Shown one piece after another: positions 1 to 64,000 of a stretch of DNA of 64,000 bases. The stretch comes from Luteolibacter flavescens (lineage in GTDB: Bacteria > Verrucomicrobiota > Verrucomicrobiia > Verrucomicrobiales > Akkermansiaceae). A program made the position numbers and the translations under genes. The stretch spans positions 1-64,000 of the forward strand of contig NZ_JAPDDS010000017.1 of NCBI RefSeq assembly GCF_025950085.1. The letters run 5' to 3'. The stretch's first letter is position 1, and every line of letters starts with the position of its first letter. Under the pieces are notes generated by a model, which saw nothing but the letters and a program-made list of their open reading frames with translations, was not told the DNA's origin and did no database searches.

Positions 1-46
1 ACATCCACCTTGGCAAGGTGGCGCTCTACCACTGAGCTACGCCCGC
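1..46 (-). tRNA. tRNA-Gly (GCC anticodon), 3' part cut by window edge
   Basis: The reverse complement starts with GCGGGCG, continues through the D arm AGCTCAGTGGTAGAGC, and has an anticodon arm with TTGCCAA, giving anticodon GCC (glycine). The T arm and the 3' acceptor strand lie outside the window, so the gene is only partly visible. It is read leftward. Confidence 0.93.
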
Positions 47-205
47 GTCGCGAAACGCGTGCGCGCTTTCTACATGCAGACGCCCCATGGACAAGGGAAA
101 TCTTCCATGAATTCGGATAATCTCCCACAACCATCTGAAAACGCGATGTTCCGCTCAGAAATTCCGATGCAGGAAATCGGGAAGGCCCGACGTTGAATCC
201 GCCCA

Positions 206-1105
206 TTGAAGCAGGAATCTCCCAGCCACACGGCCGTTTTGATCGCGCGCAGCGTCCTCTTGTCGGAGCGGATGCCCAGCCGCCTGCCCCTTTTGGCTTC
301 CGGGGAAGCGGATGCGGTGCGTGGATTCCTCGGCAAGCGCGCGGACCGGGGCTGGTTTTCCATCGCGGCGCGGCATCGCCTCACCCGCGGGTGTCTCATG
401 GCGGCGGAGCGCGTGCTGCTGGGCGGGATCTTCGCCCACTATCTCGCGAGGAAGCGCTGGATCGAGCGCGCGGCGAGGCAGGCGATCGCTGAGAGTGGTG
501 TGAAGCAGCTCGTGGTGATCGGCGCGGGCTACGACGCCCTCGGGTGGCGGCTGTGCCGGGAGGATGGAGGGATGCGGTGCTTCGAGCTGGATCGCTGTGC
601 CACCCAGCGGCTGAAGCGCTCGGCTCCGGGTGCCGCGGCGGAATTTCACCTGCTGCCCTCGGATCTCACAGACGAGCTGCCCGAAACGACCCTCGCCCGA
701 TGCCCGCATCACGAACCGGAAAAGCCCGCAGTCGTCATCGTCGAGGGCGTCACCATGTATCTGGAGCCGCAGCGCGTCGCGGAATTGTTCGCGTCCTGCG
801 CGAGGATCGCAGGTCCGCGTGGCCGGGTGATCTTCAGCTTCATGGAAAAGGCCGCCGATGGCTCGCTGGGATTCCGCGGCCAGAGTGCATGGATCGGCCG
901 TTGGCTGAGGATGCGGAGGGAGCCCTTTCGCTGGGGTGCCACACGGGCGGAGCTGGATGACCTGCTCAGATCGCTCGGCATCCGCATCCGCACCATCGCC
1001 GACCACGAGACGCTCCGTGCCGAGATCCTCAAGCCACTCGGCGCGGGAAAGCTCACGCTGGCCCGTGGTGAGTGCCTTTGCCTCTGCAGTCCCCTCTCCC
1101 CATGA
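206..1105 (+). CDS. Leucine carboxyl methyltransferase-like class I SAM methyltransferase
   Basis: This 299-residue protein looks like the bacterial relatives of leucine carboxyl methyltransferase (PPM1/LCMT, the TIGR00027 type), which transfer a methyl group from S-adenosylmethionine to an unknown acceptor. Visible are a glycine-rich SAM loop VVIGAGYDALGWRL near residue 100, an acidic residue in FELDRC after the next strand, and the family-typical VIVEGVTMYL further on. There is no signal peptide, so it should be cytoplasmic. Its stop codon overlaps the preferred start of the downstream flavin oxidase as ATGA, so the two genes are probably translationally coupled and may act in one pathway. 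The substrate cannot be told from sequence. Confidence 0.85.
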   Translation: MKQESPSHTAVLIARSVLLSERMPSRLPLLASGEADAVRGFLGKRADRGWFSIAARHRLTRGCLMAAERVLLGGIFAHYLARKRWIERAARQAIAESGVKQLVVIGAGYDALGWRLCREDGGMRCFELDRCATQRLKRSAPGAAAEFHLLPSDLTDELPETTLARCPHHEPEKPAVVIVEGVTMYLEPQRVAELFASCARIAGPRGRVIFSFMEKAADGSLGFRGQSAWIGRWLRMRREPFRWGATRAELDDLLRSLGIRIRTIADHETLRAEILKPLGAGKLTLARGECLCLCSPLSP

Positions 1106-2502
1106 CCGATCCCCTCCTCTGCAACGATGTCCACTCGCAGCTCAATCCGGTGCGGGTGGCGCAGATCCATCGGCCTCGCTCTACATCGGAAGTCGCGGCA
1201 TTGATCCGCGAGGCGGCACGCGATGGCAGGCCGGTCTCCATCTGCGGCGCGCGTCATGCGATGGGCGGCCAGCAATTCGGCGACGGGACCATGCTGTTAG
1301 ATTGCAGCGACATGAAGGAAATCGGCGGGCTTGATCGCGAGCGCGGCATCGTCGAGGCAGGCGCGGGCCTCACGTGGCCGGAGCTGATCGCCGCGCTTCA
1401 TGATGAACAGACGGGAGAGTCACCGGTCTGGACGATCCGCCAGAAGCAAACGGGAGCGGATGACCTCACGCTTGGCGGGGCTTTGGCATCGAATATCCAC
1501 GGGCGTGGATTGCGAATGAAACCCTTCATCGACGACGTGGAGGCCTTCACCCTGGTGGATGCCTCGGGCGAAGTGCGACGATGCAGCCGGACAGAGCATG
1601 CGGATCTCTTTCGTCTGGTGATCGGCGGATACGGGTGCTTCGGCGTGGTGACTTCCGTGGCGCTGCGCCTCGCCCCGCGGATCAAGGTCGCGCGACGCGT
1701 GGAGGTGACCACGCTCGATCAACTCCACGGAAAAATGGAGGAGCGCATGGAAGCCGGCGCGCTCTATGGAGACTTCCAATTCGCCATCGATGAATGTTCC
1801 CAGGACTTCCTCAATCGCGGCGTGCTCTCGACCTACCAACCCGTCCCGCAGGACCGGAAGATGGAGGAAGTCCGCACCTTGGGAGCGGACGAATGGCGGG
1901 AGCTGATCCGCCTGGCTCATACGGATCGCACGCGCGCCTTCGAGACCTACGCGAAGCACTACCTCGGCACGGATGGCTCGCTCTATTGGTCGGACACGCA
2001 CCAGCTCGCGGTCTACCTGTGCGACTATCATCACGACCTGGACTGCTGCCTCGGCAGCGGTGCGGGCACGGAAATGATCACCGAGCTGTATGTGCCGCCG
2101 CAGGCTCTAACAGATTTCATGAAAGCCGCTGCCGGGGATCTGCGCCCACGCGGCGTGCCGGTGATCTATGGCACCATCCGCTGGATCCGGCGCGACGAGG
2201 AATCCCATCTCCCCTGGGCGCGCGAGGACTTCGCCTGCGTGATCTTCAATCTCCACGTGGAGCATGACCGCCGCGAACCTGCCGTGGAGGCATTCCGCGC
2301 GCTCATCGATCTCGCGCTGTCATTCGGGGGCTGCTACTTCCTCACGTATCACCGCTGGGCGAGGCGGGATCAGGTGGAGAAGGCGTATCCGGGATTTGCG
2401 GAGTTCCTGGCGGAGAAGGAGCGGCGTGATCCGGAGGGCAGGTTTCAGAGCGAGTGGTGGCGGTGTTATCGGGAGATGTTTTCGGGGTGTGGGGATGAGT
2501 GA
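1102..2502 (+). CDS. FAD-linked oxidase (FAD_binding_4 type)
   Basis: A flavoprotein oxidase or dehydrogenase of the vanillyl-alcohol oxidase/aldonolactone oxidase superfamily, about 466 residues. The N-terminal FAD-binding fold shows RPVSICGARHAMGG and later LGGALASNIHGRG and GGYGCFGVVTSVALRLAP, the segments that bind FAD. The C-terminal half should hold the substrate lid. An earlier in-frame start exists at 1072, but the ATG at 1102 makes the ATGA overlap with the upstream methyltransferase and begins a sensible N-terminus, so it is preferred. The substrate is unknown; sugar lactones or alditols are typical for relatives. Confidence 0.87.
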   Translation: MTDPLLCNDVHSQLNPVRVAQIHRPRSTSEVAALIREAARDGRPVSICGARHAMGGQQFGDGTMLLDCSDMKEIGGLDRERGIVEAGAGLTWPELIAALHDEQTGESPVWTIRQKQTGADDLTLGGALASNIHGRGLRMKPFIDDVEAFTLVDASGEVRRCSRTEHADLFRLVIGGYGCFGVVTSVALRLAPRIKVARRVEVTTLDQLHGKMEERMEAGALYGDFQFAIDECSQDFLNRGVLSTYQPVPQDRKMEEVRTLGADEWRELIRLAHTDRTRAFETYAKHYLGTDGSLYWSDTHQLAVYLCDYHHDLDCCLGSGAGTEMITELYVPPQALTDFMKAAAGDLRPRGVPVIYGTIRWIRRDEESHLPWAREDFACVIFNLHVEHDRREPAVEAFRALIDLALSFGGCYFLTYHRWARRDQVEKAYPGFAEFLAEKERRDPEGRFQSEWWRCYREMFSGCGDE

Positions 2503-2537
2503 TGCGGGGTTGAAGAGCGAAACAATGCTGTCAGGTG

Positions 2538-2570
2538 CTTCGGCGGGCCAGTGGCCCGCGCTCCCAGGGG
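2538..2570 (+). repeat. REP-like palindromic repeat, copy 1
   Basis: This 33-base unit begins CTTCG, contains the near-perfect palindrome GCGGGCCAGTGGCCCGC and ends CTCCCAGGGG. It lies between two convergent genes. An identical copy is at 18456-18488 and an inverted near-identical copy at 18303-18333. Confidence 0.8.
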
Positions 2571-2604
2571 CGCAGGCCTTCCATTGGCATTCTTCCTCTG
2601 CCGT

Positions 2605-5600
2605 TCACTTCGTCTTGTCGGGGCGCGCTGGGGGCTGCGGGACGGGGCGCGGGTCTTTTTCGATGAGGTCCTGCAGGTGCTTCACCGCGGCCTCGAGCTG
2701 GGCATCAGCTCCGCCGAAGGTGGCGTGCGGCAGGTTGTCCACGGTCTCGTCGGGCTCGATGCCTGTGCCCTCGATGAGCCATTCGCCCTCGGGGCTATAC
2801 ACGCCGATTTCCGCGGCGCTGCACATACCGTTGTCGATGAGCCAGCGCTGGGCATTCAGCCAGATCTGGCCACCCCAGGTACGGGTGCCGAAGACCTTCC
2901 CCAGCCCGAGCCGGCGCACGCCCTCGGAGAATGCCTCGCCATCGCTGGCGGTCCATTCATTGCACAGCACGGCGATGTGACCGCGGAAAGCGTACTGCAT
3001 GTTGGAGTAGGGCATGCCCGCACGCGGCGACCAGTGGAACCACGCCTTGCGAAGCAGGCGGCCGAGGATCCACGAGTCGGTATTGCCACCGCGGTTGTGC
3101 CGCATGTCGATGATCAGGCCCTGCCGGTCAAAGACGGGGTAGAAATCGCGCGCCCACTCCAGGATGCTCTCCGGCCCCATGTTCCGCAGGTGCACGTAGC
3201 CGATCTTCCCCTGCCCCAGCCGCTCGGTCTCCAGGCGGCGCGTGTATTCCCACTCCGAGTAGCGCAAGTCCGCGGCAGCCTCGGGGGAAAGCGGCTTCAC
3301 CAGCACGTTCCTCCGCAGCCCGCCGGGGGAAAGGACATCCAACAGCACCTGCTGCCCGGCCTTCTGCGCCAGCCACTGCTGCGGGTGCTCCGCGTCCTTC
3401 AGCTCGCGGCCATTGATGGCCATGATGGTGTCACCCTCCTTCACGCCCACGCCGGGCTTTGCCAGCGGACTCGTCATGCCCGGATACTCAGGATCGGACG
3501 TGAAGATGTGATCCACCCGCCAGCCGCCGCTCGCGAGATCGCGCGAAAGCCGCGCCCCGAGTGCCGACGGCTGGATCTTCTCCGGACCCTCGCGCAAGTC
3601 GCCGAAGCGCACGTAGATGTGCAGCGCGCTGAGCTCGCCGGACATCTCGTGAAGGATCTCCCCGAGGTCCGCACGGTCCGCCACGCGATCCACCAGCGGC
3701 TCGTATTTCTGCCGCACCGCCACCCAGTCGAGGCCGTGCATGTTCGGGTCGTAGAAGAAGTCCCGCAGCATGCGCCAGGACTCGCGGTAGATCTGCCGCC
3801 ACTCTTCCTTCGGATCGATGCTGAAGCCCCAGCGGTCCAGCGCCACCGGCTTGTCCAGCTTCGCCGGGCACTCGCCCGCGGACGGCACCACGTGGAAGGC
3901 ATCACCCTTCCGCAGCGCCAGCCACTTGCCATCGAAGGAAAGGTCCCAGCCCCGCGTGTCCTCGGCGAAGACCTTCGGCTTCGCATCGTCATGCGAGATG
4001 TCCAGCCGCATCAGCCGCGGCTTCGTGTCATTCCCCGGCGCCTGTGTGTTGAAGAAGAGATGCTTCGGCGTCGCCACCAGTCCGGAGAGGTTTCCGGAGA
4101 CGCCGGGCACCTCGTAGAGGCGCGTCGCGAGGCCATCGGGATCGATGCTCACGGCAGCCACCGTCGCAGGCTTGTCGCCGTTCTTCTCGTCCTTCTTTTC
4201 CTCCTTCGGCTCGGCGACCAGCTCGTCCGGCGGGGTGAAGGGAAAACGCGCGTCCTTCGTCAGCGCGAGCGCGTAGATGCGCGTGCTCTCGGTGAAAAAG
4301 GGCTCCGGCTGGCGAGGGCCCCACGGGCTCTTCACCAGCGACTTCAGCTCGCGATCGCTCAGGAAATACAGCCACTTGCCATCGGCGGACCATGCGGGCG
4401 AGGAGCTCATCACACGATCGCTGGTCGCCTCGATGATGCTGCCGTCGTTCGTATTGTAGAGGCGGATGCGCGGGAAGGTATTCAGCGCGGGCTCCACGAA
4501 GGCGAGCCACTGGCCATCCGGCGACCACGCCATGTCGGGAAAGCCGCGCATCGGCGACGTGCTCACCTTCACCGACTGCTTTGTCGCCAGGTCTCGCACC
4601 CACAGCTCCAGGTTCTTGTCCTGCCACGCGAGGCGCTTGCCATCCGGCGAGGGCACCGGCGCGTAGCGGAAGATGGTGCCATCGCCGGTGAGCATTTCCG
4701 GTGCACCGACGCCATTTGCCGGCAGCTTCACCATCTCGATTTCCCCGGTCTGGTCGGTCTGTGCGACGAGTGACTTCCCGTCCGGCAGGAAGCTCGCCTC
4801 GCGGAAGCGGACATCGGCAGGGCGCGGGATCTCCACTAGCCGTCCACCGGCCTTCACCGGAGCGACGAAGACGCTGCCGCGCGCGGTGAGAACGAGCTTT
4901 TCCCCATCCGGCGAGACGCTGAAGCGCGTGAGATACTCCATCGGCCGCTTCACCCAGCGGTCCCGCGTCTGGTCGAAGTCCGACGCGAGCGTCACGGGAA
5001 TCTCCACATCGCTGCCATCGCCGATCGTGAAGAGACGCAGCGCTCCCGCGTGCTGATAGACGATGCGGCCCTCGTGCAAGTCCGCGTGGCGGATGTCGAA
5101 GTCCGCATGACTGGTCAGCGCCTTCGCATCCTTTCCATCCGGCGTCATCGACCACAGGTTCATCGTGCCGCTGCGGTCGCTGAGGAAGTAGAGGCGATCC
5201 TTGTCCCACATGGGGCGCTTCGAGGTGCCCTTGAAGTCACCCGTCAGCGGCACGGCCTCCGTGGACCCCAGGTCGAAGCGCCAAAGATTCTGCACCGTGC
5301 CGCCCACATAGCGCTTCGTGCTGCTGCCCTGGAATGGCAGGCGGGTGAAGACGAGGCGCATGCCGATTTCGTCGAAGTCGCCATCGCTCGCCTGCGAGAG
5401 CGGCAGCAGGCTTTCCACACCCGTCGCCGGATCGATCGCGACGAGCTGGTCATTCGGCAACGTGGAGTGGGCGCGGGTCGTGACGAGCACCTTGCCATCC
5501 GACGTCCAGCCCACCGGGCGGGAGCCCTCGCCGTGCCAGGTGAGGCGCTTTGGCAAGCCGCCATCGAGGGGCATCACGAAGGTCTCCATGGGGCCTTCGT

Positions 5601-5835
5601 ATTCCGCGGTGAAGGCCAGCCACTTGCCATCGCGCGAGATGGTGGCGGATGACTCCAGCCCCGGATGAGTCGTGAGGCGCTGGGCCGAGCCGCCTTTCAC
5701 GGAGACCTTCCACAAGTCGCTCTCGGCGGTGAAAACGACCGTTTCGCCATGTAGCGCGGGCATCCGGAAGAACCCGGGCGCGCCATGCGCGACGGCGATC
5801 AGCGTGAAAGCGACAAAAACACGGGGCATCAGCAT
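2605..5835 (-). CDS. Tricorn-like S41 family peptidase with beta-propeller repeats and PDZ domain
   Basis: A large exported peptidase, about 1076 residues from the chosen start, related to archaeal tricorn protease and its bacterial homologues. The N-terminal half is a series of WD40/PD40-like blades with SPDGKxLxF-type repeats (for example SPDGQWLAF and SADGKWLYFLSDR). A PDZ-like segment follows (GDTIMAINGREL), then the S41 core. Likely catalytic elements are Ser-His in SALHIY, the nucleophile region NEWTASDGEAF and the acid in GIEPDE, matching tricorn's Ser/His/Ser/Glu set. The start at 5835 puts a signal peptide (MLMPRVFVAFTLIAVAHG) at the N-terminus; the longer frame to 5892 lacks one. 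It ends convergently with the oxidase gene. Confidence 0.93.
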   Translation of the reverse strand: MLMPRVFVAFTLIAVAHGAPGFFRMPALHGETVVFTAESDLWKVSVKGGSAQRLTTHPGLESSATISRDGKWLAFTAEYEGPMETFVMPLDGGLPKRLTWHGEGSRPVGWTSDGKVLVTTRAHSTLPNDQLVAIDPATGVESLLPLSQASDGDFDEIGMRLVFTRLPFQGSSTKRYVGGTVQNLWRFDLGSTEAVPLTGDFKGTSKRPMWDKDRLYFLSDRSGTMNLWSMTPDGKDAKALTSHADFDIRHADLHEGRIVYQHAGALRLFTIGDGSDVEIPVTLASDFDQTRDRWVKRPMEYLTRFSVSPDGEKLVLTARGSVFVAPVKAGGRLVEIPRPADVRFREASFLPDGKSLVAQTDQTGEIEMVKLPANGVGAPEMLTGDGTIFRYAPVPSPDGKRLAWQDKNLELWVRDLATKQSVKVSTSPMRGFPDMAWSPDGQWLAFVEPALNTFPRIRLYNTNDGSIIEATSDRVMSSSPAWSADGKWLYFLSDRELKSLVKSPWGPRQPEPFFTESTRIYALALTKDARFPFTPPDELVAEPKEEKKDEKNGDKPATVAAVSIDPDGLATRLYEVPGVSGNLSGLVATPKHLFFNTQAPGNDTKPRLMRLDISHDDAKPKVFAEDTRGWDLSFDGKWLALRKGDAFHVVPSAGECPAKLDKPVALDRWGFSIDPKEEWRQIYRESWRMLRDFFYDPNMHGLDWVAVRQKYEPLVDRVADRADLGEILHEMSGELSALHIYVRFGDLREGPEKIQPSALGARLSRDLASGGWRVDHIFTSDPEYPGMTSPLAKPGVGVKEGDTIMAINGRELKDAEHPQQWLAQKAGQQVLLDVLSPGGLRRNVLVKPLSPEAAADLRYSEWEYTRRLETERLGQGKIGYVHLRNMGPESILEWARDFYPVFDRQGLIIDMRHNRGGNTDSWILGRLLRKAWFHWSPRAGMPYSNMQYAFRGHIAVLCNEWTASDGEAFSEGVRRLGLGKVFGTRTWGGQIWLNAQRWLIDNGMCSAAEIGVYSPEGEWLIEGTGIEPDETVDNLPHATFGGADAQLEAAVKHLQDLIEKDPRPVPQPPARPDKTK

Positions 5836-5979
5836 GCGGGGGACATGCACGAATCGGGCCGGAGTGGCAACCCCGGGGACCGATTCCGGCATTCATCGCC
5901 CCTCCGCGCCATCACCCGTTCGGGAGACTCGGAAGCCGTGGAGATCCGGCGTATTCTCTCCCCTGCCCTGCTTTCCCTC

Positions 5980-7284
5980 ATGAGATTCCTGCTACCCCTG
6001 CTGCTCGCATCCGCCGCCCATGCGGCCACCTGGTACGTCGCGCCCGATGGCAGCGACCACGCTCGCGGCGATCGCCCCCAGCCCTTCGCCACCGTCCAAC
6101 GCGCACAGGCCGCCGCCTCGCCCGGCGACACCGTCATCCTGCGCGGCGGCACCTATGCCATGCAAGAATCCATGATCGCCCGCCGCGAGCGCATCTGGGC
6201 CTATGTGACGCTGCTGGACAAGAGCGGCAAGCCGGGCAAGCCCATCACCTATCGAGCGGAGACCGGCGAGCAGCCCGTCTTCGACCTCTCCGCGGTGAAG
6301 CCCGCGGGACTGCGCGTGCATGCATTCGAGGTGAAGGGGTCGCACCTCGTCCTGCAGGGCATCTCCGTGACCGGCGTGCAGGTCACCGCGGCGCATCACA
6401 CGCAGTCGATCTGCTTTTCCAATACCGGCAGCCACAACCGCTACGAACGCCTTCGCATGCACGACGGAATGGGGATCGGCTTCTACCTCTCGCGCGGATC
6501 TAACAATCTCGTGCTAAATTGTGACGCTTGGAACAATTACGATCCGGTCTCCGAGGGCGGACGCGGCGGGAATGTGGATGGCTTCGGCGGTCACCCGAAC
6601 CGCGGCGATACCGGCAATGTCTTCCGCGGCTGCCGCGCGTGGTTCAATTCCGACGATGGCTTCGACTGCATCTCCGCGTGGGAGAGCATCCGCTTTGAAA
6701 ACTGCTGGGCTTGGCAAAACGGGAAGTCGCCCGATGGCAAGAGCCTCGGCGACGGCAATGGCTTCAAGATCGGCGGCTTCGGCCTGGAGGCAAAGCGCGG
6801 CCTGCCCGACCCCATGCCCCGCCACACCGTGATCCGCTGCGTGGCGGCGTCTAACAAGGCAAACGGATTCTACGCTAATCACCACCCCGGCGGCAGCAAC
6901 TGGATCCACAACAGCGCCTACGCCAACCGCACGAACTTCAATTTCCTCGGCCGCGATTTCTCGACCCATACCGGCGTGCCCGGCAGCGGACACATCATCC
7001 GGAACAACATCGGCTTTGGCAGCCGCAACGAATTGGCCCAGCTCGATCGCGAGAAATGCCAGCTAGCCGGGAACATCTTCGGAGAAAGACTGGAGACGAA
7101 AGACTTCCTCTCGCTCGACGTCTCACTGCTCGCCGCGCCGCGCCAGAAGGATGGCTCACTGCCTCACATCGACTTCATGCGCCCCGCGCCAAAGGGCAAA
7201 ATGGTGGACGCCGGCGAGAAAGGTGCCGAGCCCTTCAACGGCAAAGCCCCGGACGCCGGAGCCATCGAATCCGGCAGCACCTGA
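5980..7284 (+). CDS. Pectate-lyase-like right-handed beta-helix protein (PL9-like)
   Basis: An exported protein of 434 residues with signal peptide MRFLLPLLLASAAHA. It resembles polysaccharide lyase family 9: the opening WYVAPDGSD is followed by repeated beta-helix coils. NVDGFGG and NSDDGFD are candidate calcium-binding segments, and GNGFKIGG carries the lysine that acts as base in PL9 enzymes. It may cleave pectin or another uronic-acid polymer outside the cell. The frame extends upstream to 5785, but that stretch overlaps the divergent peptidase start and lacks a secretion signal, so 5980 is preferred. Activity is inferred from family resemblance. Confidence 0.82.
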   Translation: MRFLLPLLLASAAHAATWYVAPDGSDHARGDRPQPFATVQRAQAAASPGDTVILRGGTYAMQESMIARRERIWAYVTLLDKSGKPGKPITYRAETGEQPVFDLSAVKPAGLRVHAFEVKGSHLVLQGISVTGVQVTAAHHTQSICFSNTGSHNRYERLRMHDGMGIGFYLSRGSNNLVLNCDAWNNYDPVSEGGRGGNVDGFGGHPNRGDTGNVFRGCRAWFNSDDGFDCISAWESIRFENCWAWQNGKSPDGKSLGDGNGFKIGGFGLEAKRGLPDPMPRHTVIRCVAASNKANGFYANHHPGGSNWIHNSAYANRTNFNFLGRDFSTHTGVPGSGHIIRNNIGFGSRNELAQLDREKCQLAGNIFGERLETKDFLSLDVSLLAAPRQKDGSLPHIDFMRPAPKGKMVDAGEKGAEPFNGKAPDAGAIESGST

Positions 7285-7347
7285 AGCTCCACCGGAGCAC
7301 GTACCGGAGAGAAGATGATGATCCGTTGAGGTCCTGGGATTACCTCC

Positions 7348-7830
7348 TTACTTCCTCCAAGCCCCCACCACGATCCCCACGCCACCCACCACGAAGAGCA
7401 ACGGGAACCACAGCGAGTAACCCGGCGCCTTCGATTCCGGCTCCAGCACCGCGACGTCCGGATCCGCCGGATTCACACGGCACTGCTGCTGCGATCCCTC
7501 CGGATACTGGTCGATGAAGATCTGCACCGCCGCCTCCTTGCTCACCCAAGGACTGCCGCGGAGTTTCAGGCGGTCACTCTGCCTTGGCACGTCTTCCCAA
7601 TGATAGCCGTAGAGCACCGAGAAGCGGCGCTCCACATTCCCATTGGGATCGATCTGCCGCTCCTCCGCCGCCGAGCGCAGGATGATGCACGGCACCTGCG
7701 GCCAATGGTCCACCTCCCGCGCACGCTGGAAGCTCCGCCACATCAGCCATGAGAAAATCCCGCCGATCAATGCGAGCATCAGCCCGATGATCGAGAGGTA
7801 AACGCGGGAACCCGTGGAGCGCTGCGGCAT
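7348..7830 (-). CDS. DUF3592 domain membrane protein
   Basis: A 160-residue protein with one hydrophobic helix near the N-terminus (VYLSIIGLMLALIGGIFSWL) and another at the C-terminus (PLLFVVGGVGIVVGAW). Between them is a segment of the DUF3592 type, starting WPQVPCIILRS and including the late motif VNPADPDVAVLEP that is typical of the family. The family's role is unknown. The frame extends to 7932, but the ATG at 7830 puts a short basic segment directly before the first helix and is preferred. Confidence 0.75.
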   Translation of the reverse strand: MPQRSTGSRVYLSIIGLMLALIGGIFSWLMWRSFQRAREVDHWPQVPCIILRSAAEERQIDPNGNVERRFSVLYGYHWEDVPRQSDRLKLRGSPWVSKEAAVQIFIDQYPEGSQQQCRVNPADPDVAVLEPESKAPGYSLWFPLLFVVGGVGIVVGAWRK

Positions 7831-7988
7831 GCCCACCCGATACCCCCCGCCGACCCGCGCGACAACGCTTTCGCGCACCCACCATCGACGCTTCGGAATA
7901 CTTCGCGAAAAAGAATCAAAAACCTCTTGCACCGGCAGTCGATCTGACTAAGGTGCCGCCCCGCACCGCAAGGTGCACCACACAAAAT

Positions 7989-8062
<74 letters not shown>

Positions 8063-8102
8063 CTTCTTCGCCGAACTGGTGAAAGTGAGAGACCAGAATC
8101 AA

Positions 8103-8125
8103 CCCGCCGCACTCCGGCGGGTTTT
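8103..8125 (+). terminator. Rho-independent terminator after initiator tRNA
   Basis: CCCGCCG, a five-base loop, then CGGCGGG followed by TTTT. It lies about 40 bases downstream of the initiator tRNA and should end its transcript. Confidence 0.85.
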
Positions 8126-8310
8126 CTGTTTCCTTCGATTCGGTTCCAACCTGAACCAGCTCTAGACCCCTCCTTGCTCGTCACTCAAGGGTTCTGCCAA
8201 CAGCGGAAAGCGGGAAATAACGGAAAATGAAGAGCTTGGGCCGAACTCAACCGATCTTCAGACCAACGGATTTAGGATGCCGCCCACCGGATCGGGGATT
8301 GTATTACCAC

Positions 8311-8904
8311 CTATTTCTTCCGGTGTTCTTTGAGAAAAGACGAAGCGCTGCGACAAGCCTCCCTCACGTAGTCATCTTCATCACCATCAAGGCTCTCCAG
8401 CAACGCCCAAGCATCATCGCGGAAATTATTAACGACCCCACGAACACAGGAAATCCGGGTCAGATGAAATAGCGATGTATCCGCAGCACCCTTCAAGAGG
8501 TATTCCCTCGCCGCAGGAGCTTCAACTTCAGACAAAATCCCTCCAGCCTTCCACGATATCTCTCCTCCCTTTCCATTCAAAAGCCAATCTCCCATCAGGC
8601 GGACAAAAACGTCGTCGACCGGATAGCATTCATCACGATCATACAGCAGCATCCCCAACGCATACATGTAGTCGGAAAGCCAGAAATCCTCGCCCCGAGT
8701 TCCATCAACAACCTTTTCAATCAACATCGGAATGAAGCGATCGTCAGTGATCTCCACAAGCAGACTAGCAAACCTATTCGTATTGCTGATCTGCTCCGGC
8801 CTAGAAATGATTGAGATCAACTCGGCCAAAATCTCCTGATCACTCGACGATTTCCGTCCGACATATTCCAGAGCTAACGCCCTGGTTTCTTCATCGATTC
8901 GCAT
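8311..8904 (-). CDS. HEAT-repeat-like protein of unknown function, possibly immunity-type
   Basis: A 197-residue cytoplasmic protein made of paired helices, with repeat-like segments such as DRFIPMLIEKVVDG, APAAREYLLKGA and DDYVREACRSASSFL that suggest HEAT/armadillo repeats. Solitary proteins of this look often serve as immunity or adaptor proteins, but no specific family was recognised. Its base composition is visibly lower in GC than its neighbours, and it sits just behind the initiator tRNA, which suggests acquisition by transfer. No adjacent toxin or partner gene is present. Confidence 0.72.
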   Translation of the reverse strand: MRIDEETRALALEYVGRKSSSDQEILAELISIISRPEQISNTNRFASLLVEITDDRFIPMLIEKVVDGTRGEDFWLSDYMYALGMLLYDRDECYPVDDVFVRLMGDWLLNGKGGEISWKAGGILSEVEAPAAREYLLKGAADTSLFHLTRISCVRGVVNNFRDDAWALLESLDGDEDDYVREACRSASSFLKEHRKK

Positions 8905-9490
8905 TGAGTTGATTTACGGTACAGTTCACAGGCAGTTAATACGTTCTACATCCAAAGAAAACGGATGAAATTGCAACCAATTTTCAGCGATCCAACCGAT
9001 TTCCGGAGCTGTGAAACGGCTGAAATCACAGCCTTCTAACGGGGTTTGAACTGGGCGGGGGTTCCCGGTAGAAGGGGCGGCGTGAGAAATCGTTTGCCGG
9101 ATGTCGCATCCGTGCTTCGGCGATTTCGCCACTGCGACTGCCACACCCTAACGAACCGCACCTGCCGTGTTTCCCCTGCCTGATCCACCTGATTGCCAGT
9201 TCGCCGTCGATGCGGCGATTGTCGTTGCTTTGGCGATCGTGCTGATCGTCGGGCGATTCATGGAAGATCCGAGCTGAGGTTTCGCGTTCGGACGTCCGCA
9301 AACCTTGAGGTTGTTGGAATCCGAGGATGCAAGGTGCATTGGGCACCCATCGGTGCTGCCATTTGCAGCGGGCGAGGCGTGCTGAGACCGGGGATGTCCT
9401 TCATTCCCAAGGCTGGCGTCATCGGAACGGGCTGTGCGGAGTGAGTTTGCGAGAGACACGGGTATCCATCCCGGTCCTTCGCATTCGATC
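8905..9490. other. Gene-poor intergenic stretch
   Basis: No convincing gene of normal size is present; the open frames here lack family resemblance. The only coding-like signal is a 36-codon frame encoding one hydrophobic helix at 9167-9277. The left part continues the lower-GC segment of the preceding gene. No repeat or terminator was recognised. Confidence 0.5.
9167..9277 (+). CDS. Candidate single-helix microprotein (36 aa)
   Basis: A GTG-started frame gives an acidic, proline-rich N-terminus followed by a clean transmembrane helix (AAIVVALAIVLIVGRF) and a short acidic tail ending MEDPS. The order is typical of small single-pass membrane proteins. No good ribosome-binding site precedes the GTG and no homologue is recalled, so this stays a candidate. 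Confidence 0.3.
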   Translation: MFPLPDPPDCQFAVDAAIVVALAIVLIVGRFMEDPS

Positions 9491-10651
9491 ATGATCCCGC
9501 TCGCAGTTTCCAATGCTCCTCTGGCCGATGTCTTCTCGGGTTGGCTGTCTTATTCACTCGGCGGCACGCCTGCTTGGGCGTGGCTGGCATTGCCGGTGGT
9601 CGGCAGCTTGGCATGGCTGGCGGCTCGGTTGATCGGGTCGCTGGGGACTTCGCTGGCGAAGCAGCGCGAGGGTGCGGCGAAGAAATCAAAGCTGCGGAGT
9701 CTCGTGGGATTCGCCCGGAAGCCCGCCCAGTGGTGCGTGGGGACGGCGCTCTTTCATCTGGGGCGCAAGCCGCTTCCGCTGTCCGAGAGCCTCCAGGGAT
9801 TCCTCCACTATCTGGAACTCGCGGTGGGAACTGTGGCGCTGCTCTGGCTGCTGCTGAGGCTCACCGAGATGTCGTCAAATTTCCTCGGCAAGCAGCTCGA
9901 CAAGACCGGTCGTGCGCATGCGAAGGCGGCCATCCCTCTCATCCGGAGCGTGGTGAAGGGGGCGGTGATCATATTCGGCATCGTCTTCCTGCTGCAAAAT
10001 CTGGGCATCAATGTGGGCGCGATTTTGGCCGGGCTCGGCATCGGCGGCCTCGCGCTCGCCCTCGCGGGCAAACGGACGGTGGAGGATCTCTTCGCCGGGG
10101 TGACGCTGGTGGTGGACCAGCCGGCGCGGGTGGGCGATTTCTGCAAATTCGGGAGCAATTCCGGCACCATCGAGGACATCGGCATCCGCTCCACGCGTGT
10201 CCGCACGGCGGACCGCACGCTGGTCACCATCCCGAATGCAAAGCTCTGCGAGCTACCGATCGAGAACGTGGCGATGCGCGACCGCATCCTGCTGAAAACC
10301 GTCATCGCGCTAAGCTACGATACCAATCCCGCGCAGATGAGGAGCATCCTGGCGAGCATCACTTCATTGCTGGCTGAGCGAAAGGAGATCGCGCCCGGAA
10401 ACCGTGTCCGCTTCATCGAATTCACCGAGTCGGCGCTGAACCTGGAAGTCTTCGCCTACGTGGTGACCCGGGATTTCAATGAGTTCCTGAAGGTGCGCGA
10501 GGAGATCTATCTGGGCATCATGGACATCGTGGCCGGATCGGGCTCCGGCTTCGCCTCTCCCACTCCGCCGGTGGTGCTGCGCGAGGGCGAAACCCTCACT
10601 GTCGGAGAAGGCCGGCCTGCCACGGAATCGAAGGCCCCGGAGCAGGGGTGA
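9491..10651 (+). CDS. MscS-family mechanosensitive ion channel
   Basis: A 386-residue small-conductance mechanosensitive channel that releases solutes during hypo-osmotic shock. Several N-terminal transmembrane segments lead to the pore helix region GAILAGLGIGGLALALAGKRTVEDLFAG, listed here as GAILAGLGIGGLAL followed by ALAGKRTVEDLFAG, which matches MscS TM3. The cytoplasmic beta domain follows with GTIEDIGIRSTRVRT and LVTIPNAKL. The ATG at 9491 follows the last plausible upstream start and begins a normal membrane N-terminus; the frame itself opens at 9434. Paralogues in this family differ in gating, so the exact tension response cannot be told. Confidence 0.93.
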   Translation: MIPLAVSNAPLADVFSGWLSYSLGGTPAWAWLALPVVGSLAWLAARLIGSLGTSLAKQREGAAKKSKLRSLVGFARKPAQWCVGTALFHLGRKPLPLSESLQGFLHYLELAVGTVALLWLLLRLTEMSSNFLGKQLDKTGRAHAKAAIPLIRSVVKGAVIIFGIVFLLQNLGINVGAILAGLGIGGLALALAGKRTVEDLFAGVTLVVDQPARVGDFCKFGSNSGTIEDIGIRSTRVRTADRTLVTIPNAKLCELPIENVAMRDRILLKTVIALSYDTNPAQMRSILASITSLLAERKEIAPGNRVRFIEFTESALNLEVFAYVVTRDFNEFLKVREEIYLGIMDIVAGSGSGFASPTPPVVLREGETLTVGEGRPATESKAPEQG

Positions 10652-10655
10652 CCCA

Positions 10656-11810
10656 TCACTTCCCCGCCGCCTGCGGATCGAGCACCCAGCCTTCCGCCTC
10701 GACGCTGTCGATGATGACCTGATCAGCGCGGGCAGCACCCGGAGGGTATTTCACCTTCAGGGCCAAGCGTGTGACCGCCCCCACATCGACGGGGCGGAGC
10801 TGCTGATCCAGCGCACCACCCCGCTGGACATAGCCATAGAGGGAACTCATGCCATCCAGCGAAGCGAGGCGATAGGAGGACCACTCGCGCTCGTCAGCGA
10901 AGTCAAAGTTATAGTAATCGACCGCAGTGAGTTGCACGCGAAAGAGCACGGGCGCGGTCGGCTTCTTCTCCCGGATCTCGTCCCAAGTCATCTCCGACCA
11001 AGCGGCCCAACTGTCCCAATCGACCTTCAAGCGGCCATCCCGGCGGACGAGCGCGATTTCGCGGAGACTTGCATCGGCGACGGAAACGGCGACGACGGAA
11101 ACAGCACCCTCACCGCTACCCGTGGTGATCGGAGTGCTGGCGAAAGAGGAGAAGCCGGGCTTCTCGTAGCCTTCGCCCGAGAGCCACGCGTCCCATTTGG
11201 CGCGGGTCTTCTCGGGATCGAGGACATGCTCCAGGGCCGCTTCCTGGGTGGGCGCATCGAGGAATGCCTTCGCGACGGTCTCAATCTCGACGAGCAACGT
11301 CGGGGCGGACTCCGCGCTGGTGCCGCTGTCCTTTGGCTTGGTGGTCGCTTGTTCGTCCTGGACAGGGGCCTGAGCAGGCATGCCCGCCACCGGTGCGGGT
11401 GCTTTTTCCTGCGGCATCATCCACCAGGCAAAGACGCCCACCAGGACCACGCCCACCACGCCGAGGATGGCGATGAAATTCCGGTCACTGCGGGCGGCAG
11501 CCTGCGCTTCATCAGCCTCCGTATCATCCTCGTATTCCTCCACCAGATCCTCTTCGGGCTCCTCCGGTGCAGGCTCGGCGATAGGGGCGACGAGCGGCGG
11601 CAGCTCATCGTCCGGACCGGGCAGGCGCAGCATGATGCGGCAGGCCGGGCAAACGACGCCCACGCCATCGTGATCCTGTGGCACCCGGAAGACGCAGCGG
11701 CATCCCGGGCACACGAAGCTATTCCACCGTCTTCTGGCAGTGATCACCGTCTCTGACACGCGGGGAAGCTGCGGGCTACGCGGCGGCGGTGCAAGGGTTT
11801 CATCCGGCAC
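10656..11810 (-). CDS. Zinc-ribbon, single-pass membrane protein of unknown function
   Basis: This 384-residue protein begins with a CPGC...CPAC zinc ribbon (residues about 34-57), then an acidic low-complexity linker, one transmembrane helix (FIAILGVVGVVLVGVFAWW) and a Pro/Ala-rich linker. The outer domain of roughly 200 residues has the size and pattern of an NTF2-like or similar fold. The zinc ribbon should face the cytoplasm. It starts 13 bases after the stop of the penicillin-binding protein on the same strand, so both are probably co-transcribed and it may have a cell-envelope role. Function unknown. Confidence 0.78.
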   Translation of the reverse strand: MPDETLAPPPRSPQLPRVSETVITARRRWNSFVCPGCRCVFRVPQDHDGVGVVCPACRIMLRLPGPDDELPPLVAPIAEPAPEEPEEDLVEEYEDDTEADEAQAAARSDRNFIAILGVVGVVLVGVFAWWMMPQEKAPAPVAGMPAQAPVQDEQATTKPKDSGTSAESAPTLLVEIETVAKAFLDAPTQEAALEHVLDPEKTRAKWDAWLSGEGYEKPGFSSFASTPITTGSGEGAVSVVAVSVADASLREIALVRRDGRLKVDWDSWAAWSEMTWDEIREKKPTAPVLFRVQLTAVDYYNFDFADEREWSSYRLASLDGMSSLYGYVQRGGALDQQLRPVDVGAVTRLALKVKYPPGAARADQVIIDSVEAEGWVLDPQAAGK

Positions 11811-11823
11811 ACGGGCGGAGATA

Positions 11824-14247
11824 TCATTCCGACTCGATGTCCAGGCGCTCCGGCCATGGCAGCTTCATGCGGGCTTCCCCGTCGCCGAGGTCGAAGCTGT
11901 CGAGCACGTTGGTGCGGTTGCGCGGAGAGTGCTCCACCGAGCGATCCACCACGAGCTGCTCGGTGTAGTATGGATCGTCGCCCAACAATACCGGATCCTT
12001 TGACCGCACCGGCGTGGTATCGATCACCGCGGTCATGATTAGCGTGGAGGAATCGGAGGGAGCCGCCGCGGTGGCTCCGGAGTGAAGAGGGCAGAATGGA
12101 AGGTTTTCGCTGCCCTTCCTGAAGAACTCCTGGATCTTCGCGGGTCCGGTGAGCGTGGCACCGGTCACGGGATCGGTGATGGTGTCGTAGCAATAGGGCG
12201 TGGCGCGCTGGCCGGAGACGCGGCAGATCTCCGCCTGCACCACGGACTCCGGCTGCGAGATGATCTTCCCTCCAAAGGAAGCCGCGGCGGTATTCATCGC
12301 GTCCTCCCACACCGGCATCGCGAGGTCCTTTGAGAAAGCACCCTCGTAGATCGACTTGCCAGGCTGGAGGAAGCCGACCCAGACGCCACAGGAGACGCGG
12401 CCATTGTAGCCGAGGAACCAATTGTCGGAGAAATCATGCGTGGTGCCCGTCTTGCCCGCGCCGGTGAAGGGCTTCTCGACCATGCGTTCGGCGAGCCCGG
12501 CCACGTTCCCCCGCTCCATCGCGCCGCGCATCATGCTGTGCACGATGAAGGCGGTGGCGTCGTCGGTCGCCTGCAGGCGGGTCGGCGTGAGGATCGCCCG
12601 CTGGTAAACGGTCCGACTGGCCGAATTGTCGATACGATCGACAATGGTGAGCTGGGTCGGAGCGGTCGCTCCGCCACGGGCAAAGGCCGAGATGCCACGC
12701 ACGGCGTCCTTCAGCGAGGCAGCCTCCCAGCCCACGGCGAGGCGCGGCAGGAGCTCGGCGTCCTTCATCGGCAGGCCGAATTTCTCGGCGGTCTTGCGAA
12801 CGTTTTCCAAGCCGGCCATGCCAGCATAGCGGACCGAGGCGGCGATCTTCGAGGCTTCGAGGGCACGGCGCACGGTGATCTTGCCCTCATACACGGGCTT
12901 CGCGGTCTCCATGCCCCACTCGCCGAGGATACCCTCGCGACCGCCGACCATCACGGAGCGGTTGTCCATCGGCTCGTCCTCCACGATCGAGGCCGGGCCC
13001 ATCCCTTGCTCCAGCCCGGCGGCGTAGAGGAAGGGCAGGAAAGCGGTGCCAAGCGGGCGACGGCCCAGCTCGATCACGTCGTAGGGTGCTTCCTCATAGC
13101 TGCGGCCGCCCACGTGGGCGAGCACCTCGCCAGTCTGGTGGTCGATCATCAGGCCGGCGCCCTGCAGATACTCGGGGGCCACACCGGAGGATTTCTTGTA
13201 CTGCGAGCGCTTCTGGTTCGCATAGCCGGGGCGCTTTTCCGCGGCTTCCAGGCTGCGTTGCAGGCTCGCCTCGAGCGCGCGCTGCACGTCGCCATCGATG
13301 GACGTGTGAATGCGGAAGCCACCGGCGGCCAAGGCGTCCTCGCCCATGACGCGGCGGATCTCGTCTGCCACCCGCTCGTAGAGGTGCGTCGTGCCGCGCT
13401 GCAGCGGCTTCGGATTCAGCTTCAGCGGGGTGACTCGGAGCTTGGCGACCTCGCTGCTGCGCACGGCACCAAGATCCACCATGCGGCCCAGCACGAGGTT
13501 CCGCGAAGTCTGGTTCGCCGCCGGATTGTTCAGTGGGGAGAGATTGCTCGGGTTCTTGATACAGCCGACGATCGCAGCGCTCTCCAGCGCATCCAGATCC
13601 TTCGGTTCCTTGCCGAAGTAGCCGAGCGATGCCGAGCGGATGCCGTAGTAGCCGCTGCCGAAATAGATGCGGTTCAGGTAGAATTCCAGGATCTCCTTCT
13701 TCGAGTAGCGCTTCTCGATCCGCTGGGCGAGGAAGGCCTCCACCAGCTTCCGCTCCATCCCGCTCTCTCCGCGCGCCTTCTTCTCCGCCTCCAGGTCGTA
13801 GGCATTCCTCGCCAACTGCTGGGTGATGGTGCTCGCACCCTGGGTCGTCTCGCCTGCCTTGTAATTCAGCCACACGGCGCGGACGATGCCGATGTAGTCC
13901 ACGCCATCGTGCGTTTCGAAACGCTGGTCCTCACCGGCCCTCAGGGCATCGATGAAGATCTGCGGGACCTGCGCGATGGGGATCACGCTGCGGTTCTGGA
14001 CGAAGACGCGACCGATCTCCTTGCCATTCCGGTCGAGGATCAGGCTCGGGATTTCCAGGTCATTGATGCGGGCCAGATCGTAGGTATCCGCGCGCTCCCG
14101 GTAGGGCCGCGTGTAGCGCTCCGCAGCCACCAGACCGATGCCACCGATCAGCAGACCGAAGAGAAGGAAGGAGAACCAGAAGCGTTTCTTCTTGTAGAAG
14201 CGCCGCTTCTTGGGCTTCGTCCGCGTGTTTTTTTCGCTGGTGGCCAT
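11824..14247 (-). CDS. Class A penicillin-binding protein (PBP1A-like) with degenerate transpeptidase motifs
   Basis: An 807-residue bifunctional-type peptidoglycan synthase. A basic N-terminus and one membrane anchor (FSFLLFGLLIGGIGLVAA) lead to a glycosyltransferase 51 domain with AGEDQRFETHDGVD (catalytic Glu106), GASTITQQLARNAY and EFYLNRIYFG. The transpeptidase domain follows. Where family members have the SxxK nucleophile (GSxFKPF), this protein reads GTAFLPF (Thr401, Leu404). The SxN motif reads SKI (466-468), while KTGTT (599-603) is intact. Glycan polymerisation should therefore work, but peptide cross-linking by the usual mechanism looks lost. The ATG at 14247 gives the expected cytoplasmic-basic N-terminus; the frame extends to 14394. 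Confidence 0.92.
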   Translation of the reverse strand: MATSEKNTRTKPKKRRFYKKKRFWFSFLLFGLLIGGIGLVAAERYTRPYRERADTYDLARINDLEIPSLILDRNGKEIGRVFVQNRSVIPIAQVPQIFIDALRAGEDQRFETHDGVDYIGIVRAVWLNYKAGETTQGASTITQQLARNAYDLEAEKKARGESGMERKLVEAFLAQRIEKRYSKKEILEFYLNRIYFGSGYYGIRSASLGYFGKEPKDLDALESAAIVGCIKNPSNLSPLNNPAANQTSRNLVLGRMVDLGAVRSSEVAKLRVTPLKLNPKPLQRGTTHLYERVADEIRRVMGEDALAAGGFRIHTSIDGDVQRALEASLQRSLEAAEKRPGYANQKRSQYKKSSGVAPEYLQGAGLMIDHQTGEVLAHVGGRSYEEAPYDVIELGRRPLGTAFLPFLYAAGLEQGMGPASIVEDEPMDNRSVMVGGREGILGEWGMETAKPVYEGKITVRRALEASKIAASVRYAGMAGLENVRKTAEKFGLPMKDAELLPRLAVGWEAASLKDAVRGISAFARGGATAPTQLTIVDRIDNSASRTVYQRAILTPTRLQATDDATAFIVHSMMRGAMERGNVAGLAERMVEKPFTGAGKTGTTHDFSDNWFLGYNGRVSCGVWVGFLQPGKSIYEGAFSKDLAMPVWEDAMNTAAASFGGKIISQPESVVQAEICRVSGQRATPYCYDTITDPVTGATLTGPAKIQEFFRKGSENLPFCPLHSGATAAAPSDSSTLIMTAVIDTTPVRSKDPVLLGDDPYYTEQLVVDRSVEHSPRNRTNVLDSFDLGDGEARMKLPWPERLDIESE

Positions 14248-15373
14248 GCAGGAATCCGATCGTGACTTGGCCCGGAGTTCCCCCGGTGCCCCATCCGCAT
14301 ACTCTCCGGAATGCGATCGCGCAACACCGGGCTTGGCGGACAGGCTGCGGGAAAAGATACGCGCATCCGGCCCGATTTCCTTTCCGGAATTCATGGCCGC
14401 CGCCCTCTACGACCCCGCGGAGGGCTACTACGGCCGCCCCGCCGGTCAGGTGGGGAAGGCGGGAGACTTCATCACGAGCGTGAGCGTCGGCCCGCTTTTC
14501 GGGCGCCTGCTGGCCCGGCACATTGCCTCGTGGCACCAGCAGGCCGGGTCTCCGGAGCGCTGGCGGATCATCGAAACGGGGGCGAATGACAGTTCGCTGG
14601 CCGGGGACATCATCTCGACTCTGGAGCGACTTTCCGCGGATGCCGGGCTGGAATACGCGATCATCGAACCGCTGCCCCGCCTCGCGCAAGATCAGCGCAA
14701 GCGACTGCCGGGCGTGGCCATCGTGGAAAGTGCCGAGGCCTTCGCGGGCGATCCATTGCCGTCGTTTGTCTTTGGAAACGAGGTGATCGACGCGCTGCCC
14801 TTCCACGTCATCGAGTCCGATGGCATCGCATGGATCGAGCAGGGTGTGACAGTGGATGATGCCGGAGCCTTCGCCTGGCATCCGCTCGGACCCGCCGCGG
14901 CGGAGGTGGTGGGAAACCTGCCGGTGATGCCCGCCGGGTATCGCACCGAGATCCGCTGCGGCGTCCGGGATTTCCTCCGGCCTCTCGCTGCTGCCATGGC
15001 GGGCGGGCGCATGCTGTGGATCGACTACGGCTTCCCGCAAGACGACTACTATCATGAGGCGCGGACCACCGGGACCCTGAGGACCTTTTCCCGGCACCGC
15101 GCGGGCGAGGACCCGCTCGACTCGCCCGGCGAGATCGACATCACCGCCCACGTCGATTTCACCGCCCTCGCCCGGGACCTGGATGCCACGGGCGGCCAGG
15201 TCGTGAGATTCGAGCCACAGGGCAGCTTCCTCACCCGCGTCGCCAGCCCGTGGCTGCTGGAAATGGAAGGCCGCACGGACGACACCACGAAGAAGGAACT
15301 CCGCGCCTTCCAGACCCTCACGCACCCCGGACACCTCGGTTCGCGGTTTCATGTGATGGAGGCGGCATTTTGA
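14246..15373 (+). CDS. MidA/NDUFAF7-like SAM-dependent methyltransferase (DUF185 family)
   Basis: A 375-residue protein of the MidA/NDUFAF7 family; the mitochondrial member methylates an arginine of a complex I subunit. The typical opening is clear (GPISFPEFMAAALYDPAEGYY), followed by GDFITSVSVGPLFGRLLA, IIETGANDSSLAGDI in the SAM-binding region and FGNEVIDALPFHVI. The ATG at 14246 overlaps, in opposite orientation, the start codon of the penicillin-binding protein (shared CATG). A later TTG start inside the first 35 codons is possible, since the family homology begins near residue 31. The bacterial substrate is unknown. Confidence 0.88.
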   Translation: MQESDRDLARSSPGAPSAYSPECDRATPGLADRLREKIRASGPISFPEFMAAALYDPAEGYYGRPAGQVGKAGDFITSVSVGPLFGRLLARHIASWHQQAGSPERWRIIETGANDSSLAGDIISTLERLSADAGLEYAIIEPLPRLAQDQRKRLPGVAIVESAEAFAGDPLPSFVFGNEVIDALPFHVIESDGIAWIEQGVTVDDAGAFAWHPLGPAAAEVVGNLPVMPAGYRTEIRCGVRDFLRPLAAAMAGGRMLWIDYGFPQDDYYHEARTTGTLRTFSRHRAGEDPLDSPGEIDITAHVDFTALARDLDATGGQVVRFEPQGSFLTRVASPWLLEMEGRTDDTTKKELRAFQTLTHPGHLGSRFHVMEAAF

Positions 15374-15475
15374 GGGGGGGCTTCGGGGTGGCGTGACGGC
15401 TTCACTGTCCTTCCTGCGGGGCAAAAAGCTTTCACCGCTTGCCATCCGCGGTCGATGCGCTAAACCCGCGCCGGG

Positions 15476-15670
15476 ATGAAACCGACCACGCTTTTCGCCG
15501 CCGCTGCCGCCGGGCTGTTCCTCTTTGCGACCTCCTGCGAGCGCCACGAGTGGGAAGAAACCCGCAAGCTCCACGAGAAGCACGGCCACGCCTCCCATGG
15601 TGAAGGCCATGACGACCACGGTCACGGCCACGAAGGGGAAAAGCACGGCGAAGAGAAGGCTGCTCACTGA
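15476..15670 (+). CDS. Small histidine-rich lipoprotein
   Basis: A 64-residue precursor with a lipoprotein signal peptide (hydrophobic AAAAAGLFLFATSC, lipobox FATSC) and a mature part of about 45 residues dominated by His, Glu, Asp, Gly and Lys (for example HGEGHDDHGHGHEGEKHGE). Such His/Asp/Glu tails usually bind Zn, Cu or Ni ions at the membrane surface. It follows the MidA-like gene after about 100 bases. Metal binding is inferred from composition only; no transporter or metalloregulator lies next to it. Confidence 0.8.
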   Translation: MKPTTLFAAAAAGLFLFATSCERHEWEETRKLHEKHGHASHGEGHDDHGHGHEGEKHGEEKAAH

Positions 15671-15704
15671 GCCGGGCCTCCGCGCCCGCGCCCAGGCGCT
15701 CATC

Positions 15705-16322
15705 TCATTCGCGCACCCGCCGGTAGCTCAGGAAGCACTCGCCGATTTCCGGACGAGGATCGAATTCCGTGAGTTCGAATTTTCGCGACCCCGGCAGGAA
15801 CCCTCCCGGCACCCCGCTGATCGTGGGAGCCTCACGTCCTCCGAAGAGCGTGTGACCGGCCCAGGTCAGGTGAACCTCTTCCACCGCATCCAGCGCCAGC
15901 AGCTCGAAAGCCAGCGATCCTCCGCCCTCGCAGTGGAGATGGCGCACGCCGAGCCTCGAGAGTTCTTCCAAGAAGTCCGCCAAGCTCCCGCGATGCAGGG
16001 TCGCCCCGGCGATCTCAATCCCCTGCCCCTCCGTCGCCAGCAGATGGATCGGCCCGCCCGGGGTGTGAAATAGCGGATGCCCGGGATCGAAATTCCCACT
16101 CCGCGAAACGACGCAGCGCAACGGATCCTGCGGGGACTTCATCGTCATGCGGTCCGCCTCCAGAGTCCCTCGCCCGACCATCAGGGCGTCCGCGTTTTTC
16201 CGCAGCTCCAACAGCCGCGCATGATCCTCCCGCGACGTCCACCCGGACGGGCGCTTGGCCACGGACGAGATCTTGCCGTCGGCGGAGAGGGCGAAATTGA
16301 GGCTGATGGTGGGAAGGTTCAT
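15705..16322 (-). CDS. RibD C-terminal-like reductase
   Basis: A 205-residue protein of the dihydrofolate-reductase-like fold found in the C-terminal half of RibD, which uses NADPH to reduce a pyrimidine ribosyl intermediate in riboflavin synthesis. Signs are the opening PTISLNFALSADGKIS, the region ADALMVGRGTLEADRM and the later LHCEGGGSLAFELL, which match the family's substrate and NADPH segments. No deaminase domain is present, so it is a stand-alone reductase. It may act in riboflavin synthesis or on another pterin or pyrimidine; its position does not decide this. Confidence 0.85.
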   Translation of the reverse strand: MNLPTISLNFALSADGKISSVAKRPSGWTSREDHARLLELRKNADALMVGRGTLEADRMTMKSPQDPLRCVVSRSGNFDPGHPLFHTPGGPIHLLATEGQGIEIAGATLHRGSLADFLEELSRLGVRHLHCEGGGSLAFELLALDAVEEVHLTWAGHTLFGGREAPTISGVPGGFLPGSRKFELTEFDPRPEIGECFLSYRRVRE

Positions 16323-16389
16323 CTCGGACCGGCCCCTCCATCCGACCCCACGGAGCCGCGCATGCGCAAGTCCTGATCGATTCTGAGGG

Positions 16390-16410
16390 GTGTCGACGTT
16401 CCGTCGACAC
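16390..16410. repeat. Intergenic 21-base hairpin (9-3-9), type GTGTCGACG
   Basis: Arms GTGTCGACG and CGTCGACAC surround a TTC loop. It shares its ACG-TTC-CGT centre with the hairpin at 47800-47820, and a related arm recurs at 48863-48883. No T-run follows, so it is not an ordinary terminator. Confidence 0.65.
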
Positions 16411-16533
16411 GGGTGAACGGAACATCCACCCTCCTCAGGGAGCTACGCCCGACATGCATCCGCTACCCGGCCCGGACCATGGCATGCGCTGGCAAGGCTT
16501 GCGGGGATGGCTGCGGCATGTATTTTCCGCGGC

Positions 16534-16905
16534 ATGAGCAAGCCTGCACCGACAATCACCGCCTATCTCAAGACCTTCTGCGGCTGGAGCGAGGGCGTCC
16601 GCGCGATCATGCGGAAGTACGATCTCCAGTTCGAAGAGAAGGACATCATCAAGAATCCGGCCTTCCGCTGGGAAATGGAGCAGCGCAGCGGCCAGTCGCT
16701 GTCGCCGTGCGTCGAGATCGATGGCACCATGCTTCCGGACATCTCCGGGGATGAGGTCGAGGCGTGGCTGATCGAAAACGGCTACCTTGAGAAGAGCGAG
16801 GAAGCCGCGGATGCGCCGACGAATTCCGCCTGCACCGACGAGCAGCACGAGGCGATGGCCCGTGGTGACTTCAAGCTGCCGGGGAAGATCAAGTTCCTGG
16901 GCTGA
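16534..16905 (+). CDS. Monothiol glutaredoxin-family protein
   Basis: A 123-residue thioredoxin-fold protein. TAYLKTFCGWSEGV carries a CxxS active site (CGWS), and QSLSPCVEIDG has the cis-proline of glutaredoxins followed by an extra Cys. C-terminal helix DEVEAWLIENG fits the family and is followed by a tail of about 40 residues. Monothiol CxxS members usually handle iron-sulfur clusters or glutathione adducts. The ATG at 16534 is preferred over 16507 because it starts just before the first beta strand. Confidence 0.85.
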   Translation: MSKPAPTITAYLKTFCGWSEGVRAIMRKYDLQFEEKDIIKNPAFRWEMEQRSGQSLSPCVEIDGTMLPDISGDEVEAWLIENGYLEKSEEAADAPTNSACTDEQHEAMARGDFKLPGKIKFLG

Positions 16906-16934
16906 TCGGAAGAAAAGTAGCGAAGGAGAAGTAG

Positions 16935-17034
16935 CAGAATGGCAGCGCCATTCTGGCGGGGCGAGCGTGGAGGAAGTTCGCCACGTCGCCTCGTGAGGCG
17001 GGCCGCACCCAGCCGGAGCGACGCAGTCGCTCCG
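16935..17034. repeat. Two intergenic 21-base hairpins (9-3-9)
   Basis: The first, 16935-16955, has arms CAGAATGGC and GCCATTCTG with loop AGC. The second, 17014-17034, has arms CGGAGCGAC and GTCGCTCCG with loop GCA. Both lie between the glutaredoxin and hydrolase genes, which converge here. GTAGC-like flanks resemble those of the repeat at 57.9-58.2 kb. Confidence 0.65.
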
Positions 17035-17087
17035 CTACGAAGCCTACGAAGCCGAATGCGGGCGCTTCGCTACGAGATCACGTTTCC

Positions 17088-18230
17088 TCAAGAGAAGAGC
17101 GCTTGGACCATGTCCACGCTCTTCCTCCCGGGGAGGACGCTGAGTTCCATCTGGTTCATGACGTAGGCGAAGCTGACGCCGCTGTCGGGATCGCCGAGGG
17201 CGTGGCTGCCGCCGGCACCGGGATGGCCAAAGGCCTCCAGCGACGGACCGTAGAGTTCGCGGACCTTTTTGCCGGACTCGTCCACGGGATCGAGCTGGCA
17301 GCCGCAGGAGAAGGCGGTGGGCTTCATCAGCACGCGATCCTCGCCGGAAATGCGCAGCGTGCCCAGCGCCTGGCGCACGCGGTCATTCAGCGGACTCTCG
17401 ATCGCCCCGATGGCGGCTTGGTAAAATTTCGCCAGCGCCGAGGCGGTGCCCACGCCACCCATCGCAGGCAGGCCGTAGGTCCATGCCTGCGGGTCATTCA
17501 CGTCCTGCACGGAGCGCAGCCCGGCGGGTGAGGCGAAGGAGCGCCGGGTCAGCGTGCCCTCGGTGTTGAACTCCTTGTAAAAGCCATCCTGCAGGTCCTC
17601 CGCGGCGGCCTTGCCCGGGTAGAGTCGGGCGACGCGCGGGTGCTCGCTTTCCGGCAGGCCGATCCAGAATTCCAAGCCGAGCGGTGCGGCGATCTCCTCG
17701 CGCCACACCTGACCGAGCGGCTTGCCCGTCAGGCGGCGCACCGGTTCCTCGACGAGCGATCCAAAGGTGCGCGGATGATAGCCATGGCCATCGCCCGGAC
17801 GCCACGCGGGGACTTGCGCCTCGAGGGCCGCGGCCACGGCGTCGTGATCCCAGATCATCGCGCGCTGATCGAGTGCGGACAGCCCGCATTGATGGGAAAG
17901 GAGGTGGGCAAAGGTCGCCTCCTCCACCGGGAAAGCCGGCCACACCTCTCGCACCAGCGTCTCCGGCCCGAGGCCCTTTGCGTCCAGAGCGAGCAATAGC
18001 GTCGCGGATGCAGGGCCCTTCGTCGCGGAATACACGGGGACCAGCGCCTTCTCGGTCCAAGGGCGGGTCTGCTCCTTCTCACACCAGCCTTCGCCGGTCG
18101 AAAGGACTTCCTCGCCGCGCCACCAGACGCTCACCGAGGCACCGATCTCACCCCGGCTGCGGAAGTTTTCCTCGAAGACGGACAGCAATTCACCGAGCGC
18201 GGACGGAGACACGCCGATGGGGTGAACCAT
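17088..18230 (-). CDS. Beta-lactamase-family serine hydrolase/esterase (class C fold)
   Basis: A 380-residue protein of the class C beta-lactamase/EstB esterase family. The SxxK nucleophile motif is SATK (Ser68, Lys71) within VPVYSATKGPASATLLL, the Tyr motif is GYHPRTFG (Tyr151), and the third motif is represented by FGHPGAGGS. No signal peptide is seen, so it is probably cytoplasmic and more likely an esterase or peptidase than a drug-resistance enzyme. The ATG at 18230 is preferred over 18320, because the upstream codons give no plausible fold or signal and run into the repeat region. Confidence 0.87.
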   Translation of the reverse strand: MVHPIGVSPSALGELLSVFEENFRSRGEIGASVSVWWRGEEVLSTGEGWCEKEQTRPWTEKALVPVYSATKGPASATLLLALDAKGLGPETLVREVWPAFPVEEATFAHLLSHQCGLSALDQRAMIWDHDAVAAALEAQVPAWRPGDGHGYHPRTFGSLVEEPVRRLTGKPLGQVWREEIAAPLGLEFWIGLPESEHPRVARLYPGKAAAEDLQDGFYKEFNTEGTLTRRSFASPAGLRSVQDVNDPQAWTYGLPAMGGVGTASALAKFYQAAIGAIESPLNDRVRQALGTLRISGEDRVLMKPTAFSCGCQLDPVDESGKKVRELYGPSLEAFGHPGAGGSHALGDPDSGVSFAYVMNQMELSVLPGRKSVDMVQALFS

Positions 18231-18302
18231 GGGACCCGGCTTGGCAAGCGAAGCGAGCGGGAGATCGCAGGCCTGAACGCACCGGAAATGCGGGCCGTTG
18301 CT

Positions 18303-18488
18303 CCTGGGAGCGCGGGCCACTGGCCCGCCGAAGCTCGTCTGGCGGCGGAGCTTGTCTTGCGGACTGACTGCCGAGGGGCACCGCCTCCTTGGCGAGGAGG
18401 GAGCGGAGATTGCAGGCCGTTTTTGGCCGCGGGGAGATGCGGGCTGGGAGGGTTCCTTCGGCGGGCCAGTGGCCCGCGCTCCCAGGGG
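18303..18488. repeat. Inverted pair of REP-like repeats (MITE/BIME-like unit)
   Basis: An inverted copy (18303-18333) and a direct copy (18456-18488) of the repeat first seen at 2538-2570 flank about 120 bases of non-coding DNA. Each contains the palindrome GCGGGCCA/TGGCCCGC. The unit fills most of the gap between the hydrolase and lptB genes. It has the layout of a non-autonomous mobile element or paired REP unit; no transposase is nearby. Confidence 0.75.
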
Positions 18489-18502
18489 TGATCTCAGGGG
18501 CT

Positions 18503-19258
18503 TCAGAGGCGGAAGTCTTCGCCGAGGTAGTATTTCCTCGCGACGGGGTCATTCACCAGGACCTGCGAGTCCCCCTCCAGGATCACGCGGCCATCGTGGA
18601 TGAGGAAGGCGCGGTCCACGATGGAAAGCGTCTCCCGCACCGAGTGGTCCGTGATCAGGATCGTCAGGCCGTCACGCTCGCGCAGCTCGCGGACGATGCC
18701 CTTGATGTCCTCCACCGCGATGGGGTCGATGCCCGCGAAAGGCTCGTCCAGCATCAGCAGGCGCGGGTCCGTGCAGAGAGCACGGGCGATCGCAAGGCGT
18801 CGCTTTTCACCGCCGGAAAGCGCGATGGCTTCCGAGTTGCGGACCTTGGTGATCTTGAAGCGCTCCAGCAATTCCTCCGCGCGTGCCTTGCATTCCTTCC
18901 GGGAGAGTCCCGGTCGGGTCTCCAGCACCGCGAGCAGGTTTTCAAAGGCGGTCAGCTTGCGGAAGACCGACTCCTCCTGCGGCAGGTAGCCGAGACCGAG
19001 GCGGGCGCGGCGATGCATCGGCAGGCGCGAGATGTCGGTGCCATTGAATTGCACCGTCCCGGCATCCGGCGGGACCAGCCCGGCGATCATGTAGAAGGAC
19101 GTCGTCTTGCCCGCGCCATTCGGGCCCAGCAGACCGACGATTTCGCCCGGGCACACGGCGAGGCTGACACCATCGACCACGGCACGACCGCCGTAGCACT
19201 TGCGGAGACCGGTGGCGGTGAGGAGCCGCTGGCCATTCGAGGAGGAGGAGGAAGACAT
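18503..19258 (-). CDS. lptB: LPS export ABC transporter ATP-binding protein LptB
   Basis: A 251-residue ABC ATPase that powers extraction of lipopolysaccharide from the inner membrane together with LptFG. It shows Walker A GPNGAGKTT, the LptB-typical GYLPQEESVFRKLTA, signature LSGGEKRRLAIARAL and Walker B LLMLDEPFAGIDP followed by AVEDIKGIV, a very LptB-specific run. The gene starts four bases after the stop of the LptC/LptA-like gene, so the two are co-transcribed. LptF and LptG are not in this window. Confidence 0.95.
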   Translation of the reverse strand: MSSSSSSNGQRLLTATGLRKCYGGRAVVDGVSLAVCPGEIVGLLGPNGAGKTTSFYMIAGLVPPDAGTVQFNGTDISRLPMHRRARLGLGYLPQEESVFRKLTAFENLLAVLETRPGLSRKECKARAEELLERFKITKVRNSEAIALSGGEKRRLAIARALCTDPRLLMLDEPFAGIDPIAVEDIKGIVRELRERDGLTILITDHSVRETLSIVDRAFLIHDGRVILEGDSQVLVNDPVARKYYLGEDFRL

Positions 19259-19261
19259 CGA

Positions 19262-20920
19262 TCAGCGTTTCGGTTGCTGCTGCGGCTTGGGCTTCGGAGC
19301 CTCTTTCTTCGGCGGGGTCTTCACGTTGGCTTCGAATCCGTCGGGATTGTGGGTCACCACCTTCGTCAGGTTTCCGTCGCCGTCCGTATGAATGAGGATG
19401 TAGGCCTTGGCTCCCTTTGCCTGACCCTGCATGCCACCTTCCTGGAAGACCCACGGTGAGCCGCCCTGGAGAAGGATCTGCTCCTTCTCGAAATCGTAGA
19501 TGATGGAGTGCGCCGAGGCCTCCACCGGCTTGTCGCCCGGCTTGCCGGAGTCGAAGCGGATGTGGACGGCGGGGCCGGTGGCGACCATGCGCTTGGCATC
19601 GCCAAAGGTGCCTCCCTCACTGCCCTTGTCAGCTCCGCCCGCCTTCTTGAGATCCTCGGCCATCTTCGCGTGCTTCGCGGCGAGCATCGCCTCCAGCTCC
19701 GCCTGAGTAGGCGGGGGCTTCGGCTTGCCATTGGCAGCGCCATCCTTCGGCTTGGGAGCGGTCTCCTCCTTCTTCCCTTCGTCTGGCTCGAGGAAGAGCT
19801 TCACCTCGCTCGCGCCTTTCAGCTGGAGCTGCGGATTCGTCACGGTCACGTCGCCGAGGAAAATCAGCAGGCCTTCCTTCGAGTCGAAGTAGGCACCCTT
19901 CTTCGCCTTCACCACGGTGTCCTTCGTATCCGCCAGTGCGGCCGGGCGCGGCACGTCGGGAGCATCGGCAGGTGCGGCCCCGGCAGCGGGTGCAGCGTCG
20001 GCAAGCAGGCTGACGAGCGACGCGGCCTGGAGGAAATTGTTCATCGTGAGGCGGGCGTCATTCGACGTCGCCTTGATGTCGGCCAGATTCTTGCCCGCGG
20101 CGTCGATCTGCTCGACTTGCTCGGAAGCACGGCTGGCCGTCTGTGCGGCCACCTCGGCGAGTTGCTCCTGGCTCAGCAAGGAGCCATTGAAGCGCTCCGC
20201 AGTGGTGACCGATGCCTCGTCCGCCGGCACGGCCTTTTGCTGCGCGGGCAGGGCGGGCGCTGCGGCCATCATCATGGCTCCGGCGGCCAGTGCGCCTCGG
20301 GTAGGAGTGGCTTTCATGGAAGTGCTCTTGTCCTTTTCGATGTTCTTGGCCACCGCGGTCACGGGGCCGTGCAGGAATCCACGGTTGTTTCTGGTGTCAA
20401 AGGCGAGGGCGGAGCCATCGACTTTCAAATCGTCGGAGACGAAGGAGACGGGCTCGTCCGAGCTGAGCAGCGTGAGCTTTTTCCGCACCTCCAGGAGCGC
20501 CTCCGTCATGGCGATGTTCCCCTTGCTGGAGCGGTCGGGATTGAAGAAGGAGATCCTGAGGTCCTTGACCTCCACCTTGTCCAGCACCGCCACGGTCTTC
20601 GGGTTGTTGGTGCGAAGATCCATCTTCTGCTCGTCGCGGGTGAAGATGGTCAGGTTCCCCGCCTTCACCGAGGAGACCATGTTCAGCTTCTCGTCATAGC
20701 TCGGCAGCACCACGTTCTTCAGGACGCTGCCATTTGGCAGCAGGCCGCCGGAAAAGAGGCCGCCGGACTCGTCTCCCCCGTCCCCGCCGAGCGGCGAGGC
20801 ACCTTCCTCCGGGACGGTGGTCTGCGCCGCGGCCATCGCGAGCCCCAGTGCCGCGCCCATGATGCCCGTCGCGATCGGGCCGCGAAAGGAAGGTCTCGGA
20901 CGAAGGGAGCGGTGAGACAT
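19262..20920 (-). CDS. LptC/LptA-like fusion, periplasmic LPS transport protein
   Basis: A 552-residue exported protein. Residues 1-33 form a signal or anchor segment. Residues about 65-195 look like LptC: an early LKNVVLPSYDEKLNM, a middle VEVKDLRISFFNPD and a later strand-rich stretch. Residues 202-226 form a second signal-peptide-like segment (MKATPTRGALAAGAMMMAAA). From about residue 335 an OstA/LptA-like domain is seen (AKKGAYFDSKEGLLIFLGDV, ATGPAVHIRF, HSIIYDFEKEQILLQG), interrupted by a Lys/Pro/Glu-rich linker. Adjacent lptB and kdsA support an LPS role. It could bridge the inner membrane and periplasm as LptC and LptA do separately elsewhere. Confidence 0.8.
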   Translation of the reverse strand: MSHRSLRPRPSFRGPIATGIMGAALGLAMAAAQTTVPEEGASPLGGDGGDESGGLFSGGLLPNGSVLKNVVLPSYDEKLNMVSSVKAGNLTIFTRDEQKMDLRTNNPKTVAVLDKVEVKDLRISFFNPDRSSKGNIAMTEALLEVRKKLTLLSSDEPVSFVSDDLKVDGSALAFDTRNNRGFLHGPVTAVAKNIEKDKSTSMKATPTRGALAAGAMMMAAAPALPAQQKAVPADEASVTTAERFNGSLLSQEQLAEVAAQTASRASEQVEQIDAAGKNLADIKATSNDARLTMNNFLQAASLVSLLADAAPAAGAAPADAPDVPRPAALADTKDTVVKAKKGAYFDSKEGLLIFLGDVTVTNPQLQLKGASEVKLFLEPDEGKKEETAPKPKDGAANGKPKPPPTQAELEAMLAAKHAKMAEDLKKAGGADKGSEGGTFGDAKRMVATGPAVHIRFDSGKPGDKPVEASAHSIIYDFEKEQILLQGGSPWVFQEGGMQGQAKGAKAYILIHTDGDGNLTKVVTHNPDGFEANVKTPPKKEAPKPKPQQQPKR

Positions 20921-20938
20921 GGGCGGGGAAACAGGGGT

Positions 20939-21763
20939 TCAAGCGCCGTGCGCAGCGTGGTGGATCGCCACCAGTCGGACGAGCAAGTCTTCCAAAAATT
21001 CGAGCGGAATTTGGTTAGGTCCATCCGAAAACGCATTCTCCGGGTCGGAGTGCGTCTCCATGAAGATGCCATCGATGCCCGTGGCGATGGCCGCGCGGGC
21101 AAGAACGGGAGCCAGCTCGCCATCACCACCGGTCGTGCCGCCAAGGCCGCCGGGCCGCTGCACGGAGTGGGTGGCATCGAAGATGACGGGCAGGCCTTCC
21201 TTCCGCATCCAGTAGAGCGAGCGCATGTCGGCCACCAGGTTGTTGTAGCCAAAGGTGGTGCCGCGCTCGGTGATAAGGAAATTCCGGCACTCGAAGGAGC
21301 GCAGCTTGTCCGCGATGTTCACGGTGTCCCACGGGGCGAGGAACTGGCCTTTCTTCACGTTCACCGCGCGGCCGGTCTTGGCGGCGGCTTCCAGCAGGTC
21401 CGTCTGGCGGCAGAGGAAGGCCGGGATCTGCAGCAGGTCGATGTGCTCCGCGGCGATCTCCGCGTCCTGCGGGCTGTGGATGTCAGTCGTCACCGGCACG
21501 CCGAGCTCTTTCGAGATCTCGCCGAGGATGCGGCAGCCTTCGGCCACGCCGGGGCCGCGGAAGGATTTCACCGAAGTGCGGTTCGCTTTGTCGTAGGACG
21601 CCTTGAAAAGATAGTGGATGCCGGTGCGCTTCGCGATCTCGTCGATGGAGCGCGCCATCTCCCAGGCAAAGGCCTCGGACTCGAGCGCGCAGGGGCCGAG
21701 GATGAAAAACGGGACCGGCCCGCCGACCGGGACGCTGCCAATTTGGAAGGGTTCGAAGGACAT
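20939..21763 (-). CDS. kdsA: 3-deoxy-8-phosphooctulonate synthase KdsA
   Basis: This 274-residue enzyme condenses phosphoenolpyruvate with arabinose 5-phosphate to make KDO 8-phosphate, the precursor of the lipopolysaccharide inner-core sugar. The family is unmistakable: FILGPCALES at the start, FKASYDKANRTS, GVPVTTDIHS, LQIPAFLCRQTDLL, NVKKGQFLAPWD and FDATHSVQRPGG. Length is normal. It lies 18 bases upstream of the LptC/LptA-like gene on the same strand, coupling core-sugar synthesis with LPS export. Confidence 0.97.
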   Translation of the reverse strand: MSFEPFQIGSVPVGGPVPFFILGPCALESEAFAWEMARSIDEIAKRTGIHYLFKASYDKANRTSVKSFRGPGVAEGCRILGEISKELGVPVTTDIHSPQDAEIAAEHIDLLQIPAFLCRQTDLLEAAAKTGRAVNVKKGQFLAPWDTVNIADKLRSFECRNFLITERGTTFGYNNLVADMRSLYWMRKEGLPVIFDATHSVQRPGGLGGTTGGDGELAPVLARAAIATGIDGIFMETHSDPENAFSDGPNQIPLEFLEDLLVRLVAIHHAAHGA

Positions 21764-21802
21764 GATTGAAGCTTAATGAGACGGAAAATTCCAAACGAAC
21801 GT

Positions 21803-22054
21803 TTAGCCCTCCGCTTTCTCGTATAGGGGACGCAGGTTGGCAAGAGCGGTCGTGAGAAGTTTTTCCTCGATATCGGTCAAATTCCCATGGGTCTTCGCGG
21901 CGAGCATCTCCAGGGAATCGAGCACGGACTTGGCCGCGCGCAAATTGGTCGTCCGCTCGCCGGTCGCCGGATGCGGGATCTGGCCGAGGAAAAGCCCGGC
22001 ATTCTGGGCCTGGAGGATGACGAACTCATTGAAGCGGGGATCGGCGACGGCCAT
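21803..22054 (-). CDS. DUF1844 family small protein
   Basis: An 83-residue cytoplasmic protein with the DUF1844 pattern: an opening like FNEFVILQAQNAGLFLGQIP, a central KSVLDSLEMLAAKTHGNLT and the late EEKLLTTALANLRPLY. The ATG at 22054 is chosen because the family homology begins right after it; the frame itself is open further upstream to 22207 without resemblance. The family has no known activity. It lies 39 bases upstream of kdsA on the same strand and is likely co-transcribed. Confidence 0.82.
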   Translation of the reverse strand: MAVADPRFNEFVILQAQNAGLFLGQIPHPATGERTTNLRAAKSVLDSLEMLAAKTHGNLTDIEEKLLTTALANLRPLYEKAEG

Positions 22055-22256
22055 GGGGCGCTGAGACTGAATCCCCCGGCGAAACGTGCCAAGTGCCAAG
22101 AGCGTCGATGCTCCTTTCGGTGAAGTGCGCGCCCGGGCTGCGGACGCTTCAGGTTTGCGGATTGATTTCCAAGGCATTGAGGGCAAAGCGGCGCGGTAGG
22201 AATGCAACGAGCTTGGCAGCGGGGGCCGATCCGGTAGCGTCGCCGCCCGCCCTCCG

Positions 22257-23735
22257 ATGGACCTCGACCCACTCAGCCGCCGCCTGCTCGGTTCCGTCTC
22301 CCGGGACTTCTTCCGGCCGCTTTCCCGGCCATCCGCCGCGATCTACATCGACTGCGCGGACCGCATCGCGGACACGGCGGGCGATGCCGGACGCATCCCG
22401 CATGCGGACGCCATCGCGCTGGTCCGCGAGACGCTGGCCTCCCATCCGGAGATCCTGCTGGCGGAAGACGAGGGAGCCTCCCTGCGGGATGCCCGCCAGC
22501 GAGCCGGCCAGCTTTTCAACCGCCTCTGCGACGCCGGGTGGCTGGAGGACCAGCAGCTCGGCCTGCACGAGCGATGGGCACTCGTCTCCCCCGGCCTGCG
22601 CCCCCTGCTCCGGCTGCTTCGCGAGCTGGCGGAGGAGGAGATCGCCGAGCTGACCACCTTCGCCGATACCGTGCGCGGCGTCTGCGAGACACTGGAGCGC
22701 CCGGAGGTGCTGCACCCGGGCTTCCGCACGACGGACGAGCTGCGGGCGACGGTAACCGACCTGAATTCCCGTCTGGAGAATGCCGTCATCCAGCTCCACG
22801 GGGTGGAAAAGCTGATCTCCATCTTCGACCAGCGCCAGCGCGCCAGCGAGACGCCCGCCGAGACCCTGCGGCTGCTGTATGAGGAATTCGGCACCGGCCA
22901 GCACATGGTCTGCTACGATGCCCTTCGTAGAAACGGGCTGCTGCCACGGCTGCAGGCGATCCGCACGAAGGTGGCCGACATCCGCGACCAGCCGCTGGTG
23001 AAGGAGCGCCTCGCGGAAGGACTGGCCACGCACTACAGTTGGCCGCCGGACGAGGCCTATGTGCGGGGCGAAAAGATGCTGCGCGACCTCGAGCGCCGCC
23101 TGGCCTCCATCCGCCTCGTCGCGGATGCGATCGACGCGCGCATGGCCGGCTTCAACCGCCTCTCCCAGCAGCGCTACAGCTACCAGACCGAGCTGCGCGG
23201 ACGCCGCCCTGAGATCGTGAAATCCTACTGCGACGCGATCAATGCAGCGCACGCAGGCACGAAGCTCTCCGGCTTTCGCGACACGCCGCCGGACTTCGCC
23301 CCGCTGGTGCCGGAGATGCGCTGCTTCTATGGCGTGGAGTCGTTGGCACGCACGCGTCGCGTCCGTGCCGCGGCGGACCTTTCCTTCGGCATCGATGGTG
23401 AACCACGGGAGAATGACGAGGACTCGCTGGAAGCATTGAAGGAGCGCCAGCGCCTCGCCCTCACCCCGCAGCGTGCGGCACGGCTGGTGGCCCGCCTTCT
23501 CGACGAGGTCTCCGCAAGCATCGGCACGCAGGAGATCCAGTCCGCGAGCATCGATGACGTGCTCGACCTGCTCGCCACCGCGGCCTACGACCACGCCACC
23601 ATGGCGGACGGCCGCGTGGTGCGCTGGTCGGCCGATGGCCCGCGGCGGCAGGACGGCCTCGCGCCCGATGGCGTCCCCATGGACGAGCAGGCGGACTGGA
23701 CCATCGAACGATTCACCCTCACCCGCCAAGCTTGA
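22257..23735 (+). CDS. jetA: Wadjet system protein JetA (kleisin-like)
   Basis: The first gene of a complete Wadjet operon, 492 residues. JetA is the kleisin/MukF-like partner that links the two heads of the SMC-like JetC and helps load it on DNA. The sequence is mostly helical, with a winged-helix-like start (SRDFFRPLSRPSAAIYIDC, then ADAIALVRETL) and long helices in the middle (RATVTDLNSRLENAVIQL and later). Assignment relies on its position before JetB, JetC and JetD and on the matching protein pattern. It lies one base before the jetB start, so translation is coupled. The Wadjet subtype is not resolved. Confidence 0.85.
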   Translation: MDLDPLSRRLLGSVSRDFFRPLSRPSAAIYIDCADRIADTAGDAGRIPHADAIALVRETLASHPEILLAEDEGASLRDARQRAGQLFNRLCDAGWLEDQQLGLHERWALVSPGLRPLLRLLRELAEEEIAELTTFADTVRGVCETLERPEVLHPGFRTTDELRATVTDLNSRLENAVIQLHGVEKLISIFDQRQRASETPAETLRLLYEEFGTGQHMVCYDALRRNGLLPRLQAIRTKVADIRDQPLVKERLAEGLATHYSWPPDEAYVRGEKMLRDLERRLASIRLVADAIDARMAGFNRLSQQRYSYQTELRGRRPEIVKSYCDAINAAHAGTKLSGFRDTPPDFAPLVPEMRCFYGVESLARTRRVRAAADLSFGIDGEPRENDEDSLEALKERQRLALTPQRAARLVARLLDEVSASIGTQEIQSASIDDVLDLLATAAYDHATMADGRVVRWSADGPRRQDGLAPDGVPMDEQADWTIERFTLTRQA

Positions 23736-23736
23736 G

Positions 23737-24369
23737 ATGAGCGATACCGATCCGAACTGGCCGCGCTTCTGGCCGGATGTCCCCGACAACGACCGCGCTC
23801 CCCTGCGCGAGATCCTGGCCGAGCTGCTGGGCCGCGGCACGCTGATCGGCACCGACGGCAGCGGGCGCGATCTCTTCCTGCTGGCACGCGACCATTACCA
23901 GGAGCACCTGAAGGACTACCTCGCGCCGCTCGGCCTGGAGCTGATCGTGGATGACGATTTCTACCTGCTGCAGGCACGCCCGCGGCCGGAGACCTGCCTG
24001 CTGCTCGCGCAGTTCACGAAGGACGAGACGCTCTTCCTGCTGGTGCTGTGGCGGGCGTGGGACGACCACCGCACGTCGCGCGCGGAGCAGTCGGTGATCA
24101 TCACGGTGGACGATCTGTGGCAGCGCTTCAAATCGACCTTCGAGAACATTGAGCCGCCGGAAAAGACCCACGTGGAAAACCTGCTGGCCCGCATGAAGCG
24201 GCACCGGCTGGTGCGCACCCAGCGGCCGGATCCGAATGCGCCGGTCGGTGAGACCTTGATCGAAATCCTGCCCAGCCTCGCGCGGACCATCCCCTTCGAC
24301 TCGATCGAGGCGTGGACCGTCCGGGCCTCCCTCTATCAACCGCAATCCGCCCCGGAAGCCTCCGCTTGA
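23737..24369 (+). CDS. jetB: Wadjet system protein JetB (DUF4194)
   Basis: A 210-residue helical protein of the DUF4194 type, the MukE-like winged-helix partner of JetA. Recognisable are GRGTLIGTDGSGRDLFLLAR, the two strands around LIVDDDFYLLQARPRPET and a later KTHVENLLARMKRHRLVR. The start at 23737 directly follows the jetA stop (TGA-G-ATG). The frame is open upstream to 23473, but that part overlaps jetA and has no homology. With JetA and JetC it should form the SMC complex that detects circular plasmid DNA. Confidence 0.88.
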   Translation: MSDTDPNWPRFWPDVPDNDRAPLREILAELLGRGTLIGTDGSGRDLFLLARDHYQEHLKDYLAPLGLELIVDDDFYLLQARPRPETCLLLAQFTKDETLFLLVLWRAWDDHRTSRAEQSVIITVDDLWQRFKSTFENIEPPEKTHVENLLARMKRHRLVRTQRPDPNAPVGETLIEILPSLARTIPFDSIEAWTVRASLYQPQSAPEASA

Positions 24370-24377
24370 GCCCAGCC

Positions 24378-27300
24378 ATGCGTGTCCACCTCAGTCGCAT
24401 CATCGCCATCAACTGGTATGGCTACCGGGATTTCATCGACATCTCCGGCCTCACCCTCATCACCGGCGCGAATGGCTCGGGCAAGAGCGCGCTGCTCGAC
24501 CTGCTACAGTTCGTGATGCTGGGCGAATCGCTCAGCCGCTTCAACAAGGCAGCCGCCGGAGCGGGCAGCGGGCGCACGCTGCGCGGCTACTGCCTGTGCG
24601 ACACGAACACGGTGGGCAAGGACGGCCAGGAGCGCTTCCTGCGGCCCAGCGGCGTGACCTTGGCCGCGCTGGAATTCGTCTGGCCGCAGAATGCCGGCGA
24701 GGATGAGCCGCGGCGCGAGACGTGGGGTGCGCGCATCGAATACGAGGGCCCGACCGCGAAGCCGCGCACGCTGTGGTTCTGCATTCCCACGCGGATGCAA
24801 AAGGAGGACTTCCTTGCGCCGCAGCTTCTCGACGACGGGATGTCGTTCCTTTCCGAGGAGGAGTTCCGCGTTCACGTCCGCCGGGATCTGGAAGGCGACG
24901 TGTGGGACCGCCAGGCGAGCTATCTGGAGGAGATGGGCCTGCGTGCCCACCTCGGCTTTGACCGGCCGCAGATGAACAAGACGCTGCCGAACTCGATGGC
25001 CTTCCAGCCGGTGGAAAGCTTCGAGAAGTTCATCCGCGATTACTTGTTGGAGCCCGGCCTGCCGGATGTGAAGGCGGTGCGCGCGAGCGTGGACGCCCAC
25101 CGCCGTGCAAAGGACCGGCTGGACACGATGCACGACCAGCACCAGCGGCTGGTGCGGATCTGCGACCAGCATTCCGCGTATCTCACCGCATCGCGCGAGG
25201 CGGCCCTCTTCGGCCACCTGCGCGATGCACTCGTCCATGAGGAAAAGCGGGAGGCGCTCGAAGGACGCGAGGCGAAGCTGGATCAACTGCGCCGCCAGAA
25301 CGACGAGCAGCGCACCGACTACGAGGCGGCCATCGCCGAGAGGAACGAACTCCAGCAGCAGCTCGATGCCGTGCGGCTCGTCGCGGGCAATGACGCTCAG
25401 ATCGCCCACCTCGCCCAAGGGCGCGCGCGGCGCGAGGAAGTCGGCAAGGAAATCGAGCTGCTTCGCGAAGCGGCGAAGACCGCACGGCAATTCCTCCACG
25501 ACAAGACCCAGCATTGGAAGAACTGGCTGAAGCACGCGCAGGAGCTCGGCCTCGAAGAACCGGAGCAAGCCGCCGGTTGGCTGAAGGAGATGCAGGGCGC
25601 GGACGAGTCCCCCGCCCTCGACGCCGCCTCGCGGATGTCGCGCATCTATCGACTGCTGGAAAGCGAGGGCGAGGAACAACTCCGCCCGATCGAGGAACGC
25701 CTGCGCGAGCAGGAAGCGCGCGAATCGAAGCTCAAGCGCGAGCTGGATGACCTCGCGAACAAGGGCAGCACGTTTTCATCGCCGCTGCTCGATGCCCTGC
25801 GTTCGCGCGGGCAGAAGGCCGCGGCACTGGGCCGGGTGATCGAGGTGAAGCCGGAGGCCGAGCCGTGGTGGCCGTTGTTGGAGACGCTGCTCGGCCCGAA
25901 CCGTCAGGCCGTGCTTGCTGAGAATTTCACCGCGGCGTGGGACCACGCGCAACGGCTCGGACACATCGACGAGCCGCTGGTGAACACCACCGAGCTGAGC
26001 AAATCCGCGAAGCCGAAGACCGGCAGCGTCGCCGCGATGTTCGACACTTCGCACGAGGACGCGAAGGCCTATCTGGAGCACCTCTACGGGGATCTGGTGG
26101 CAGTGGACAAGGTGAAGCAACTCGACAAGCACCCGCGCGCGCTTTCCAAGGACGGCTGGCTGAAGGACCCGCCGCTGCGGCTGCACCTGTCGCCCTCGAA
26201 GGAATTCACCATCGGCGAGGAAGGCCTGCGTCGCCTGCGCACGCTGCGCGAGGAGGAGTTGGAAGGCGTGCGGGAGGAGCTCGCGCAACTCAACCGCTCG
26301 CGCGACGACTGGAAGACCTGGCTTCACCGCGGCAAGCAGTGGCGGCTGGATGAAGCGGACGCGCCCGCGGGCACCTCGGGGCTGCGCGATTTGCCGCGCC
26401 TGAAGAAGGAAGCGCAGGGACTCGACGAAACCATCCGCCTGCTGGCCACGCCGGAGCGCGAGGCCACGGTGGAGAAGCTGCGCGTGCTGGACCGCACCTT
26501 CCAAGGCGTGATCGAGCGCATCGGCCGACTGAATGGATCGCTCTCGAAATTCGAGCAGCAGGAACGCGAACAACTCGACGGCATCGCGACGACGCAGGAG
26601 GAGGAGCAGTCCGCGCTGCAAGTGCGACGCCTGAGCCGTGAACGTCTCGCGGGCATCCGCGACGCGGAGATCGAGGCGCAGATCGAGTCGGCGCGCGAGC
26701 AATTCCCCAAGTGGCAGCAACGCATCGATGCCGCGCGGGAATTCGCCGACATGCAGCGGCGCGGCGCGGAGAAGGCCCGCGACACCCGCGACCTGGAGCG
26801 CAATGCGCTGGCCGAGAAGCACCCGGACACCGCAGAATTTTTCGACACGGCGGACGACGAGAACGGCCGCTACGAGGCGCGTCGCCGCGAACTGGAAGAG
26901 CATGAACTGGAGCGCTACCGCATCGAGGCGGAGGACGCGCAGAGGCAGTGGGAAGATCGCCTGCAGCACCAGGTGCTCGACGTTCTCAAGGAGAAGCTGG
27001 ACGAGGCCGAGCGCACCAAGCGCGAGCTGAACAAGGCGATGGACCACGTGATCGGCGGCATGCGCTACCAGCTCTCGATGCGGGCGGACCGCACCCACAG
27101 CGCCATCTGGACGCTGGTGGACAAGGGCCTGAATCCTGCGATGGAACTCTTCGCCGCGGGTGGCAAGGAAGACATCGAGAAGGCGAAGCAGGCACTGATG
27201 CTGGCCATCGAGAACGCGGAAGACCCGCGCCACCAGAAGGCGCTCGACTACCGCTACTATCATCACTGGGACATCCAGGCGATGCCCGCGGGGAAGGGCG

Positions 27301-27698
27301 AGGGCTCGGCGATCTCGCTCAACAAGAGCGCGAAGAAGCAAAGCGGTGGCGAGAACCAGGCGCCCTTCTTCGTCGCCATGCTTGCCGCCTTCCAGCGCGT
27401 CTATGACCTCGGCAAGAAGGACCACCGCCGCAACCTCGGCCTGGTGGTGATGGACGAGGCTTTCTCGAAACTCTCCGGCGACCGCATCGACGCCTGCCTC
27501 GCGCTCGCGCGGAACTTCGGACTACAGCTCGTGATGGCCTTCCCCGAAGACCGACTCCCCACCATGATCCAGCACGCACAGACCGTGGTGCAGGCAAAGG
27601 TGGAACGCGCCTACGACGACCAGAGCGGCACCGTCACCAGCATCCGCAACTGGTGCGTCCGCGTGGACCGCAAGAAGCTCATTGAGGCGCTGTCGTGA
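24378..27698 (+). CDS. jetC: Wadjet system protein JetC (SMC/MukB-like ATPase)
   Basis: A 1106-residue SMC-like ATPase, the motor of the Wadjet complex that extrudes DNA loops and measures plasmid size. Walker A GANGSGKS is at residues 30-37 in an N-terminal head. Long coiled coils follow (about 220-520 and 640-900), rich in Glu, Arg, Lys and Leu heptads. The C-terminal head has the signature QSGGENQ near residue 989 and Walker B LVVMDEAFSK (Asp1026, Glu1027). Both catalytic halves look intact. The ATG at 24378 is preferred over 24312 because the ATPase fold begins there (VHLSRIIAINWYGY). It sits eight bases after jetB. Confidence 0.95.
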   Translation: MRVHLSRIIAINWYGYRDFIDISGLTLITGANGSGKSALLDLLQFVMLGESLSRFNKAAAGAGSGRTLRGYCLCDTNTVGKDGQERFLRPSGVTLAALEFVWPQNAGEDEPRRETWGARIEYEGPTAKPRTLWFCIPTRMQKEDFLAPQLLDDGMSFLSEEEFRVHVRRDLEGDVWDRQASYLEEMGLRAHLGFDRPQMNKTLPNSMAFQPVESFEKFIRDYLLEPGLPDVKAVRASVDAHRRAKDRLDTMHDQHQRLVRICDQHSAYLTASREAALFGHLRDALVHEEKREALEGREAKLDQLRRQNDEQRTDYEAAIAERNELQQQLDAVRLVAGNDAQIAHLAQGRARREEVGKEIELLREAAKTARQFLHDKTQHWKNWLKHAQELGLEEPEQAAGWLKEMQGADESPALDAASRMSRIYRLLESEGEEQLRPIEERLREQEARESKLKRELDDLANKGSTFSSPLLDALRSRGQKAAALGRVIEVKPEAEPWWPLLETLLGPNRQAVLAENFTAAWDHAQRLGHIDEPLVNTTELSKSAKPKTGSVAAMFDTSHEDAKAYLEHLYGDLVAVDKVKQLDKHPRALSKDGWLKDPPLRLHLSPSKEFTIGEEGLRRLRTLREEELEGVREELAQLNRSRDDWKTWLHRGKQWRLDEADAPAGTSGLRDLPRLKKEAQGLDETIRLLATPEREATVEKLRVLDRTFQGVIERIGRLNGSLSKFEQQEREQLDGIATTQEEEQSALQVRRLSRERLAGIRDAEIEAQIESAREQFPKWQQRIDAAREFADMQRRGAEKARDTRDLERNALAEKHPDTAEFFDTADDENGRYEARRRELEEHELERYRIEAEDAQRQWEDRLQHQVLDVLKEKLDEAERTKRELNKAMDHVIGGMRYQLSMRADRTHSAIWTLVDKGLNPAMELFAAGGKEDIEKAKQALMLAIENAEDPRHQKALDYRYYHHWDIQAMPAGKGEGSAISLNKSAKKQSGGENQAPFFVAMLAAFQRVYDLGKKDHRRNLGLVVMDEAFSKLSGDRIDACLALARNFGLQLVMAFPEDRLPTMIQHAQTVVQAKVERAYDDQSGTVTSIRNWCVRVDRKKLIEALS

Positions 27699-28945
27699 AA
27701 ACTCAACTTCCCCTGTGGCTCCAGGAACTGCACCGGCAGTGGCTTGCGGCCCGGGGGAAGCAGCTTGCGAAGAAGGCTCGTGCATTCTCAAGGGATTGGG
27801 AGCGCTTGTTAGAAGACTCAGGCATCACCTCCGCGGAGGACATCGCCACTGCGGGGCGCGAGGCGGCGAGGCTCCACGATGAGGGCAGGATCACGCTGAC
27901 CCGGCACAAGTATCGGCGCTACCTGATCGAGAAGATCGCCCTCCCCTTGTCGTCCGAGGAGTGGCTGCGCGGGATCTTTGGCTCGCCCGTTCCGGAGGAT
28001 CTGCGGCAGCAGAGCCTGATGCATTTGGAAGAAGCGACTGCAAGGCAGCACTCTCGTTTCCAAGAAAGCTGGCAGGCGTGGATCGAAGCGATCCGCATGG
28101 CCTTCGCGGATGGCAAGAGATTGCGCCCGCTGGCATGGCAACATCCCGATCTCGTTCGCCGCTTGCTCGATCTCACCTTTGACATCTCCTCAACTCAATG
28201 GCCGGACGGATGCCTCATCCGCGAGGCCAGCGTCGGACTCGGACTAGAGACGAAGCAACTCGAACGCTCCCGCCGCATCATCGAGTCCTGCCTGACATCG
28301 ATGTTCCGGCGCCCGATGTCACTCGACATGCTCGGCATCGTCGGGAGCGCACCACGAATCGAGATTGCCGGCGAACTGACGCTGCACTTCCCGGATGGAC
28401 AGACGCGACGAGCCGAAGAGCTCCGTGGCTCGTATCATCTCGGCTCCGACCTGTTAGAAGCGCTGCGGGCCAGCACACCCTCCAAGCGCATCCTCACCAT
28501 CGAGAACACCAAGACCACCCTGCGCCGGATCGCATCGCTGGATGCCGGCAAGGAAACGCTCATCCTCGCCTGCGCTTACCCCTCGGAGGGCTTGCGACGC
28601 ATCCTCGCGCTGCTGCCGCAGGATCTGCCCATCCATCACTTCGGCGATACGGACCCTGCCGGATACCAGATCCTCTCACGTCTCCGCCGCGTTGCGGGCA
28701 GGCCGGTGACCGCATTCCTGATGCACCGCCGCGAGGCCTCGAAGCCGGTGCCGCTCACCGACTACGACCGGGCCATCCTCCCCGCGCTGCTTGCCGATCC
28801 CCTGCTGGAAGACGTGCGCCCGTCCCTTGAAGCCATCGCCACCAGCGGGGACAAGGGCGACTTCGAGCAAGAGACGCTCGGCAAGCCGGATCTCGAAGAA
28901 TGGCCATTTCACCGCTCGCATCCCGCCGCACCGGCGTCGCCATGA
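27695..28945 (+). CDS. jetD: Wadjet system protein JetD (TOPRIM-type nuclease)
   Basis: A 416-residue protein starting with GTG in a GTGA overlap with the jetC stop, a sign of coupled translation. JetD is the topoisomerase VI A-like nuclease that cleaves the plasmid held by JetABC. The C-terminal part carries the TOPRIM signature HHFGDTDPAG with Asp318 and Asp320, and the metal-binding glutamate in TIENTKTTL (Glu270), so the catalytic site appears intact. The N-terminal half is a DUF3322-like helical domain that ends before LDMLGIVGSAPRIEIA. It completes an intact four-gene operon. Confidence 0.93.
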   Translation: MKTQLPLWLQELHRQWLAARGKQLAKKARAFSRDWERLLEDSGITSAEDIATAGREAARLHDEGRITLTRHKYRRYLIEKIALPLSSEEWLRGIFGSPVPEDLRQQSLMHLEEATARQHSRFQESWQAWIEAIRMAFADGKRLRPLAWQHPDLVRRLLDLTFDISSTQWPDGCLIREASVGLGLETKQLERSRRIIESCLTSMFRRPMSLDMLGIVGSAPRIEIAGELTLHFPDGQTRRAEELRGSYHLGSDLLEALRASTPSKRILTIENTKTTLRRIASLDAGKETLILACAYPSEGLRRILALLPQDLPIHHFGDTDPAGYQILSRLRRVAGRPVTAFLMHRREASKPVPLTDYDRAILPALLADPLLEDVRPSLEAIATSGDKGDFEQETLGKPDLEEWPFHRSHPAAPASP

Positions 28946-28984
28946 AAAAGCAATCGCCCGCCACCTTCATCGGCAGCGGGCGAT
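28943..28984 (-). terminator. Rho-independent terminator of the EF-hand gene, abutting jetD
   Basis: On the minus strand ATCGCCCGC pairs with GCGGGCGAT across a 14-base loop and is followed by TTGCTTTTTC. It ends transcription of the leftward EF-hand gene within a few bases of the jetD stop. The plus-strand reading has no T-run, but the hairpin may also slow jetD transcripts. Confidence 0.72.
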
Positions 28985-29007
28985 CAGATCAGCAACGGCA
29001 GAAGGGA

Positions 29008-29331
29008 TCAGAGGCCCAGTAGCGCCTCGATCTCCTTCTTGGTGAGCGAGCGGTCGCCGTTCTTGTTGTATTCGTCGAATTTCTTGCCGGCGGCTTCCTT
29101 GTCCTCCTCGTCGGCGAGGTACTCGTCGCGGGAAATCGAGCTGTCCTTGTTCTTGTCCTTCTTCTTGAGGAAATCCTTCACGGCATCGCGCTTGCGATCC
29201 TTGTCGGCGCGCTCCTGCTTCTTACGTTCCTCTTCCTTCCGCGGGTCTTCCCGCTCCCTTTCGCGGGCGGATGCCAGATGGGAAGGAACGATTAATGCAG
29301 CCAGAAACAAGGCAATGGCAGTGGTTTTCAT
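29008..29331 (-). CDS. Secreted EF-hand domain protein
   Basis: A 107-residue protein with signal peptide (TAIALFLAALIVPSHLASA), then a highly charged Arg/Lys/Glu/Asp segment and two EF-hand loops: DKNKDSSISRDEYL and a second around YNKNGDRSLTKKEI. The loops have the DxDxDG-like spacing for calcium binding, though some positions are Asn or Lys. It likely acts outside the cytoplasm. It converges on jetD. Its calcium use is inferred. Confidence 0.83.
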   Translation of the reverse strand: MKTTAIALFLAALIVPSHLASAREREREDPRKEEERKKQERADKDRKRDAVKDFLKKKDKNKDSSISRDEYLADEEDKEAAGKKFDEYNKNGDRSLTKKEIEALLGL

Positions 29332-29477
29332 GGGGTCGGTTTTTTTGGTTTTTGGGAAGATTGATTCTCAGGAGACACGCGCCCGCCGGCAAAACCGGCA
29401 CCCGGCATGTCCCTGACCATCGATCATGAAAGAAAGCTCCCCAAGATCGCGGGGGATGGCAATGCAATCCTGAGCGG

Positions 29478-29510
29478 GGGTGAAAGTTGGCCCATCAGCC
29501 AACTTCACCC
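29478..29510. terminator. Hairpin downstream of the M16 peptidase gene
   Basis: GGGTGAAAGTTGG pairs with CCAACTTCACCC (one bulged A) around an eight-base loop, 24 bases beyond the M16 peptidase stop. No T-run follows on the minus strand, so it may be a weak terminator or RNA-stabilising hairpin. Confidence 0.5.
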
Positions 29511-29533
29511 GCGCCCGGAAATGCCGTCCCGGC

Positions 29534-32044
29534 TCAGTCCCTCGGCAGCACGCGCGCCGTGACCGGCTTCGCCCCGAGCAGCACCGCGGCCGCCGCCTTC
29601 ACCTCTTCCGGCGTGATCGTCTGGAAGATGCCGGCGACCTCGCGATGGTGCGTGACGGGCAGGCCGAAGAGCACGTCGATGGCCGAGAGGCGCGCTATCG
29701 AGCCGGGCGATTGCAGTCCCAGCGCGAGGCTGGAGAGCACGGTCGCGCGCACCCGCTCGAAGGCCTCCACGGGGATGCCGTCCTCGGAGATCTTCGCGAT
29801 TTCCGAGGCGAGTTCACGCTGCGCCAGATCCACCTGCGAAGGATCCGTCGCCAGGTAGAAGCCGAAAAACCCGGCATCGTGACCGTGGAACTGCGTCGCG
29901 CCGACCTGATACGCCAGCCCCAGCTCCTCGCGGATGCGGACGAAGAGCGGGCCGGCCATGTCCGAGCACCACTCCTGGATCATCCGCAGGGCGAAGCGCT
30001 CCGGCGCGAGGGCCGAGCAACCGGGATACGCCAGGGCAAGCACGGCCTGCTTCTTCGGAAGGAAGGCATCGATCTCGAAATCCGCCTGCACCGTCGCCGC
30101 CGGTGGAAGCCACGGCGTGCCCGCAGGCAGGCGGCCGATCCCCTCCGCCAGCACCTCGCGCGCATGCACCACGTCGAAGTCCCCCGCGAGCGCCACCACG
30201 GTATTGCTACCCTGGAAGTGCCGCGAGTGATGTGCGGAGAGCGCGATGCGATCCAGCCCCGCCAGCGAAGCCTCCGTGCCGAGCGACGGCAGGCCGTAGC
30301 CAATACCGCCGAAAAGATGTGCCCGCGCCAGACGAAACGCGGTGGAAAGCGGGTCCTCCAGCGACTCGCGCAGCGATGCCATCTGGCTCGCCTTTTCCCG
30401 CTCGATGGAGTCGCCGTGGAAGGCGGGCTCCACCATCACCTCCGTCAGCAGCGGGAGCAGCGTGGAGAGATCCGGCGAGAGGCCGGAGAGCTGGGCGAGC
30501 AGCGCATTGTTCCCGGAGGCGGCACCGAGCGTCGCGCCATGCGACTCCAGCAGGCCCGCCAGCTCCGCGGCGCTGCGTCGCACCGTGCCCTGCGGCAGCG
30601 TGGAGGCAAAGAGCGTATTCAGCCCCGCATTCTCCGGGATCTCCGAGACTAGGCCGGCGCGCACCGCGACCTGCGCGGTGAAGAGCGGCACCCGCGCATC
30701 CGGCAGCAGCGCGATGGTCGCGCCATTCGGCAGCGTCACGCACTCCGGCTCCGGGCGCACCCGCGAGGCGCGCTTCAGCGTGGCAGGTGCCGGGGCGTCC
30801 TCGGGATCGAGGATGGAAAGGCTCATCTGGTCCTCCGTCAGGCGAGCCATCGCACGGCGGACATCGGCTGCCGTGGTGGCATTCAGCGCGGCGAGGTAGC
30901 GGCGGGTGAAGTCGAGATCGCGCGCCTCGTGCCAATTCGACGCGAGGTCGGTCGCGCGGCCGGACGCGGTGGTGAGCGTCTTGAACTGGCTGGCCGCGAT
31001 CTGGCGGCGCGCCTTGGCGAGATCGTCATCGAGCGCCGTGCTGGGGAATTCCGCGAGCATGCTCATGATCGCGGCGATCAGTTCGTCGCTCTTCTCCGGC
31101 TCCGCTTCCGCGGAAATCGCGAAGAGCCCTTCGCGGCCGGCCTGGCTCCACGACCACGCGGAGATCTCCAGAGCCAGCCCGCGCTCCTCGCGCAAGTGAC
31201 GATACAGCCGTGCCGAACGCCCCCGCCCCAGCACTGCCGCGGCGAGGTCATAGGCGGGCACGTCCGGGTGCCCCATCGGCGGGATCTTCCACGCGATGGT
31301 GATCTTGCTCGCCGGCACGGCGAAGGTCGCGCGGCCACGACGCGGCCCGAGCTGCACCGCATCCTGCGGCACCACCGGCTCCGCGCCGCTGCCCCGGGCG
31401 AAGCTGCCGTAGAGCGCGGCGATGCGCGCCTTCACCTCGTCCGCATCGAAGTCCCCCGAGATGCACAGGCAGCAGCGGTCCGGCGTGTATCGCGAGCGAT
31501 GGTAGCCGGTCAGCCCGGCGAAGGTGATCTCGTCGAAAAGCCCGCGATGCCCGATCACCGGGTGCCGCCGAGGGTCCGCCGTGAAGGCCGTGGAAAATGT
31601 CAGCCGTCCCGCCACGTCATCGGGATCGTCCAGCCCCATGTCGATCTCACGGCGGATGACGTCCTTCTCCTTCTCGAATTCCTCCTCCGGCAGGGCTGGC
31701 GCGAAGACCATCCCGGCAAGCACTTCGAGGAAAGTATCAAGGCCGCTTGATGGTCCATCGATGTAATACACCGTGCGGTCGAAGGTGGTGTAGGCATTCC
31801 AGTGCCCACCCGCGGCCTGCACGGAGGTGGCCAGCTCGTCCGCGCCGAAGCGTCCACCGCCCTTGAAGACCATGTGCTCGAGGAAATGCGAGACTCCCGA
31901 GCCGAGCAGGACGCCTTCGTGCAGGCTGCCCGTTTCCACCCATACCTGGGCGCTCACGACCGGGGCCGCCGGATCGGGATCGAGGATGACGGCGAGGCCG
32001 TTCGGCAGGTGGTGGAGGTCGGCGGCAGTTGCAGGGTAGTCCAT
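29534..32044 (-). CDS. M16 family zinc metallopeptidase, two-lobed
   Basis: An 836-residue peptidase of the M16 (insulinase/mitochondrial processing peptidase) family. The inverted zinc motif HxxEH is SHFLEHMVFKG (His53, Glu56, His57); the third ligand should be the Glu in VIRREIDMGLDD. N-terminal features such as VWVETGSLHEG and HWNAYTTFDRTVYYID are typical. A second M16 half without the HxxEH motif begins near residue 430 (VTLPNGATIALLPDARVPLF), so active and inactive halves are fused in one chain. The ATG at 32044 gives the right N-terminus; the open frame to 32530 runs into a divergent gene. No signal peptide. Confidence 0.92.
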   Translation of the reverse strand: MDYPATAADLHHLPNGLAVILDPDPAAPVVSAQVWVETGSLHEGVLLGSGVSHFLEHMVFKGGGRFGADELATSVQAAGGHWNAYTTFDRTVYYIDGPSSGLDTFLEVLAGMVFAPALPEEEFEKEKDVIRREIDMGLDDPDDVAGRLTFSTAFTADPRRHPVIGHRGLFDEITFAGLTGYHRSRYTPDRCCLCISGDFDADEVKARIAALYGSFARGSGAEPVVPQDAVQLGPRRGRATFAVPASKITIAWKIPPMGHPDVPAYDLAAAVLGRGRSARLYRHLREERGLALEISAWSWSQAGREGLFAISAEAEPEKSDELIAAIMSMLAEFPSTALDDDLAKARRQIAASQFKTLTTASGRATDLASNWHEARDLDFTRRYLAALNATTAADVRRAMARLTEDQMSLSILDPEDAPAPATLKRASRVRPEPECVTLPNGATIALLPDARVPLFTAQVAVRAGLVSEIPENAGLNTLFASTLPQGTVRRSAAELAGLLESHGATLGAASGNNALLAQLSGLSPDLSTLLPLLTEVMVEPAFHGDSIEREKASQMASLRESLEDPLSTAFRLARAHLFGGIGYGLPSLGTEASLAGLDRIALSAHHSRHFQGSNTVVALAGDFDVVHAREVLAEGIGRLPAGTPWLPPAATVQADFEIDAFLPKKQAVLALAYPGCSALAPERFALRMIQEWCSDMAGPLFVRIREELGLAYQVGATQFHGHDAGFFGFYLATDPSQVDLAQRELASEIAKISEDGIPVEAFERVRATVLSSLALGLQSPGSIARLSAIDVLFGLPVTHHREVAGIFQTITPEEVKAAAAVLLGAKPVTARVLPRD

Positions 32045-32089
32045 GAATTTCCGGCTTGGAGGGAGAGAAATGGAGGATACACCCAGCAC

Positions 32090-32569
32090 ATGCAACGGTG
32101 GATCGTGCTCGGTGCCTTGGTTCTCACTCTCCTCGGGAGCGGGTCCGTGTTCGGCTATTGGAAACATCGGCAGAACACACCGGACCGCCAGTGGGTCGAG
32201 CTGCCCTTCAATCCCGAGTCCACGCAAGCCCAGCGCGACAAGAGTGTGGAAGAACTCCGCAAGGCACTGCTGACGGAGACCGTGCTGACCGGCATCGCGC
32301 GTGATTGCGGCATCGAGGCGATATGGGAACTCGGCTCCGAGCAGGCAGCCGTCGAGGAACTGAGGCGCCGCGTGGTCATCGAGGAAGGCGAGACCACCTA
32401 CAAGGGCATCCCCACGAGCACCCTGAACGTCGGATTCAGGGGCATCGTCGCCGAGCGGCCCGAGCTGATAGAATTGGCGGAGCGCATGTCCAAGGACGTG
32501 CAGCGGCTCGTCAATCCGGAGAGCCAGCAAACGCCGGCGGGCACGACTTCTTCGATGCCGAAGTTCTGA
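32090..32569 (+). CDS. Wzz-like single-pass membrane protein (short)
   Basis: A 159-residue protein with an N-terminal transmembrane helix (IVLGALVLTLLGSGSVFGYW). The rest resembles the periplasmic part of Wzz/chain-length-determinant proteins: LRKALLTETVLTGIARDCGI, ELGSEQAAVEELRRRVVI and STLNVGFRGIVAERPELIEL, with helix-strand alternation as in that family. The second membrane helix and the kinase of full Wzz proteins are missing, and no polysaccharide genes lie beside it, so the role is uncertain. It diverges from the M16 peptidase with only 45 bases between starts. Confidence 0.6.
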   Translation: MQRWIVLGALVLTLLGSGSVFGYWKHRQNTPDRQWVELPFNPESTQAQRDKSVEELRKALLTETVLTGIARDCGIEAIWELGSEQAAVEELRRRVVIEEGETTYKGIPTSTLNVGFRGIVAERPELIELAERMSKDVQRLVNPESQQTPAGTTSSMPKF

Positions 32570-32575
32570 CCGGCC

Positions 32576-33415
32576 CTATTTGAGCGAGTAGCCGGACTTC
32601 AGCGTGGCAAAGGCCGCGGCGAGTTCCCGGTCATCCAGCGGTCTCTCCCAGATGAGGAAGCGGGCGATGCGACCGTCGAAGGACTCGACACCGGGATGCT
32701 GGATGGCATCGCGTTCCTGCCCGATGGTCATCCGCGAGGGATTCGCCTTTGCCGAGACCGGTGACTGCCCTTTCGCCACGGCGACCGGCGAGTCCACGTA
32801 AAGCTCCATCGCCACCTGCCCCGTCCCGGCAGCCATGCGCCCGGCGATGATGTAGTAACGGCCTGTCTCCAGCTTCGGCCCCATGACCTGCGTGTTGTTC
32901 TCGTCGAATCGACCGAAGGTGATTCCATTGCGAAGGCCGCACCACAGCGTGTTGTTGTCATTCAGGCAGCCCCACAGGCCCTCGTAGTTCCCATCGTTGC
33001 GGAGATTTCCGAAGAAGGAATTCACATCCTTCAGACCCAAACGTTGCTCGTGGACGGACATCACCGTGATCCACGTGTGGCCCTTCCCAGTCGTGAGGCC
33101 GTCGAAGGCGTCCTCATCCATGCAGACCAGCTCCTGCTGGCGGAAATCGAGCGCGGGCTTGCCACCGAGCGAGGGAATGTTTCTCACGATGATCGGCCTG
33201 CCCGAGCCGGGTTTCGCGCGGCCTTCGTCACGCTTCACGAAGTCCTTCGCCGCGGCACCGGGGGCTTGGTTCGTCCACATGGACACCCGCCCGCCGTCTT
33301 CCAGTGTCACGCCTTTCGCCGCATCCAGATCAAGAACCAGCGAGCGGGATGGCAAGTCATCCGCGAGCACAAGCGCGGGAAATAGCAGGCAGGCGATGAG
33401 GGAGAAGCGCGTCAC
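32576..33415 (-). CDS. Exported LamG/concanavalin-like protein
   Basis: A 279-residue protein with signal peptide (FSLIACLLFPALVLA). Its body is rich in beta strands, with LVLDLDAAKGVTLEDGGRV and MWTNQAP at the start and the closing run DGRIARFLIWERPLDDRELA, which resembles the end of LamG/concanavalin A-like carbohydrate-binding domains. Verrucomicrobiota and planctomycetes have many such surface proteins. No catalytic motif was recognised. It converges on the Wzz-like gene with six bases between stops. Confidence 0.75.
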   Translation of the reverse strand: MTRFSLIACLLFPALVLADDLPSRSLVLDLDAAKGVTLEDGGRVSMWTNQAPGAAAKDFVKRDEGRAKPGSGRPIIVRNIPSLGGKPALDFRQQELVCMDEDAFDGLTTGKGHTWITVMSVHEQRLGLKDVNSFFGNLRNDGNYEGLWGCLNDNNTLWCGLRNGITFGRFDENNTQVMGPKLETGRYYIIAGRMAAGTGQVAMELYVDSPVAVAKGQSPVSAKANPSRMTIGQERDAIQHPGVESFDGRIARFLIWERPLDDRELAAAFATLKSGYSLK

Positions 33416-33564
33416 GGAAAGTGATACGCTCCGGACCGCGTGCGACCATCACTTCTCCGGGCAAATTCCACTTCCACGAAAATTCCTGTCCGGTTTCGTG
33501 GACCCGCGGACAGATGAAAGCAACCGCCCCGCTTTCCCTTCTCGTTTCCCGTCGCCCCTCGCCC

Positions 33565-34995
33565 ATGAAACCGCCCGTCGTCGATTCACCGCGCCACTGG
33601 CTGCTCGGCAGCGCCTACTACCTCCGCTACGATCCCCAGCGCTGGGTACCGGAGTGGGCGCGGCGCTACAACGGGCTCTTCATGGTACAAGTGCCCTTCG
33701 TGGGCGAAGCCGCGGTGGTCACATCGCCGGAGCTGGCGCGCCGCATCCTCGTCACCAAGGCCTCCTGCTATCAGAAGAAAAGCCGATCCTACGGGGTGCT
33801 GCGCATCCTCATGGGTGACGGACTCGTGACCAGCGAGGGCGCGCTCTGGAAGACGCAGCGCAAGCTGGTGCAGCCCGCATTCCACCCGAAGCGGCTGGAC
33901 GCAATCTTCTCCATGAAGGTGGACCGCACGCTGCACATGCTCGACGAACTCGACGAGGCAGGCGGGTCGGACACCGTGGTGGATCTTGTGCAGCCGCTTT
34001 CCCGCCTGACGCTCGACATCATCTCGCGTGCGATGTTCAGCAGTGACTCGCAGGGCATGGCGCGCGACGTGAGCGACCACATCGCCACGCTCAATGAATG
34101 GGCCCTGCGCGCGCTGCGTCACCCGTGGATGCTCCTGCTGCCGCGGAAGCTCCCCCTGCCCTTCTTCTCGGACATGCAGCGTTCGCTGGCCGAGCTGGAA
34201 CGCATCGTCCACGACCTGATCCGCGAGCGCCGCGAGCACCCGGGCGATCATGATGACCTGCTCTCGATGCTCCTCGCCGCCTGCGAGGAAGACAGCGGAC
34301 GCGGCATGAGCGATGCCCAGCTCCGTGACGAGGTGATGACGATGTATGTGGCGGGCCACGAAACCACCGCGAATGCGATGGCATGGATCCTCTATCTCGT
34401 CTCATCCCACCCGGAGATCGAGAAGCGGCTGCACGACGAGATCGATGCGCATTTCCCGGAAGGCGAACTGCGCCTTGAGGACCTTGCATCCTTCCCCTAC
34501 GTGCGGCAGGTGATCGATGAATCGCTGCGCCTCTACCCGACGATCTGGAGCGTGGGCCGCTGCTGCACGGAGGCGCATGAACTCGGCGGCTATCACATTG
34601 CCGAAGGGACGAACGTGCTGATCCCCACCTTCCACTTCCACTGGAACGAGGAGGCATGGGAAAATCCCCGCGACTTCGATCCCGACCGCTTTTCGCCGGA
34701 GCGCCGCCCGCCTCCGGACAGCCCGCACTACTTCCCCTTTGGCGCGGGCCCGCGCGGTTGCGTGGGGAATCACTTCGCGCTGCAGGAGCTGATGATCATG
34801 ACGATCCTCTTTCACCGCCGCTTCCGCTTCCGCGTGGAAGAGGGCTTCAAGGTGGAGGGCGAATTCCTCATCACCCTGCGGCCGAAGCACGGCATGCGAA
34901 TGGTCGTCAGCAAGCGCACGCCGCAGGCACCCATGGCACGCTCCAAAGCCGCGGCCCCCCTCACCTGTCCCTACTCCGGCGGCACGCTGGGATGA
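33565..34995 (+). CDS. Cytochrome P450 monooxygenase
   Basis: A soluble bacterial P450 of 476 residues. The I-helix motif AGHETTA is at residues 263-269, the ExxR motif (ESLR) begins at Glu319, and the heme-binding loop FGAGPRGCVG carries the ligand Cys399. The start is uncertain: 33514 gives a longer N-terminus (MKATAP) and 33421 a still longer one, but 33565 fits the usual P450 opening (SPRHWLLGSAYYLRY). No ferredoxin or reductase gene is adjacent, so its redox partner must be elsewhere. Substrate unknown. Confidence 0.93.
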   Translation: MKPPVVDSPRHWLLGSAYYLRYDPQRWVPEWARRYNGLFMVQVPFVGEAAVVTSPELARRILVTKASCYQKKSRSYGVLRILMGDGLVTSEGALWKTQRKLVQPAFHPKRLDAIFSMKVDRTLHMLDELDEAGGSDTVVDLVQPLSRLTLDIISRAMFSSDSQGMARDVSDHIATLNEWALRALRHPWMLLLPRKLPLPFFSDMQRSLAELERIVHDLIRERREHPGDHDDLLSMLLAACEEDSGRGMSDAQLRDEVMTMYVAGHETTANAMAWILYLVSSHPEIEKRLHDEIDAHFPEGELRLEDLASFPYVRQVIDESLRLYPTIWSVGRCCTEAHELGGYHIAEGTNVLIPTFHFHWNEEAWENPRDFDPDRFSPERRPPPDSPHYFPFGAGPRGCVGNHFALQELMIMTILFHRRFRFRVEEGFKVEGEFLITLRPKHGMRMVVSKRTPQAPMARSKAAAPLTCPYSGGTLG

Positions 34996-35037
34996 GCGCG
35001 GGGCGGTGATTTTCTGATAGGCATCCGGAGATGATTC

Positions 35038-37155
35038 ATGCCGAATGATGGCATCGCCGTGCCTGATCCTTCCCCTGACTTCCTCGATACTGCTGTCCGC
35101 GGATTTGAAGACAATGCCGAACTCCAGATCATCGCCAAGAGAGAACTGGAGGAAGCCATGTGGGGCGCACCGGAGACGGGCGACTCTCCCGAGATCATGC
35201 AGTCCCGGCTGGATGCCGTCGATCGGAGGACGTCCCGGTGGCAGCTCTGGTCCGTGCTGGCAATGGCGGTGACATCGCTTGTCCTCTTCGCATGGACCGC
35301 GTGGTCGTTCTACAGCAAGAGGGATGAGATCCTGTGGTTCGACAGCATCGGAGATTGGACGTATTACCATGATATCCCCGAAGAGAAGCTGACCGAGGGC
35401 CTCACCTCTGCCCAAAAGCTCCTGCTTCTCGGCGACCAACAAGCGCGACCGGAAGGAGACAAGATGAAGCCCCTATGGCAGTCCGATCCGGACAACCCCG
35501 TCTACCTCGCCGAGCATGCCCGCACTTGGATATCAAAAGAGAAGACCATGCCGTCCGAACTCTGGAGCGAATGCCTCCGGATCGATCCGGACAATGGATA
35601 CCACCATTATCTCGCTGCCTTGGCTGCTTCTCACAAGGTCGTCGAAGAAATCCGACCGCCTCGAACGCCGGGTAGCCCGAAGCCAGCGAGAGAGTATCAC
35701 ATTCTCGACGAGCCAGGATTGAACCGGAGCATCGATCATCTCCTTGCCTGCGCTGCAGCACCTGAGTTCCGCAGCCACGAGAAAGAACTCTGGAACAGCC
35801 GCCTCGAACTGCTTCCGGAAACCGACGACATCCTCTCCTCGGCACCGAATGCCGATTACATTTTCGGAGACAAGATCGCTCAGATTTTTTCTTTCTCCCT
35901 TGTACCGATCATCAGTGCCGGAGCCCAGGAATGCCTCCGAAAGGGAGATCGCGATCGCCTGGTCGCCATCATCAGGGCGTGGGACGACTTGCTTCTCCGG
36001 AAGATGGAAGACGAGCGACTCACGGCGATATCGGCCCTTGGCCTCCGATCCTTCGTAAGGATGCCGCTGGACAATTTCATCGCTGCCGCTGACGGCCTCG
36101 GCCTGGAGGAAGAAGCCAAGGCCCTCCGCAAGAAAAAGGAGATCTTCGAACAAAACGTATCGCCATTGGCAGCGGCCATGGGAGACACCGAAGCCAAGCG
36201 GCAAGCCAAGCTCCATGGCGGGCTCTTCTTGGGCTCAGGCCTCTCGGTCGAGCCGCTGTCGGAAGAAGAAATACGACCGACCCGGATGGCGGAGTATTCC
36301 TTGATGGACCGCATCGCCGCTCTTCCGGGATGGACGATCCTCGCCCTTCTCTCAATCTTCACGGTTTGCTACCGCTTTCGTGCAAACGGATTGGTGAAGC
36401 TACTGTCCGCAAGACTCTCTCATCTCGCGACCGAACGTGATCACCTGTGGATCATCGGCTGGGGCGTGCTCTTTCCCTTCCTGCTCTCGCTCGTGCTGAT
36501 TCATCTCACACCTCTGGGCGGGCGGGCATGGAACTTCCACGCGCACGGTGGATTCATCGTATTCGGGCAGCTTCTCGCGATCGTCTTCGTGATGCTGCTG
36601 GTCCCGCTGATCCTCGCGCGCCGCCGCTTGTCACAGCGAGCGGGACGTCTCGGCCTCCATGGCGGACGCTCCATCTTCGGCTGGTTTGCGGTCTCGGCCT
36701 GTGTTCTCGCCTTCCCCGCCTTTTACATCGCCCAACAGGTGATGGTGCCAAACGAGCTGATGCCAAGCGACGGCATTTTGAATGCTCCGTCTTTCATCGA
36801 CCTCGACCCGGGAGAAGCAGCCATGCCTGGCAAGGCATGGCTGAAGGTCGGGATAGGCCTTCTTGCGTTTGCGGTGGTGTATGGATTGATCTCGCTGCTG
36901 ATATCGCTTTTCAGCAGCAGGCGGCAGCTGCTGCGAAGGGTGATCCTGTCGCGCATGCTCGCACCGATCTACCTCGCCGGAACGCTGGTCTTCGCCATCT
37001 CCATGCCGATCCTTCATGCGGTAGAGCGGCACTGGGTGACCCGGGATATGAGCCTGAAGTTCTTGCCCGAGAATTCCGGTCTCGGCATCCACGAAGCCCG
37101 AGCCATCGAGCTCGACCAGCAGCAACTACGCAGGCTCCTGCAGGAGAGCCAGTGA
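35038..37155 (+). CDS. Large multi-pass membrane protein of unknown function
   Basis: This 705-residue protein was not recognised. One transmembrane helix near residues 68-90 (LWSVLAMAVTSLVLFAWTAW) is followed by about 320 mostly helical, charged residues. These include TPR-like pairs around DNPVYLAEHARTWI, NGYHHYLAALAA and DRLVAIIRAWDDLL. Several membrane helices follow from about residue 425 (WTILALLSIFTVCYRF, LFPFLLSLVLIHLT, AFPAFYIAQQVM and others). GGAG precedes the ATG at 35038 by seven bases, a good ribosome-binding site. GC is slightly lower than its surroundings. It stands alone between the P450 and the dehydrogenase. Confidence 0.72.
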   Translation: MPNDGIAVPDPSPDFLDTAVRGFEDNAELQIIAKRELEEAMWGAPETGDSPEIMQSRLDAVDRRTSRWQLWSVLAMAVTSLVLFAWTAWSFYSKRDEILWFDSIGDWTYYHDIPEEKLTEGLTSAQKLLLLGDQQARPEGDKMKPLWQSDPDNPVYLAEHARTWISKEKTMPSELWSECLRIDPDNGYHHYLAALAASHKVVEEIRPPRTPGSPKPAREYHILDEPGLNRSIDHLLACAAAPEFRSHEKELWNSRLELLPETDDILSSAPNADYIFGDKIAQIFSFSLVPIISAGAQECLRKGDRDRLVAIIRAWDDLLLRKMEDERLTAISALGLRSFVRMPLDNFIAAADGLGLEEEAKALRKKKEIFEQNVSPLAAAMGDTEAKRQAKLHGGLFLGSGLSVEPLSEEEIRPTRMAEYSLMDRIAALPGWTILALLSIFTVCYRFRANGLVKLLSARLSHLATERDHLWIIGWGVLFPFLLSLVLIHLTPLGGRAWNFHAHGGFIVFGQLLAIVFVMLLVPLILARRRLSQRAGRLGLHGGRSIFGWFAVSACVLAFPAFYIAQQVMVPNELMPSDGILNAPSFIDLDPGEAAMPGKAWLKVGIGLLAFAVVYGLISLLISLFSSRRQLLRRVILSRMLAPIYLAGTLVFAISMPILHAVERHWVTRDMSLKFLPENSGLGIHEARAIELDQQQLRRLLQESQ

Positions 37156-37191
37156 AAGCACGTCCGGCCCACGAAGCACAGCATCCATGCA

Positions 37192-38286
37192 TCAAGGAAT
37201 CACCGCGGTGCGCAGGCCGGCGTGACGGCCGGATGACTCGAAGGCCGCCTCGATTTCCGCGAGAGGATAGCTCTCTCCCTGCAGCGAATTGAAAGGCACA
37301 CGGCCTGAAGTCCCGGTGAGGAAATCGATGGCCGTGACGAGATCGCTGGGCGCGTAGTTGTGCAGGCCACGGATGGTGAGCATGCGGCGAACGAGGTCAT
37401 TCGGATCGAGCTCCACCCTTCCTCCCGGTGTGGTGGTCCCGGCGATGACCGAGACGCCGCCGGTACGGGTGGCGGCGATGGCGCCACTTGCCGCAATGGA
37501 CGAGCCGGAGAATTCCATCGTCACATCAGCGCCTCGGCCACGGGTCACGTCGCGCAGTCCCGCTTGCAAGTCGGCGGGCTGGAAGAAGAACTGCGAGCCG
37601 AATCGCCCGGCAGCCTCCGCACGTGCGGCGTCGAGATCACAGGTTACGACCTGCGCCGCGCCGAGATGGCGGGCCATCGCCGTGGCATTCAGGCCCAGCA
37701 CGCCGCAGCCGAAGATGGCGACCGTCGCACCCTCGACGGGACCGGCGAGACGGAAGGCGGCGGCGACCGTGGCGACCGCGCAATTCGCCGGGGCAGCGAG
37801 AGCGTCCGGCATTTCATCCGGCAGCTTCACGATGCCGGTGCCCGCGGTGAGCAGGCAGAACTCGGCGAAGCCACCGCTGAACTCACGCCCCGGGGCGATC
37901 GCGCTGTGGCCGTATTTGAAAAGATGCTCGCACTTCTGCGGGACGCCGCGCGTGCAGAAGAAGCACTCCCCACACGAGGCGGCGAGCGTCCACGTGATGC
38001 GGTCTCCCTCGTGCAGCAACTCGCCCCGCAGGTCGATGCGCGGGGCACCGGGACCGAAAGCAACGATGCGCCCGACGATCTCATGCCCCAGCACGCAGGG
38101 CACCGGCTCCTGCCGGCGGCCATGCCAGGTGTGCAGGTCGCTGCCGCAGATGGTGCTGCAGGTCACGTCCACCAGCACCTCGCCGCGGCCTGGCAGCGGC
38201 ACCGGGAACTCTTCGAGGCGGAAAGGTTCGCCATGACCGGAGAATACGGCGGCGAGGGCGCGGCCGCCGGAGCGTTCGGTGTTCAT
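37192..38286 (-). CDS. Zn-dependent alcohol dehydrogenase (HpnZ-like)
   Basis: A 364-residue medium-chain dehydrogenase. TCSTICGSDLHTWHGRR holds the catalytic Cys and nearby polar residues, LGHEIVGRI the Zn-binding His-Glu pair, and CGECFFCTRGVPQKCEH the four-Cys structural zinc site. The nucleotide fold shows IFGCGVLGLNATAMA. The whole resembles the alcohol dehydrogenases that accompany phosphonate-catabolism genes (the HpnZ type), but no phosphonate gene is in the window. Its start overlaps the MFS stop by four bases, and the divergent XRE-cupin gene likely regulates the pair. Substrate is unknown. Confidence 0.87.
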   Translation of the reverse strand: MNTERSGGRALAAVFSGHGEPFRLEEFPVPLPGRGEVLVDVTCSTICGSDLHTWHGRRQEPVPCVLGHEIVGRIVAFGPGAPRIDLRGELLHEGDRITWTLAASCGECFFCTRGVPQKCEHLFKYGHSAIAPGREFSGGFAEFCLLTAGTGIVKLPDEMPDALAAPANCAVATVAAAFRLAGPVEGATVAIFGCGVLGLNATAMARHLGAAQVVTCDLDAARAEAAGRFGSQFFFQPADLQAGLRDVTRGRGADVTMEFSGSSIAASGAIAATRTGGVSVIAGTTTPGGRVELDPNDLVRRMLTIRGLHNYAPSDLVTAIDFLTGTSGRVPFNSLQGESYPLAEIEAAFESSGRHAGLRTAVIP

Positions 38287-39533
38287 GCTTGTTTTCGGAT
38301 GAAGGACATCAGGATCGCGCCGAGCGCGCAGGCGACGGCCACCACGGGGAAGACCATGTGCGTCGAATCATTCGACTCGATCAGGTAGCCGATCAGCGGC
38401 TCGCCCAGACCGGCAAAGAGATAGGCGACGAAATTCATCATCCCCGTGCCGGTCCCCGCGAGGCGCTTGCCGAGCAGGTCCGGGCACAGCGCCCAGAAGG
38501 CGGACTGCGGACCATAGACGAAGAAACCTGTTAGAAAAAGCAGCGGCAGCGCGAGCATCGACGTGCGGTCGAGCATCGACATGCCGCCCGCACAGATCGC
38601 CGCGATGCCGAGGAAGAGGATGACCGGCGTGGACCGCTTTCCGGCGAAGATGCGGTCGGAGATCCAGCCGGCGGAGATCGCGCCGAAGGCCATGCCCACG
38701 GGCAGCGCGACGGATACCCACTTCTGCGGCGAGTCCTTCCAATCCTCACCGAGGAAGTGGACCGGCACCCAGACGAGCAGTCCGTAGCGCGCGAGATTCT
38801 GGAAGCCGATCGCCGCACAGCCGAAGAGGAAGGGCACGCAGGCGAAGCCCGCCTTGTAGCGTTCCCACCAGGTGAGATGCCGCTCCGGGTGGATCTGCTC
38901 GCGGGCGGAGTCGCCTTCATCCAGCAGGTCCTGGAAGCCCGCCTGCGATGGCCGCTCGCGGATCACCAGCCAGAAGACCGCGCAGCCCACGAGCATGAGG
39001 AAGACCGGCCCGCGGAATATCCAGCGCCAGCCGTGATCGACCGCCACGGCAGCGAGGCAGTAGGTGACCACCGACGACATCCCGGCCGCGAAGGTGTAGA
39101 AGCCGAAGACGCGACCGCGATGCCCGCGGTCCCACCAGTTTGACAGGATGCGGCTGCCCGGCGCCCAGCCCATCGACTGCACGAAGCCATTCCCCGCCCA
39201 CGGCACCAGCACGCCCGCGAGCCCTCCGGCGAAGCTGGTGATCCAGTTCATGACGAAGGAAAGGAGGCCGCCCAATGTCATGAGGCTGCGTCCGCCGAAG
39301 CGGTCCGCGAGCTGGCCATTGATCGCCTGCCCGATGGCATAGGACCATAGCAGCGCCGTGCTGCACCAGCCGAGCTGCGCCTTCGTGAGCCCGAATTCCT
39401 CCGCCATACCGGGAATCGCGAATCCGAAATTTTGCCGCCCCGTGTAGTAAAAGAGGTAGCAGAACATCACGACCACGAGGGTCTTCACCCGTGCGCTCGC
39501 GAAGCTGGTGGCATGTCTCGTCTCGGTCATCAT
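38283..39533 (-). CDS. MFS transporter, organophosphate-antiporter-like
   Basis: A 416-residue twelve-helix permease. The opening FCYLFYYTGRQNFGFAIPGM resembles the organophosphate:phosphate antiporter branch (GlpT/UhpT/PgtP), where charged residues near helix 1 bind the phosphate group. GQAINGQLADRFGGRSLM is the conserved loop between helices 2 and 3. The ATG at 39533 (or the next Met at 39530) opens a normal membrane protein; codons up to 39590 are unlikely. It overlaps the downstream dehydrogenase by four bases. A phosphorylated sugar or a phosphonate is a likely but unproven substrate. Confidence 0.87.
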   Translation of the reverse strand: MMTETRHATSFASARVKTLVVVMFCYLFYYTGRQNFGFAIPGMAEEFGLTKAQLGWCSTALLWSYAIGQAINGQLADRFGGRSLMTLGGLLSFVMNWITSFAGGLAGVLVPWAGNGFVQSMGWAPGSRILSNWWDRGHRGRVFGFYTFAAGMSSVVTYCLAAVAVDHGWRWIFRGPVFLMLVGCAVFWLVIRERPSQAGFQDLLDEGDSAREQIHPERHLTWWERYKAGFACVPFLFGCAAIGFQNLARYGLLVWVPVHFLGEDWKDSPQKWVSVALPVGMAFGAISAGWISDRIFAGKRSTPVILFLGIAAICAGGMSMLDRTSMLALPLLFLTGFFVYGPQSAFWALCPDLLGKRLAGTGTGMMNFVAYLFAGLGEPLIGYLIESNDSTHMVFPVVAVACALGAILMSFIRKQA

Positions 39534-39602
39534 CGGCGTCCGGACAGCGCCGGTAGAGCCCGAGAACTGCACGGGAGAAGCTCTCACCACAAAAGATCCC
39601 CT

Positions 39603-39709
39603 GAAACGATTTTGTTTCTTTTCGGGAAACCCCGACTTCGAATCGTCACCTGACCGTTCCCAGCCATTCCTTGACCCTGCTCGCTGCGGAAGGTTGCATT
39701 TCGGGAAAC
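39603..39709. promoter_or_regulatory. Candidate operators between transporter and regulator
   Basis: The 176-base divergent gap contains two identical 11-base direct repeats, TTTCGGGAAAC at 39620-39630 and 39699-39709, the second ending at the regulator's ATG. Just before the first lies an inverted repeat, GAAAC at 39603-39607 and GTTTC at 39614-39618. Repeats in this position suit autoregulation by the XRE-cupin protein. The function is inferred. Confidence 0.5.
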
Positions 39710-40270
39710 ATGAACCTCGTCGAACTGGCGTCCCGGATCAAGGCAGCCCGCATGTCGAAGGGCTACACGCTCGACCGCGTGGCGGAGATCTCCGGCCTCG
39801 GCAAGGGCCTGCTGTCAAAGGTGGAGAATTTCCGCGTGACGCCTTCCCTGCCGACCTTGGCAAAGATCTGCGAAGCACTCGGCATGAGCCTGTCCGAGCT
39901 CTTCGAGGGGCTGGATGAAAAGCCGAAGCTGAGCATCACCCGCGTCGCCGATCGCAGGGAGATCGAGCGGGATCGCGACCAGTCCGACATCTGCTACCAC
40001 GCGCTGGCCCACGGCAGGCCGGACCGGAACATGGACCCCTTCGTCCTCGACGTGCCCGCCGGTGGCGGACGCCGCGAGCCGATGCCTCACGAGGGCGAGG
40101 AATTCCTGATCGTGCTGAAGGGCGGCGTTTCCTTCGAATACAACGGCGAGGTGCACCAGCTCAAGGAGGGCGACTCCGCCTACTTCGATGCCGAGGTGGA
40201 CCACCGCGTCTTCAATCCCGCCGCGCGGGACGCGAAGGTGCTGTGCGTCTTCCTCGGTCGCCCGATGTGA
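39710..40270 (+). CDS. XRE-family regulator with cupin domain
   Basis: A 186-residue transcription regulator: an N-terminal HTH of the XRE type (LASRIKAARMSKGYTLDRVA, then SGLGKGLLSKVENF and PSLPTLAKICEALGMSL) and a C-terminal cupin sensor (HEGEEFLIVLKGGVSFEYNG, then LKEGDSAYFDAEVDHRVFNP). Such HTH-cupin proteins control nearby catabolic or transport genes in response to a small molecule. The divergent transporter/dehydrogenase operon is the obvious target. The ATG at 39710 is preferred over 39671 because the HTH begins at once; a repeat of the intergenic motif abuts it. Confidence 0.9.
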   Translation: MNLVELASRIKAARMSKGYTLDRVAEISGLGKGLLSKVENFRVTPSLPTLAKICEALGMSLSELFEGLDEKPKLSITRVADRREIERDRDQSDICYHALAHGRPDRNMDPFVLDVPAGGGRREPMPHEGEEFLIVLKGGVSFEYNGEVHQLKEGDSAYFDAEVDHRVFNPAARDAKVLCVFLGRPM

Positions 40271-40280
40271 AATCTCCCCA

Positions 40281-40357
40281 CTGGGAGCGAGGAATTCATT
40301 CCGCTTGGACGGGCCTGTGAACCGACCGGTGAAGCGGAATAAATTCCGCGGTCCCAG
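40281..40357. repeat. Imperfect 26-base inverted repeat
   Basis: CTGGGAGCGAGGAATTCATT (continuing CCGCTT) at 40281-40306 faces AAGCGGAATAAATTCCGCGG (continuing TCCCAG) at 40332-40357, with a 25-base spacer. The arms pair imperfectly. The size and lack of coding capacity suggest a degenerate short mobile element or long RNA hairpin. Confidence 0.65.
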
Positions 40358-40425
40358 GGCGCCATCGCTGTTGCTTACCACCTTCACTATTGCACATCGG
40401 GCCTCCGGCGCATCACGCTGGGCGC

Positions 40426-41580
40426 GTGCCGACCGTCCGCCTCAAGTACTTCTCCTACCACCCTGCCATCTGGCCCCGCATGATCGGGGAAGTGACGCGC
40501 GATGCCAAGCCGGGCTCGCTCGTCCAGGTGCTCGACAAGGAGGGCAAGCCCTTCGGCAGCGCCTTCTGGAATCCGAAGGCAGGCATGCCGCTGCGCGTCT
40601 TCGCCCATGGCAGCGAGCCGGTGGACGAGAGCTTTTTCCTCGGCGCGATCCAGCGTGCCGCCTCGCTGCGCCGCGAGGTGATGAAGCTGGATGAAACGAC
40701 CGACGCCTACCGCGCGATCCACGCCGATGCCGACCAGATGCCCGGCCTCGTCGCGGACAAGTTCGGCAAGGTGATGTCGCTGGAGGTGACGAATCTCGCC
40801 GCCTACCAGCGCCTCGACGCGTGGGTGCCCGCGCTTCACGAGGCCTTTGGCACGGAGAAGGCGCACATCCGCGTCGATCCGGACCTCGCGCGCATCGAGG
40901 GCATTCCCTCGCTCACGCACTCTCTTTCCGAAAAGCTGCGCCCGCTGAAAATCCGCGAGCACGGCGTGACCTTCGAGGTCGATCCCTCGGGCGGACACAA
41001 GACCGGCTTCTTCTGCGACCAGCGGGAGAACCGGAAGAAATTCGGCGAACTCGCCGCAGGCCGCAGCGTGCTCGACCTGTGCTGCTACACCGGCGGCTTT
41101 TCCGTCAGCGCCGCGCTCGCCGGGGCCGAGGACGTGACCGCCGTGGACCTGGATGAAAACGCCATCGAGATGGCCAAGCGCAACGGCAACATCAACCAGA
41201 AGCGCATCAAATTCACCCACGGCGACGCCTTCACCTGGGCGCGCACGATGATCGAAAACGGCCGCCAATGGGACCTCGTCATCGCCGACCCGCCGAAATT
41301 CATCCACGGCAAGGAAGACCAGCTCGGCCACAACAAGTATCACGACCTGAACAAGCTCGCGCTGCAGCTCGTGAAGCCCGGCGGGCTCTTCGTCACCTGC
41401 TCGTGCTCCGGCATGCTCACCGCGGACGAATTCGAAAAGATCGTCGTCTCCGCCTCGCACCGCCAGGACCGCCGCCTCCAGATCTTCGACCGCACCGGCG
41501 CAGGCCCCGACCATCCCACCCTCTCGAACTACCCCGAGTCCCGCTACCTCAAGCTTCTCTGGTGCCGGGTGATCGGGTGA
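40426..41580 (+). CDS. RlmI-like class I rRNA methyltransferase
   Basis: A 384-residue RlmI/RlmL-type methyltransferase that makes 5-methylcytosine in 23S rRNA in relatives. A PUA-like N-terminus (VRLKYFSYHPAIWPRMIG) is followed by an EEHAD-like middle domain and the SAM domain with FFCDQRENRKKF, SVLDLCCYTGGFSVSAALAG and LVIADPPKFI. The GTG at 40426 gives the usual opening; the frame starts at a TTG at 40390. SCSGMLTADEF near the end replaces the usual catalytic SCS context. Substrate assignment is by family only. Confidence 0.88.
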   Translation: MPTVRLKYFSYHPAIWPRMIGEVTRDAKPGSLVQVLDKEGKPFGSAFWNPKAGMPLRVFAHGSEPVDESFFLGAIQRAASLRREVMKLDETTDAYRAIHADADQMPGLVADKFGKVMSLEVTNLAAYQRLDAWVPALHEAFGTEKAHIRVDPDLARIEGIPSLTHSLSEKLRPLKIREHGVTFEVDPSGGHKTGFFCDQRENRKKFGELAAGRSVLDLCCYTGGFSVSAALAGAEDVTAVDLDENAIEMAKRNGNINQKRIKFTHGDAFTWARTMIENGRQWDLVIADPPKFIHGKEDQLGHNKYHDLNKLALQLVKPGGLFVTCSCSGMLTADEFEKIVVSASHRQDRRLQIFDRTGAGPDHPTLSNYPESRYLKLLWCRVIG

Positions 41581-41698
41581 TCGGGTGATCGGTCCGACGT
41601 CTGTTTCTCCTCAGCCGGGGCACCTCATATCGGCCGGACACACGGCTCCGCCGTCATCTGGCAGTGACACCACCCGGAGATCGTCCTATGGAAGAAGC

Positions 41699-43480
41699 GT
41701 GATTCAACGCCTTCTCCTCCTGGGCTCGGTTTCGATTGCTTGCGCCTCCGCACAAGAAGCTCCCGCCACAGTACCGAGCCAACCTCCGGCGAAGGAGGAG
41801 GCATCGTCGACCGCGAATTGGCCGGGAGTGGATTACTCCGAAGTCCGCGCCTATCTGTATAATCCACCGCATAAGTTGGGGAATGACATTATTCAGGACG
41901 GAAAGCTGCATCCCGATGTCGTGGACCCACAAGGCATCAAGCTCGATGCCAAGCAGGTCGAACAACTGCTCAAGGCCAGCTACACCCGGGAGCCCGATCG
42001 AAGAGGCTCGGGCTGCTTCCTTCCTCATCACGGCATCGTTTTCTACGATCACGACGGAAAGGCTGTTGCGCACCTGTCGATTTGCTTTCTCTGCAACAGG
42101 GCTGCCAGCGCCCCTTACGAAGCATCTTTGCAGTGGGACATCACGGCTCTATCCCAATTCATCACAAGTCTAGGGCTCCCGGTATTCAAGGAGTTCGACG
42201 AGTCTGATGCGCATTTCATCGCACTCGCCCGCAAGTGGCCGGATGCCAAAGTGAAGGAGAAATTGGATGAGTATCTCTTTTCCACGGAGAACGGAAATCC
42301 CCTTCTGGGAGACTATGAGCGCCTTCTGTTGCTTCAGGGCCTCGGGGACCGCATCCATGCACTCCTCCTCGCATATCTTTCTGACAAAGCGTTGCGGGCA
42401 GAGATGCTGAAGGCTTCGCCATCCGACGCGTCCTCCGACACGCTCTTCTCCCGGATTTGTGACGCATTCGGCGATTCCCCACCCTCCTCCGTCATTCCTC
42501 TTCTCGCTCCATTTTTCGAGGAATCGGATCCATCCGTCCGTTGCGATGCCACCGAGACGATCGCGAAAACCGGTGCTCCCGCGAGCGTTGCATACATCAG
42601 GAAAGCATTCGCAGATCCCGGGGATGATCTCGCCATCAGCGCACTCGGCGGCCTTCAGGTGGCGATTGATCGGAGCGCGGTGCACCCCGACACGCGGAAG
42701 CAGCTTTTCCCGGATGTGCAGGCATTCCAAAAAAGCGGCTGGGATGAGGAGTGGGCCAAGGCACTCGCCGGTCTCAATCCCCATGAGGCCTCGGAGTATT
42801 TCCTTACTCCGGAAATCTTCAATCCGGACTCCCCGCGACTCGACACGATCCTGAGAGTCCTCTGCGAAGCAAACCTGCAACTTCCACGCGAGCGGCTTCT
42901 CGCGCTCATCGAGGAATTGAAAGCGACCAAGCTTACCCGGGAGAAACAACAGATCGCGGAACCCGCCCTCCTGCTGCTCGGAAGACAGCGCAATCCCGGC
43001 GACCTGGACCTCCTGCGCGGCATGGGCAACGACACCCTCGCCCGATGCGCCATGCCGGGGCTACTGGCATGGCATGGCCTTGAAGGCTATCGCGACCGTC
43101 TCTCAAAGCTGGAAGTGGAGAAGGATTTCGCTGCTTTGAACGAGCATCAACGCCTCCATATCGCAGTGTATGAATTTGAAAACGCGGGGCCCGACATCGG
43201 AGCTTACTTCTCCGGCCACAAAGGGGATCGCTGGCGCGATGCACTTGCCGGACTCAAGCAAATGAAACGAGGGGAACTGGCTGCCATTCTCGAAGAAGCG
43301 GTGGCGAAATTCGGAGACGAAGGCCCTAGCAATGACCGCGAGATCCGCAGCAAGCAGGTGGACGACATCGAAGAAAAGTCCGGCTTCAAAGACCTTGATG
43401 CGCGCTTGCGGGAAGCGGAAGACACTTGGAATCTTTCCCTCGACCGCTTCGCCATCGAACACGCCGACTCCTTCAAATGA
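41699..43480 (+). CDS. Exported HEAT-like protein of unknown function
   Basis: This 593-residue protein begins with a signal peptide (QRLLLLGSVSIACASAQ) when the GTG at 41699 is used; GGAAG lies just upstream. The frame itself opens at 41585 without a secretion signal. After a Cys-bearing region (RGSGCFLPHHG and SICFLCNRAAS) the body is made of helix pairs of HEAT type, for example VIPLLAPFFEESDPSVRCDA and SVAYIRKAFADPGDDLAISA. No enzyme motif was seen. The stop overlaps the acetyltransferase start (ATGA). Composition is slightly AT-richer than its neighbours. Confidence 0.68.
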   Translation: MIQRLLLLGSVSIACASAQEAPATVPSQPPAKEEASSTANWPGVDYSEVRAYLYNPPHKLGNDIIQDGKLHPDVVDPQGIKLDAKQVEQLLKASYTREPDRRGSGCFLPHHGIVFYDHDGKAVAHLSICFLCNRAASAPYEASLQWDITALSQFITSLGLPVFKEFDESDAHFIALARKWPDAKVKEKLDEYLFSTENGNPLLGDYERLLLLQGLGDRIHALLLAYLSDKALRAEMLKASPSDASSDTLFSRICDAFGDSPPSSVIPLLAPFFEESDPSVRCDATETIAKTGAPASVAYIRKAFADPGDDLAISALGGLQVAIDRSAVHPDTRKQLFPDVQAFQKSGWDEEWAKALAGLNPHEASEYFLTPEIFNPDSPRLDTILRVLCEANLQLPRERLLALIEELKATKLTREKQQIAEPALLLLGRQRNPGDLDLLRGMGNDTLARCAMPGLLAWHGLEGYRDRLSKLEVEKDFAALNEHQRLHIAVYEFENAGPDIGAYFSGHKGDRWRDALAGLKQMKRGELAAILEEAVAKFGDEGPSNDREIRSKQVDDIEEKSGFKDLDARLREAEDTWNLSLDRFAIEHADSFK

Positions 43481-43992
43481 CACCCGCCATCAACATCATC
43501 CCCGCCACCGAGGCTCATGCCGGGGCGGTGTGGCGGATCTTCCGTGAGGTGATCGCGGCGGGTGATGCGTATGTCTTCGAGGCGGATACCACTTACGAGG
43601 CCTTCCTCGCGTATTGGTTCGCGGCGCGGGCTTATGTGGCAATGGAGGGAGCGGAGGTACTCGGCAGCTACATCATCAAGCCAAACCTGCCGGGGCGCGC
43701 GTCGCATGTGGCGAATGCCAGCTACATGGTCGCCGCGGCGGCACGCGGAAAGGGCGTGGGCGGGCTGATGTGCGCGCACTCGCTGCGAGAGGCGAAGTCC
43801 CAGGGCTTCCGCGCGATGCAGTTCAATATCGTGGTCAGCACGAATGTCACCGCGGTCGCGCTCTGGCAAAAGCATGGCTTCGCGATCATCGGCACCGTGC
43901 CCGGAGCCTTCCGCCATGAGACCCTGGGATACGTGGATGCCCACGTGATGTTCCGCGATCTGGCGGACATCGGGGATGGCTCAGCGCAGTGA
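43477..43992 (+). CDS. GNAT family N-acetyltransferase
   Basis: A 171-residue enzyme of the GNAT fold that transfers an acetyl group from acetyl-CoA. PATEAHAGAVWRIFREVI begins the fold, and the acetyl-CoA loop is AAAARGKGVGGLMCAHSL (motif A, RGKGVG) followed by STNVTAVALWQKHGF. It overlaps the previous gene by four bases (ATGA), so the two are coupled. Its 3' end overlaps the convergent anti-sigma-like gene by 12 bases. Substrate unknown. Confidence 0.9.
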   Translation: MTPAINIIPATEAHAGAVWRIFREVIAAGDAYVFEADTTYEAFLAYWFAARAYVAMEGAEVLGSYIIKPNLPGRASHVANASYMVAAAARGKGVGGLMCAHSLREAKSQGFRAMQFNIVVSTNVTAVALWQKHGFAIIGTVPGAFRHETLGYVDAHVMFRDLADIGDGSAQ

Positions 43993-45372
43993 CGAGGACT
44001 TCGAGCGGCGGTCTCCGGAGACGATCACCTTTGGCTGCAGCGCGGCGCTGGTATTCGTCAGCACGCCGGCAGCGGAGATCGGAAGCTCGATCAGGCTGAA
44101 GGACTTCACGCCATTGCTATCCGGCAGGCTGAAGAAGATACGTCCCGTGCCTGCCTGGGCCAGCGACGGCAGCACCGTGATCGACGGCGTGGCCAGCGAC
44201 ACCACTCCCTTCGTGGTCGTGCTTCCAGACGAGGCCGATGTATTCGACGGGGGATTCGTCAGCGGCGTGACGGTTGGCGTGGTGGTGGCGGATACCGGAT
44301 TGTTCACCGGGATCCTGTTCTCATTCCCGGAGGTATCGGTCCACACCACCACCTGCTCGTAGCCGGGCTGCGGGGGCTTCACCTTGTCGATGAGCACCTT
44401 GGCGGTATTCGTCATCGGGTCTTCCACCACGAGGCCTTCTGGCTCCGTGCGCACTTCCACGCGATTGGCGGCCAGCGTGTCGGCATCGGGGAAATGATAG
44501 GCGCTCAGATTGTCCTCCGCCGTGACGCGACGTCCGAGGTAGCCGTGGCCATTCTCGTCCTTCGCCCAGATCATGTCGTTTGCCTTGTCGTAGTAGGCAC
44601 CGTCCCCGGACACCATCAGCGCGTAATCCTCCACCGCATTCGGCGGGAAATTCAGGTGCCGCACGTATTCGCCGTCGGACAGCGACATGCTCTCGGGCAT
44701 CCAGCCGTTCTTGATGACCAGCCGTGCCGGATCGGCGGACATGCCGCCCTCCAGCTCCATCATCCAGCCCAGCGCATTCGTCACGCGGCGCTGCATCTCC
44801 TCCGCGGAGGGCAGCAGCGCATTCGGTGAATGAAGGCTCAGCACGCGCGGCGCGGTGAGGGCACCCTGCTCGTCCAGATTGTGAAGCTGGGCCTGGTAGC
44901 GCAGCAGATCCTCGCGCATGCGGCGGTCATCCGGGATGGCACGGCGATCCGCCGGTGCCCCGGGCACGGGCAGTGTCGTCGCGGTATCCCGGACGGATTT
45001 CGATGGCAGGGCGGTTGGCAAGCCTACCTTCGCCACATCCGGTGCCTGCTCGCCTCCACGCGGCCACAGGATGAATGCGACGGCGGCAGCCACCCAACCG
45101 CTGGCGGCCAGCCATGGGAAAAACTTCACGTTCCGGTGGGCCAGCGGCGTGCGGGCGTCCACCTTCGACATGATGGAGGAAAGCACCTCCGGCGGTGCCG
45201 CGCGCAGCGGCGAGGTGGCCAGCCACACATCGGCGGCGGTCTCCTGCGTCGCGCGGATTTCCTCCAGACACTGCGCATCGCGCACCAGCCGCGGATCGCT
45301 CCGGGCCGGATCATCGTGCGGCAGCAGGTCGAGCGCCTTCGCCGTCGCGTCGTCGAGATTAGTGCGGGGCAT
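43981..45372 (-). CDS. Anti-sigma-factor-like transmembrane protein
   Basis: A 463-residue protein immediately downstream of an ECF sigma gene, overlapping it by 14 bases. An N-terminal cytoplasmic part of about 80 residues (LRAAPPEVLSSIMSKVDART) leads to one membrane helix near residues 85-103 (FPWLAASGWVAAAVAFILW) and a long periplasmic region. The last part, from VVVWTDTSGNENRIPVNNP, resembles the C-terminal domain of RskA-type anti-sigma factors, with a Ser/Thr/Pro-rich linker (ATTTPTVTPLTNPPSNTSAS). No zinc-binding HxxxCxxC motif was seen, so it would not be a ZAS-type anti-sigma. The role is inferred from position and topology. Confidence 0.68.
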   Translation of the reverse strand: MPRTNLDDATAKALDLLPHDDPARSDPRLVRDAQCLEEIRATQETAADVWLATSPLRAAPPEVLSSIMSKVDARTPLAHRNVKFFPWLAASGWVAAAVAFILWPRGGEQAPDVAKVGLPTALPSKSVRDTATTLPVPGAPADRRAIPDDRRMREDLLRYQAQLHNLDEQGALTAPRVLSLHSPNALLPSAEEMQRRVTNALGWMMELEGGMSADPARLVIKNGWMPESMSLSDGEYVRHLNFPPNAVEDYALMVSGDGAYYDKANDMIWAKDENGHGYLGRRVTAEDNLSAYHFPDADTLAANRVEVRTEPEGLVVEDPMTNTAKVLIDKVKPPQPGYEQVVVWTDTSGNENRIPVNNPVSATTTPTVTPLTNPPSNTSASSGSTTTKGVVSLATPSITVLPSLAQAGTGRIFFSLPDSNGVKSFSLIELPISAAGVLTNTSAALQPKVIVSGDRRSKSSSLR

Positions 45373-45967
45373 CGAGGCCTCCTTTCTTCAGCAGCGCGCG
45401 CAGCTTCTCCATCGCGCGGTGGACGCGGACCTTCGCCGTGCCGAGCGGCACGCCCCAGCGCACCGCGTGATCCTCCAGCGTCGCCGGGTCGAAGAGCGCC
45501 GCCCGCACGCTCTCCGCCTCACCGGCATCGAGCTGGTCCAGCGCCGAGCGCACCCGCGAGACCGTATCGCGGAAAAACAAATCCTCCACCCCGCCGCGGT
45601 CCGGCACCTCCAGCACAGGCATGGTCCCCCAGTCCTCCCACACCGCCGCGCGGCGGCGCTTCCGGCGCAGGACATCGAGGCACAGGCCGCGCAAGATCAT
45701 GGCGCACCAGGTGAAGCCGCGGCTTTTCTCAGAGTCGAAGTCCCCCGCGCGCTTCCAGATCCGCAGGAAGCAATCCTGCAGCACCTCCTTCGCCGCGCCC
45801 TCGTCATTGATCCAATGCAGCGCCATGCTGTAGAGGCGGTCCCCCCACATGCGGTAGAGTTCCTCGAGCGCCTCCGGGTCGTGGCGGGCGATGCGGGTCA
45901 GCAGCCAGGTGCCGTCCCAGGCGTCTGCCCGTCCGTCCGCCTTGAGTGCCTGTATCTTCTCCGCCAT
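45359..45967 (-). CDS. ECF-family RNA polymerase sigma factor
   Basis: A 202-residue extracytoplasmic-function sigma factor. Region 2 shows ALEELYRMWGDRLYSMAL and AKEVLQDCFLRIWKRAGDF, followed by the CLDVLRRKRRR segment of region 2.4. Region 4 has LDQLDAGEAESVRAALF and the DNA-recognition helix VPLGTAKVRVHRAMEKLR. It is the first gene of a pair with the membrane anti-sigma-like gene. The regulon is unknown; the about 700-base region upstream may contain its autoregulated promoter, but no consensus was recognised. Confidence 0.93.
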   Translation of the reverse strand: MAEKIQALKADGRADAWDGTWLLTRIARHDPEALEELYRMWGDRLYSMALHWINDEGAAKEVLQDCFLRIWKRAGDFDSEKSRGFTWCAMILRGLCLDVLRRKRRRAAVWEDWGTMPVLEVPDRGGVEDLFFRDTVSRVRSALDQLDAGEAESVRAALFDPATLEDHAVRWGVPLGTAKVRVHRAMEKLRALLKKGGLDAPH

Positions 45968-46663
45968 CGGTCAGTCGCTTTATCTCATGAAGCCGCCCGC
46001 TGCGGGAAGCCGGAAAAACTGCTCACTCTGCAGCGGCAGAAGAAGGTGAGGGGCGGCCACCACCAAGCCTCTCCGGTCTTTCGACGGCCGCCCCCCTCCT
46101 GTGCTGTTCACACGACCTCTGGCCCGCGTGGGTCTCTTTCCCCGCACCGGGGCCGGACGGCGTCGTGGAGTCTCCTCCATGTTTCAAGCCCTCCCCGACT
46201 TGAAACACGGCCTCCATCTCGCCGTCCGGCCGGATGCTTTCCGGTGAAGACTGCCTCGCGGGGGCACTGCTGGCAGGTGCGGCCGGGACCCAAAAAACCC
46301 GCCGCTCCCGCAGAAACCCCAGCACCCGCTTCCACTGGAACCCAGTGAAAGCCGGCGCTTGGATTTCTTTCAGCAATACCACAACCATGATCGCTACCGT
46401 ATGATCCGGCCAAAGCGGGAGATGGGTTTCAGAAAAGTTTCTCTTTTTCTCCACGCTCCGCTTTCAGGGCGGCCGATGACTCGCAACATCCCGCCATAAG
46501 ACACTCTCTATCAGTTCACTAATTCCGCTTCATCACGCGCGAAAAAAATTCGCGCGATACCTCCTGTGTCAGCGCTTCCCTCGAAAGTTTGACGCTCCCC
46601 GAAGCCCGTCCTTAGCCTCCGGACGCTACCCATCCGTCGATCCGACCTAACCCAGATCCACTC
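45968..46663. other. Gene-poor region between sigma factor and GH5-like gene
   Basis: No convincing gene is seen. Several frames are open on both strands but lack signal, family or codon support. A small inverted repeat, CGCGCGAA and TTCGCGCG around five A residues, lies at 46536-46556. Promoters for the divergent sigma and glycosidase genes must be here, but no clear -35/-10 pair was recognised. Confidence 0.5.
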
Positions 46664-47776
46664 ATGAAACCCCGCCTGACCGCCTTGCTACCCGCCCTCT
46701 CGTGCCTCCTTTTCCTCCCCGCCCAGGCCCAGCAGTGGTCCGTGGAGCAGGCGCAGGAGTGGGCGAAGACCCAGCCCTGGCGCGCCGGGTCGAATTTCAC
46801 GCCGAGCACCGCGATCAACCAGCTCGAGATGTGGCAGGCCGACACCTTCGACCCCGAGACCATCGACCGCGAGCTGGGCTACGCCGCCTCCTGCGGGATG
46901 AATGCCGCCCGCGTCTTCCTCCACGACCTGCTCTGGGAGCAGGACTCGGAAGGCCTGCTGAAGCGCATGGACCAATTCCTCGCCATCGCCGACAAGCACA
47001 AGGTGGGCATCATGTTCGTCCTCTTCGACGACGTCTGGGACCCCAGCCCGAAGCTCGGCAAGCAGCGCGACCCGCGCCCGCACACCCACAACTCCGGCTG
47101 GGTGCAGAGCCCGGGCAAGGACGTGCTCGTGGACGCCGCCAAGCGCAAGACCCTGGAGCCCTACGTCACCGGCGTGCTCACCCGCTTCAAGGATGACAAG
47201 CGCGTCATCGTCTGGGACCTCTACAACGAGCCCGGCAACCCGAATCTCAGCGCCTACGGCAAGGTGGAGCTGCCCGTGGAGGAAAAGAAGAAGCACTCGC
47301 TGGAGCTGGTGAAACTCAGCTTCGAGTGGGCCTGGAAGGTCCGCCCCACCCAGCCCATCACCGTCGGAGTATGGACCGGCGACTGGAGCACGAAGGAAAA
47401 GCGCGACGCCCTGAATGCCTACCAGATCGACCACTCGGACATCATCAGCTTCCACGTTTACTCCGATCTCGAGAAGACGAAGTCGATGACCGAGCCGCTC
47501 CTCGAATACGGCCGCCCCGTCCTCTGCACCGAATTCCTCGCCCGCACCGCCGGCAGCCGCCTCCAGGACATCCTCCCCTACTTCAAGGAGAAGAAGGTGG
47601 ACTCCTACCAATGGGGCCTCGTCGCCGGCAAGACCCAGACCCAGTACCCCTGGGAAAGCTGGAAGCGCGACTTCACCGCCGAGCCCGAAGTGTGGTTCCA
47701 CGAACTCTTCCACAAGGACGGCAAGCCCTACGACAAGGAAGAGACCGACCTCTACAAGAAGCTGACCGGGAAGTAA
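46664..47776 (+). CDS. GH5-like glycoside hydrolase, secreted
   Basis: A 370-residue protein with signal peptide (LTALLPALSCLLFLPAQAQ) and a TIM-barrel resembling glycoside hydrolase family 5 and related clan A enzymes. The acid/base glutamate is in WDLYNEPGN (Glu189), and the nucleophile would be Glu291 in RPVLCTEFLAR; both have the expected spacing. WAWKVRPTQPITVGVWTG is a typical strand beside the first active-site residue. It could act on a beta-linked glucan, mannan or xylan. A short hairpin repeat follows the gene. Confidence 0.87.
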   Translation: MKPRLTALLPALSCLLFLPAQAQQWSVEQAQEWAKTQPWRAGSNFTPSTAINQLEMWQADTFDPETIDRELGYAASCGMNAARVFLHDLLWEQDSEGLLKRMDQFLAIADKHKVGIMFVLFDDVWDPSPKLGKQRDPRPHTHNSGWVQSPGKDVLVDAAKRKTLEPYVTGVLTRFKDDKRVIVWDLYNEPGNPNLSAYGKVELPVEEKKKHSLELVKLSFEWAWKVRPTQPITVGVWTGDWSTKEKRDALNAYQIDHSDIISFHVYSDLEKTKSMTEPLLEYGRPVLCTEFLARTAGSRLQDILPYFKEKKVDSYQWGLVAGKTQTQYPWESWKRDFTAEPEVWFHELFHKDGKPYDKEETDLYKKLTGK

Positions 47777-47799
47777 GCGACCTCACCCTCACTTGAGGA

Positions 47800-47820
47800 G
47801 CGTGGACGTTCCGTCCACGC
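47800..47820. repeat. Intergenic 21-base hairpin (9-3-9), type GCGTGGACG
   Basis: Arms GCGTGGACG and CGTCCACGC surround a TTC loop, just behind the GH5-like gene. A version with one wobble pair recurs at 48841-48861. The centre ACG-TTC-CGT equals that of the hairpin at 16390-16410. No T-run follows. Confidence 0.68.
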
Positions 47821-47876
47821 CGGGTCACCGCCCCTTCATCCCCTGCCCGCCCCGTCCCCGGATGGCGCGGGCATCT

Positions 47877-48362
47877 TCATTCTTCAGGACCGATCTGCTT
47901 CAGCAGATCGTCAAAAACCTCATCATATTGCTCGCGATCAAACACGAATACCGATCGGTCATAGATCGGCCCGAAACCGGCGCCAGCCCCCGAGAACCCC
48001 AACCCCGACCAAAACACGTGACGGCGTCCCACATAGATCCGTGTCCAAACGCCACCGCAACCCTCCCACCCACAATCTGAGCACGCGATCAGAGGCAGAA
48101 GTCCCTTCCACATAGGACTATTTTGCCACGGGAAAACCCCGGTCCGATAAAGACTCTCCTTATTGCGGATCGCTCCCACATACATTCCAACGAAGGTCCC
48201 ATCAGGATTCCCATTCGGGCTCGCCTGCATCAAGGCAGGCTCCAACTTCTTCATTCGCTCCCAGATGGACTCGCAATCGATCTCGAAGTCAACGACACGC
48301 GCCTCCAGCCCTTCGAAGACAGGTGACGTGCGGATGGAGCATGACAGCCTCCGAATCATCAT
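47877..48362 (-). CDS. Hypothetical protein with Cys motif, lower-GC
   Basis: This 161-residue protein was not recognised. It has no signal peptide or membrane helix. A middle helix-rich part (FEIDCESIWERMKKLEPALM) is followed by a Cys cluster, IACSDCGWEGCGG, that could bind zinc, then a strand-rich end (GRRHVFWSGLGFSG) and an acidic helix at the C-terminus. The pair of ATGs at 48362 and 48359 follows a GAGAGAAG ribosome-binding site; the frame to 48407 is less likely. Its GC is lower than most of the window. The size suits an immunity-type or stand-alone protein, but no partner is known. Confidence 0.6.
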   Translation of the reverse strand: MMIRRLSCSIRTSPVFEGLEARVVDFEIDCESIWERMKKLEPALMQASPNGNPDGTFVGMYVGAIRNKESLYRTGVFPWQNSPMWKGLLPLIACSDCGWEGCGGVWTRIYVGRRHVFWSGLGFSGAGAGFGPIYDRSVFVFDREQYDEVFDDLLKQIGPEE

Positions 48363-48441
48363 CTTCTCTCTCACCCGGCAAGGGCCAGGGCGACAGCCAA
48401 TTTCCAATTTTCAATCTTTCTTCCCAACTCTCGCTTCGAAG

Positions 48442-48795
48442 ATGAAACGCGATATCACGATTCCAATTTCAGCCATCCTTGTCATCTGCACCTCCGGAGC
48501 ATTGCTGATCGGCGAGACGCTTCGCGAGCGGCGTTTCCCGGGAAAAGTCGAGCTCACATCGGATAGCCCGGCATGGCAGATTGTCGTATTCCTCGTGATG
48601 ATGATTGCTGTGATGAGAGCAGTGGTTCTGTGGTTCCAAACGATTTCGGACATCACCAGAACAAGGGGATCCCGGGCCGACCCACGGTATGGCTGGCTGA
48701 TATGCCACTTCATATTCCCACTCATCACACCTTACTTGTACTACTACTTTCATCGAACTTTATCACGACCGATCATAGCAAAGCTGGAATGCTAG
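48442..48795 (+). CDS. Small membrane protein of unknown function
   Basis: A 117-residue protein with three hydrophobic helices (ITIPISAILVICTSGALLI, WQIVVFLVMMIAVMRAVVLW and FIFPLITPYLYYYF) separated by basic loops. Start and topology are consistent with a small inner-membrane protein. It lies divergent to the preceding Cys-motif gene, with 79 bases between starts, in the lower-GC segment. No family was recognised. Confidence 0.62.
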   Translation: MKRDITIPISAILVICTSGALLIGETLRERRFPGKVELTSDSPAWQIVVFLVMMIAVMRAVVLWFQTISDITRTRGSRADPRYGWLICHFIFPLITPYLYYYFHRTLSRPIIAKLEC

Positions 48796-48840
48796 CGCCG
48801 CTGGCGCCGTTTTCTGCAAAAGCTGACCGGCAAATGAGGA

Positions 48841-48883
48841 GCGTGGGCGTTGCGTCCACGCCGTGTCGACCGAAGGTCGACAC
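48841..48883. repeat. Two tandem intergenic 21-base hairpins (9-3-9)
   Basis: The first, 48841-48861, pairs GCGTGGGCG with CGTCCACGC around TTG with one G-T wobble. The second, 48863-48883, pairs GTGTCGACC with GGTCGACAC around GAA. They are variants of the hairpins at 47800 and 16390 placed back to back, one base apart. Confidence 0.68.
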
Positions 48884-48957
48884 CCCTTATCCCCTGCCCA
48901 TTCCGCCCCCGGATGGCTCGGGCATTTTCGTCTCCGTCTTTCGGAAAGTCGTGATGG

Positions 48958-49251
48958 TCAGACTTGTGGATCAAGCGCTTCGCCTCTCCAGATCAAGCCG
49001 TCGTAGAAGTTGGCTCCTTCGGCAATCAACTCATTGATACTACTCCCATCTTTGCGGAAATAGTTTTCACCGAGAGGTCCGCCAGAGATTACCAAGGTAT
49101 AGGGATCCAGGGTTCTCTCCCCATCAAGCTTCACGAGGACGACGCTGCCTTCAGCGCGCATTTGATCGAGCAACTGCCATCCGATTGCGTCTTCAGACTG
49201 CCTGTCATGGCCAAGACCCAGTTGGCTCAAAATTTCAGACACCGATTTCAT
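48958..49251 (-). CDS. Hypothetical protein downstream of HNH operon
   Basis: A 97-residue acidic protein with recognisable secondary structure: helix VSEILSQLGLGHD, a strand pair around GSVVLVKLDGERTLDPYTL, a glycine turn SGGPLGENYFRKDG and helix SSINELIAEGANFYDGLIW. The shape recalls the small single-domain proteins found next to nucleases and toxins, but no family was recognised. CGGAG precedes the ATG at 49251. It overlaps the short upstream gene by 17 bases on the same strand and shares its lower GC. Confidence 0.62.
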   Translation of the reverse strand: MKSVSEILSQLGLGHDRQSEDAIGWQLLDQMRAEGSVVLVKLDGERTLDPYTLVISGGPLGENYFRKDGSSINELIAEGANFYDGLIWRGEALDPQV

Positions 49252-49408
49252 AGCTCCGATTTTCCACTGCCACTGCGCAGATCAGCCCAAATCCCCCTGA
49301 GAATTTACAAGCCGCCTTGCCCGGCGATTCTAACAGCTCCACGACATCTTTCCGCTCTTCATTGGGCAGACGCTTATTCACCCATCCCACGTTCCCAAGA
49401 TCGCTCAC
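49235..49408 (-). CDS. Short protein (57 aa) coupled to HNH nuclease by GTGA
   Basis: A short gene between the HNH nuclease and the 97-residue gene. Its GTG start forms a GTGA overlap with the nuclease stop (49405-49408), a classic coupling signal. The product reads like a real protein: SDLGNVGWVNKRLPNEERKD, then a helix VVELLESPGKAACKF and a small hydrophobic end SGGFGLICAVAVENR. Its 3' end overlaps the next start. It could be a regulator, an antitoxin-like partner or a fragment of a longer gene. Confidence 0.5.
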   Translation of the reverse strand: MSDLGNVGWVNKRLPNEERKDVVELLESPGKAACKFSGGFGLICAVAVENRSYEIGV

Positions 49409-50016
49409 GCCGACAGCCTCACCGACGACGGATCGGGGTCGATGAAGTGGGCCCAGCTTTCGTGGGTGGCGGGGTTTTCGCGGAGGCCGAACATGGGGCG
49501 CCAGCGGGGGGCGGCTGGCTTGCGGAGCGGGTGCATGTTCGCCTCGTGCGTCAGCTTGTTCGCCTTGCGCGTGTTGCAGCGGATGCAGGAGGTGACGATG
49601 TTTTCCCAGGTGGTGCGGCCGCCCTTGTCGCGCGGCATCACGTGGTCGAGATTCAGGTCGCACTCGCTGAAGACCTTCGCGCAGTACTGGCAGGTGTGCT
49701 TGTCGCGCAGGAAGACATTCCGCCGGGTGAAGCGCACCTCCAGCCGTGGCAGCTTCTCGTAGAGCGCCAGCACGATGATCTTCGGCACGCGCAGGGCGAG
49801 GCGGACGGTGTGGATCACCTCGTCGATGAGATCCGCCGACGAGTGCTCGATCCACGACCCGAGGTCGTGGGTCCGGAATCGTTCATCGCCCTCGGTCTGC
49901 ACCACCTGGGCGTGCCCCAGGAACAGGAGCTTGAGCGCGCGGCGGACGGAGCAGGTGTGCACCGGCTGCCAAAACCGGTTGAGGACGAGGACGGGATGGT
50001 CAAGATGGCCAGCCAT
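49405..50016 (-). CDS. HNH endonuclease
   Basis: A 203-residue protein with a C-terminal HNH nuclease domain. The core is CQYCAKVF...LDHVMPRDKGGRTTWEN...CIRCNTRK, containing two CxxC zinc sites, the Asp-His pair in LDHVMP and the Asn in WENIV. The N-terminal part (HPVLVLNRFWQPVHTCSVRR) is typical of the common bacterial HNH proteins that often follow housekeeping genes. The ATG at 50016 is used; the frame also begins with TTG at 50031. Two short genes of unknown role follow on the same strand with overlapping stops and starts. Confidence 0.9.
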   Translation of the reverse strand: MAGHLDHPVLVLNRFWQPVHTCSVRRALKLLFLGHAQVVQTEGDERFRTHDLGSWIEHSSADLIDEVIHTVRLALRVPKIIVLALYEKLPRLEVRFTRRNVFLRDKHTCQYCAKVFSECDLNLDHVMPRDKGGRTTWENIVTSCIRCNTRKANKLTHEANMHPLRKPAAPRWRPMFGLRENPATHESWAHFIDPDPSSVRLSA

Positions 50017-50231
50017 ACCTTTTCCCAGCAATTGCCGCGAAAACTAGCAGGATTGCCCCGCGTCGCAAGAAAAAGCTTGGTGACAGGGAGGTTACAAAAG
50101 TCCTGCCCCGCGGGGCATGCTGTCATCCCGGGCGAAAGGTGAAAACCGGGCATGCGACTGGAACGTTTCATTGCCCGGCGACTTCTGGCTTGCGGGAGCT
50201 GCCGCGAAACCGAAAGTTGTCCGACAGATCC

Positions 50232-50930
50232 ATGAAACTGACTTCCCTCATCGCGTCCGCCCTGCTGGCGCTGCCCCTGTGCCAGGCCGCCGAGCCGGGC
50301 TTCACCGATCTTTTCAACGGCAAGGACCTGACCGGCTGGAAGCGGGTGAATGGCAGCGGCGAATACAGGATCGAGGACAGCCAGATCGTCGGCTTCGGCG
50401 AGAACGTGAAGTCGAACACCTTCCTGCGCACGGAGAAGACCTACAAGGACTTCGACTTCCGCTTTGAGATGAAATTCGACGATCTCACGGGGAACTCCGG
50501 GATGATGTTCCGCGGCCTGCAAAAGCCCGGCACCGACGGCCGCGTCTATGGCTACCAGTGCGAGCACGACCAGGACAAGAAGCGTGCCTGGACCGCCGGT
50601 CTCTACGACGAGGCCCGCCGCGCCTGGCTCGCTCCCTACCGGAACGACGACAAGAAGAAGACCTTCACCGAGGCGGAGTCAAAGGCCCAAGAGCAGGCCC
50701 GCAAGGACTTCACCACCCAAGGACAAAAGGTGATGAAGTGGGACGACTGGAACGAGATCCGCATCGTCTGCAAGGGCAAGCACATCCAGATCTGGCTGAA
50801 TGGCGAGGAGCGCGTGAACTATACGGACGACGCCCCGGAATTCACCCCCGAAGGCTTCTTCGCCCTGCAGGTGCACAGCGGCAAATCCTGCAAGGTCCGC
50901 TGGCGGAATCTCCGCATCAAGGAACTCTGA
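50232..50930 (+). CDS. Exported DUF1080 (3-keto-disaccharide hydrolase-like) protein
   Basis: A 232-residue protein with a signal peptide (LTSLIASALLALPLCQAA) and a concanavalin-type fold of the DUF1080 family, called 3-keto-disaccharide hydrolase in some annotations. Typical runs are FTDLFNGKDLTGWKRVNG, the middle FEMKFDDLTGNSGMMFRG and the ending FFALQVHSGKSCKVRWRNLR. The ATG at 50232 directly starts the signal peptide; the earlier frame to 50139 is unlikely. Family members degrade or bind sugars in the periplasm. Its substrate cannot be deduced. Confidence 0.88.
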   Translation: MKLTSLIASALLALPLCQAAEPGFTDLFNGKDLTGWKRVNGSGEYRIEDSQIVGFGENVKSNTFLRTEKTYKDFDFRFEMKFDDLTGNSGMMFRGLQKPGTDGRVYGYQCEHDQDKKRAWTAGLYDEARRAWLAPYRNDDKKKTFTEAESKAQEQARKDFTTQGQKVMKWDDWNEIRIVCKGKHIQIWLNGEERVNYTDDAPEFTPEGFFALQVHSGKSCKVRWRNLRIKEL

Positions 50931-50943
50931 CCTGACATGACCC

Positions 50944-50964
50944 GCCCGCCGGAGCACGGCGGGC
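50944..50964. terminator. Hairpin between convergent genes
   Basis: GCCCGCCG pairs with CGGCGGGC around the loop GAGCA, between the converging DUF1080 and AsmA-like genes. It lacks a T-run on either strand, so it may be a weak bidirectional terminator. Confidence 0.5.
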
Positions 50965-50981
50965 GTGGCCGGTGGCGGGCC

Positions 50982-52535
50982 TCAGCGTTCCTCGCCGCTC
51001 TCGATGATCTCGCGGAAGGCGTCTTCCAGCGATTGATTCCCGCCGGCGGCAGGAGTCGCGGTGGTCGAGGCGGTATCGAGCTGCTTTTGCAGGTCATCCT
51101 GCGGCTGGCGGCCGGTGCCGGACAGGCGGACGGTGGCCCACGAGTAGCCGCCATCGCGGCGCTTGAAGACGGCACGCATCGCCGCCGAGGCATTGTTCAC
51201 CAGGCCATCCGGCAGGCCGACTTCCAGGGAGCCTTCCAGGACGCCCTGGGCATCGGCGGTGAGACTCCCGTCCAGGACCAGGCGATTCCGGGAAGCGAAG
51301 TGCAGGCGCTCCAAGCCGGCAACCGCTCCCGAGCGGACTAGCACGCCATTTGCCTCAAGGTCGAAGATGGGAGCCTGATACCAGGTCTCGCCCACTTCCT
51401 TCGCCAGCACGCCGAACATCGGCAGCTGCTTCCAGACGGAGTCCGAGGAGGCCGTGGCGCGGAAAGGGATGCGGAAGGAAACCAGCGTGGGCGAATCCGC
51501 ATCGTAGGAAAAGATCCCGGCTTCACCATTCTCCGGGGTCTCGACTTCAGCGGAGAGCCATGGGCCGAAATTCGGGCCGAGCAGGCTGCCCAGTTGGAGG
51601 CGGCCGACGCGGATGGTCAGGTCGGACTTCTTGCCCCGCAGATCGAGCAGGGACTTGTCCGGATTGGTGATCTCGATGTTCCCGCCTCCAGTCTTCCCAC
51701 TTGGAGTCATCCGGATGATGCCGACGCGCATACCTTCGGGGCTGAACTGGAGCGAGGCAAAATTCAGCGCGAAATCCCCCCAGCCCGGGGCATAGATCGA
51801 TCCGCCGTCGAAGCGCAGGTTCGCCGTCGTCGCGGCAGTGTCCAGCACCTCCAGCGTGGCCTCCGTGCCACTGAGACGGGCGGCGGGCTTTGCCTCATCC
51901 CCCACCAGCACGGTGAATTGCGGGGCGCGGTAGCGGAACTGGAAAGGAATCTCGCCGCTGCGGGCGGGCATCGCGGGAGCCGGGCCGACAGGCTGGCGCA
52001 GCACGAGCGTGCCGCCCTGGCCACCGAGCATCTCGGTGCCCTTCCACAAGCCCCCGATCAGGGAAGGCACGGCCAATTCGCCCTGCACCCCTCTCACCGT
52101 CAGGCTCTGGATCAGCGAGGTCTCCGGCCAGCGGAGCTCCACGGCGGAGGCTCCCGCAGTCAGCGGAGTCACGCGGAGCTGGGAAATCTTCGGCTCGGCA
52201 CCGGTCCACACCTTCACCCGCTCGGAGATCTTGTCATGATATCCGGGGGTATTCAGGTAGATGAGTGACCCGACCAGCGCGAGCCCGGATCCTGCGACGA
52301 GGGCTACAGCGGTGACCACCTGGGCCACGCGCATGCGCTTGTCGCTCTTTTCCTTCTCCTTCTTCGGCTGGTGGCTGCGGCGCTTGCGCTTCCGCATCTT
52401 GTAGACCTGGGTGCCGTCGTCCCGGGTCACCAGCTTGGCCTCGCCTTCACGTGAACCTTCACCCCCGCGCGTGCGGAGGCGGTCCATCATGTCGTCGATC
52501 GAGTAGTTCTCCGGCTCGGAATCGTTGGCAGGCAT
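50982..52535 (-). CDS. AsmA-like membrane-anchored protein downstream of secretin
   Basis: A 517-residue protein. A cytoplasmic N-terminal part of about 80 residues (MMDRLRTRGGEGSREGEAK, then a strongly basic MRKRKRRSHQPKKEKEKSDK) precedes one membrane helix (VVTAVALVAGSGLALVGSLI). About 400 mainly beta-strand periplasmic residues follow, resembling AsmA/translocation-protein-like repeats (ELAVPSLIGGLWKGTEML, DLRGKKSDLTIRVGRLQLG). It follows the secretin gene on the same strand after 54 bases, so it is probably part of the same transcription unit and may serve pilus or outer-membrane assembly. Confidence 0.68.
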   Translation of the reverse strand: MPANDSEPENYSIDDMMDRLRTRGGEGSREGEAKLVTRDDGTQVYKMRKRKRRSHQPKKEKEKSDKRMRVAQVVTAVALVAGSGLALVGSLIYLNTPGYHDKISERVKVWTGAEPKISQLRVTPLTAGASAVELRWPETSLIQSLTVRGVQGELAVPSLIGGLWKGTEMLGGQGGTLVLRQPVGPAPAMPARSGEIPFQFRYRAPQFTVLVGDEAKPAARLSGTEATLEVLDTAATTANLRFDGGSIYAPGWGDFALNFASLQFSPEGMRVGIIRMTPSGKTGGGNIEITNPDKSLLDLRGKKSDLTIRVGRLQLGSLLGPNFGPWLSAEVETPENGEAGIFSYDADSPTLVSFRIPFRATASSDSVWKQLPMFGVLAKEVGETWYQAPIFDLEANGVLVRSGAVAGLERLHFASRNRLVLDGSLTADAQGVLEGSLEVGLPDGLVNNASAAMRAVFKRRDGGYSWATVRLSGTGRQPQDDLQKQLDTASTTATPAAGGNQSLEDAFREIIESGEER

Positions 52536-52589
52536 CGCAGATGAGATATCTCGGGGTGAAGGCAAATCCTTCACACGACCGGCCTGTCG

Positions 52590-55052
52590 TCAACGACTGC
52601 TGAAGGAACGGCCCGTGGCATCGACCACTTTCACCGTCACGAAGAACACGACAGCGGTCCGGACAGGCGCAGATGCCTCGGTGCGGAAGAAGCGTCCGGC
52701 GATCGGGATGTCCCCGAGCAGCGGCACCTTGTCCTCCACCTTCTGGACGCGCTCCTGGAGCATGCCGCCGATGACCAGCGTGGCACCATCGGCCACGGTG
52801 AGATTCGTCTCCGTTTTCATCACGGAGAAGACCGGCATGAGGATCTCATTCGGCGTCACCACCGTGGTGCTCGGATTGCCCAGGGCATCGACACCAGCCG
52901 AGGTGATCGGCGTGCCGTAGTTCACGAAGCCATTGAAATCCGTGACACTCGGCTTCAGCGCAACGTCCACGTAGTGGCGGTCCTCGCTGACCGTGGGCAG
53001 CACGTCGAGGATCACGCCCACCTTCTTCATGTCGAAGCTGGTCGGAGTGGCCGGAGTGACCGGGAAGCTCTGGGCGCTGGTACCGAGAAGGTCGCCCGTC
53101 TCGAAGTCGAGCGGCGGATTGTTGCCGCCGATGCTGTTCGGCAGTTCCGGGGGCTCGTACTCCGTCGGGTAGATGAATTCGCGGATGACCTCGATGGTCG
53201 ATTGCTGTCCGCTGCGGGAGGTGGTGGACGGCGCGACGACCAGATCGACGTTTTTCTTCTGGTCGAGCCCACGCATCAGCATCGTGAGATTCGTGTCGTT
53301 CAGCGTGCCATTCGCCCACAGGAGGCCCGGCGCGCGGGCCTTGCCACGGGCGAAGCCCTGCTGCTGCTGCAGGATGAGCGAGTCGATGCCATCGATTCCG
53401 ATCGCCTCGTCACCGCTGCGATTTCCCGCGGTAAGGCCGAGGCGCTCGGTCACACCGGCAGCCATAGCGATGTCCGAGAAATTCGCGGGATTGTAAGCAC
53501 CGCCGGAGATGTGGCCCGCCGCGACACCTGGAGTCAGGCCGGTGCCGCCGAGCGAGAACTCGCCAAGCAACCAGTCGAAGCCGAGTTCCTTGAGGACCCG
53601 CTCCTCGGTCTTCAGCATGCGGACTTCCACGACCACCATCGCAGGCTCCTCGCCTGCCAGCGCGTGGGCGATCTGCTCGACCAGCGCGATATTCGCGGAG
53701 GTATTGCGGACCGTGAGCATGCTCTCGCCCGCATTGAAATTGGCGGAGGCTCCCTGCGGGAATTCCACACCCTGCTGCTTCAGGATTTCCTCCGCGCTCA
53801 TGCGGCGGACCAGCAGGCCCTCGCCGGCATTGTTCTCGCCGAAGGGGTCGTTTTCCGGCGAAGCATTGCCCCCCACGGAGGCGGCACCGCTGGTGAGGAA
53901 GTCCGGCTGCACCCGGAAGCTCCGGGTGATCATGTCCGTCGTGTCCGCGCCGATCGGGCGGATGGCGATGGCATAGTCCTGTGGCACGGAGACCGTCTGC
54001 GTGATGCTGCAGACGTGCTTCACCACCTCGGACATCGGCACGTTCCTGAGCTGCAGGTTGAGCTTCGTGGCATTGATCTTGGCGGCGGCTTCGCCTGTGC
54101 CGAAATCGAGCACGAAATTGATGCCGCGCTTCGCCGGATCGAGCTCCAGGTTATCGAGCTCCACGGACCGGGCCCGCAGGAAATCGAAGGCTTCCAGTAT
54201 GCTCACATCCACGAAGTCCACGGACGGGAGAATGATGCGCTCCAGCTTGTTCGAAAGCAGGATGGGGGCGTCCGCGGAGCCGCCACCGGGGATCAGGTCC
54301 TCGGGAGCCACGTCGCCGGGAGTCACGCGGAGCTGCCATGCCTCATCCACCTGGCCGAGCATGTCGGCGCGGGCGTGGTCATAGGCGGCGCGGGAGTAGT
54401 CGGCCTTGTTCTGGGCGACCTGCTCCATGCCGCGGCGGGCGGCCTTGTTGTAGGGATCCACGCGCAGGATCTCCTCATAGACACGGTGTGCCTGATCGTA
54501 GTCGCCGAGATTGTAAAAGCCCTCCGCCTTGTAAAGCAGCAGGCGGACTTCCTCGACGTCCTGAGTGAATTCCTTCGTCGCAGCCGGATTCGTGCGGATC
54601 GGATCCTCGAGTTGGGCACGCATTTCCAGCGCCATCGCGCTGTCCGGGGCCACGGACTCGGCGAGCACCTTGTCCACCGTCGCCTTCGCGCCGCTCACGT
54701 CGCCCTTGCGGCGCTGGAGTCGGGCCTGCTCCACGGACGCCTGGACCAGTCGCTCGGTCGTGGCTTTCCGCAGGGCTGCGGTGGCCGGGGCGTCGGGCAG
54801 GAGATCGCGGGCTCCCGCATAGGCAGCCACGGCGTCGGCCCACTTGCCGGCTTTGTAGGATTCGTCGCCCTTGCTGAGCAGTTCCTGTGCTTCGGTCGCG
54901 TTGTTCGCGCGGCGCTGCAGTTCCGCCTGGGCCATCGAGGACGATGACTGCGCGAGAACCGGCTGGGCCAGAAGAAGACAGGTCGCCGGTGCCATGGCCA
55001 GGAGGCCGGCACGGGAAACGAGTTTGGTGGTCAAACGATCGGAGATCGGCAT
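52590..55052 (-). CDS. Type IV pilus/type II secretin with TPR domain (Amuc_1098-like)
   Basis: An 820-residue outer-membrane secretin. A signal peptide (LLAMAPATCLLLAQPVLAQ) precedes TPR repeats over about residues 40-240 (LSKGDESYKAGKWADAVAAY, LGDYDQAHRVYEEILRVDPY), which are unusual in classic PilQ/GspD but typical of the Akkermansia Amuc_1098 family. An N-domain region follows (NKLERIILPSVDFVDVSI). The C-terminal secretin part has VVVEVRMLKTEERVLKELGF and VGVILDVLPTVSEDRHYVDV, then GATLVIGGMLQERVQKVED and IPIAGRFFRTEASAP. The ATG at 55052 is preferred over 55139, which lacks a signal peptide. No other pilus genes lie nearby. Confidence 0.9.
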   Translation of the reverse strand: MPISDRLTTKLVSRAGLLAMAPATCLLLAQPVLAQSSSSMAQAELQRRANNATEAQELLSKGDESYKAGKWADAVAAYAGARDLLPDAPATAALRKATTERLVQASVEQARLQRRKGDVSGAKATVDKVLAESVAPDSAMALEMRAQLEDPIRTNPAATKEFTQDVEEVRLLLYKAEGFYNLGDYDQAHRVYEEILRVDPYNKAARRGMEQVAQNKADYSRAAYDHARADMLGQVDEAWQLRVTPGDVAPEDLIPGGGSADAPILLSNKLERIILPSVDFVDVSILEAFDFLRARSVELDNLELDPAKRGINFVLDFGTGEAAAKINATKLNLQLRNVPMSEVVKHVCSITQTVSVPQDYAIAIRPIGADTTDMITRSFRVQPDFLTSGAASVGGNASPENDPFGENNAGEGLLVRRMSAEEILKQQGVEFPQGASANFNAGESMLTVRNTSANIALVEQIAHALAGEEPAMVVVEVRMLKTEERVLKELGFDWLLGEFSLGGTGLTPGVAAGHISGGAYNPANFSDIAMAAGVTERLGLTAGNRSGDEAIGIDGIDSLILQQQQGFARGKARAPGLLWANGTLNDTNLTMLMRGLDQKKNVDLVVAPSTTSRSGQQSTIEVIREFIYPTEYEPPELPNSIGGNNPPLDFETGDLLGTSAQSFPVTPATPTSFDMKKVGVILDVLPTVSEDRHYVDVALKPSVTDFNGFVNYGTPITSAGVDALGNPSTTVVTPNEILMPVFSVMKTETNLTVADGATLVIGGMLQERVQKVEDKVPLLGDIPIAGRFFRTEASAPVRTAVVFFVTVKVVDATGRSFSSR

Positions 55053-55113
55053 CGGGGTTTCCGCGCTGTATAGAGGGCTGGTTCCCACAGCGTAAGCGGA
55101 AAATCCGGAAAAT

Positions 55114-56052
55114 TCAGCGCTCCTCCTCGTCCAGCCCACGTAGTAAATACATTGCCTCCGCAGCGTCCCGCCCGATCTGCTCTTTCAGCGCCTCCAGCGA
55201 CTCGAATTTCCGCTCTCCGCGCAGGTGCTTCACAAATTCCACCTCCAGCGTGCGCCCGTATAGGTCGCCGTTGTGGTCGAAGAGATGCACCTCCAGCGTC
55301 CGCGCCTCGCCGTCCACGGTCGGCCGCAGCCCGAGATTTGCCACGCCATCGAAGCGCCGCTCCCCCTCCCTCGCCCGCACTGCCCAGACTCCATCCGGGG
55401 GGAATTGCTCCTCGCCACGCTCCACGTTTGCCGTGGGAAAGCCGATCGTGCGGCCGAGCTTCCGGCCCTCCACCACCCTGCCCTCCACGGTGTACGGTCG
55501 CCCGAGCATGCGCGCTGCGGCTTCCAGATTCCCGTCCTGCACCGCCTGGCGGATGCGGGTGCTGCTGATGCGGTCGCCATCCATCATCACGGGCGGCAAG
55601 GCCTCCAGCCGGAAGCCCAGCTCGCCGGAGAGCCCGGAAAGCATGGCCACGTCGCCCTTCCGCCCTTTTCCAAACCGCCAGTCCTCGCCCACCGCGACCG
55701 TCTTCACGCCTGCCGAGACCAACTCGCGGATGAAGTCCTCGGCCTCCTCCTCCGCCCGGGCGAGGTCGAATGGAAGCGCGAGCAGGAAATCCACGTCCAT
55801 CCGGGAAAGGATCTCCGCCTTGTGGTCGAGCGATGCCAGCAGCCTGCGCGGTGCCTTCTCCGGGAAGAGCACGCGGATCGGATAGGGATCGAAGGTCAGC
55901 ACGCCACAGGTGCCGCCGTCCCGCCCGCGGGCCGCGAGCGCCTGGCCGATGACCTCCTGGTGGCCGAGGTGCACGCCATCGAAGACGCCCAGCGCGAGAT
56001 GCACCGGGCCGGCCAGCTCTTTCATTTCCGCGATACTCGAGAAGCGACGCAC
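55114..56052 (-). CDS. ribF: Bifunctional riboflavin kinase/FAD synthetase RibF
   Basis: A 312-residue enzyme that phosphorylates riboflavin to FMN and then adenylylates it to FAD. The adenylyltransferase domain has GVFDGVHLGHQ at its start and the later DRISSTRIRQAVQDG. The flavokinase domain has GRTIGFPTANVERG and FDGVANLGLRPTVDG, followed by the typical end EVEFVKHLRGERKFESLEAL. The GTG at 56052 gives the normal N-terminus (RRFSSIAEMKELAGPVHLAL); the frame is open to 56154. It is separated from the secretin by 61 bases on the same strand. Confidence 0.95.
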   Translation of the reverse strand: MRRFSSIAEMKELAGPVHLALGVFDGVHLGHQEVIGQALAARGRDGGTCGVLTFDPYPIRVLFPEKAPRRLLASLDHKAEILSRMDVDFLLALPFDLARAEEEAEDFIRELVSAGVKTVAVGEDWRFGKGRKGDVAMLSGLSGELGFRLEALPPVMMDGDRISSTRIRQAVQDGNLEAAARMLGRPYTVEGRVVEGRKLGRTIGFPTANVERGEEQFPPDGVWAVRAREGERRFDGVANLGLRPTVDGEARTLEVHLFDHNGDLYGRTLEVEFVKHLRGERKFESLEALKEQIGRDAAEAMYLLRGLDEEER

Positions 56053-56160
56053 GGCGGGACCTTGCACGGCAGTCCCGGCGGGTGCCAGCCCCGTGTGGCA
56101 TCTTCCCGCTTCCAGTCTTGCGTCTGCCGCCCGCCCCGCCAACCTCGTGTCCACCTACCC

Positions 56161-57528
56161 ATGGCTGAGATTTCTCCATCCGCACCGCAGGCCCTCGGCG
56201 TCCCCGAGTCGCTCGCCACCGTCTTGAAATGGCGCGACACCCCCACCCCGCTCAGCGAGGAGGAGTTCAATCTGGCCATCCAGGAGCTTGGCACCGTCGT
56301 CCAGGCACTGGACAACCACCCCGATCAACTCGGCCGCTTCGCCCGCGCGCTGGGCCTCGTGGTGCTGGGCAATCTCCATCGCGACCACGGCCTGCTGGAT
56401 CACGCGCTGCCTTTCTACCACCTCGCGCTGCAAAATCCGGCCGACCTCGACGACGGCACGCCACGCGGTAAGAACGAGCTGGCAAACGCCCACACGAACC
56501 GCGGCATCTGCACGCTCTCCGCTGGTGACAAGGACGAACTGCCCGACGCGCTCGCCGACTTCGAGCAGGCGATCGCACTGCGGAAGGAAATCCCCGCCGA
56601 AGGCGAGGAGAACATCCGCTGGGGCCTGGCCGCCAGCCTGATGAACCGCGGCGACGTGCTGCACCGCATGGGCGAGCGCAATGAAGACGCCCGCGCCACC
56701 TACGACGAAGCCATCGCCCTGCTGGAGGAGATGGACTGGCAAGGCAATGCCGGCGTGCTCCAGCGCCTCGCCCTCGCATGGGCAAATCGCGGCCTCGTGG
56801 GCGACTCGCACGAGGACGCCCGCCGCTGCTTTGAAAAGTGCATCGAGCTTCTCCCGGATCCACAAAATCCGGCCCAGCTCCTGACCCTCTGCAATGCGCT
56901 GCTGAACCGCGGCCGTCACTCGCTGGGCGTGGGCAGCGATACCGAAGCCGCCGCAGCCGATGCGCGGAAGGTGCTGGAACTCACCACGCCCCACGAGCGC
57001 GATCATCCGGCACCCGCCGAGCTCTCGCTGCAGGGCCGTCACCTGCTCGCCCACGCGCTGGTGACGTGGCTCGACTCGTCCAAGCAAGGCCCCGGCCTCG
57101 CGGAGGACTGGATTGGCGACACGACCGACACGGTGGAAGACGCGCTCTCCGTGCAACGCCACTGGGAGCAGCAGGGCTTCACCGGCCTGCGCCCGCTGGC
57201 CGGCGAGCTTTTCGCGCTAGGCCTGCATGTCTATCGCGTGTGCCAGCCGCACTTCTTCGCTGAATTCCTCATCGAGTCGATGGACCCGGAGACCTCTCCC
57301 GGCGCTCCCTTCGCCGACCCGATGTTCCAGGCCACCGCCGCCCGCGCCCTCCACACCGTGGTGAACGAAGTCGCCCAGCGCGCGGCCTCCTCCACCCTCG
57401 AGCCCGCCGACGTGGAGAAGCAGAAGAAGATCCTCAATAGCCTGCGTGCCGCCGACCAGCGCCTCGCCGCGCTGCAGCAGAAGTACGCACCACCGCAGCA
57501 GGAAGAACCGCCCGCGGAGATGGTGTGA
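56161..57528 (+). CDS. TPR-repeat protein, cytoplasmic
   Basis: A 455-residue protein composed of tetratricopeptide-like helix pairs without signal peptide. Repeats include ALGLVVLGNLHRDHGLLDHA, NELANAHTNRGICTLSAGDK, AASLMNRGDVLHRMGERNED and QRLALAWANRGLVGDSHEDA. It ends with a helical, Gln/Ala-rich tail (AADQRLAALQQKYAPPQQEE). It is divergent from ribF by about 110 bases. The frame is open far upstream to 55273, but that part is antisense to ribF and not used. It probably binds partner proteins; its role is unknown. Confidence 0.78.
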   Translation: MAEISPSAPQALGVPESLATVLKWRDTPTPLSEEEFNLAIQELGTVVQALDNHPDQLGRFARALGLVVLGNLHRDHGLLDHALPFYHLALQNPADLDDGTPRGKNELANAHTNRGICTLSAGDKDELPDALADFEQAIALRKEIPAEGEENIRWGLAASLMNRGDVLHRMGERNEDARATYDEAIALLEEMDWQGNAGVLQRLALAWANRGLVGDSHEDARRCFEKCIELLPDPQNPAQLLTLCNALLNRGRHSLGVGSDTEAAAADARKVLELTTPHERDHPAPAELSLQGRHLLAHALVTWLDSSKQGPGLAEDWIGDTTDTVEDALSVQRHWEQQGFTGLRPLAGELFALGLHVYRVCQPHFFAEFLIESMDPETSPGAPFADPMFQATAARALHTVVNEVAQRAASSTLEPADVEKQKKILNSLRAADQRLAALQQKYAPPQQEEPPAEMV

Positions 57529-57531
57529 GCC

Positions 57532-57828
57532 ATGCAGCCGCCCTCCGGCACCCCTCACCCGCCATCTGGGGAAACGACGTCGCCGCCTGAACTCCCATCG
57601 CGGAAATCAGGCGGCCGCATTTCCCTGGCGATCGCGATGGTGCTGCTGGCGGCTTCCCCCACGGTCATGTCCTCACCAGAGGACATGCGCCCTTGGTATT
57701 TCGCCTGCCTGCTCTTCTCCAGCGCCGGGTATCTGATGGCGAAAAGCCGCCGGCAAAAGCTCGCCGGCATCACCGTGATCACGCTTTCAGCCTTGGGTTT
57801 CATCAACGGTTGTTGGGCGCTGTTTTGA
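57532..57828 (+). CDS. Small two- to three-helix membrane protein
   Basis: A 98-residue protein with a Pro/Ser-rich cytoplasmic N-terminus followed by two or three hydrophobic helices (ISLAIAMVLLAASPTVM, WYFACLLFSSAGYLM, AGITVITLSALGFINGCWAL). It starts four bases after the TPR gene stop on the same strand and is likely co-transcribed. No family is recognised. Confidence 0.68.
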   Translation: MQPPSGTPHPPSGETTSPPELPSRKSGGRISLAIAMVLLAASPTVMSSPEDMRPWYFACLLFSSAGYLMAKSRRQKLAGITVITLSALGFINGCWALF

Positions 57829-57940
57829 GGCAGGGTGGAGATTCATCTCCCGGAGAGTGAACCGACCCGCCTCACAAGCTCCTCTTCTAGCGCACCCATC
57901 GAACGATGGAGAAACGCTCGACGACTACGTCACATGATCC

Positions 57941-58164
57941 GACCGCGTAGCGGTCAAGGACGGTAGCTGCGGGCTTCAGCCCGCAGAACTCCCGCAGGCC
58001 GGGATGGTGTCGCGTAGTGACACAGGAGTCGCTGGTTTGCGGCCGGTTGATCTTCGGGGCGTCCGGGTCGGTCGGGTTCCAGTGTCGCTCTGCGACACCA
58101 CGCGCGCACGACCCGCATCCGCGGACTGAAGTCCGCGGCTACCATCCTTGACCGCTACGCGGTC
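57941..58164. repeat. Nested palindromes forming a 224-base inverted element
   Basis: Most of the 399-base gap between the TPR operon and the YcxB-like gene is a mosaic inverted repeat. Outer arms are GACCGCGTAGCGGTC at 57941-57955 and GACCGCTACGCGGTC at 58150-58164. Inside are the hairpins CTGCGGGCT/AGCCCGCAG at 57967-57986 and CCGCGGACT/AGTCCGCGG at 58119-58138, with GGTAGC before the first and GCTACC after the second. GTGTCGC-type hairpins sit at 58007-58023 and 58082-58098. Nothing codes here. The remaining 57829-57940 and 58165-58227 show no gene. Confidence 0.78.
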
Positions 58165-58227
58165 GTCTGAAGCCCGATCTCGATTGGGAATGCGGATCGG
58201 ATCTCTTGCACTTGCAGATCTCTAATC

Positions 58228-58731
58228 TCAGCCGCCCTTCACCGGCACTTTCCCTTCGAGGAGGGCCAGCAACCTTGCGCGATCCGGGATGACGGAGAGC
58301 GGGAAATAGTAATACGACCCAGCATGGGTCTTCAGGATGAAATGCTTCTTCGTCACCGTGGCGTGGGCGAATTGAGGCCACTCGGTGAAGTTCCGTCTGC
58401 GGTCGGAGCGGGTGGCGAGGCCTTGCTCGTCGAAGTCGTATTCGAGCGTGGCCCGCAGAGCATCGATCTTGTCCCAGCGCTTCCTGATTGAGACGCGGAT
58501 CGCGATCGCGAAAAGCAGCGCGAGGAGCGGGATGCCGATGTGGATCAGCCCGAACTCAAGCTGCGCGTCCGGATTCCCCGCGCTGGCCAGATGACGGACG
58601 ACAAAGGGATAAACCAGCGCGACGAGCGTGAGGACGCCCATCACGAGCATGGCGATCTTGAGCTGCGCCCACAGCACGTGGCGGTTCAGCGCGAGATAGT
58701 CGCTGAAATTCGGTTGATAGGTGAAGCGCAT
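58228..58731 (-). CDS. YcxB-like membrane protein
   Basis: A 167-residue protein whose topology matches the YcxB-like family: two transmembrane helices (AMLVMGVLTLVALVYPFVV and FGLIHIGIPLLALLFAIAI), then a cytoplasmic domain with the family's ending, ATLEYDFDEQGLATRSDRRR, then the hydrophobic AHATVTKKHFILKTHAGSYY with FPLSVIP. The ATG at 58731 starts directly before FTYQPNFSDYLALNRHVLW; the frame to 58965 has no resemblance. Function unknown. It follows a short gene on the same strand after 29 bases. Confidence 0.85.
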   Translation of the reverse strand: MRFTYQPNFSDYLALNRHVLWAQLKIAMLVMGVLTLVALVYPFVVRHLASAGNPDAQLEFGLIHIGIPLLALLFAIAIRVSIRKRWDKIDALRATLEYDFDEQGLATRSDRRRNFTEWPQFAHATVTKKHFILKTHAGSYYYFPLSVIPDRARLLALLEGKVPVKGG

Positions 58732-58760
58732 CGTCGTCGCCTTCGCCGGGTCGCGGTCGC

Positions 58761-59012
58761 TCACTTCTCCTCGTCCTCCGCGAGGATCTTGTCGATCTGC
58801 TCGACCCACTCCCACGGGCAGCGCTTGCGCTGGTACTTCCGCCACAGCACGTCGCGCAGCTCGGCCCACACTTCCTTTGGCACGGGATCGACCGGATACC
58901 AGTCCGGATCCGTCTTCAGCGTCGTCTGGAAGGACCAGCGGTTGGCATAGCGGGACGCGCGCCAAAAGCGCAGGCCTTCGTCGGTGCGTTCACGCCATTC
59001 ATGGGACTCCAT
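58761..59012 (-). CDS. Small Trp/Arg-rich conserved-looking protein
   Basis: An 83-residue cytoplasmic protein, very rich in Trp, Arg and Glu. Its most structured part is WAELRDVLWRKYQRKRCPWE followed by a helix. The opening ESHEWRERTDEGLRFWRASR looks like a structural motif rather than random translation. The ATG at 59012 is preferred over 59054. It is likely in an operon with the YcxB-like gene. No family was recognised. Confidence 0.62.
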   Translation of the reverse strand: MESHEWRERTDEGLRFWRASRYANRWSFQTTLKTDPDWYPVDPVPKEVWAELRDVLWRKYQRKRCPWEWVEQIDKILAEDEEK

Positions 59013-59142
59013 GCGCGGAGCGTGCGAGCGGGGACGGGTGCTGCCAAGCGCCAAACGACAGCAATCGCAGCCAATCGAAGGCGGCCGCCGATGCCGCGTT
59101 TCCCGCTGGCCAGCGCGATGGGTAAAACGGTTAATTCATCCC

Positions 59143-60672
59143 ATGTTCCTCGGTCTCGATTCCTCGACCCAATCGCTTTCCGCCCTCGTCATCGATCCCG
59201 CCCGTGGCGAAATCGTCCGCGAGGTCTCGGTCAATTTCGGGGCCGAACTGCCCGCCTACCATTCCCCCAGCGGCTTCATTCCCGGGGGCAAGGGCGGCGA
59301 GGTCCATGCGGACCCGCGGATGTGGATGGAAGCGCTCGACCTGGTCTTCGCGAAGCTGACCGATGGCTTCGATCTCTCGCGGATCACCGCCGTTGCCTGC
59401 TCCGGACAGCAGCACGGATCGGTCTATTTCGACGCCACCTTGGAGCAACGTCTGGCCACGCTGGATGCGGGCGTGCCCGTGGTGGACCAGCTTTCCCCGG
59501 CGCTGACCCGCGCCACCGCACCGATCTGGATGGACACGTCCACGGGTGCCGAGTGCGCGGAGATCGCCGCAGCGGCGGGCGGGAATGCCGAGGTCTGCCG
59601 TCTTTCCGGCTCCATCGCCATCGAGCGTTTCACCGGTCCGCAGATCCGCCGCTTCCACAAGCTCGATCCGGCGTCTTATGAAAAGACCGCCGTCATCCAT
59701 CTCGTCAGCTCCTTCGTCGGCTCGGTGCTGGCGGGGAAGTCCATCGCCATCGACCACGGCGACGGCGCGGGCATGAACCTGCTGAACCTCCAGACACTGG
59801 ACTGGGACGATGCCTTGCTCGACGCCACCGCGCCCGACCTGCGGGCGAAGCTCCCGCCCGCCGCAGCGTCCGCCACCATCGCAGGGCCGGTCTCCGCATA
59901 CTTCGTGGAGAAGTACGGCTTGTCTGGTAATTGCCAGGTCGTCCTCTCCACCGGGGACAATCCGTCGTCGCTCGTCGGTATGGGGGCCACTGCGCCGGGC
60001 ACCATCGTCATCTCGCTCGGCACCTCGGACACCTTCTTCGCCGCGATGGAAAACGCGGTGACGGATCCTCAGGGCTTCGGCCATGTCTTCGGCAATCCCG
60101 CCGGTGGCTTCATGTCGCTGATCTGTTTCCGGAATGGCTCGCTAGCCCGCGAAGCGCTCCGTGACGAACTCGGGCTGGATTGGTCGGCCTTCGACAGCGC
60201 AGGCCTCGCCGGAACGCCCGCAGGCAACGACGGCAAGCGCATGCTGCCCTTCTACGGTCCGGAGATCACGCCGCGCCGTGACTTCGATGGCCCGGTCCGC
60301 AATTTCCCCGCCGATGCATCGGCTCCCGTGCAGGTCCGCGCGCTGCTCGAAGGCCAGTTCCTCAACATGCGCCTCCATAGCCTGTGGATCGGCGAGAAGG
60401 CCGAGCTGATCCGCCTGACCGGCGGGGCGTCGCAGAGCAATGGCATCGCCCAGCTCATCGCCGATGTCTTCCAGGCACCCGTCGAGCGCTTCGCCATCGC
60501 GAATGGCGCGGGCCTCGGTGCCGCCCTGCGCGCCGCGCATGCCTGCGGCCACGATCTCGCGAAGCTGCAGGCCGACTTTTGCAAGCCCGCCGCCGGATCG
60601 CGACTGGAGCCGGATGCCTCGCTGGCCGCGGTGTATGACGAGGCGCTGGCGGATTACCGCGCGATGCTGTGA
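59143..60672 (+). CDS. FGGY-family carbohydrate kinase, xylulokinase-like
   Basis: A 509-residue sugar kinase of the FGGY family. The N-terminal ATPase fold shows FLGLDSSTQSLSALVIDPA and the motif AVACSGQQHGSVYFD close to xylulokinase. The C-terminal half has the catalytic Asp region STGDNPSSLVGMG, GTIVISLGTSDTFFAAMEN and the nucleotide loop RLTGGASQSNGIAQLIADVF. It likely phosphorylates xylulose or a related pentulose at the expense of ATP. The ATG at 59143 starts at the first strand; the frame upstream to 58984 is not used. It precedes the TonB receptor by 70 bases on the same strand. Confidence 0.92.
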   Translation: MFLGLDSSTQSLSALVIDPARGEIVREVSVNFGAELPAYHSPSGFIPGGKGGEVHADPRMWMEALDLVFAKLTDGFDLSRITAVACSGQQHGSVYFDATLEQRLATLDAGVPVVDQLSPALTRATAPIWMDTSTGAECAEIAAAAGGNAEVCRLSGSIAIERFTGPQIRRFHKLDPASYEKTAVIHLVSSFVGSVLAGKSIAIDHGDGAGMNLLNLQTLDWDDALLDATAPDLRAKLPPAAASATIAGPVSAYFVEKYGLSGNCQVVLSTGDNPSSLVGMGATAPGTIVISLGTSDTFFAAMENAVTDPQGFGHVFGNPAGGFMSLICFRNGSLAREALRDELGLDWSAFDSAGLAGTPAGNDGKRMLPFYGPEITPRRDFDGPVRNFPADASAPVQVRALLEGQFLNMRLHSLWIGEKAELIRLTGGASQSNGIAQLIADVFQAPVERFAIANGAGLGAALRAAHACGHDLAKLQADFCKPAAGSRLEPDASLAAVYDEALADYRAML

Positions 60673-60681
60673 CGCGGGCGG

Positions 60682-60711
60682 AGCGGCGGCTTTACTTGCA
60701 AGGCCGCCGCT
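60682..60711 (+). terminator. Hairpin between kinase and TonB receptor genes
   Basis: AGCGGCGGC pairs with GCCGCCGCT across a 12-base loop, followed only by T and GATAGG. A weak terminator or an RNA stability element is possible; either would reduce coupling of the two genes. Confidence 0.4.
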
Positions 60712-60742
60712 TGATAGGAAGGGAGGTCTCGCGCTTCCCCCT

Positions 60743-62806
60743 ATGACTCTCCCCGATTTGCGGATCCTCCCGGCTTCCGGCCTCCTGGCGCTCTCCTCCC
60801 TCGCACCGGCGGAGACGCCGCACGAGATGGACGACCTGGTCGTCTCCTCGCGCGCCGATCATCCGACGCTCGGGCGAAAGGAAGGCGACTTCGCGCTGCC
60901 GCTACCGGGCGGACGCGGCTTCCAGGACGTGCTGCCGCTCTTGCCAAATGTCCAGCAAGGCTCGCCGAGTTCCACCGCCTTCACCATGCGCGGGCTGGGG
61001 CAGGACAACGTGATCTTCCTGCTCGGCACGCAGTCGAACACGCTGCTGAATTTCTCGGATGGCGGAGCGCCGCAGACCGCATCCTCGCTGACCTCGGTGA
61101 CGCCGCTGATGTGGGACATCGGGGAAGTGCGGGTGACGCGCGGTCCGGTGCTCTTCGGCCGTGGCGTGAATGCCGCGGGCGGCGAGATCCGGCTGGAGCC
61201 GAATGCCCCGCAGTTCTTCCACGAGGGCAAGGCGACGGTCGAGCTGGCAGACTACGGCTCGTGGCGCGTCGGGCTGACGGAGAACATGGAGCTGATTCCG
61301 GAGAAGCTGGCACTGCGGGTGAGCGCAGCCTCCGAGGGCACGCACAACGCGGTGACGAATCTCTACGACGGCAACGAGCGTTTCGCGGAAACCCGCCGCG
61401 AGAATTTCCGCGGACAATTGCGCTGGCGGCCCGCCGGGAACGAGCAGTCGGTCTTTGACCTGCGGGTGGATCTGGACCGCGGGCGCGGGAATTTCTTCGG
61501 CCAGGCCTACCAGCTTCCCGGACGCGACATCTTCGACCGGGTGGTGAATGTGAATGACACCGCGACACTCCCGGCGGATCGCCATGCCTTCGTGCTGCGC
61601 GGCCGCGTGGAGCTGGACGACGGATGGTGGGTGGAGTCCGAGTCGTCCTACTCAAAGCTCGACGGCACCCACTTCAATGACTTCGACGGTTCGCCGCTGC
61701 TCGATTGGTTCTACGTCTATACCGCGGACGAGACGCGCCTGACCGAAAGCCTGCGCGTCGGTCGCGAGGGCGAGGGCTTCCGCTGGCTGGCTGGCATCTA
61801 TGCGGAGGCGGCGGAGTATGAATTTTCGTTCAAGGGCCGTGGGCTCGGGCCGGTGCCGGCGGGGCGTCGCTTTGAAAGCGTGACGACCGAGGAAATCGGC
61901 ATCGCGGCTGCCTACGGACACGGGGAGCTCGAGCTGGGCCGGGATATCTGGCTGACGGGCGGGCTGAGGCTTGACCACCAGTCGCGGGATCAGGTGTCTG
62001 CCGCGCAGATCAGCGGAGCCCTGCGGGGTCGCGATGAGGTCGATGTCAGCTCCACCGAGTGGCTGCCGGAGCTGGGGCTGGAGTGGCGCGGCGATGCGCT
62101 GACCACCGGGGCGAAGATTTCACGCGCCTATCGTCCAGGCGGGGCAGCGGTCGCCCCATCGCTCGGCACGTCCCAGGCCTACGGCCCGGAGCGCGGCTGG
62201 GAGCTGAATCTCTTCGCCGAGCACCAGGGCGAGCACCTGCGCAGCACCGTGCGGGCATTCCACGCGTGGATGGACGGACAGCAGGTGCCCTACGTCGCGC
62301 CGGGTGGATTCCCGGTGGTGGACAGCTTCATCACGAACAGCGGGAAATCCCAACGCGCTGGCGTGGAAGTGGAGATGGAGTGGCGGAAGGGCAACTTCGC
62401 CGCCGGAGCGTCGGCAGGCTATCTCCATACCGAATTCGACGAGCTCGTGGTCAATGGCGTGAACCGCAGCGGCCAGGCCTTCCCGCTGGCTCCCGAGTGG
62501 AATGCCGCCCTTGGCATCGGATGGCGTCCGGCCACCGGCTGGTTCGGCGAGATGACGGTCCAGTGGGCGGACACGTCCTACGCGCAGATCGACTCCACGG
62601 CGGCAACCAAGCTGGAAGCGCGCACCCTGCTCTCCGCCCGCACCGGCTACCGCTGGCAACAGGTGGACGCCTACGTCTTCGGCAGCAACCTGCTCGACGA
62701 GGAGTATGCGCTTTCGAAGAACGACTACACCGCCGTGGGCTTGCCGGTGTCCGGCAAGCTCGGGATGCCCTGCGTGATCGGCACGGGCGTGACGATCAAG
62801 TGGTGA
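60743..62806 (+). CDS. TonB-dependent outer-membrane receptor
   Basis: A 687-residue outer-membrane transporter precursor. A signal-like N-terminus (LPASGLLALSSLAPAE) leads to a short TonB-box-like stretch (DDLVVSSRADHPTL) and the plug domain (SSTAFTMRGLGQDNVIFLLG, then MWDIGEVRVTRGPVLFGRG, a hallmark). A beta barrel of many strands follows, ending SGKLGMPCVIGTGVTIKW with an aromatic last residue, as expected for outer-membrane insertion. It follows a xylulokinase-like gene, suggesting uptake of a carbohydrate, but could equally serve siderophores or cobalamin. The ATG at 60743 is the only sensible start. Confidence 0.92.
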   Translation: MTLPDLRILPASGLLALSSLAPAETPHEMDDLVVSSRADHPTLGRKEGDFALPLPGGRGFQDVLPLLPNVQQGSPSSTAFTMRGLGQDNVIFLLGTQSNTLLNFSDGGAPQTASSLTSVTPLMWDIGEVRVTRGPVLFGRGVNAAGGEIRLEPNAPQFFHEGKATVELADYGSWRVGLTENMELIPEKLALRVSAASEGTHNAVTNLYDGNERFAETRRENFRGQLRWRPAGNEQSVFDLRVDLDRGRGNFFGQAYQLPGRDIFDRVVNVNDTATLPADRHAFVLRGRVELDDGWWVESESSYSKLDGTHFNDFDGSPLLDWFYVYTADETRLTESLRVGREGEGFRWLAGIYAEAAEYEFSFKGRGLGPVPAGRRFESVTTEEIGIAAAYGHGELELGRDIWLTGGLRLDHQSRDQVSAAQISGALRGRDEVDVSSTEWLPELGLEWRGDALTTGAKISRAYRPGGAAVAPSLGTSQAYGPERGWELNLFAEHQGEHLRSTVRAFHAWMDGQQVPYVAPGGFPVVDSFITNSGKSQRAGVEVEMEWRKGNFAAGASAGYLHTEFDELVVNGVNRSGQAFPLAPEWNAALGIGWRPATGWFGEMTVQWADTSYAQIDSTAATKLEARTLLSARTGYRWQQVDAYVFGSNLLDEEYALSKNDYTAVGLPVSGKLGMPCVIGTGVTIKW

Positions 62807-62821
62807 CGGAGGAAGGAAGGC

Positions 62822-63424
62822 TTACTTCTTCTCCTCGGTCGCCGGGGCGGTGGTGCCGTCGTTGAGGGTCTTGAGGAGCGCGTCGGTCACGTCGGTGGCG
62901 TCCTTCGTGTAGAGGAGCACCGGGACCTGCGAGGTGCTGGTGCCGGTCTTGTCGAGCACGTAGTCGAAGCCCTCGGCCTCGGCGTACTTCTGCACCTTGG
63001 CGCGGATCTGATCGAGGATGTTCTTCGTGCGGATCTGCATCTGCTCCTGCATCGCGCGCACCTTGCGGTTGCGGAAATCCTCGGCCTCGCGCTGGAGGGC
63101 TTCCGCCTCCTGCATCTTGACCTGCCGCTGGTTGAAGATCTCCTGCTTCTTGGTGTCGGCCACGGAGGGGTCGTTCAGTTGCTTCTGGAAGGCATCCAGA
63201 TCGGCCTTGGCCGCGGTGATGTTGGCGGTGCGTTGCTCGAATTGCTTGGCGACGCCCTGGCCCTCTTCCTCGAACTTGACCTTGGTTTCCTTCGTCGGGT
63301 TGTACTCCATGAAAAGCGCCTGCATGTCCACCGTGGCGATCTTCAGGCGACCGCTGTCCTGCGCGGCGGAGATTCCACCGAAGGCGAGCGAAAGGGCGAT
63401 GACGGAGCGGAGCGAGAGTTTCAT
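62822..63424 (-). CDS. OmpH/Skp-family periplasmic chaperone-like protein
   Basis: A 200-residue protein with signal peptide (LSLRSVIALSLAFGGISAAQ) and the OmpH/Skp pattern: LKIATVDMQALFMEYNPTKE, a long charged coiled coil (SVADTKKQEIFNQRQVKMQE, then EALQREAEDFRNRKVRAMQE) and the typical end AEAEGFDYVLDKTGTS. Skp holds unfolded outer-membrane proteins in the periplasm. The ATG at 63424 starts the signal peptide; the earlier frame is not used. It converges on the TonB receptor with 15 bases between stops. Confidence 0.9.
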   Translation of the reverse strand: MKLSLRSVIALSLAFGGISAAQDSGRLKIATVDMQALFMEYNPTKETKVKFEEEGQGVAKQFEQRTANITAAKADLDAFQKQLNDPSVADTKKQEIFNQRQVKMQEAEALQREAEDFRNRKVRAMQEQMQIRTKNILDQIRAKVQKYAEAEGFDYVLDKTGTSTSQVPVLLYTKDATDVTDALLKTLNDGTTAPATEEKK

Positions 63425-63583
63425 GGTTTCCTTGCGAACGATGCAGATGGGTAGCAGCCCTTGGCGGTCAGGGGAAATTCTTTTCTCCGCCCCCGGGAAT
63501 GGCCTCCGGCGGCGGTAAATTCGACGTAAAGCGTTCGCCACGAGCTTGTTTGCCTGAACTTCGCGGGATCATGGTGGATCGCT

Positions 63584-64000
63584 ATGAAAACAATCACCAT
63601 CCTGTTGCTGACCGCCACCGCGGCCTCCGCCTACACGCTACACGAGTGGGGCACCTTCACCACGGTCGCCGGGTCGGACGGCGTGCTGCTCACCGGACTG
63701 GAGCGCGAGGAAGCCCCGCTGCCGACCTTCACCTACTCCCACTATGGCCTGGAAAACGGCAACCTGCGTGTCGCTCCCGACGAGATCGTAAAGGAACACG
63801 GGAGAATGCCGATCTTGTCCATGATGAAGGGCATGGACCGCCCGCTTCGCGGCGTGACCGTGAAGATGGAGACGCCCGTGATCTACTTCCACTCGGACAA
63901 GGCCTTCGACGTCTCTGTGAAGGTCGGCTTCAATGGAGGGACCATCAGCCAGTGGTATCCGGATCGCTCCGGCGGCGAGACCCTGCCGGTGCCGAAGGCG
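63584..64000 (+). CDS. Exported protein of unknown function, truncated at window end
   Basis: The visible 139 codons begin with a signal peptide (KTITILLLTATAASA) and continue with the conserved-looking YTLHEWGTFTTVAGSDGVLL and a stretch MMKGMDRPLRGVTVKMETPV of strand-rich character. The HEWGTFT opening recurs in uncharacterised exported proteins of Verrucomicrobiota and Planctomycetota. The frame has no stop before the window ends. It is divergent from the OmpH-like gene by about 160 bases. Confidence 0.75.
   Translation, partial: MKTITILLLTATAASAYTLHEWGTFTTVAGSDGVLLTGLEREEAPLPTFTYSHYGLENGNLRVAPDEIVKEHGRMPILSMMKGMDRPLRGVTVKMETPVIYFHSDKAFDVSVKVGFNGGTISQWYPDRSGGETLPVPKA

Follow-up and report, generated by a model that had tools for sequence, protein, structure and literature searches.

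Several described systems resemble, in whole or in part, the protein analysed here. The PBP1A family of class A penicillin-binding proteins (aPBPs; TIGR02074), which includes PBP1a of Pseudomonas aeruginosa and Acinetobacter baumannii, joins a GT51 glycosyltransferase domain to a transpeptidase domain. The monofunctional glycosyltransferases (TIGR02070), presumably including MtgA and SgtB, have no transpeptidase domain. In Escherichia coli, PBP1A and PBP1B are reported to polymerise with a blocked or dead transpeptidase (PMC4632607), and PBP1B(S510A), whose GT is active and whose transpeptidase is inactive, is described as replacing PBP1B and as sufficing in LdtD-dependent rescue, where it supplies strands for the L,D-transpeptidase (PMC6428754). 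Natural examples come from Streptomyces, where 13 of 100 class A PBPs are named as lacking the SXXK residues (Ogawara 2016, PMC6273383); both domains are preserved in these proteins, SXN and KTG are mostly conserved, and the author concludes that they can function as PBPs. Its section 2.2.1 leaves unstated what replaces SXXK, and reports neither a single ancestral Ser-to-Thr change nor a family-specific segment. Akkermansia has been classed as retaining an aPBP (PMC8406291).

Here we describe an aPBP-like protein encoded in a window of 64,000 nucleotides from Luteolibacter flavescens, and the family to which it belongs. The family shares the architecture of the PBP1A proteins and, by modelling, their fold over both domains, but it mostly lacks the nucleophile Ser, the Lys and the Asn of S-x-N, carries an additional GILGEWGxE segment, and is represented in the window by a protein that scores below the curated PBP1A cut-off. 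Like the monofunctional glycosyltransferases it is predicted to polymerise without crosslinking, and unlike them it keeps some 300 residues of transpeptidase domain under selection. It is natural, whereas PBP1B S510A is a laboratory mutant, and it belongs to a different phylum from the Streptomyces cases. Proteins of this kind, that is aPBPs with a degenerate transpeptidase domain, are already known; a search of open-licence full texts found no description of the Verrucomicrobiota Thr-type aPBP family, which is possibly undescribed.

Results

The gene lies on the minus strand (11824..14394) and is listed as encoding 856 aa. Its probable true start is Met50 (14247), which is kept in at least 90% of a 53-sequence alignment and would give a protein of 807 aa. 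Pfam places a GT51 domain (Transgly, E=7.1e-57) at residues 124-305 (13480..14025), with Glu155 and Glu219 intact and the motifs EDQRF (155-159) and GASTITQQ (186-193) present, followed by a transpeptidase domain (E=1e-12) at residues 413-663 (12406..13158). In the latter, GTAFLPF (residues 449-455; 13030..13050) replaces G-S-x-x-K-P-F, with Thr450 (codon ACC) at the site of the Ser nucleophile and Leu453 (CTG) at that of the Lys. SKI (residues 515-517; 12844..12852) replaces S-x-N, and KTGTT (residues 648-652; 12439..12453) is retained. A phmmer (HMMER) alignment sets Thr450 and Leu453 opposite the catalytic Ser and Lys of the PBP1a structures 4oon (P. aeruginosa) and 3udf (A. baumannii). The first-pass annotation had read these motifs from the DNA in the same way: its Ser-to-Thr and Lys-to-Leu replacements are borne out by the DNA and by the alignment to PBP1a structures, its account of SKI beside intact KTGTT and glycosyltransferase motifs holds, and CTG is, as it had argued, more than one base change (at least two) from either Lys codon. 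It had also named a Ser-x-x-Lys placed elsewhere at the active site by structural alignment as one finding that would overturn its view; a scan of the transpeptidase domain sequence found none, and the sole SxxK of the protein, at residue 397, belongs to the linker that precedes the domain.

The protein has the GT51 domain with catalytic Glu, the penicillin-binding transpeptidase fold and the K-T-G of a class A PBP, while reading T-A-F-L in place of S-x-x-K and S-K-I in place of S-x-N. It scores 403 bits against TIGR02074 (PBP_1a_fam), under the curated cut-off of 508.75, and 95.9 bits against the monofunctional TIGR02070 (cut-off 182.65), whose members lack the transpeptidase domain present here. 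Structure prediction, a check the annotation had proposed, gave an AF2 model from the 53-sequence alignment with a mean pLDDT of 79.3 and a pTM of 0.66. This model aligns (VIA-align) with A. baumannii PBP1a 3ue1_A over 493 residues (Z 44.8, rmsd 7.7) and with 4oon over 384 residues (Z 43.6, rmsd 2.9), and the protein is thus predicted to keep the class A PBP fold.

Alignment with homologues, also proposed at first pass, reveals that what had been noted as a single odd gene belongs to an ancient family, widespread in one class of Verrucomicrobiota. In a protein search all 57 relatives, among them the own genome, gave a match. In G031 the best match was the canonical paralogue (E 2.6e-102), and one orthologue was aligned from each of the other 56 genomes; the nucleophile position is Thr in 55 of these and Ser in one (L057, in G049). 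Such recurrence rules out chance or sequencing error, and the idea of a local mutation or error was rejected on finding the Thr state across the class. In a GTDB scan, all 80 named loci kept, out of 280 encoding a relative, have Thr; Luteolibacter marinus, L. pohnpeiensis, Haloferula rosea and H. luteola are among the cultured organisms represented. Within a class sample, 137 of 384 genomes have a match at E <= 1e-120 and 247 do not, at a threshold set just beyond the best canonical paralogue (4e-116) that split or short genes, such as those of G040 and G053, can escape. Among 145 genomes sampled from the phylum, matches at E <= 1e-60 occur in 20, each of which belongs to the class or is nearer. 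Every one of the 20 genomes of genus g3, apparently Akkermansia (with G090 as probable A. muciniphila ATCC BAA-835), has a match, and the motif, read in 11 of them, is Thr with Leu each time. We note that G031 (family f1), which has a canonical aPBP, gives no Thr-family match at E <= 1e-120, an apparent loss.

Residue states were counted in 177 distinct family sequences from this class. The GT51 residues E155, D156 and E219 are each present in 177/177, as is Pro454 of the transpeptidase domain. The nucleophile site is Thr in 174 and Ser in 3. The +3 site is far more varied (F 70, L 44, T 24, K 15, others 24), and the Asn position of S-x-N is Ile in 105, Asn in 54 and another residue in 18, following a Ser position held by Ser (149), Gly (25) or Ala (3). 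In the KTG motif, K648 is kept in 173/177 and position 649 is T in 98 and G in 62; some members have decayed further here, to KPG, RPG or KGG (L024, L025, L027, L029 and many named loci). The canonical paralogues, taken from genomes that also have a family member, show S, K, SxN and KTG in 23/23; 14 of the 23 were chosen by a script rule requiring S and K, yet all 14 full-length tandem genes listed qualify. Eight further canonical genes (L234-L240, L245) have S-x-x-K.

These counts bear on whether Thr450 might itself act as the nucleophile of a transpeptidase, at least in members that retain Lys, Asn and KTG. Thr, Lys, Asn and K-[T/S]-G occur together in 12/177, nine of them with SxN and KTG, one with SxN and KSG and two with GxN and KTG, and these proteins could conceivably still acylate through Thr. 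In two of the three Ser members, L057 and L230, Ser is accompanied by Lys, SxN and KTG; judged on this complete site, these two may be active transpeptidases. Against a Thr nucleophile, Lys is missing in 162/177 members, the window protein among them, and Asn in 123/177, and we regard this reading as improbable for the family. That Ser is kept where a canonical aPBP is absent was considered and rejected for two genomes, since a canonical paralogue with S-x-x-K is present in both G049 (L057) and G395 (L230).

A FastTree tree was built with the seven motif columns removed (SH-like supports). The 113 family sequences form one clade, with support 0.951, apart from the canonical clade. Under Fitch parsimony the nucleophile site has a Thr root and 3 changes, and the +3 site 36 changes; Thr is thus, on sequence reconstruction, ancestral in the family. 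Two-state counts give 7 changes for the Asn (root Asn) and 9 for the Ser (root Ser) of S-x-N, 8 for the Thr of KTG (root T/S), and 10 for Lys, with a root that is not Lys under unordered parsimony. A +3 root other than Lys implies either that Lys disappeared together with Ser and came back in some lineages, or that there were at least 18 losses and no return; an order of Ser before Lys would require the assumption that Lys is never regained (18 losses). Two Ser exceptions fall within groups of Thr members, L184 pairing with L185 (support 1.0) and L230 standing beside L222/L223 (0.986), while the tree does not resolve the placement of L057. Their codons are AGT in L184, AGC in L230 and TCC in L057, against TCN in 23/23 canonical genes. 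AGY lies one step from the ACN of Thr, unlike canonical TCN, which points to back-mutation in L184 and L230; the TCC of L057 is uninformative on the origin of its Ser.

The region between the former SxxK and SxN motifs is longer in the family and ends in a segment, G488-I-L-G-E-W-G-x-E496, that is absent from canonical paralogues (GILGEWGME in the window protein; residues 488-496, 12907..12933). Its conservation among the 177 sequences is close to complete: G488 177, E496 176 (one Asp), E492 175, G494 175, G491 173 and W493 170. Among the 23 canonical paralogues, E492 occurs in none and E496 in one, 22 have a gap at position 484, and in most the stretch reads W-x-P-x-N-S-D. A stricter pattern for the whole segment matches 149/177 family members, 0/23 canonical and 0/14 short paralogues, and all three Ser exceptions carry the segment.

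One reading of this segment is that the active site has been repurposed, Thr450 together with the newly conserved Glu496 and Glu492 serving a different chemistry or ligand, so that the domain would be a neofunctionalised enzyme or sensor and not a passive scaffold. Thr450 is held much more tightly than the +3 site, its one-time partner in catalysis (3 versus 36 changes), the two Glu residues are nearly invariant between the former motifs (E496 176/177, E492 175/177), and the domain is under purifying selection. On the other side, Thr450 may merely cap a helix, and we know of no Thr-Glu chemistry on the transpeptidase fold; we consider this reading unlikely. A broader formulation, which we offer tentatively as a minority view, is that the family ancestor turned the transpeptidase domain into a non-crosslinking domain with a site of its own (Thr450 plus GILGEWGxE), which would read nascent stems or a partner, or carry out new Thr/Glu chemistry, and would so control the polymerase.

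Selection was estimated as NG86 dN/dS in three related genomes (G000, G009, G007), a simple counting method applied to pairs that are not independent. For the transpeptidase domain the ratios are 0.090, 0.078 and 0.110 in the family and 0.097, 0.087 and 0.102 in the canonical paralogue; for the GT domain they are 0.115-0.150 and 0.141-0.218, respectively, all being rough because dS is unequal between domains. Across 14 genomes, mean pairwise identity of the transpeptidase domain is 0.607 in the family versus 0.683 in the canonical paralogues, and that of the GT domain 0.692 versus 0.689. Were the gene decaying, with a transpeptidase domain left as a neutral relic, the many losses of catalytic motif residues and the identity below that of the canonical domain would be accounted for. 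Yet the family ratios (0.08-0.11) resemble those of the canonical active domain and so indicate a domain that is not decaying, Thr450 is kept in 174/177 and Pro454 and G488 in 177/177, and the family is present across the class; decay is consequently a highly improbable explanation. By these sequence measures the transpeptidase domain appears to be maintained, changing somewhat more than an active one.

The own genome (97.5% complete) encodes four GT51 proteins, the window protein included. A full-length aPBP reads GSVFKPF, SRN and KTGTT; in tandem with it stands a 598-aa open frame whose transpeptidase part lacks SxN and KTG. A more distant GT51 protein reads GSALKPF, SLN and KTGTS and is PBP1C-like by resemblance only. 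There are also three PBPs with intact motifs that have no GT51 match and were assigned to class B on that ground, along with two SEDS proteins. YkuD (L,D-transpeptidase-type) matches number 12, all above the family cut-off and some weak. The search for other class A and B PBPs suggested at first pass has thus turned up two aPBPs and three class B PBPs whose motifs are intact. With these and the YkuD matches, crosslinking need not come from the window protein.

Two side observations concern these other enzymes. In 14 genomes of the family, the gene of the canonical aPBP has beside it, in tandem, that of a short GT51 protein (open frames of 551-618 aa) without SxxK, SxN or KTG, the loci being L068 (G000 C9:57500-63500), L069-L081, L203 and L209; the remnant is under purifying selection (dN/dS 0.060-0.110, three pairs), and comparable frames of 602/639 aa occur in G090 and G019. 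In genus g3, 19 of 20 genomes have one SEDS match, and of the 22 genomes from elsewhere that were searched alongside, 20 have two; either FtsW or RodA would be missing in g3. A true absence of SEDS from G090 (2,664,102 bp) was set aside, as the other 19 of the 20 g3 genomes have one PF01098 match; the PF00905 match located near the SEDS gene of G058 has no counterpart in G090 either, and we suspect a gap in the genome sequence rather than biology.

Directly downstream of the aPBP gene, on the same strand, lies a zinc-ribbon gene (10656..11810, minus; 384 aa, CxxC-x16-CxxC), in the order given by the first-pass annotation, which had called it a zinc-ribbon membrane gene. Its product has one predicted long helix (101-131), a probable membrane anchor. 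A weak NTF2-like part of its C-terminal region aligns with an N-terminal part of Enterococcus faecium PBP5 (Z 9.4, rmsd 2.6, 98 residues), and there is an OB-like part (Z 8.6 or less); Foldseek gave no match with E <= 0.001, and these resemblances are too weak to name the fold. A relative stands beside the aPBP gene in 14 of the 18 loci of the genus and at other loci of the family, with a relative of 25.9% identity in G090 (L205). Strict conservation of this neighbour was rejected, as among the 80 named loci a relative was found in 19 only; at some of the 80, downstream sequence is short. Evolution is more rapid in the zinc-ribbon protein (dN/dS 0.303-0.317) than in the aPBP.

On the other side, a divergent gene (14210..15373, plus) encodes a Methyltransf_28 protein, a relative of which was found at 104 of 111 loci; at 3 of the other 7, upstream sequence is lacking altogether, and no relative was found in G090. 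At CATG (14245-14248) the probable aPBP start Met50, on the minus strand, overlaps an in-frame ATG of this gene, which leaves no intergenic space for a promoter if both starts are used. A few genes away is a serine beta-lactamase family protein (17088-18320; PF00144, E=3.1e-47) with S-A-T-K in its sequence.

Discussion

The first-pass annotation had proposed a glycan polymerase that lost crosslinking, or gained a new role for its transpeptidase domain. Comparative evidence supports this proposal: the GT51 domain is intact, the nucleophile, Lys and Asn are lost, purifying selection acts on what remains of the transpeptidase domain, and the family has gained a conserved segment of its own. We consider it likely that the window protein belongs to an ancient family of class A PBP paralogues, spread across the class, whose sole activity is glycan polymerisation, with the transpeptidase fold kept as a non-crosslinking module.

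Under this polymerase-only reading, the GT51 domain would polymerise lipid II, as the complete conservation of its catalytic residues suggests. The transpeptidase domain would be unable to acylate, Ser having probably changed to Thr in or before the family ancestor, with Lys lost simultaneously or repeatedly later and the Asn of S-x-N lost several times. Kept by selection as a folded module, the domain could serve the GT reaction as a scaffold, as an allosteric domain, or as one that binds a partner or ligand; stem peptides may perhaps be held by the mostly retained K-x-G-[T/S] strand and the GILGEWGxE segment. The new strands would then be crosslinked by other enzymes, whether the canonical aPBP, class B PBPs or L,D-transpeptidases.

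The family would thus represent a natural and ancient separation of polymerisation from crosslinking within a class A PBP whose crosslinking domain has been kept, in a class to which Akkermansia probably belongs. It is a direct test case for non-catalytic roles of the transpeptidase domain and a predicted penicillin-insensitive polymerase, and it implies that counts of class A PBPs taken from domain hits overstate crosslinking capacity.
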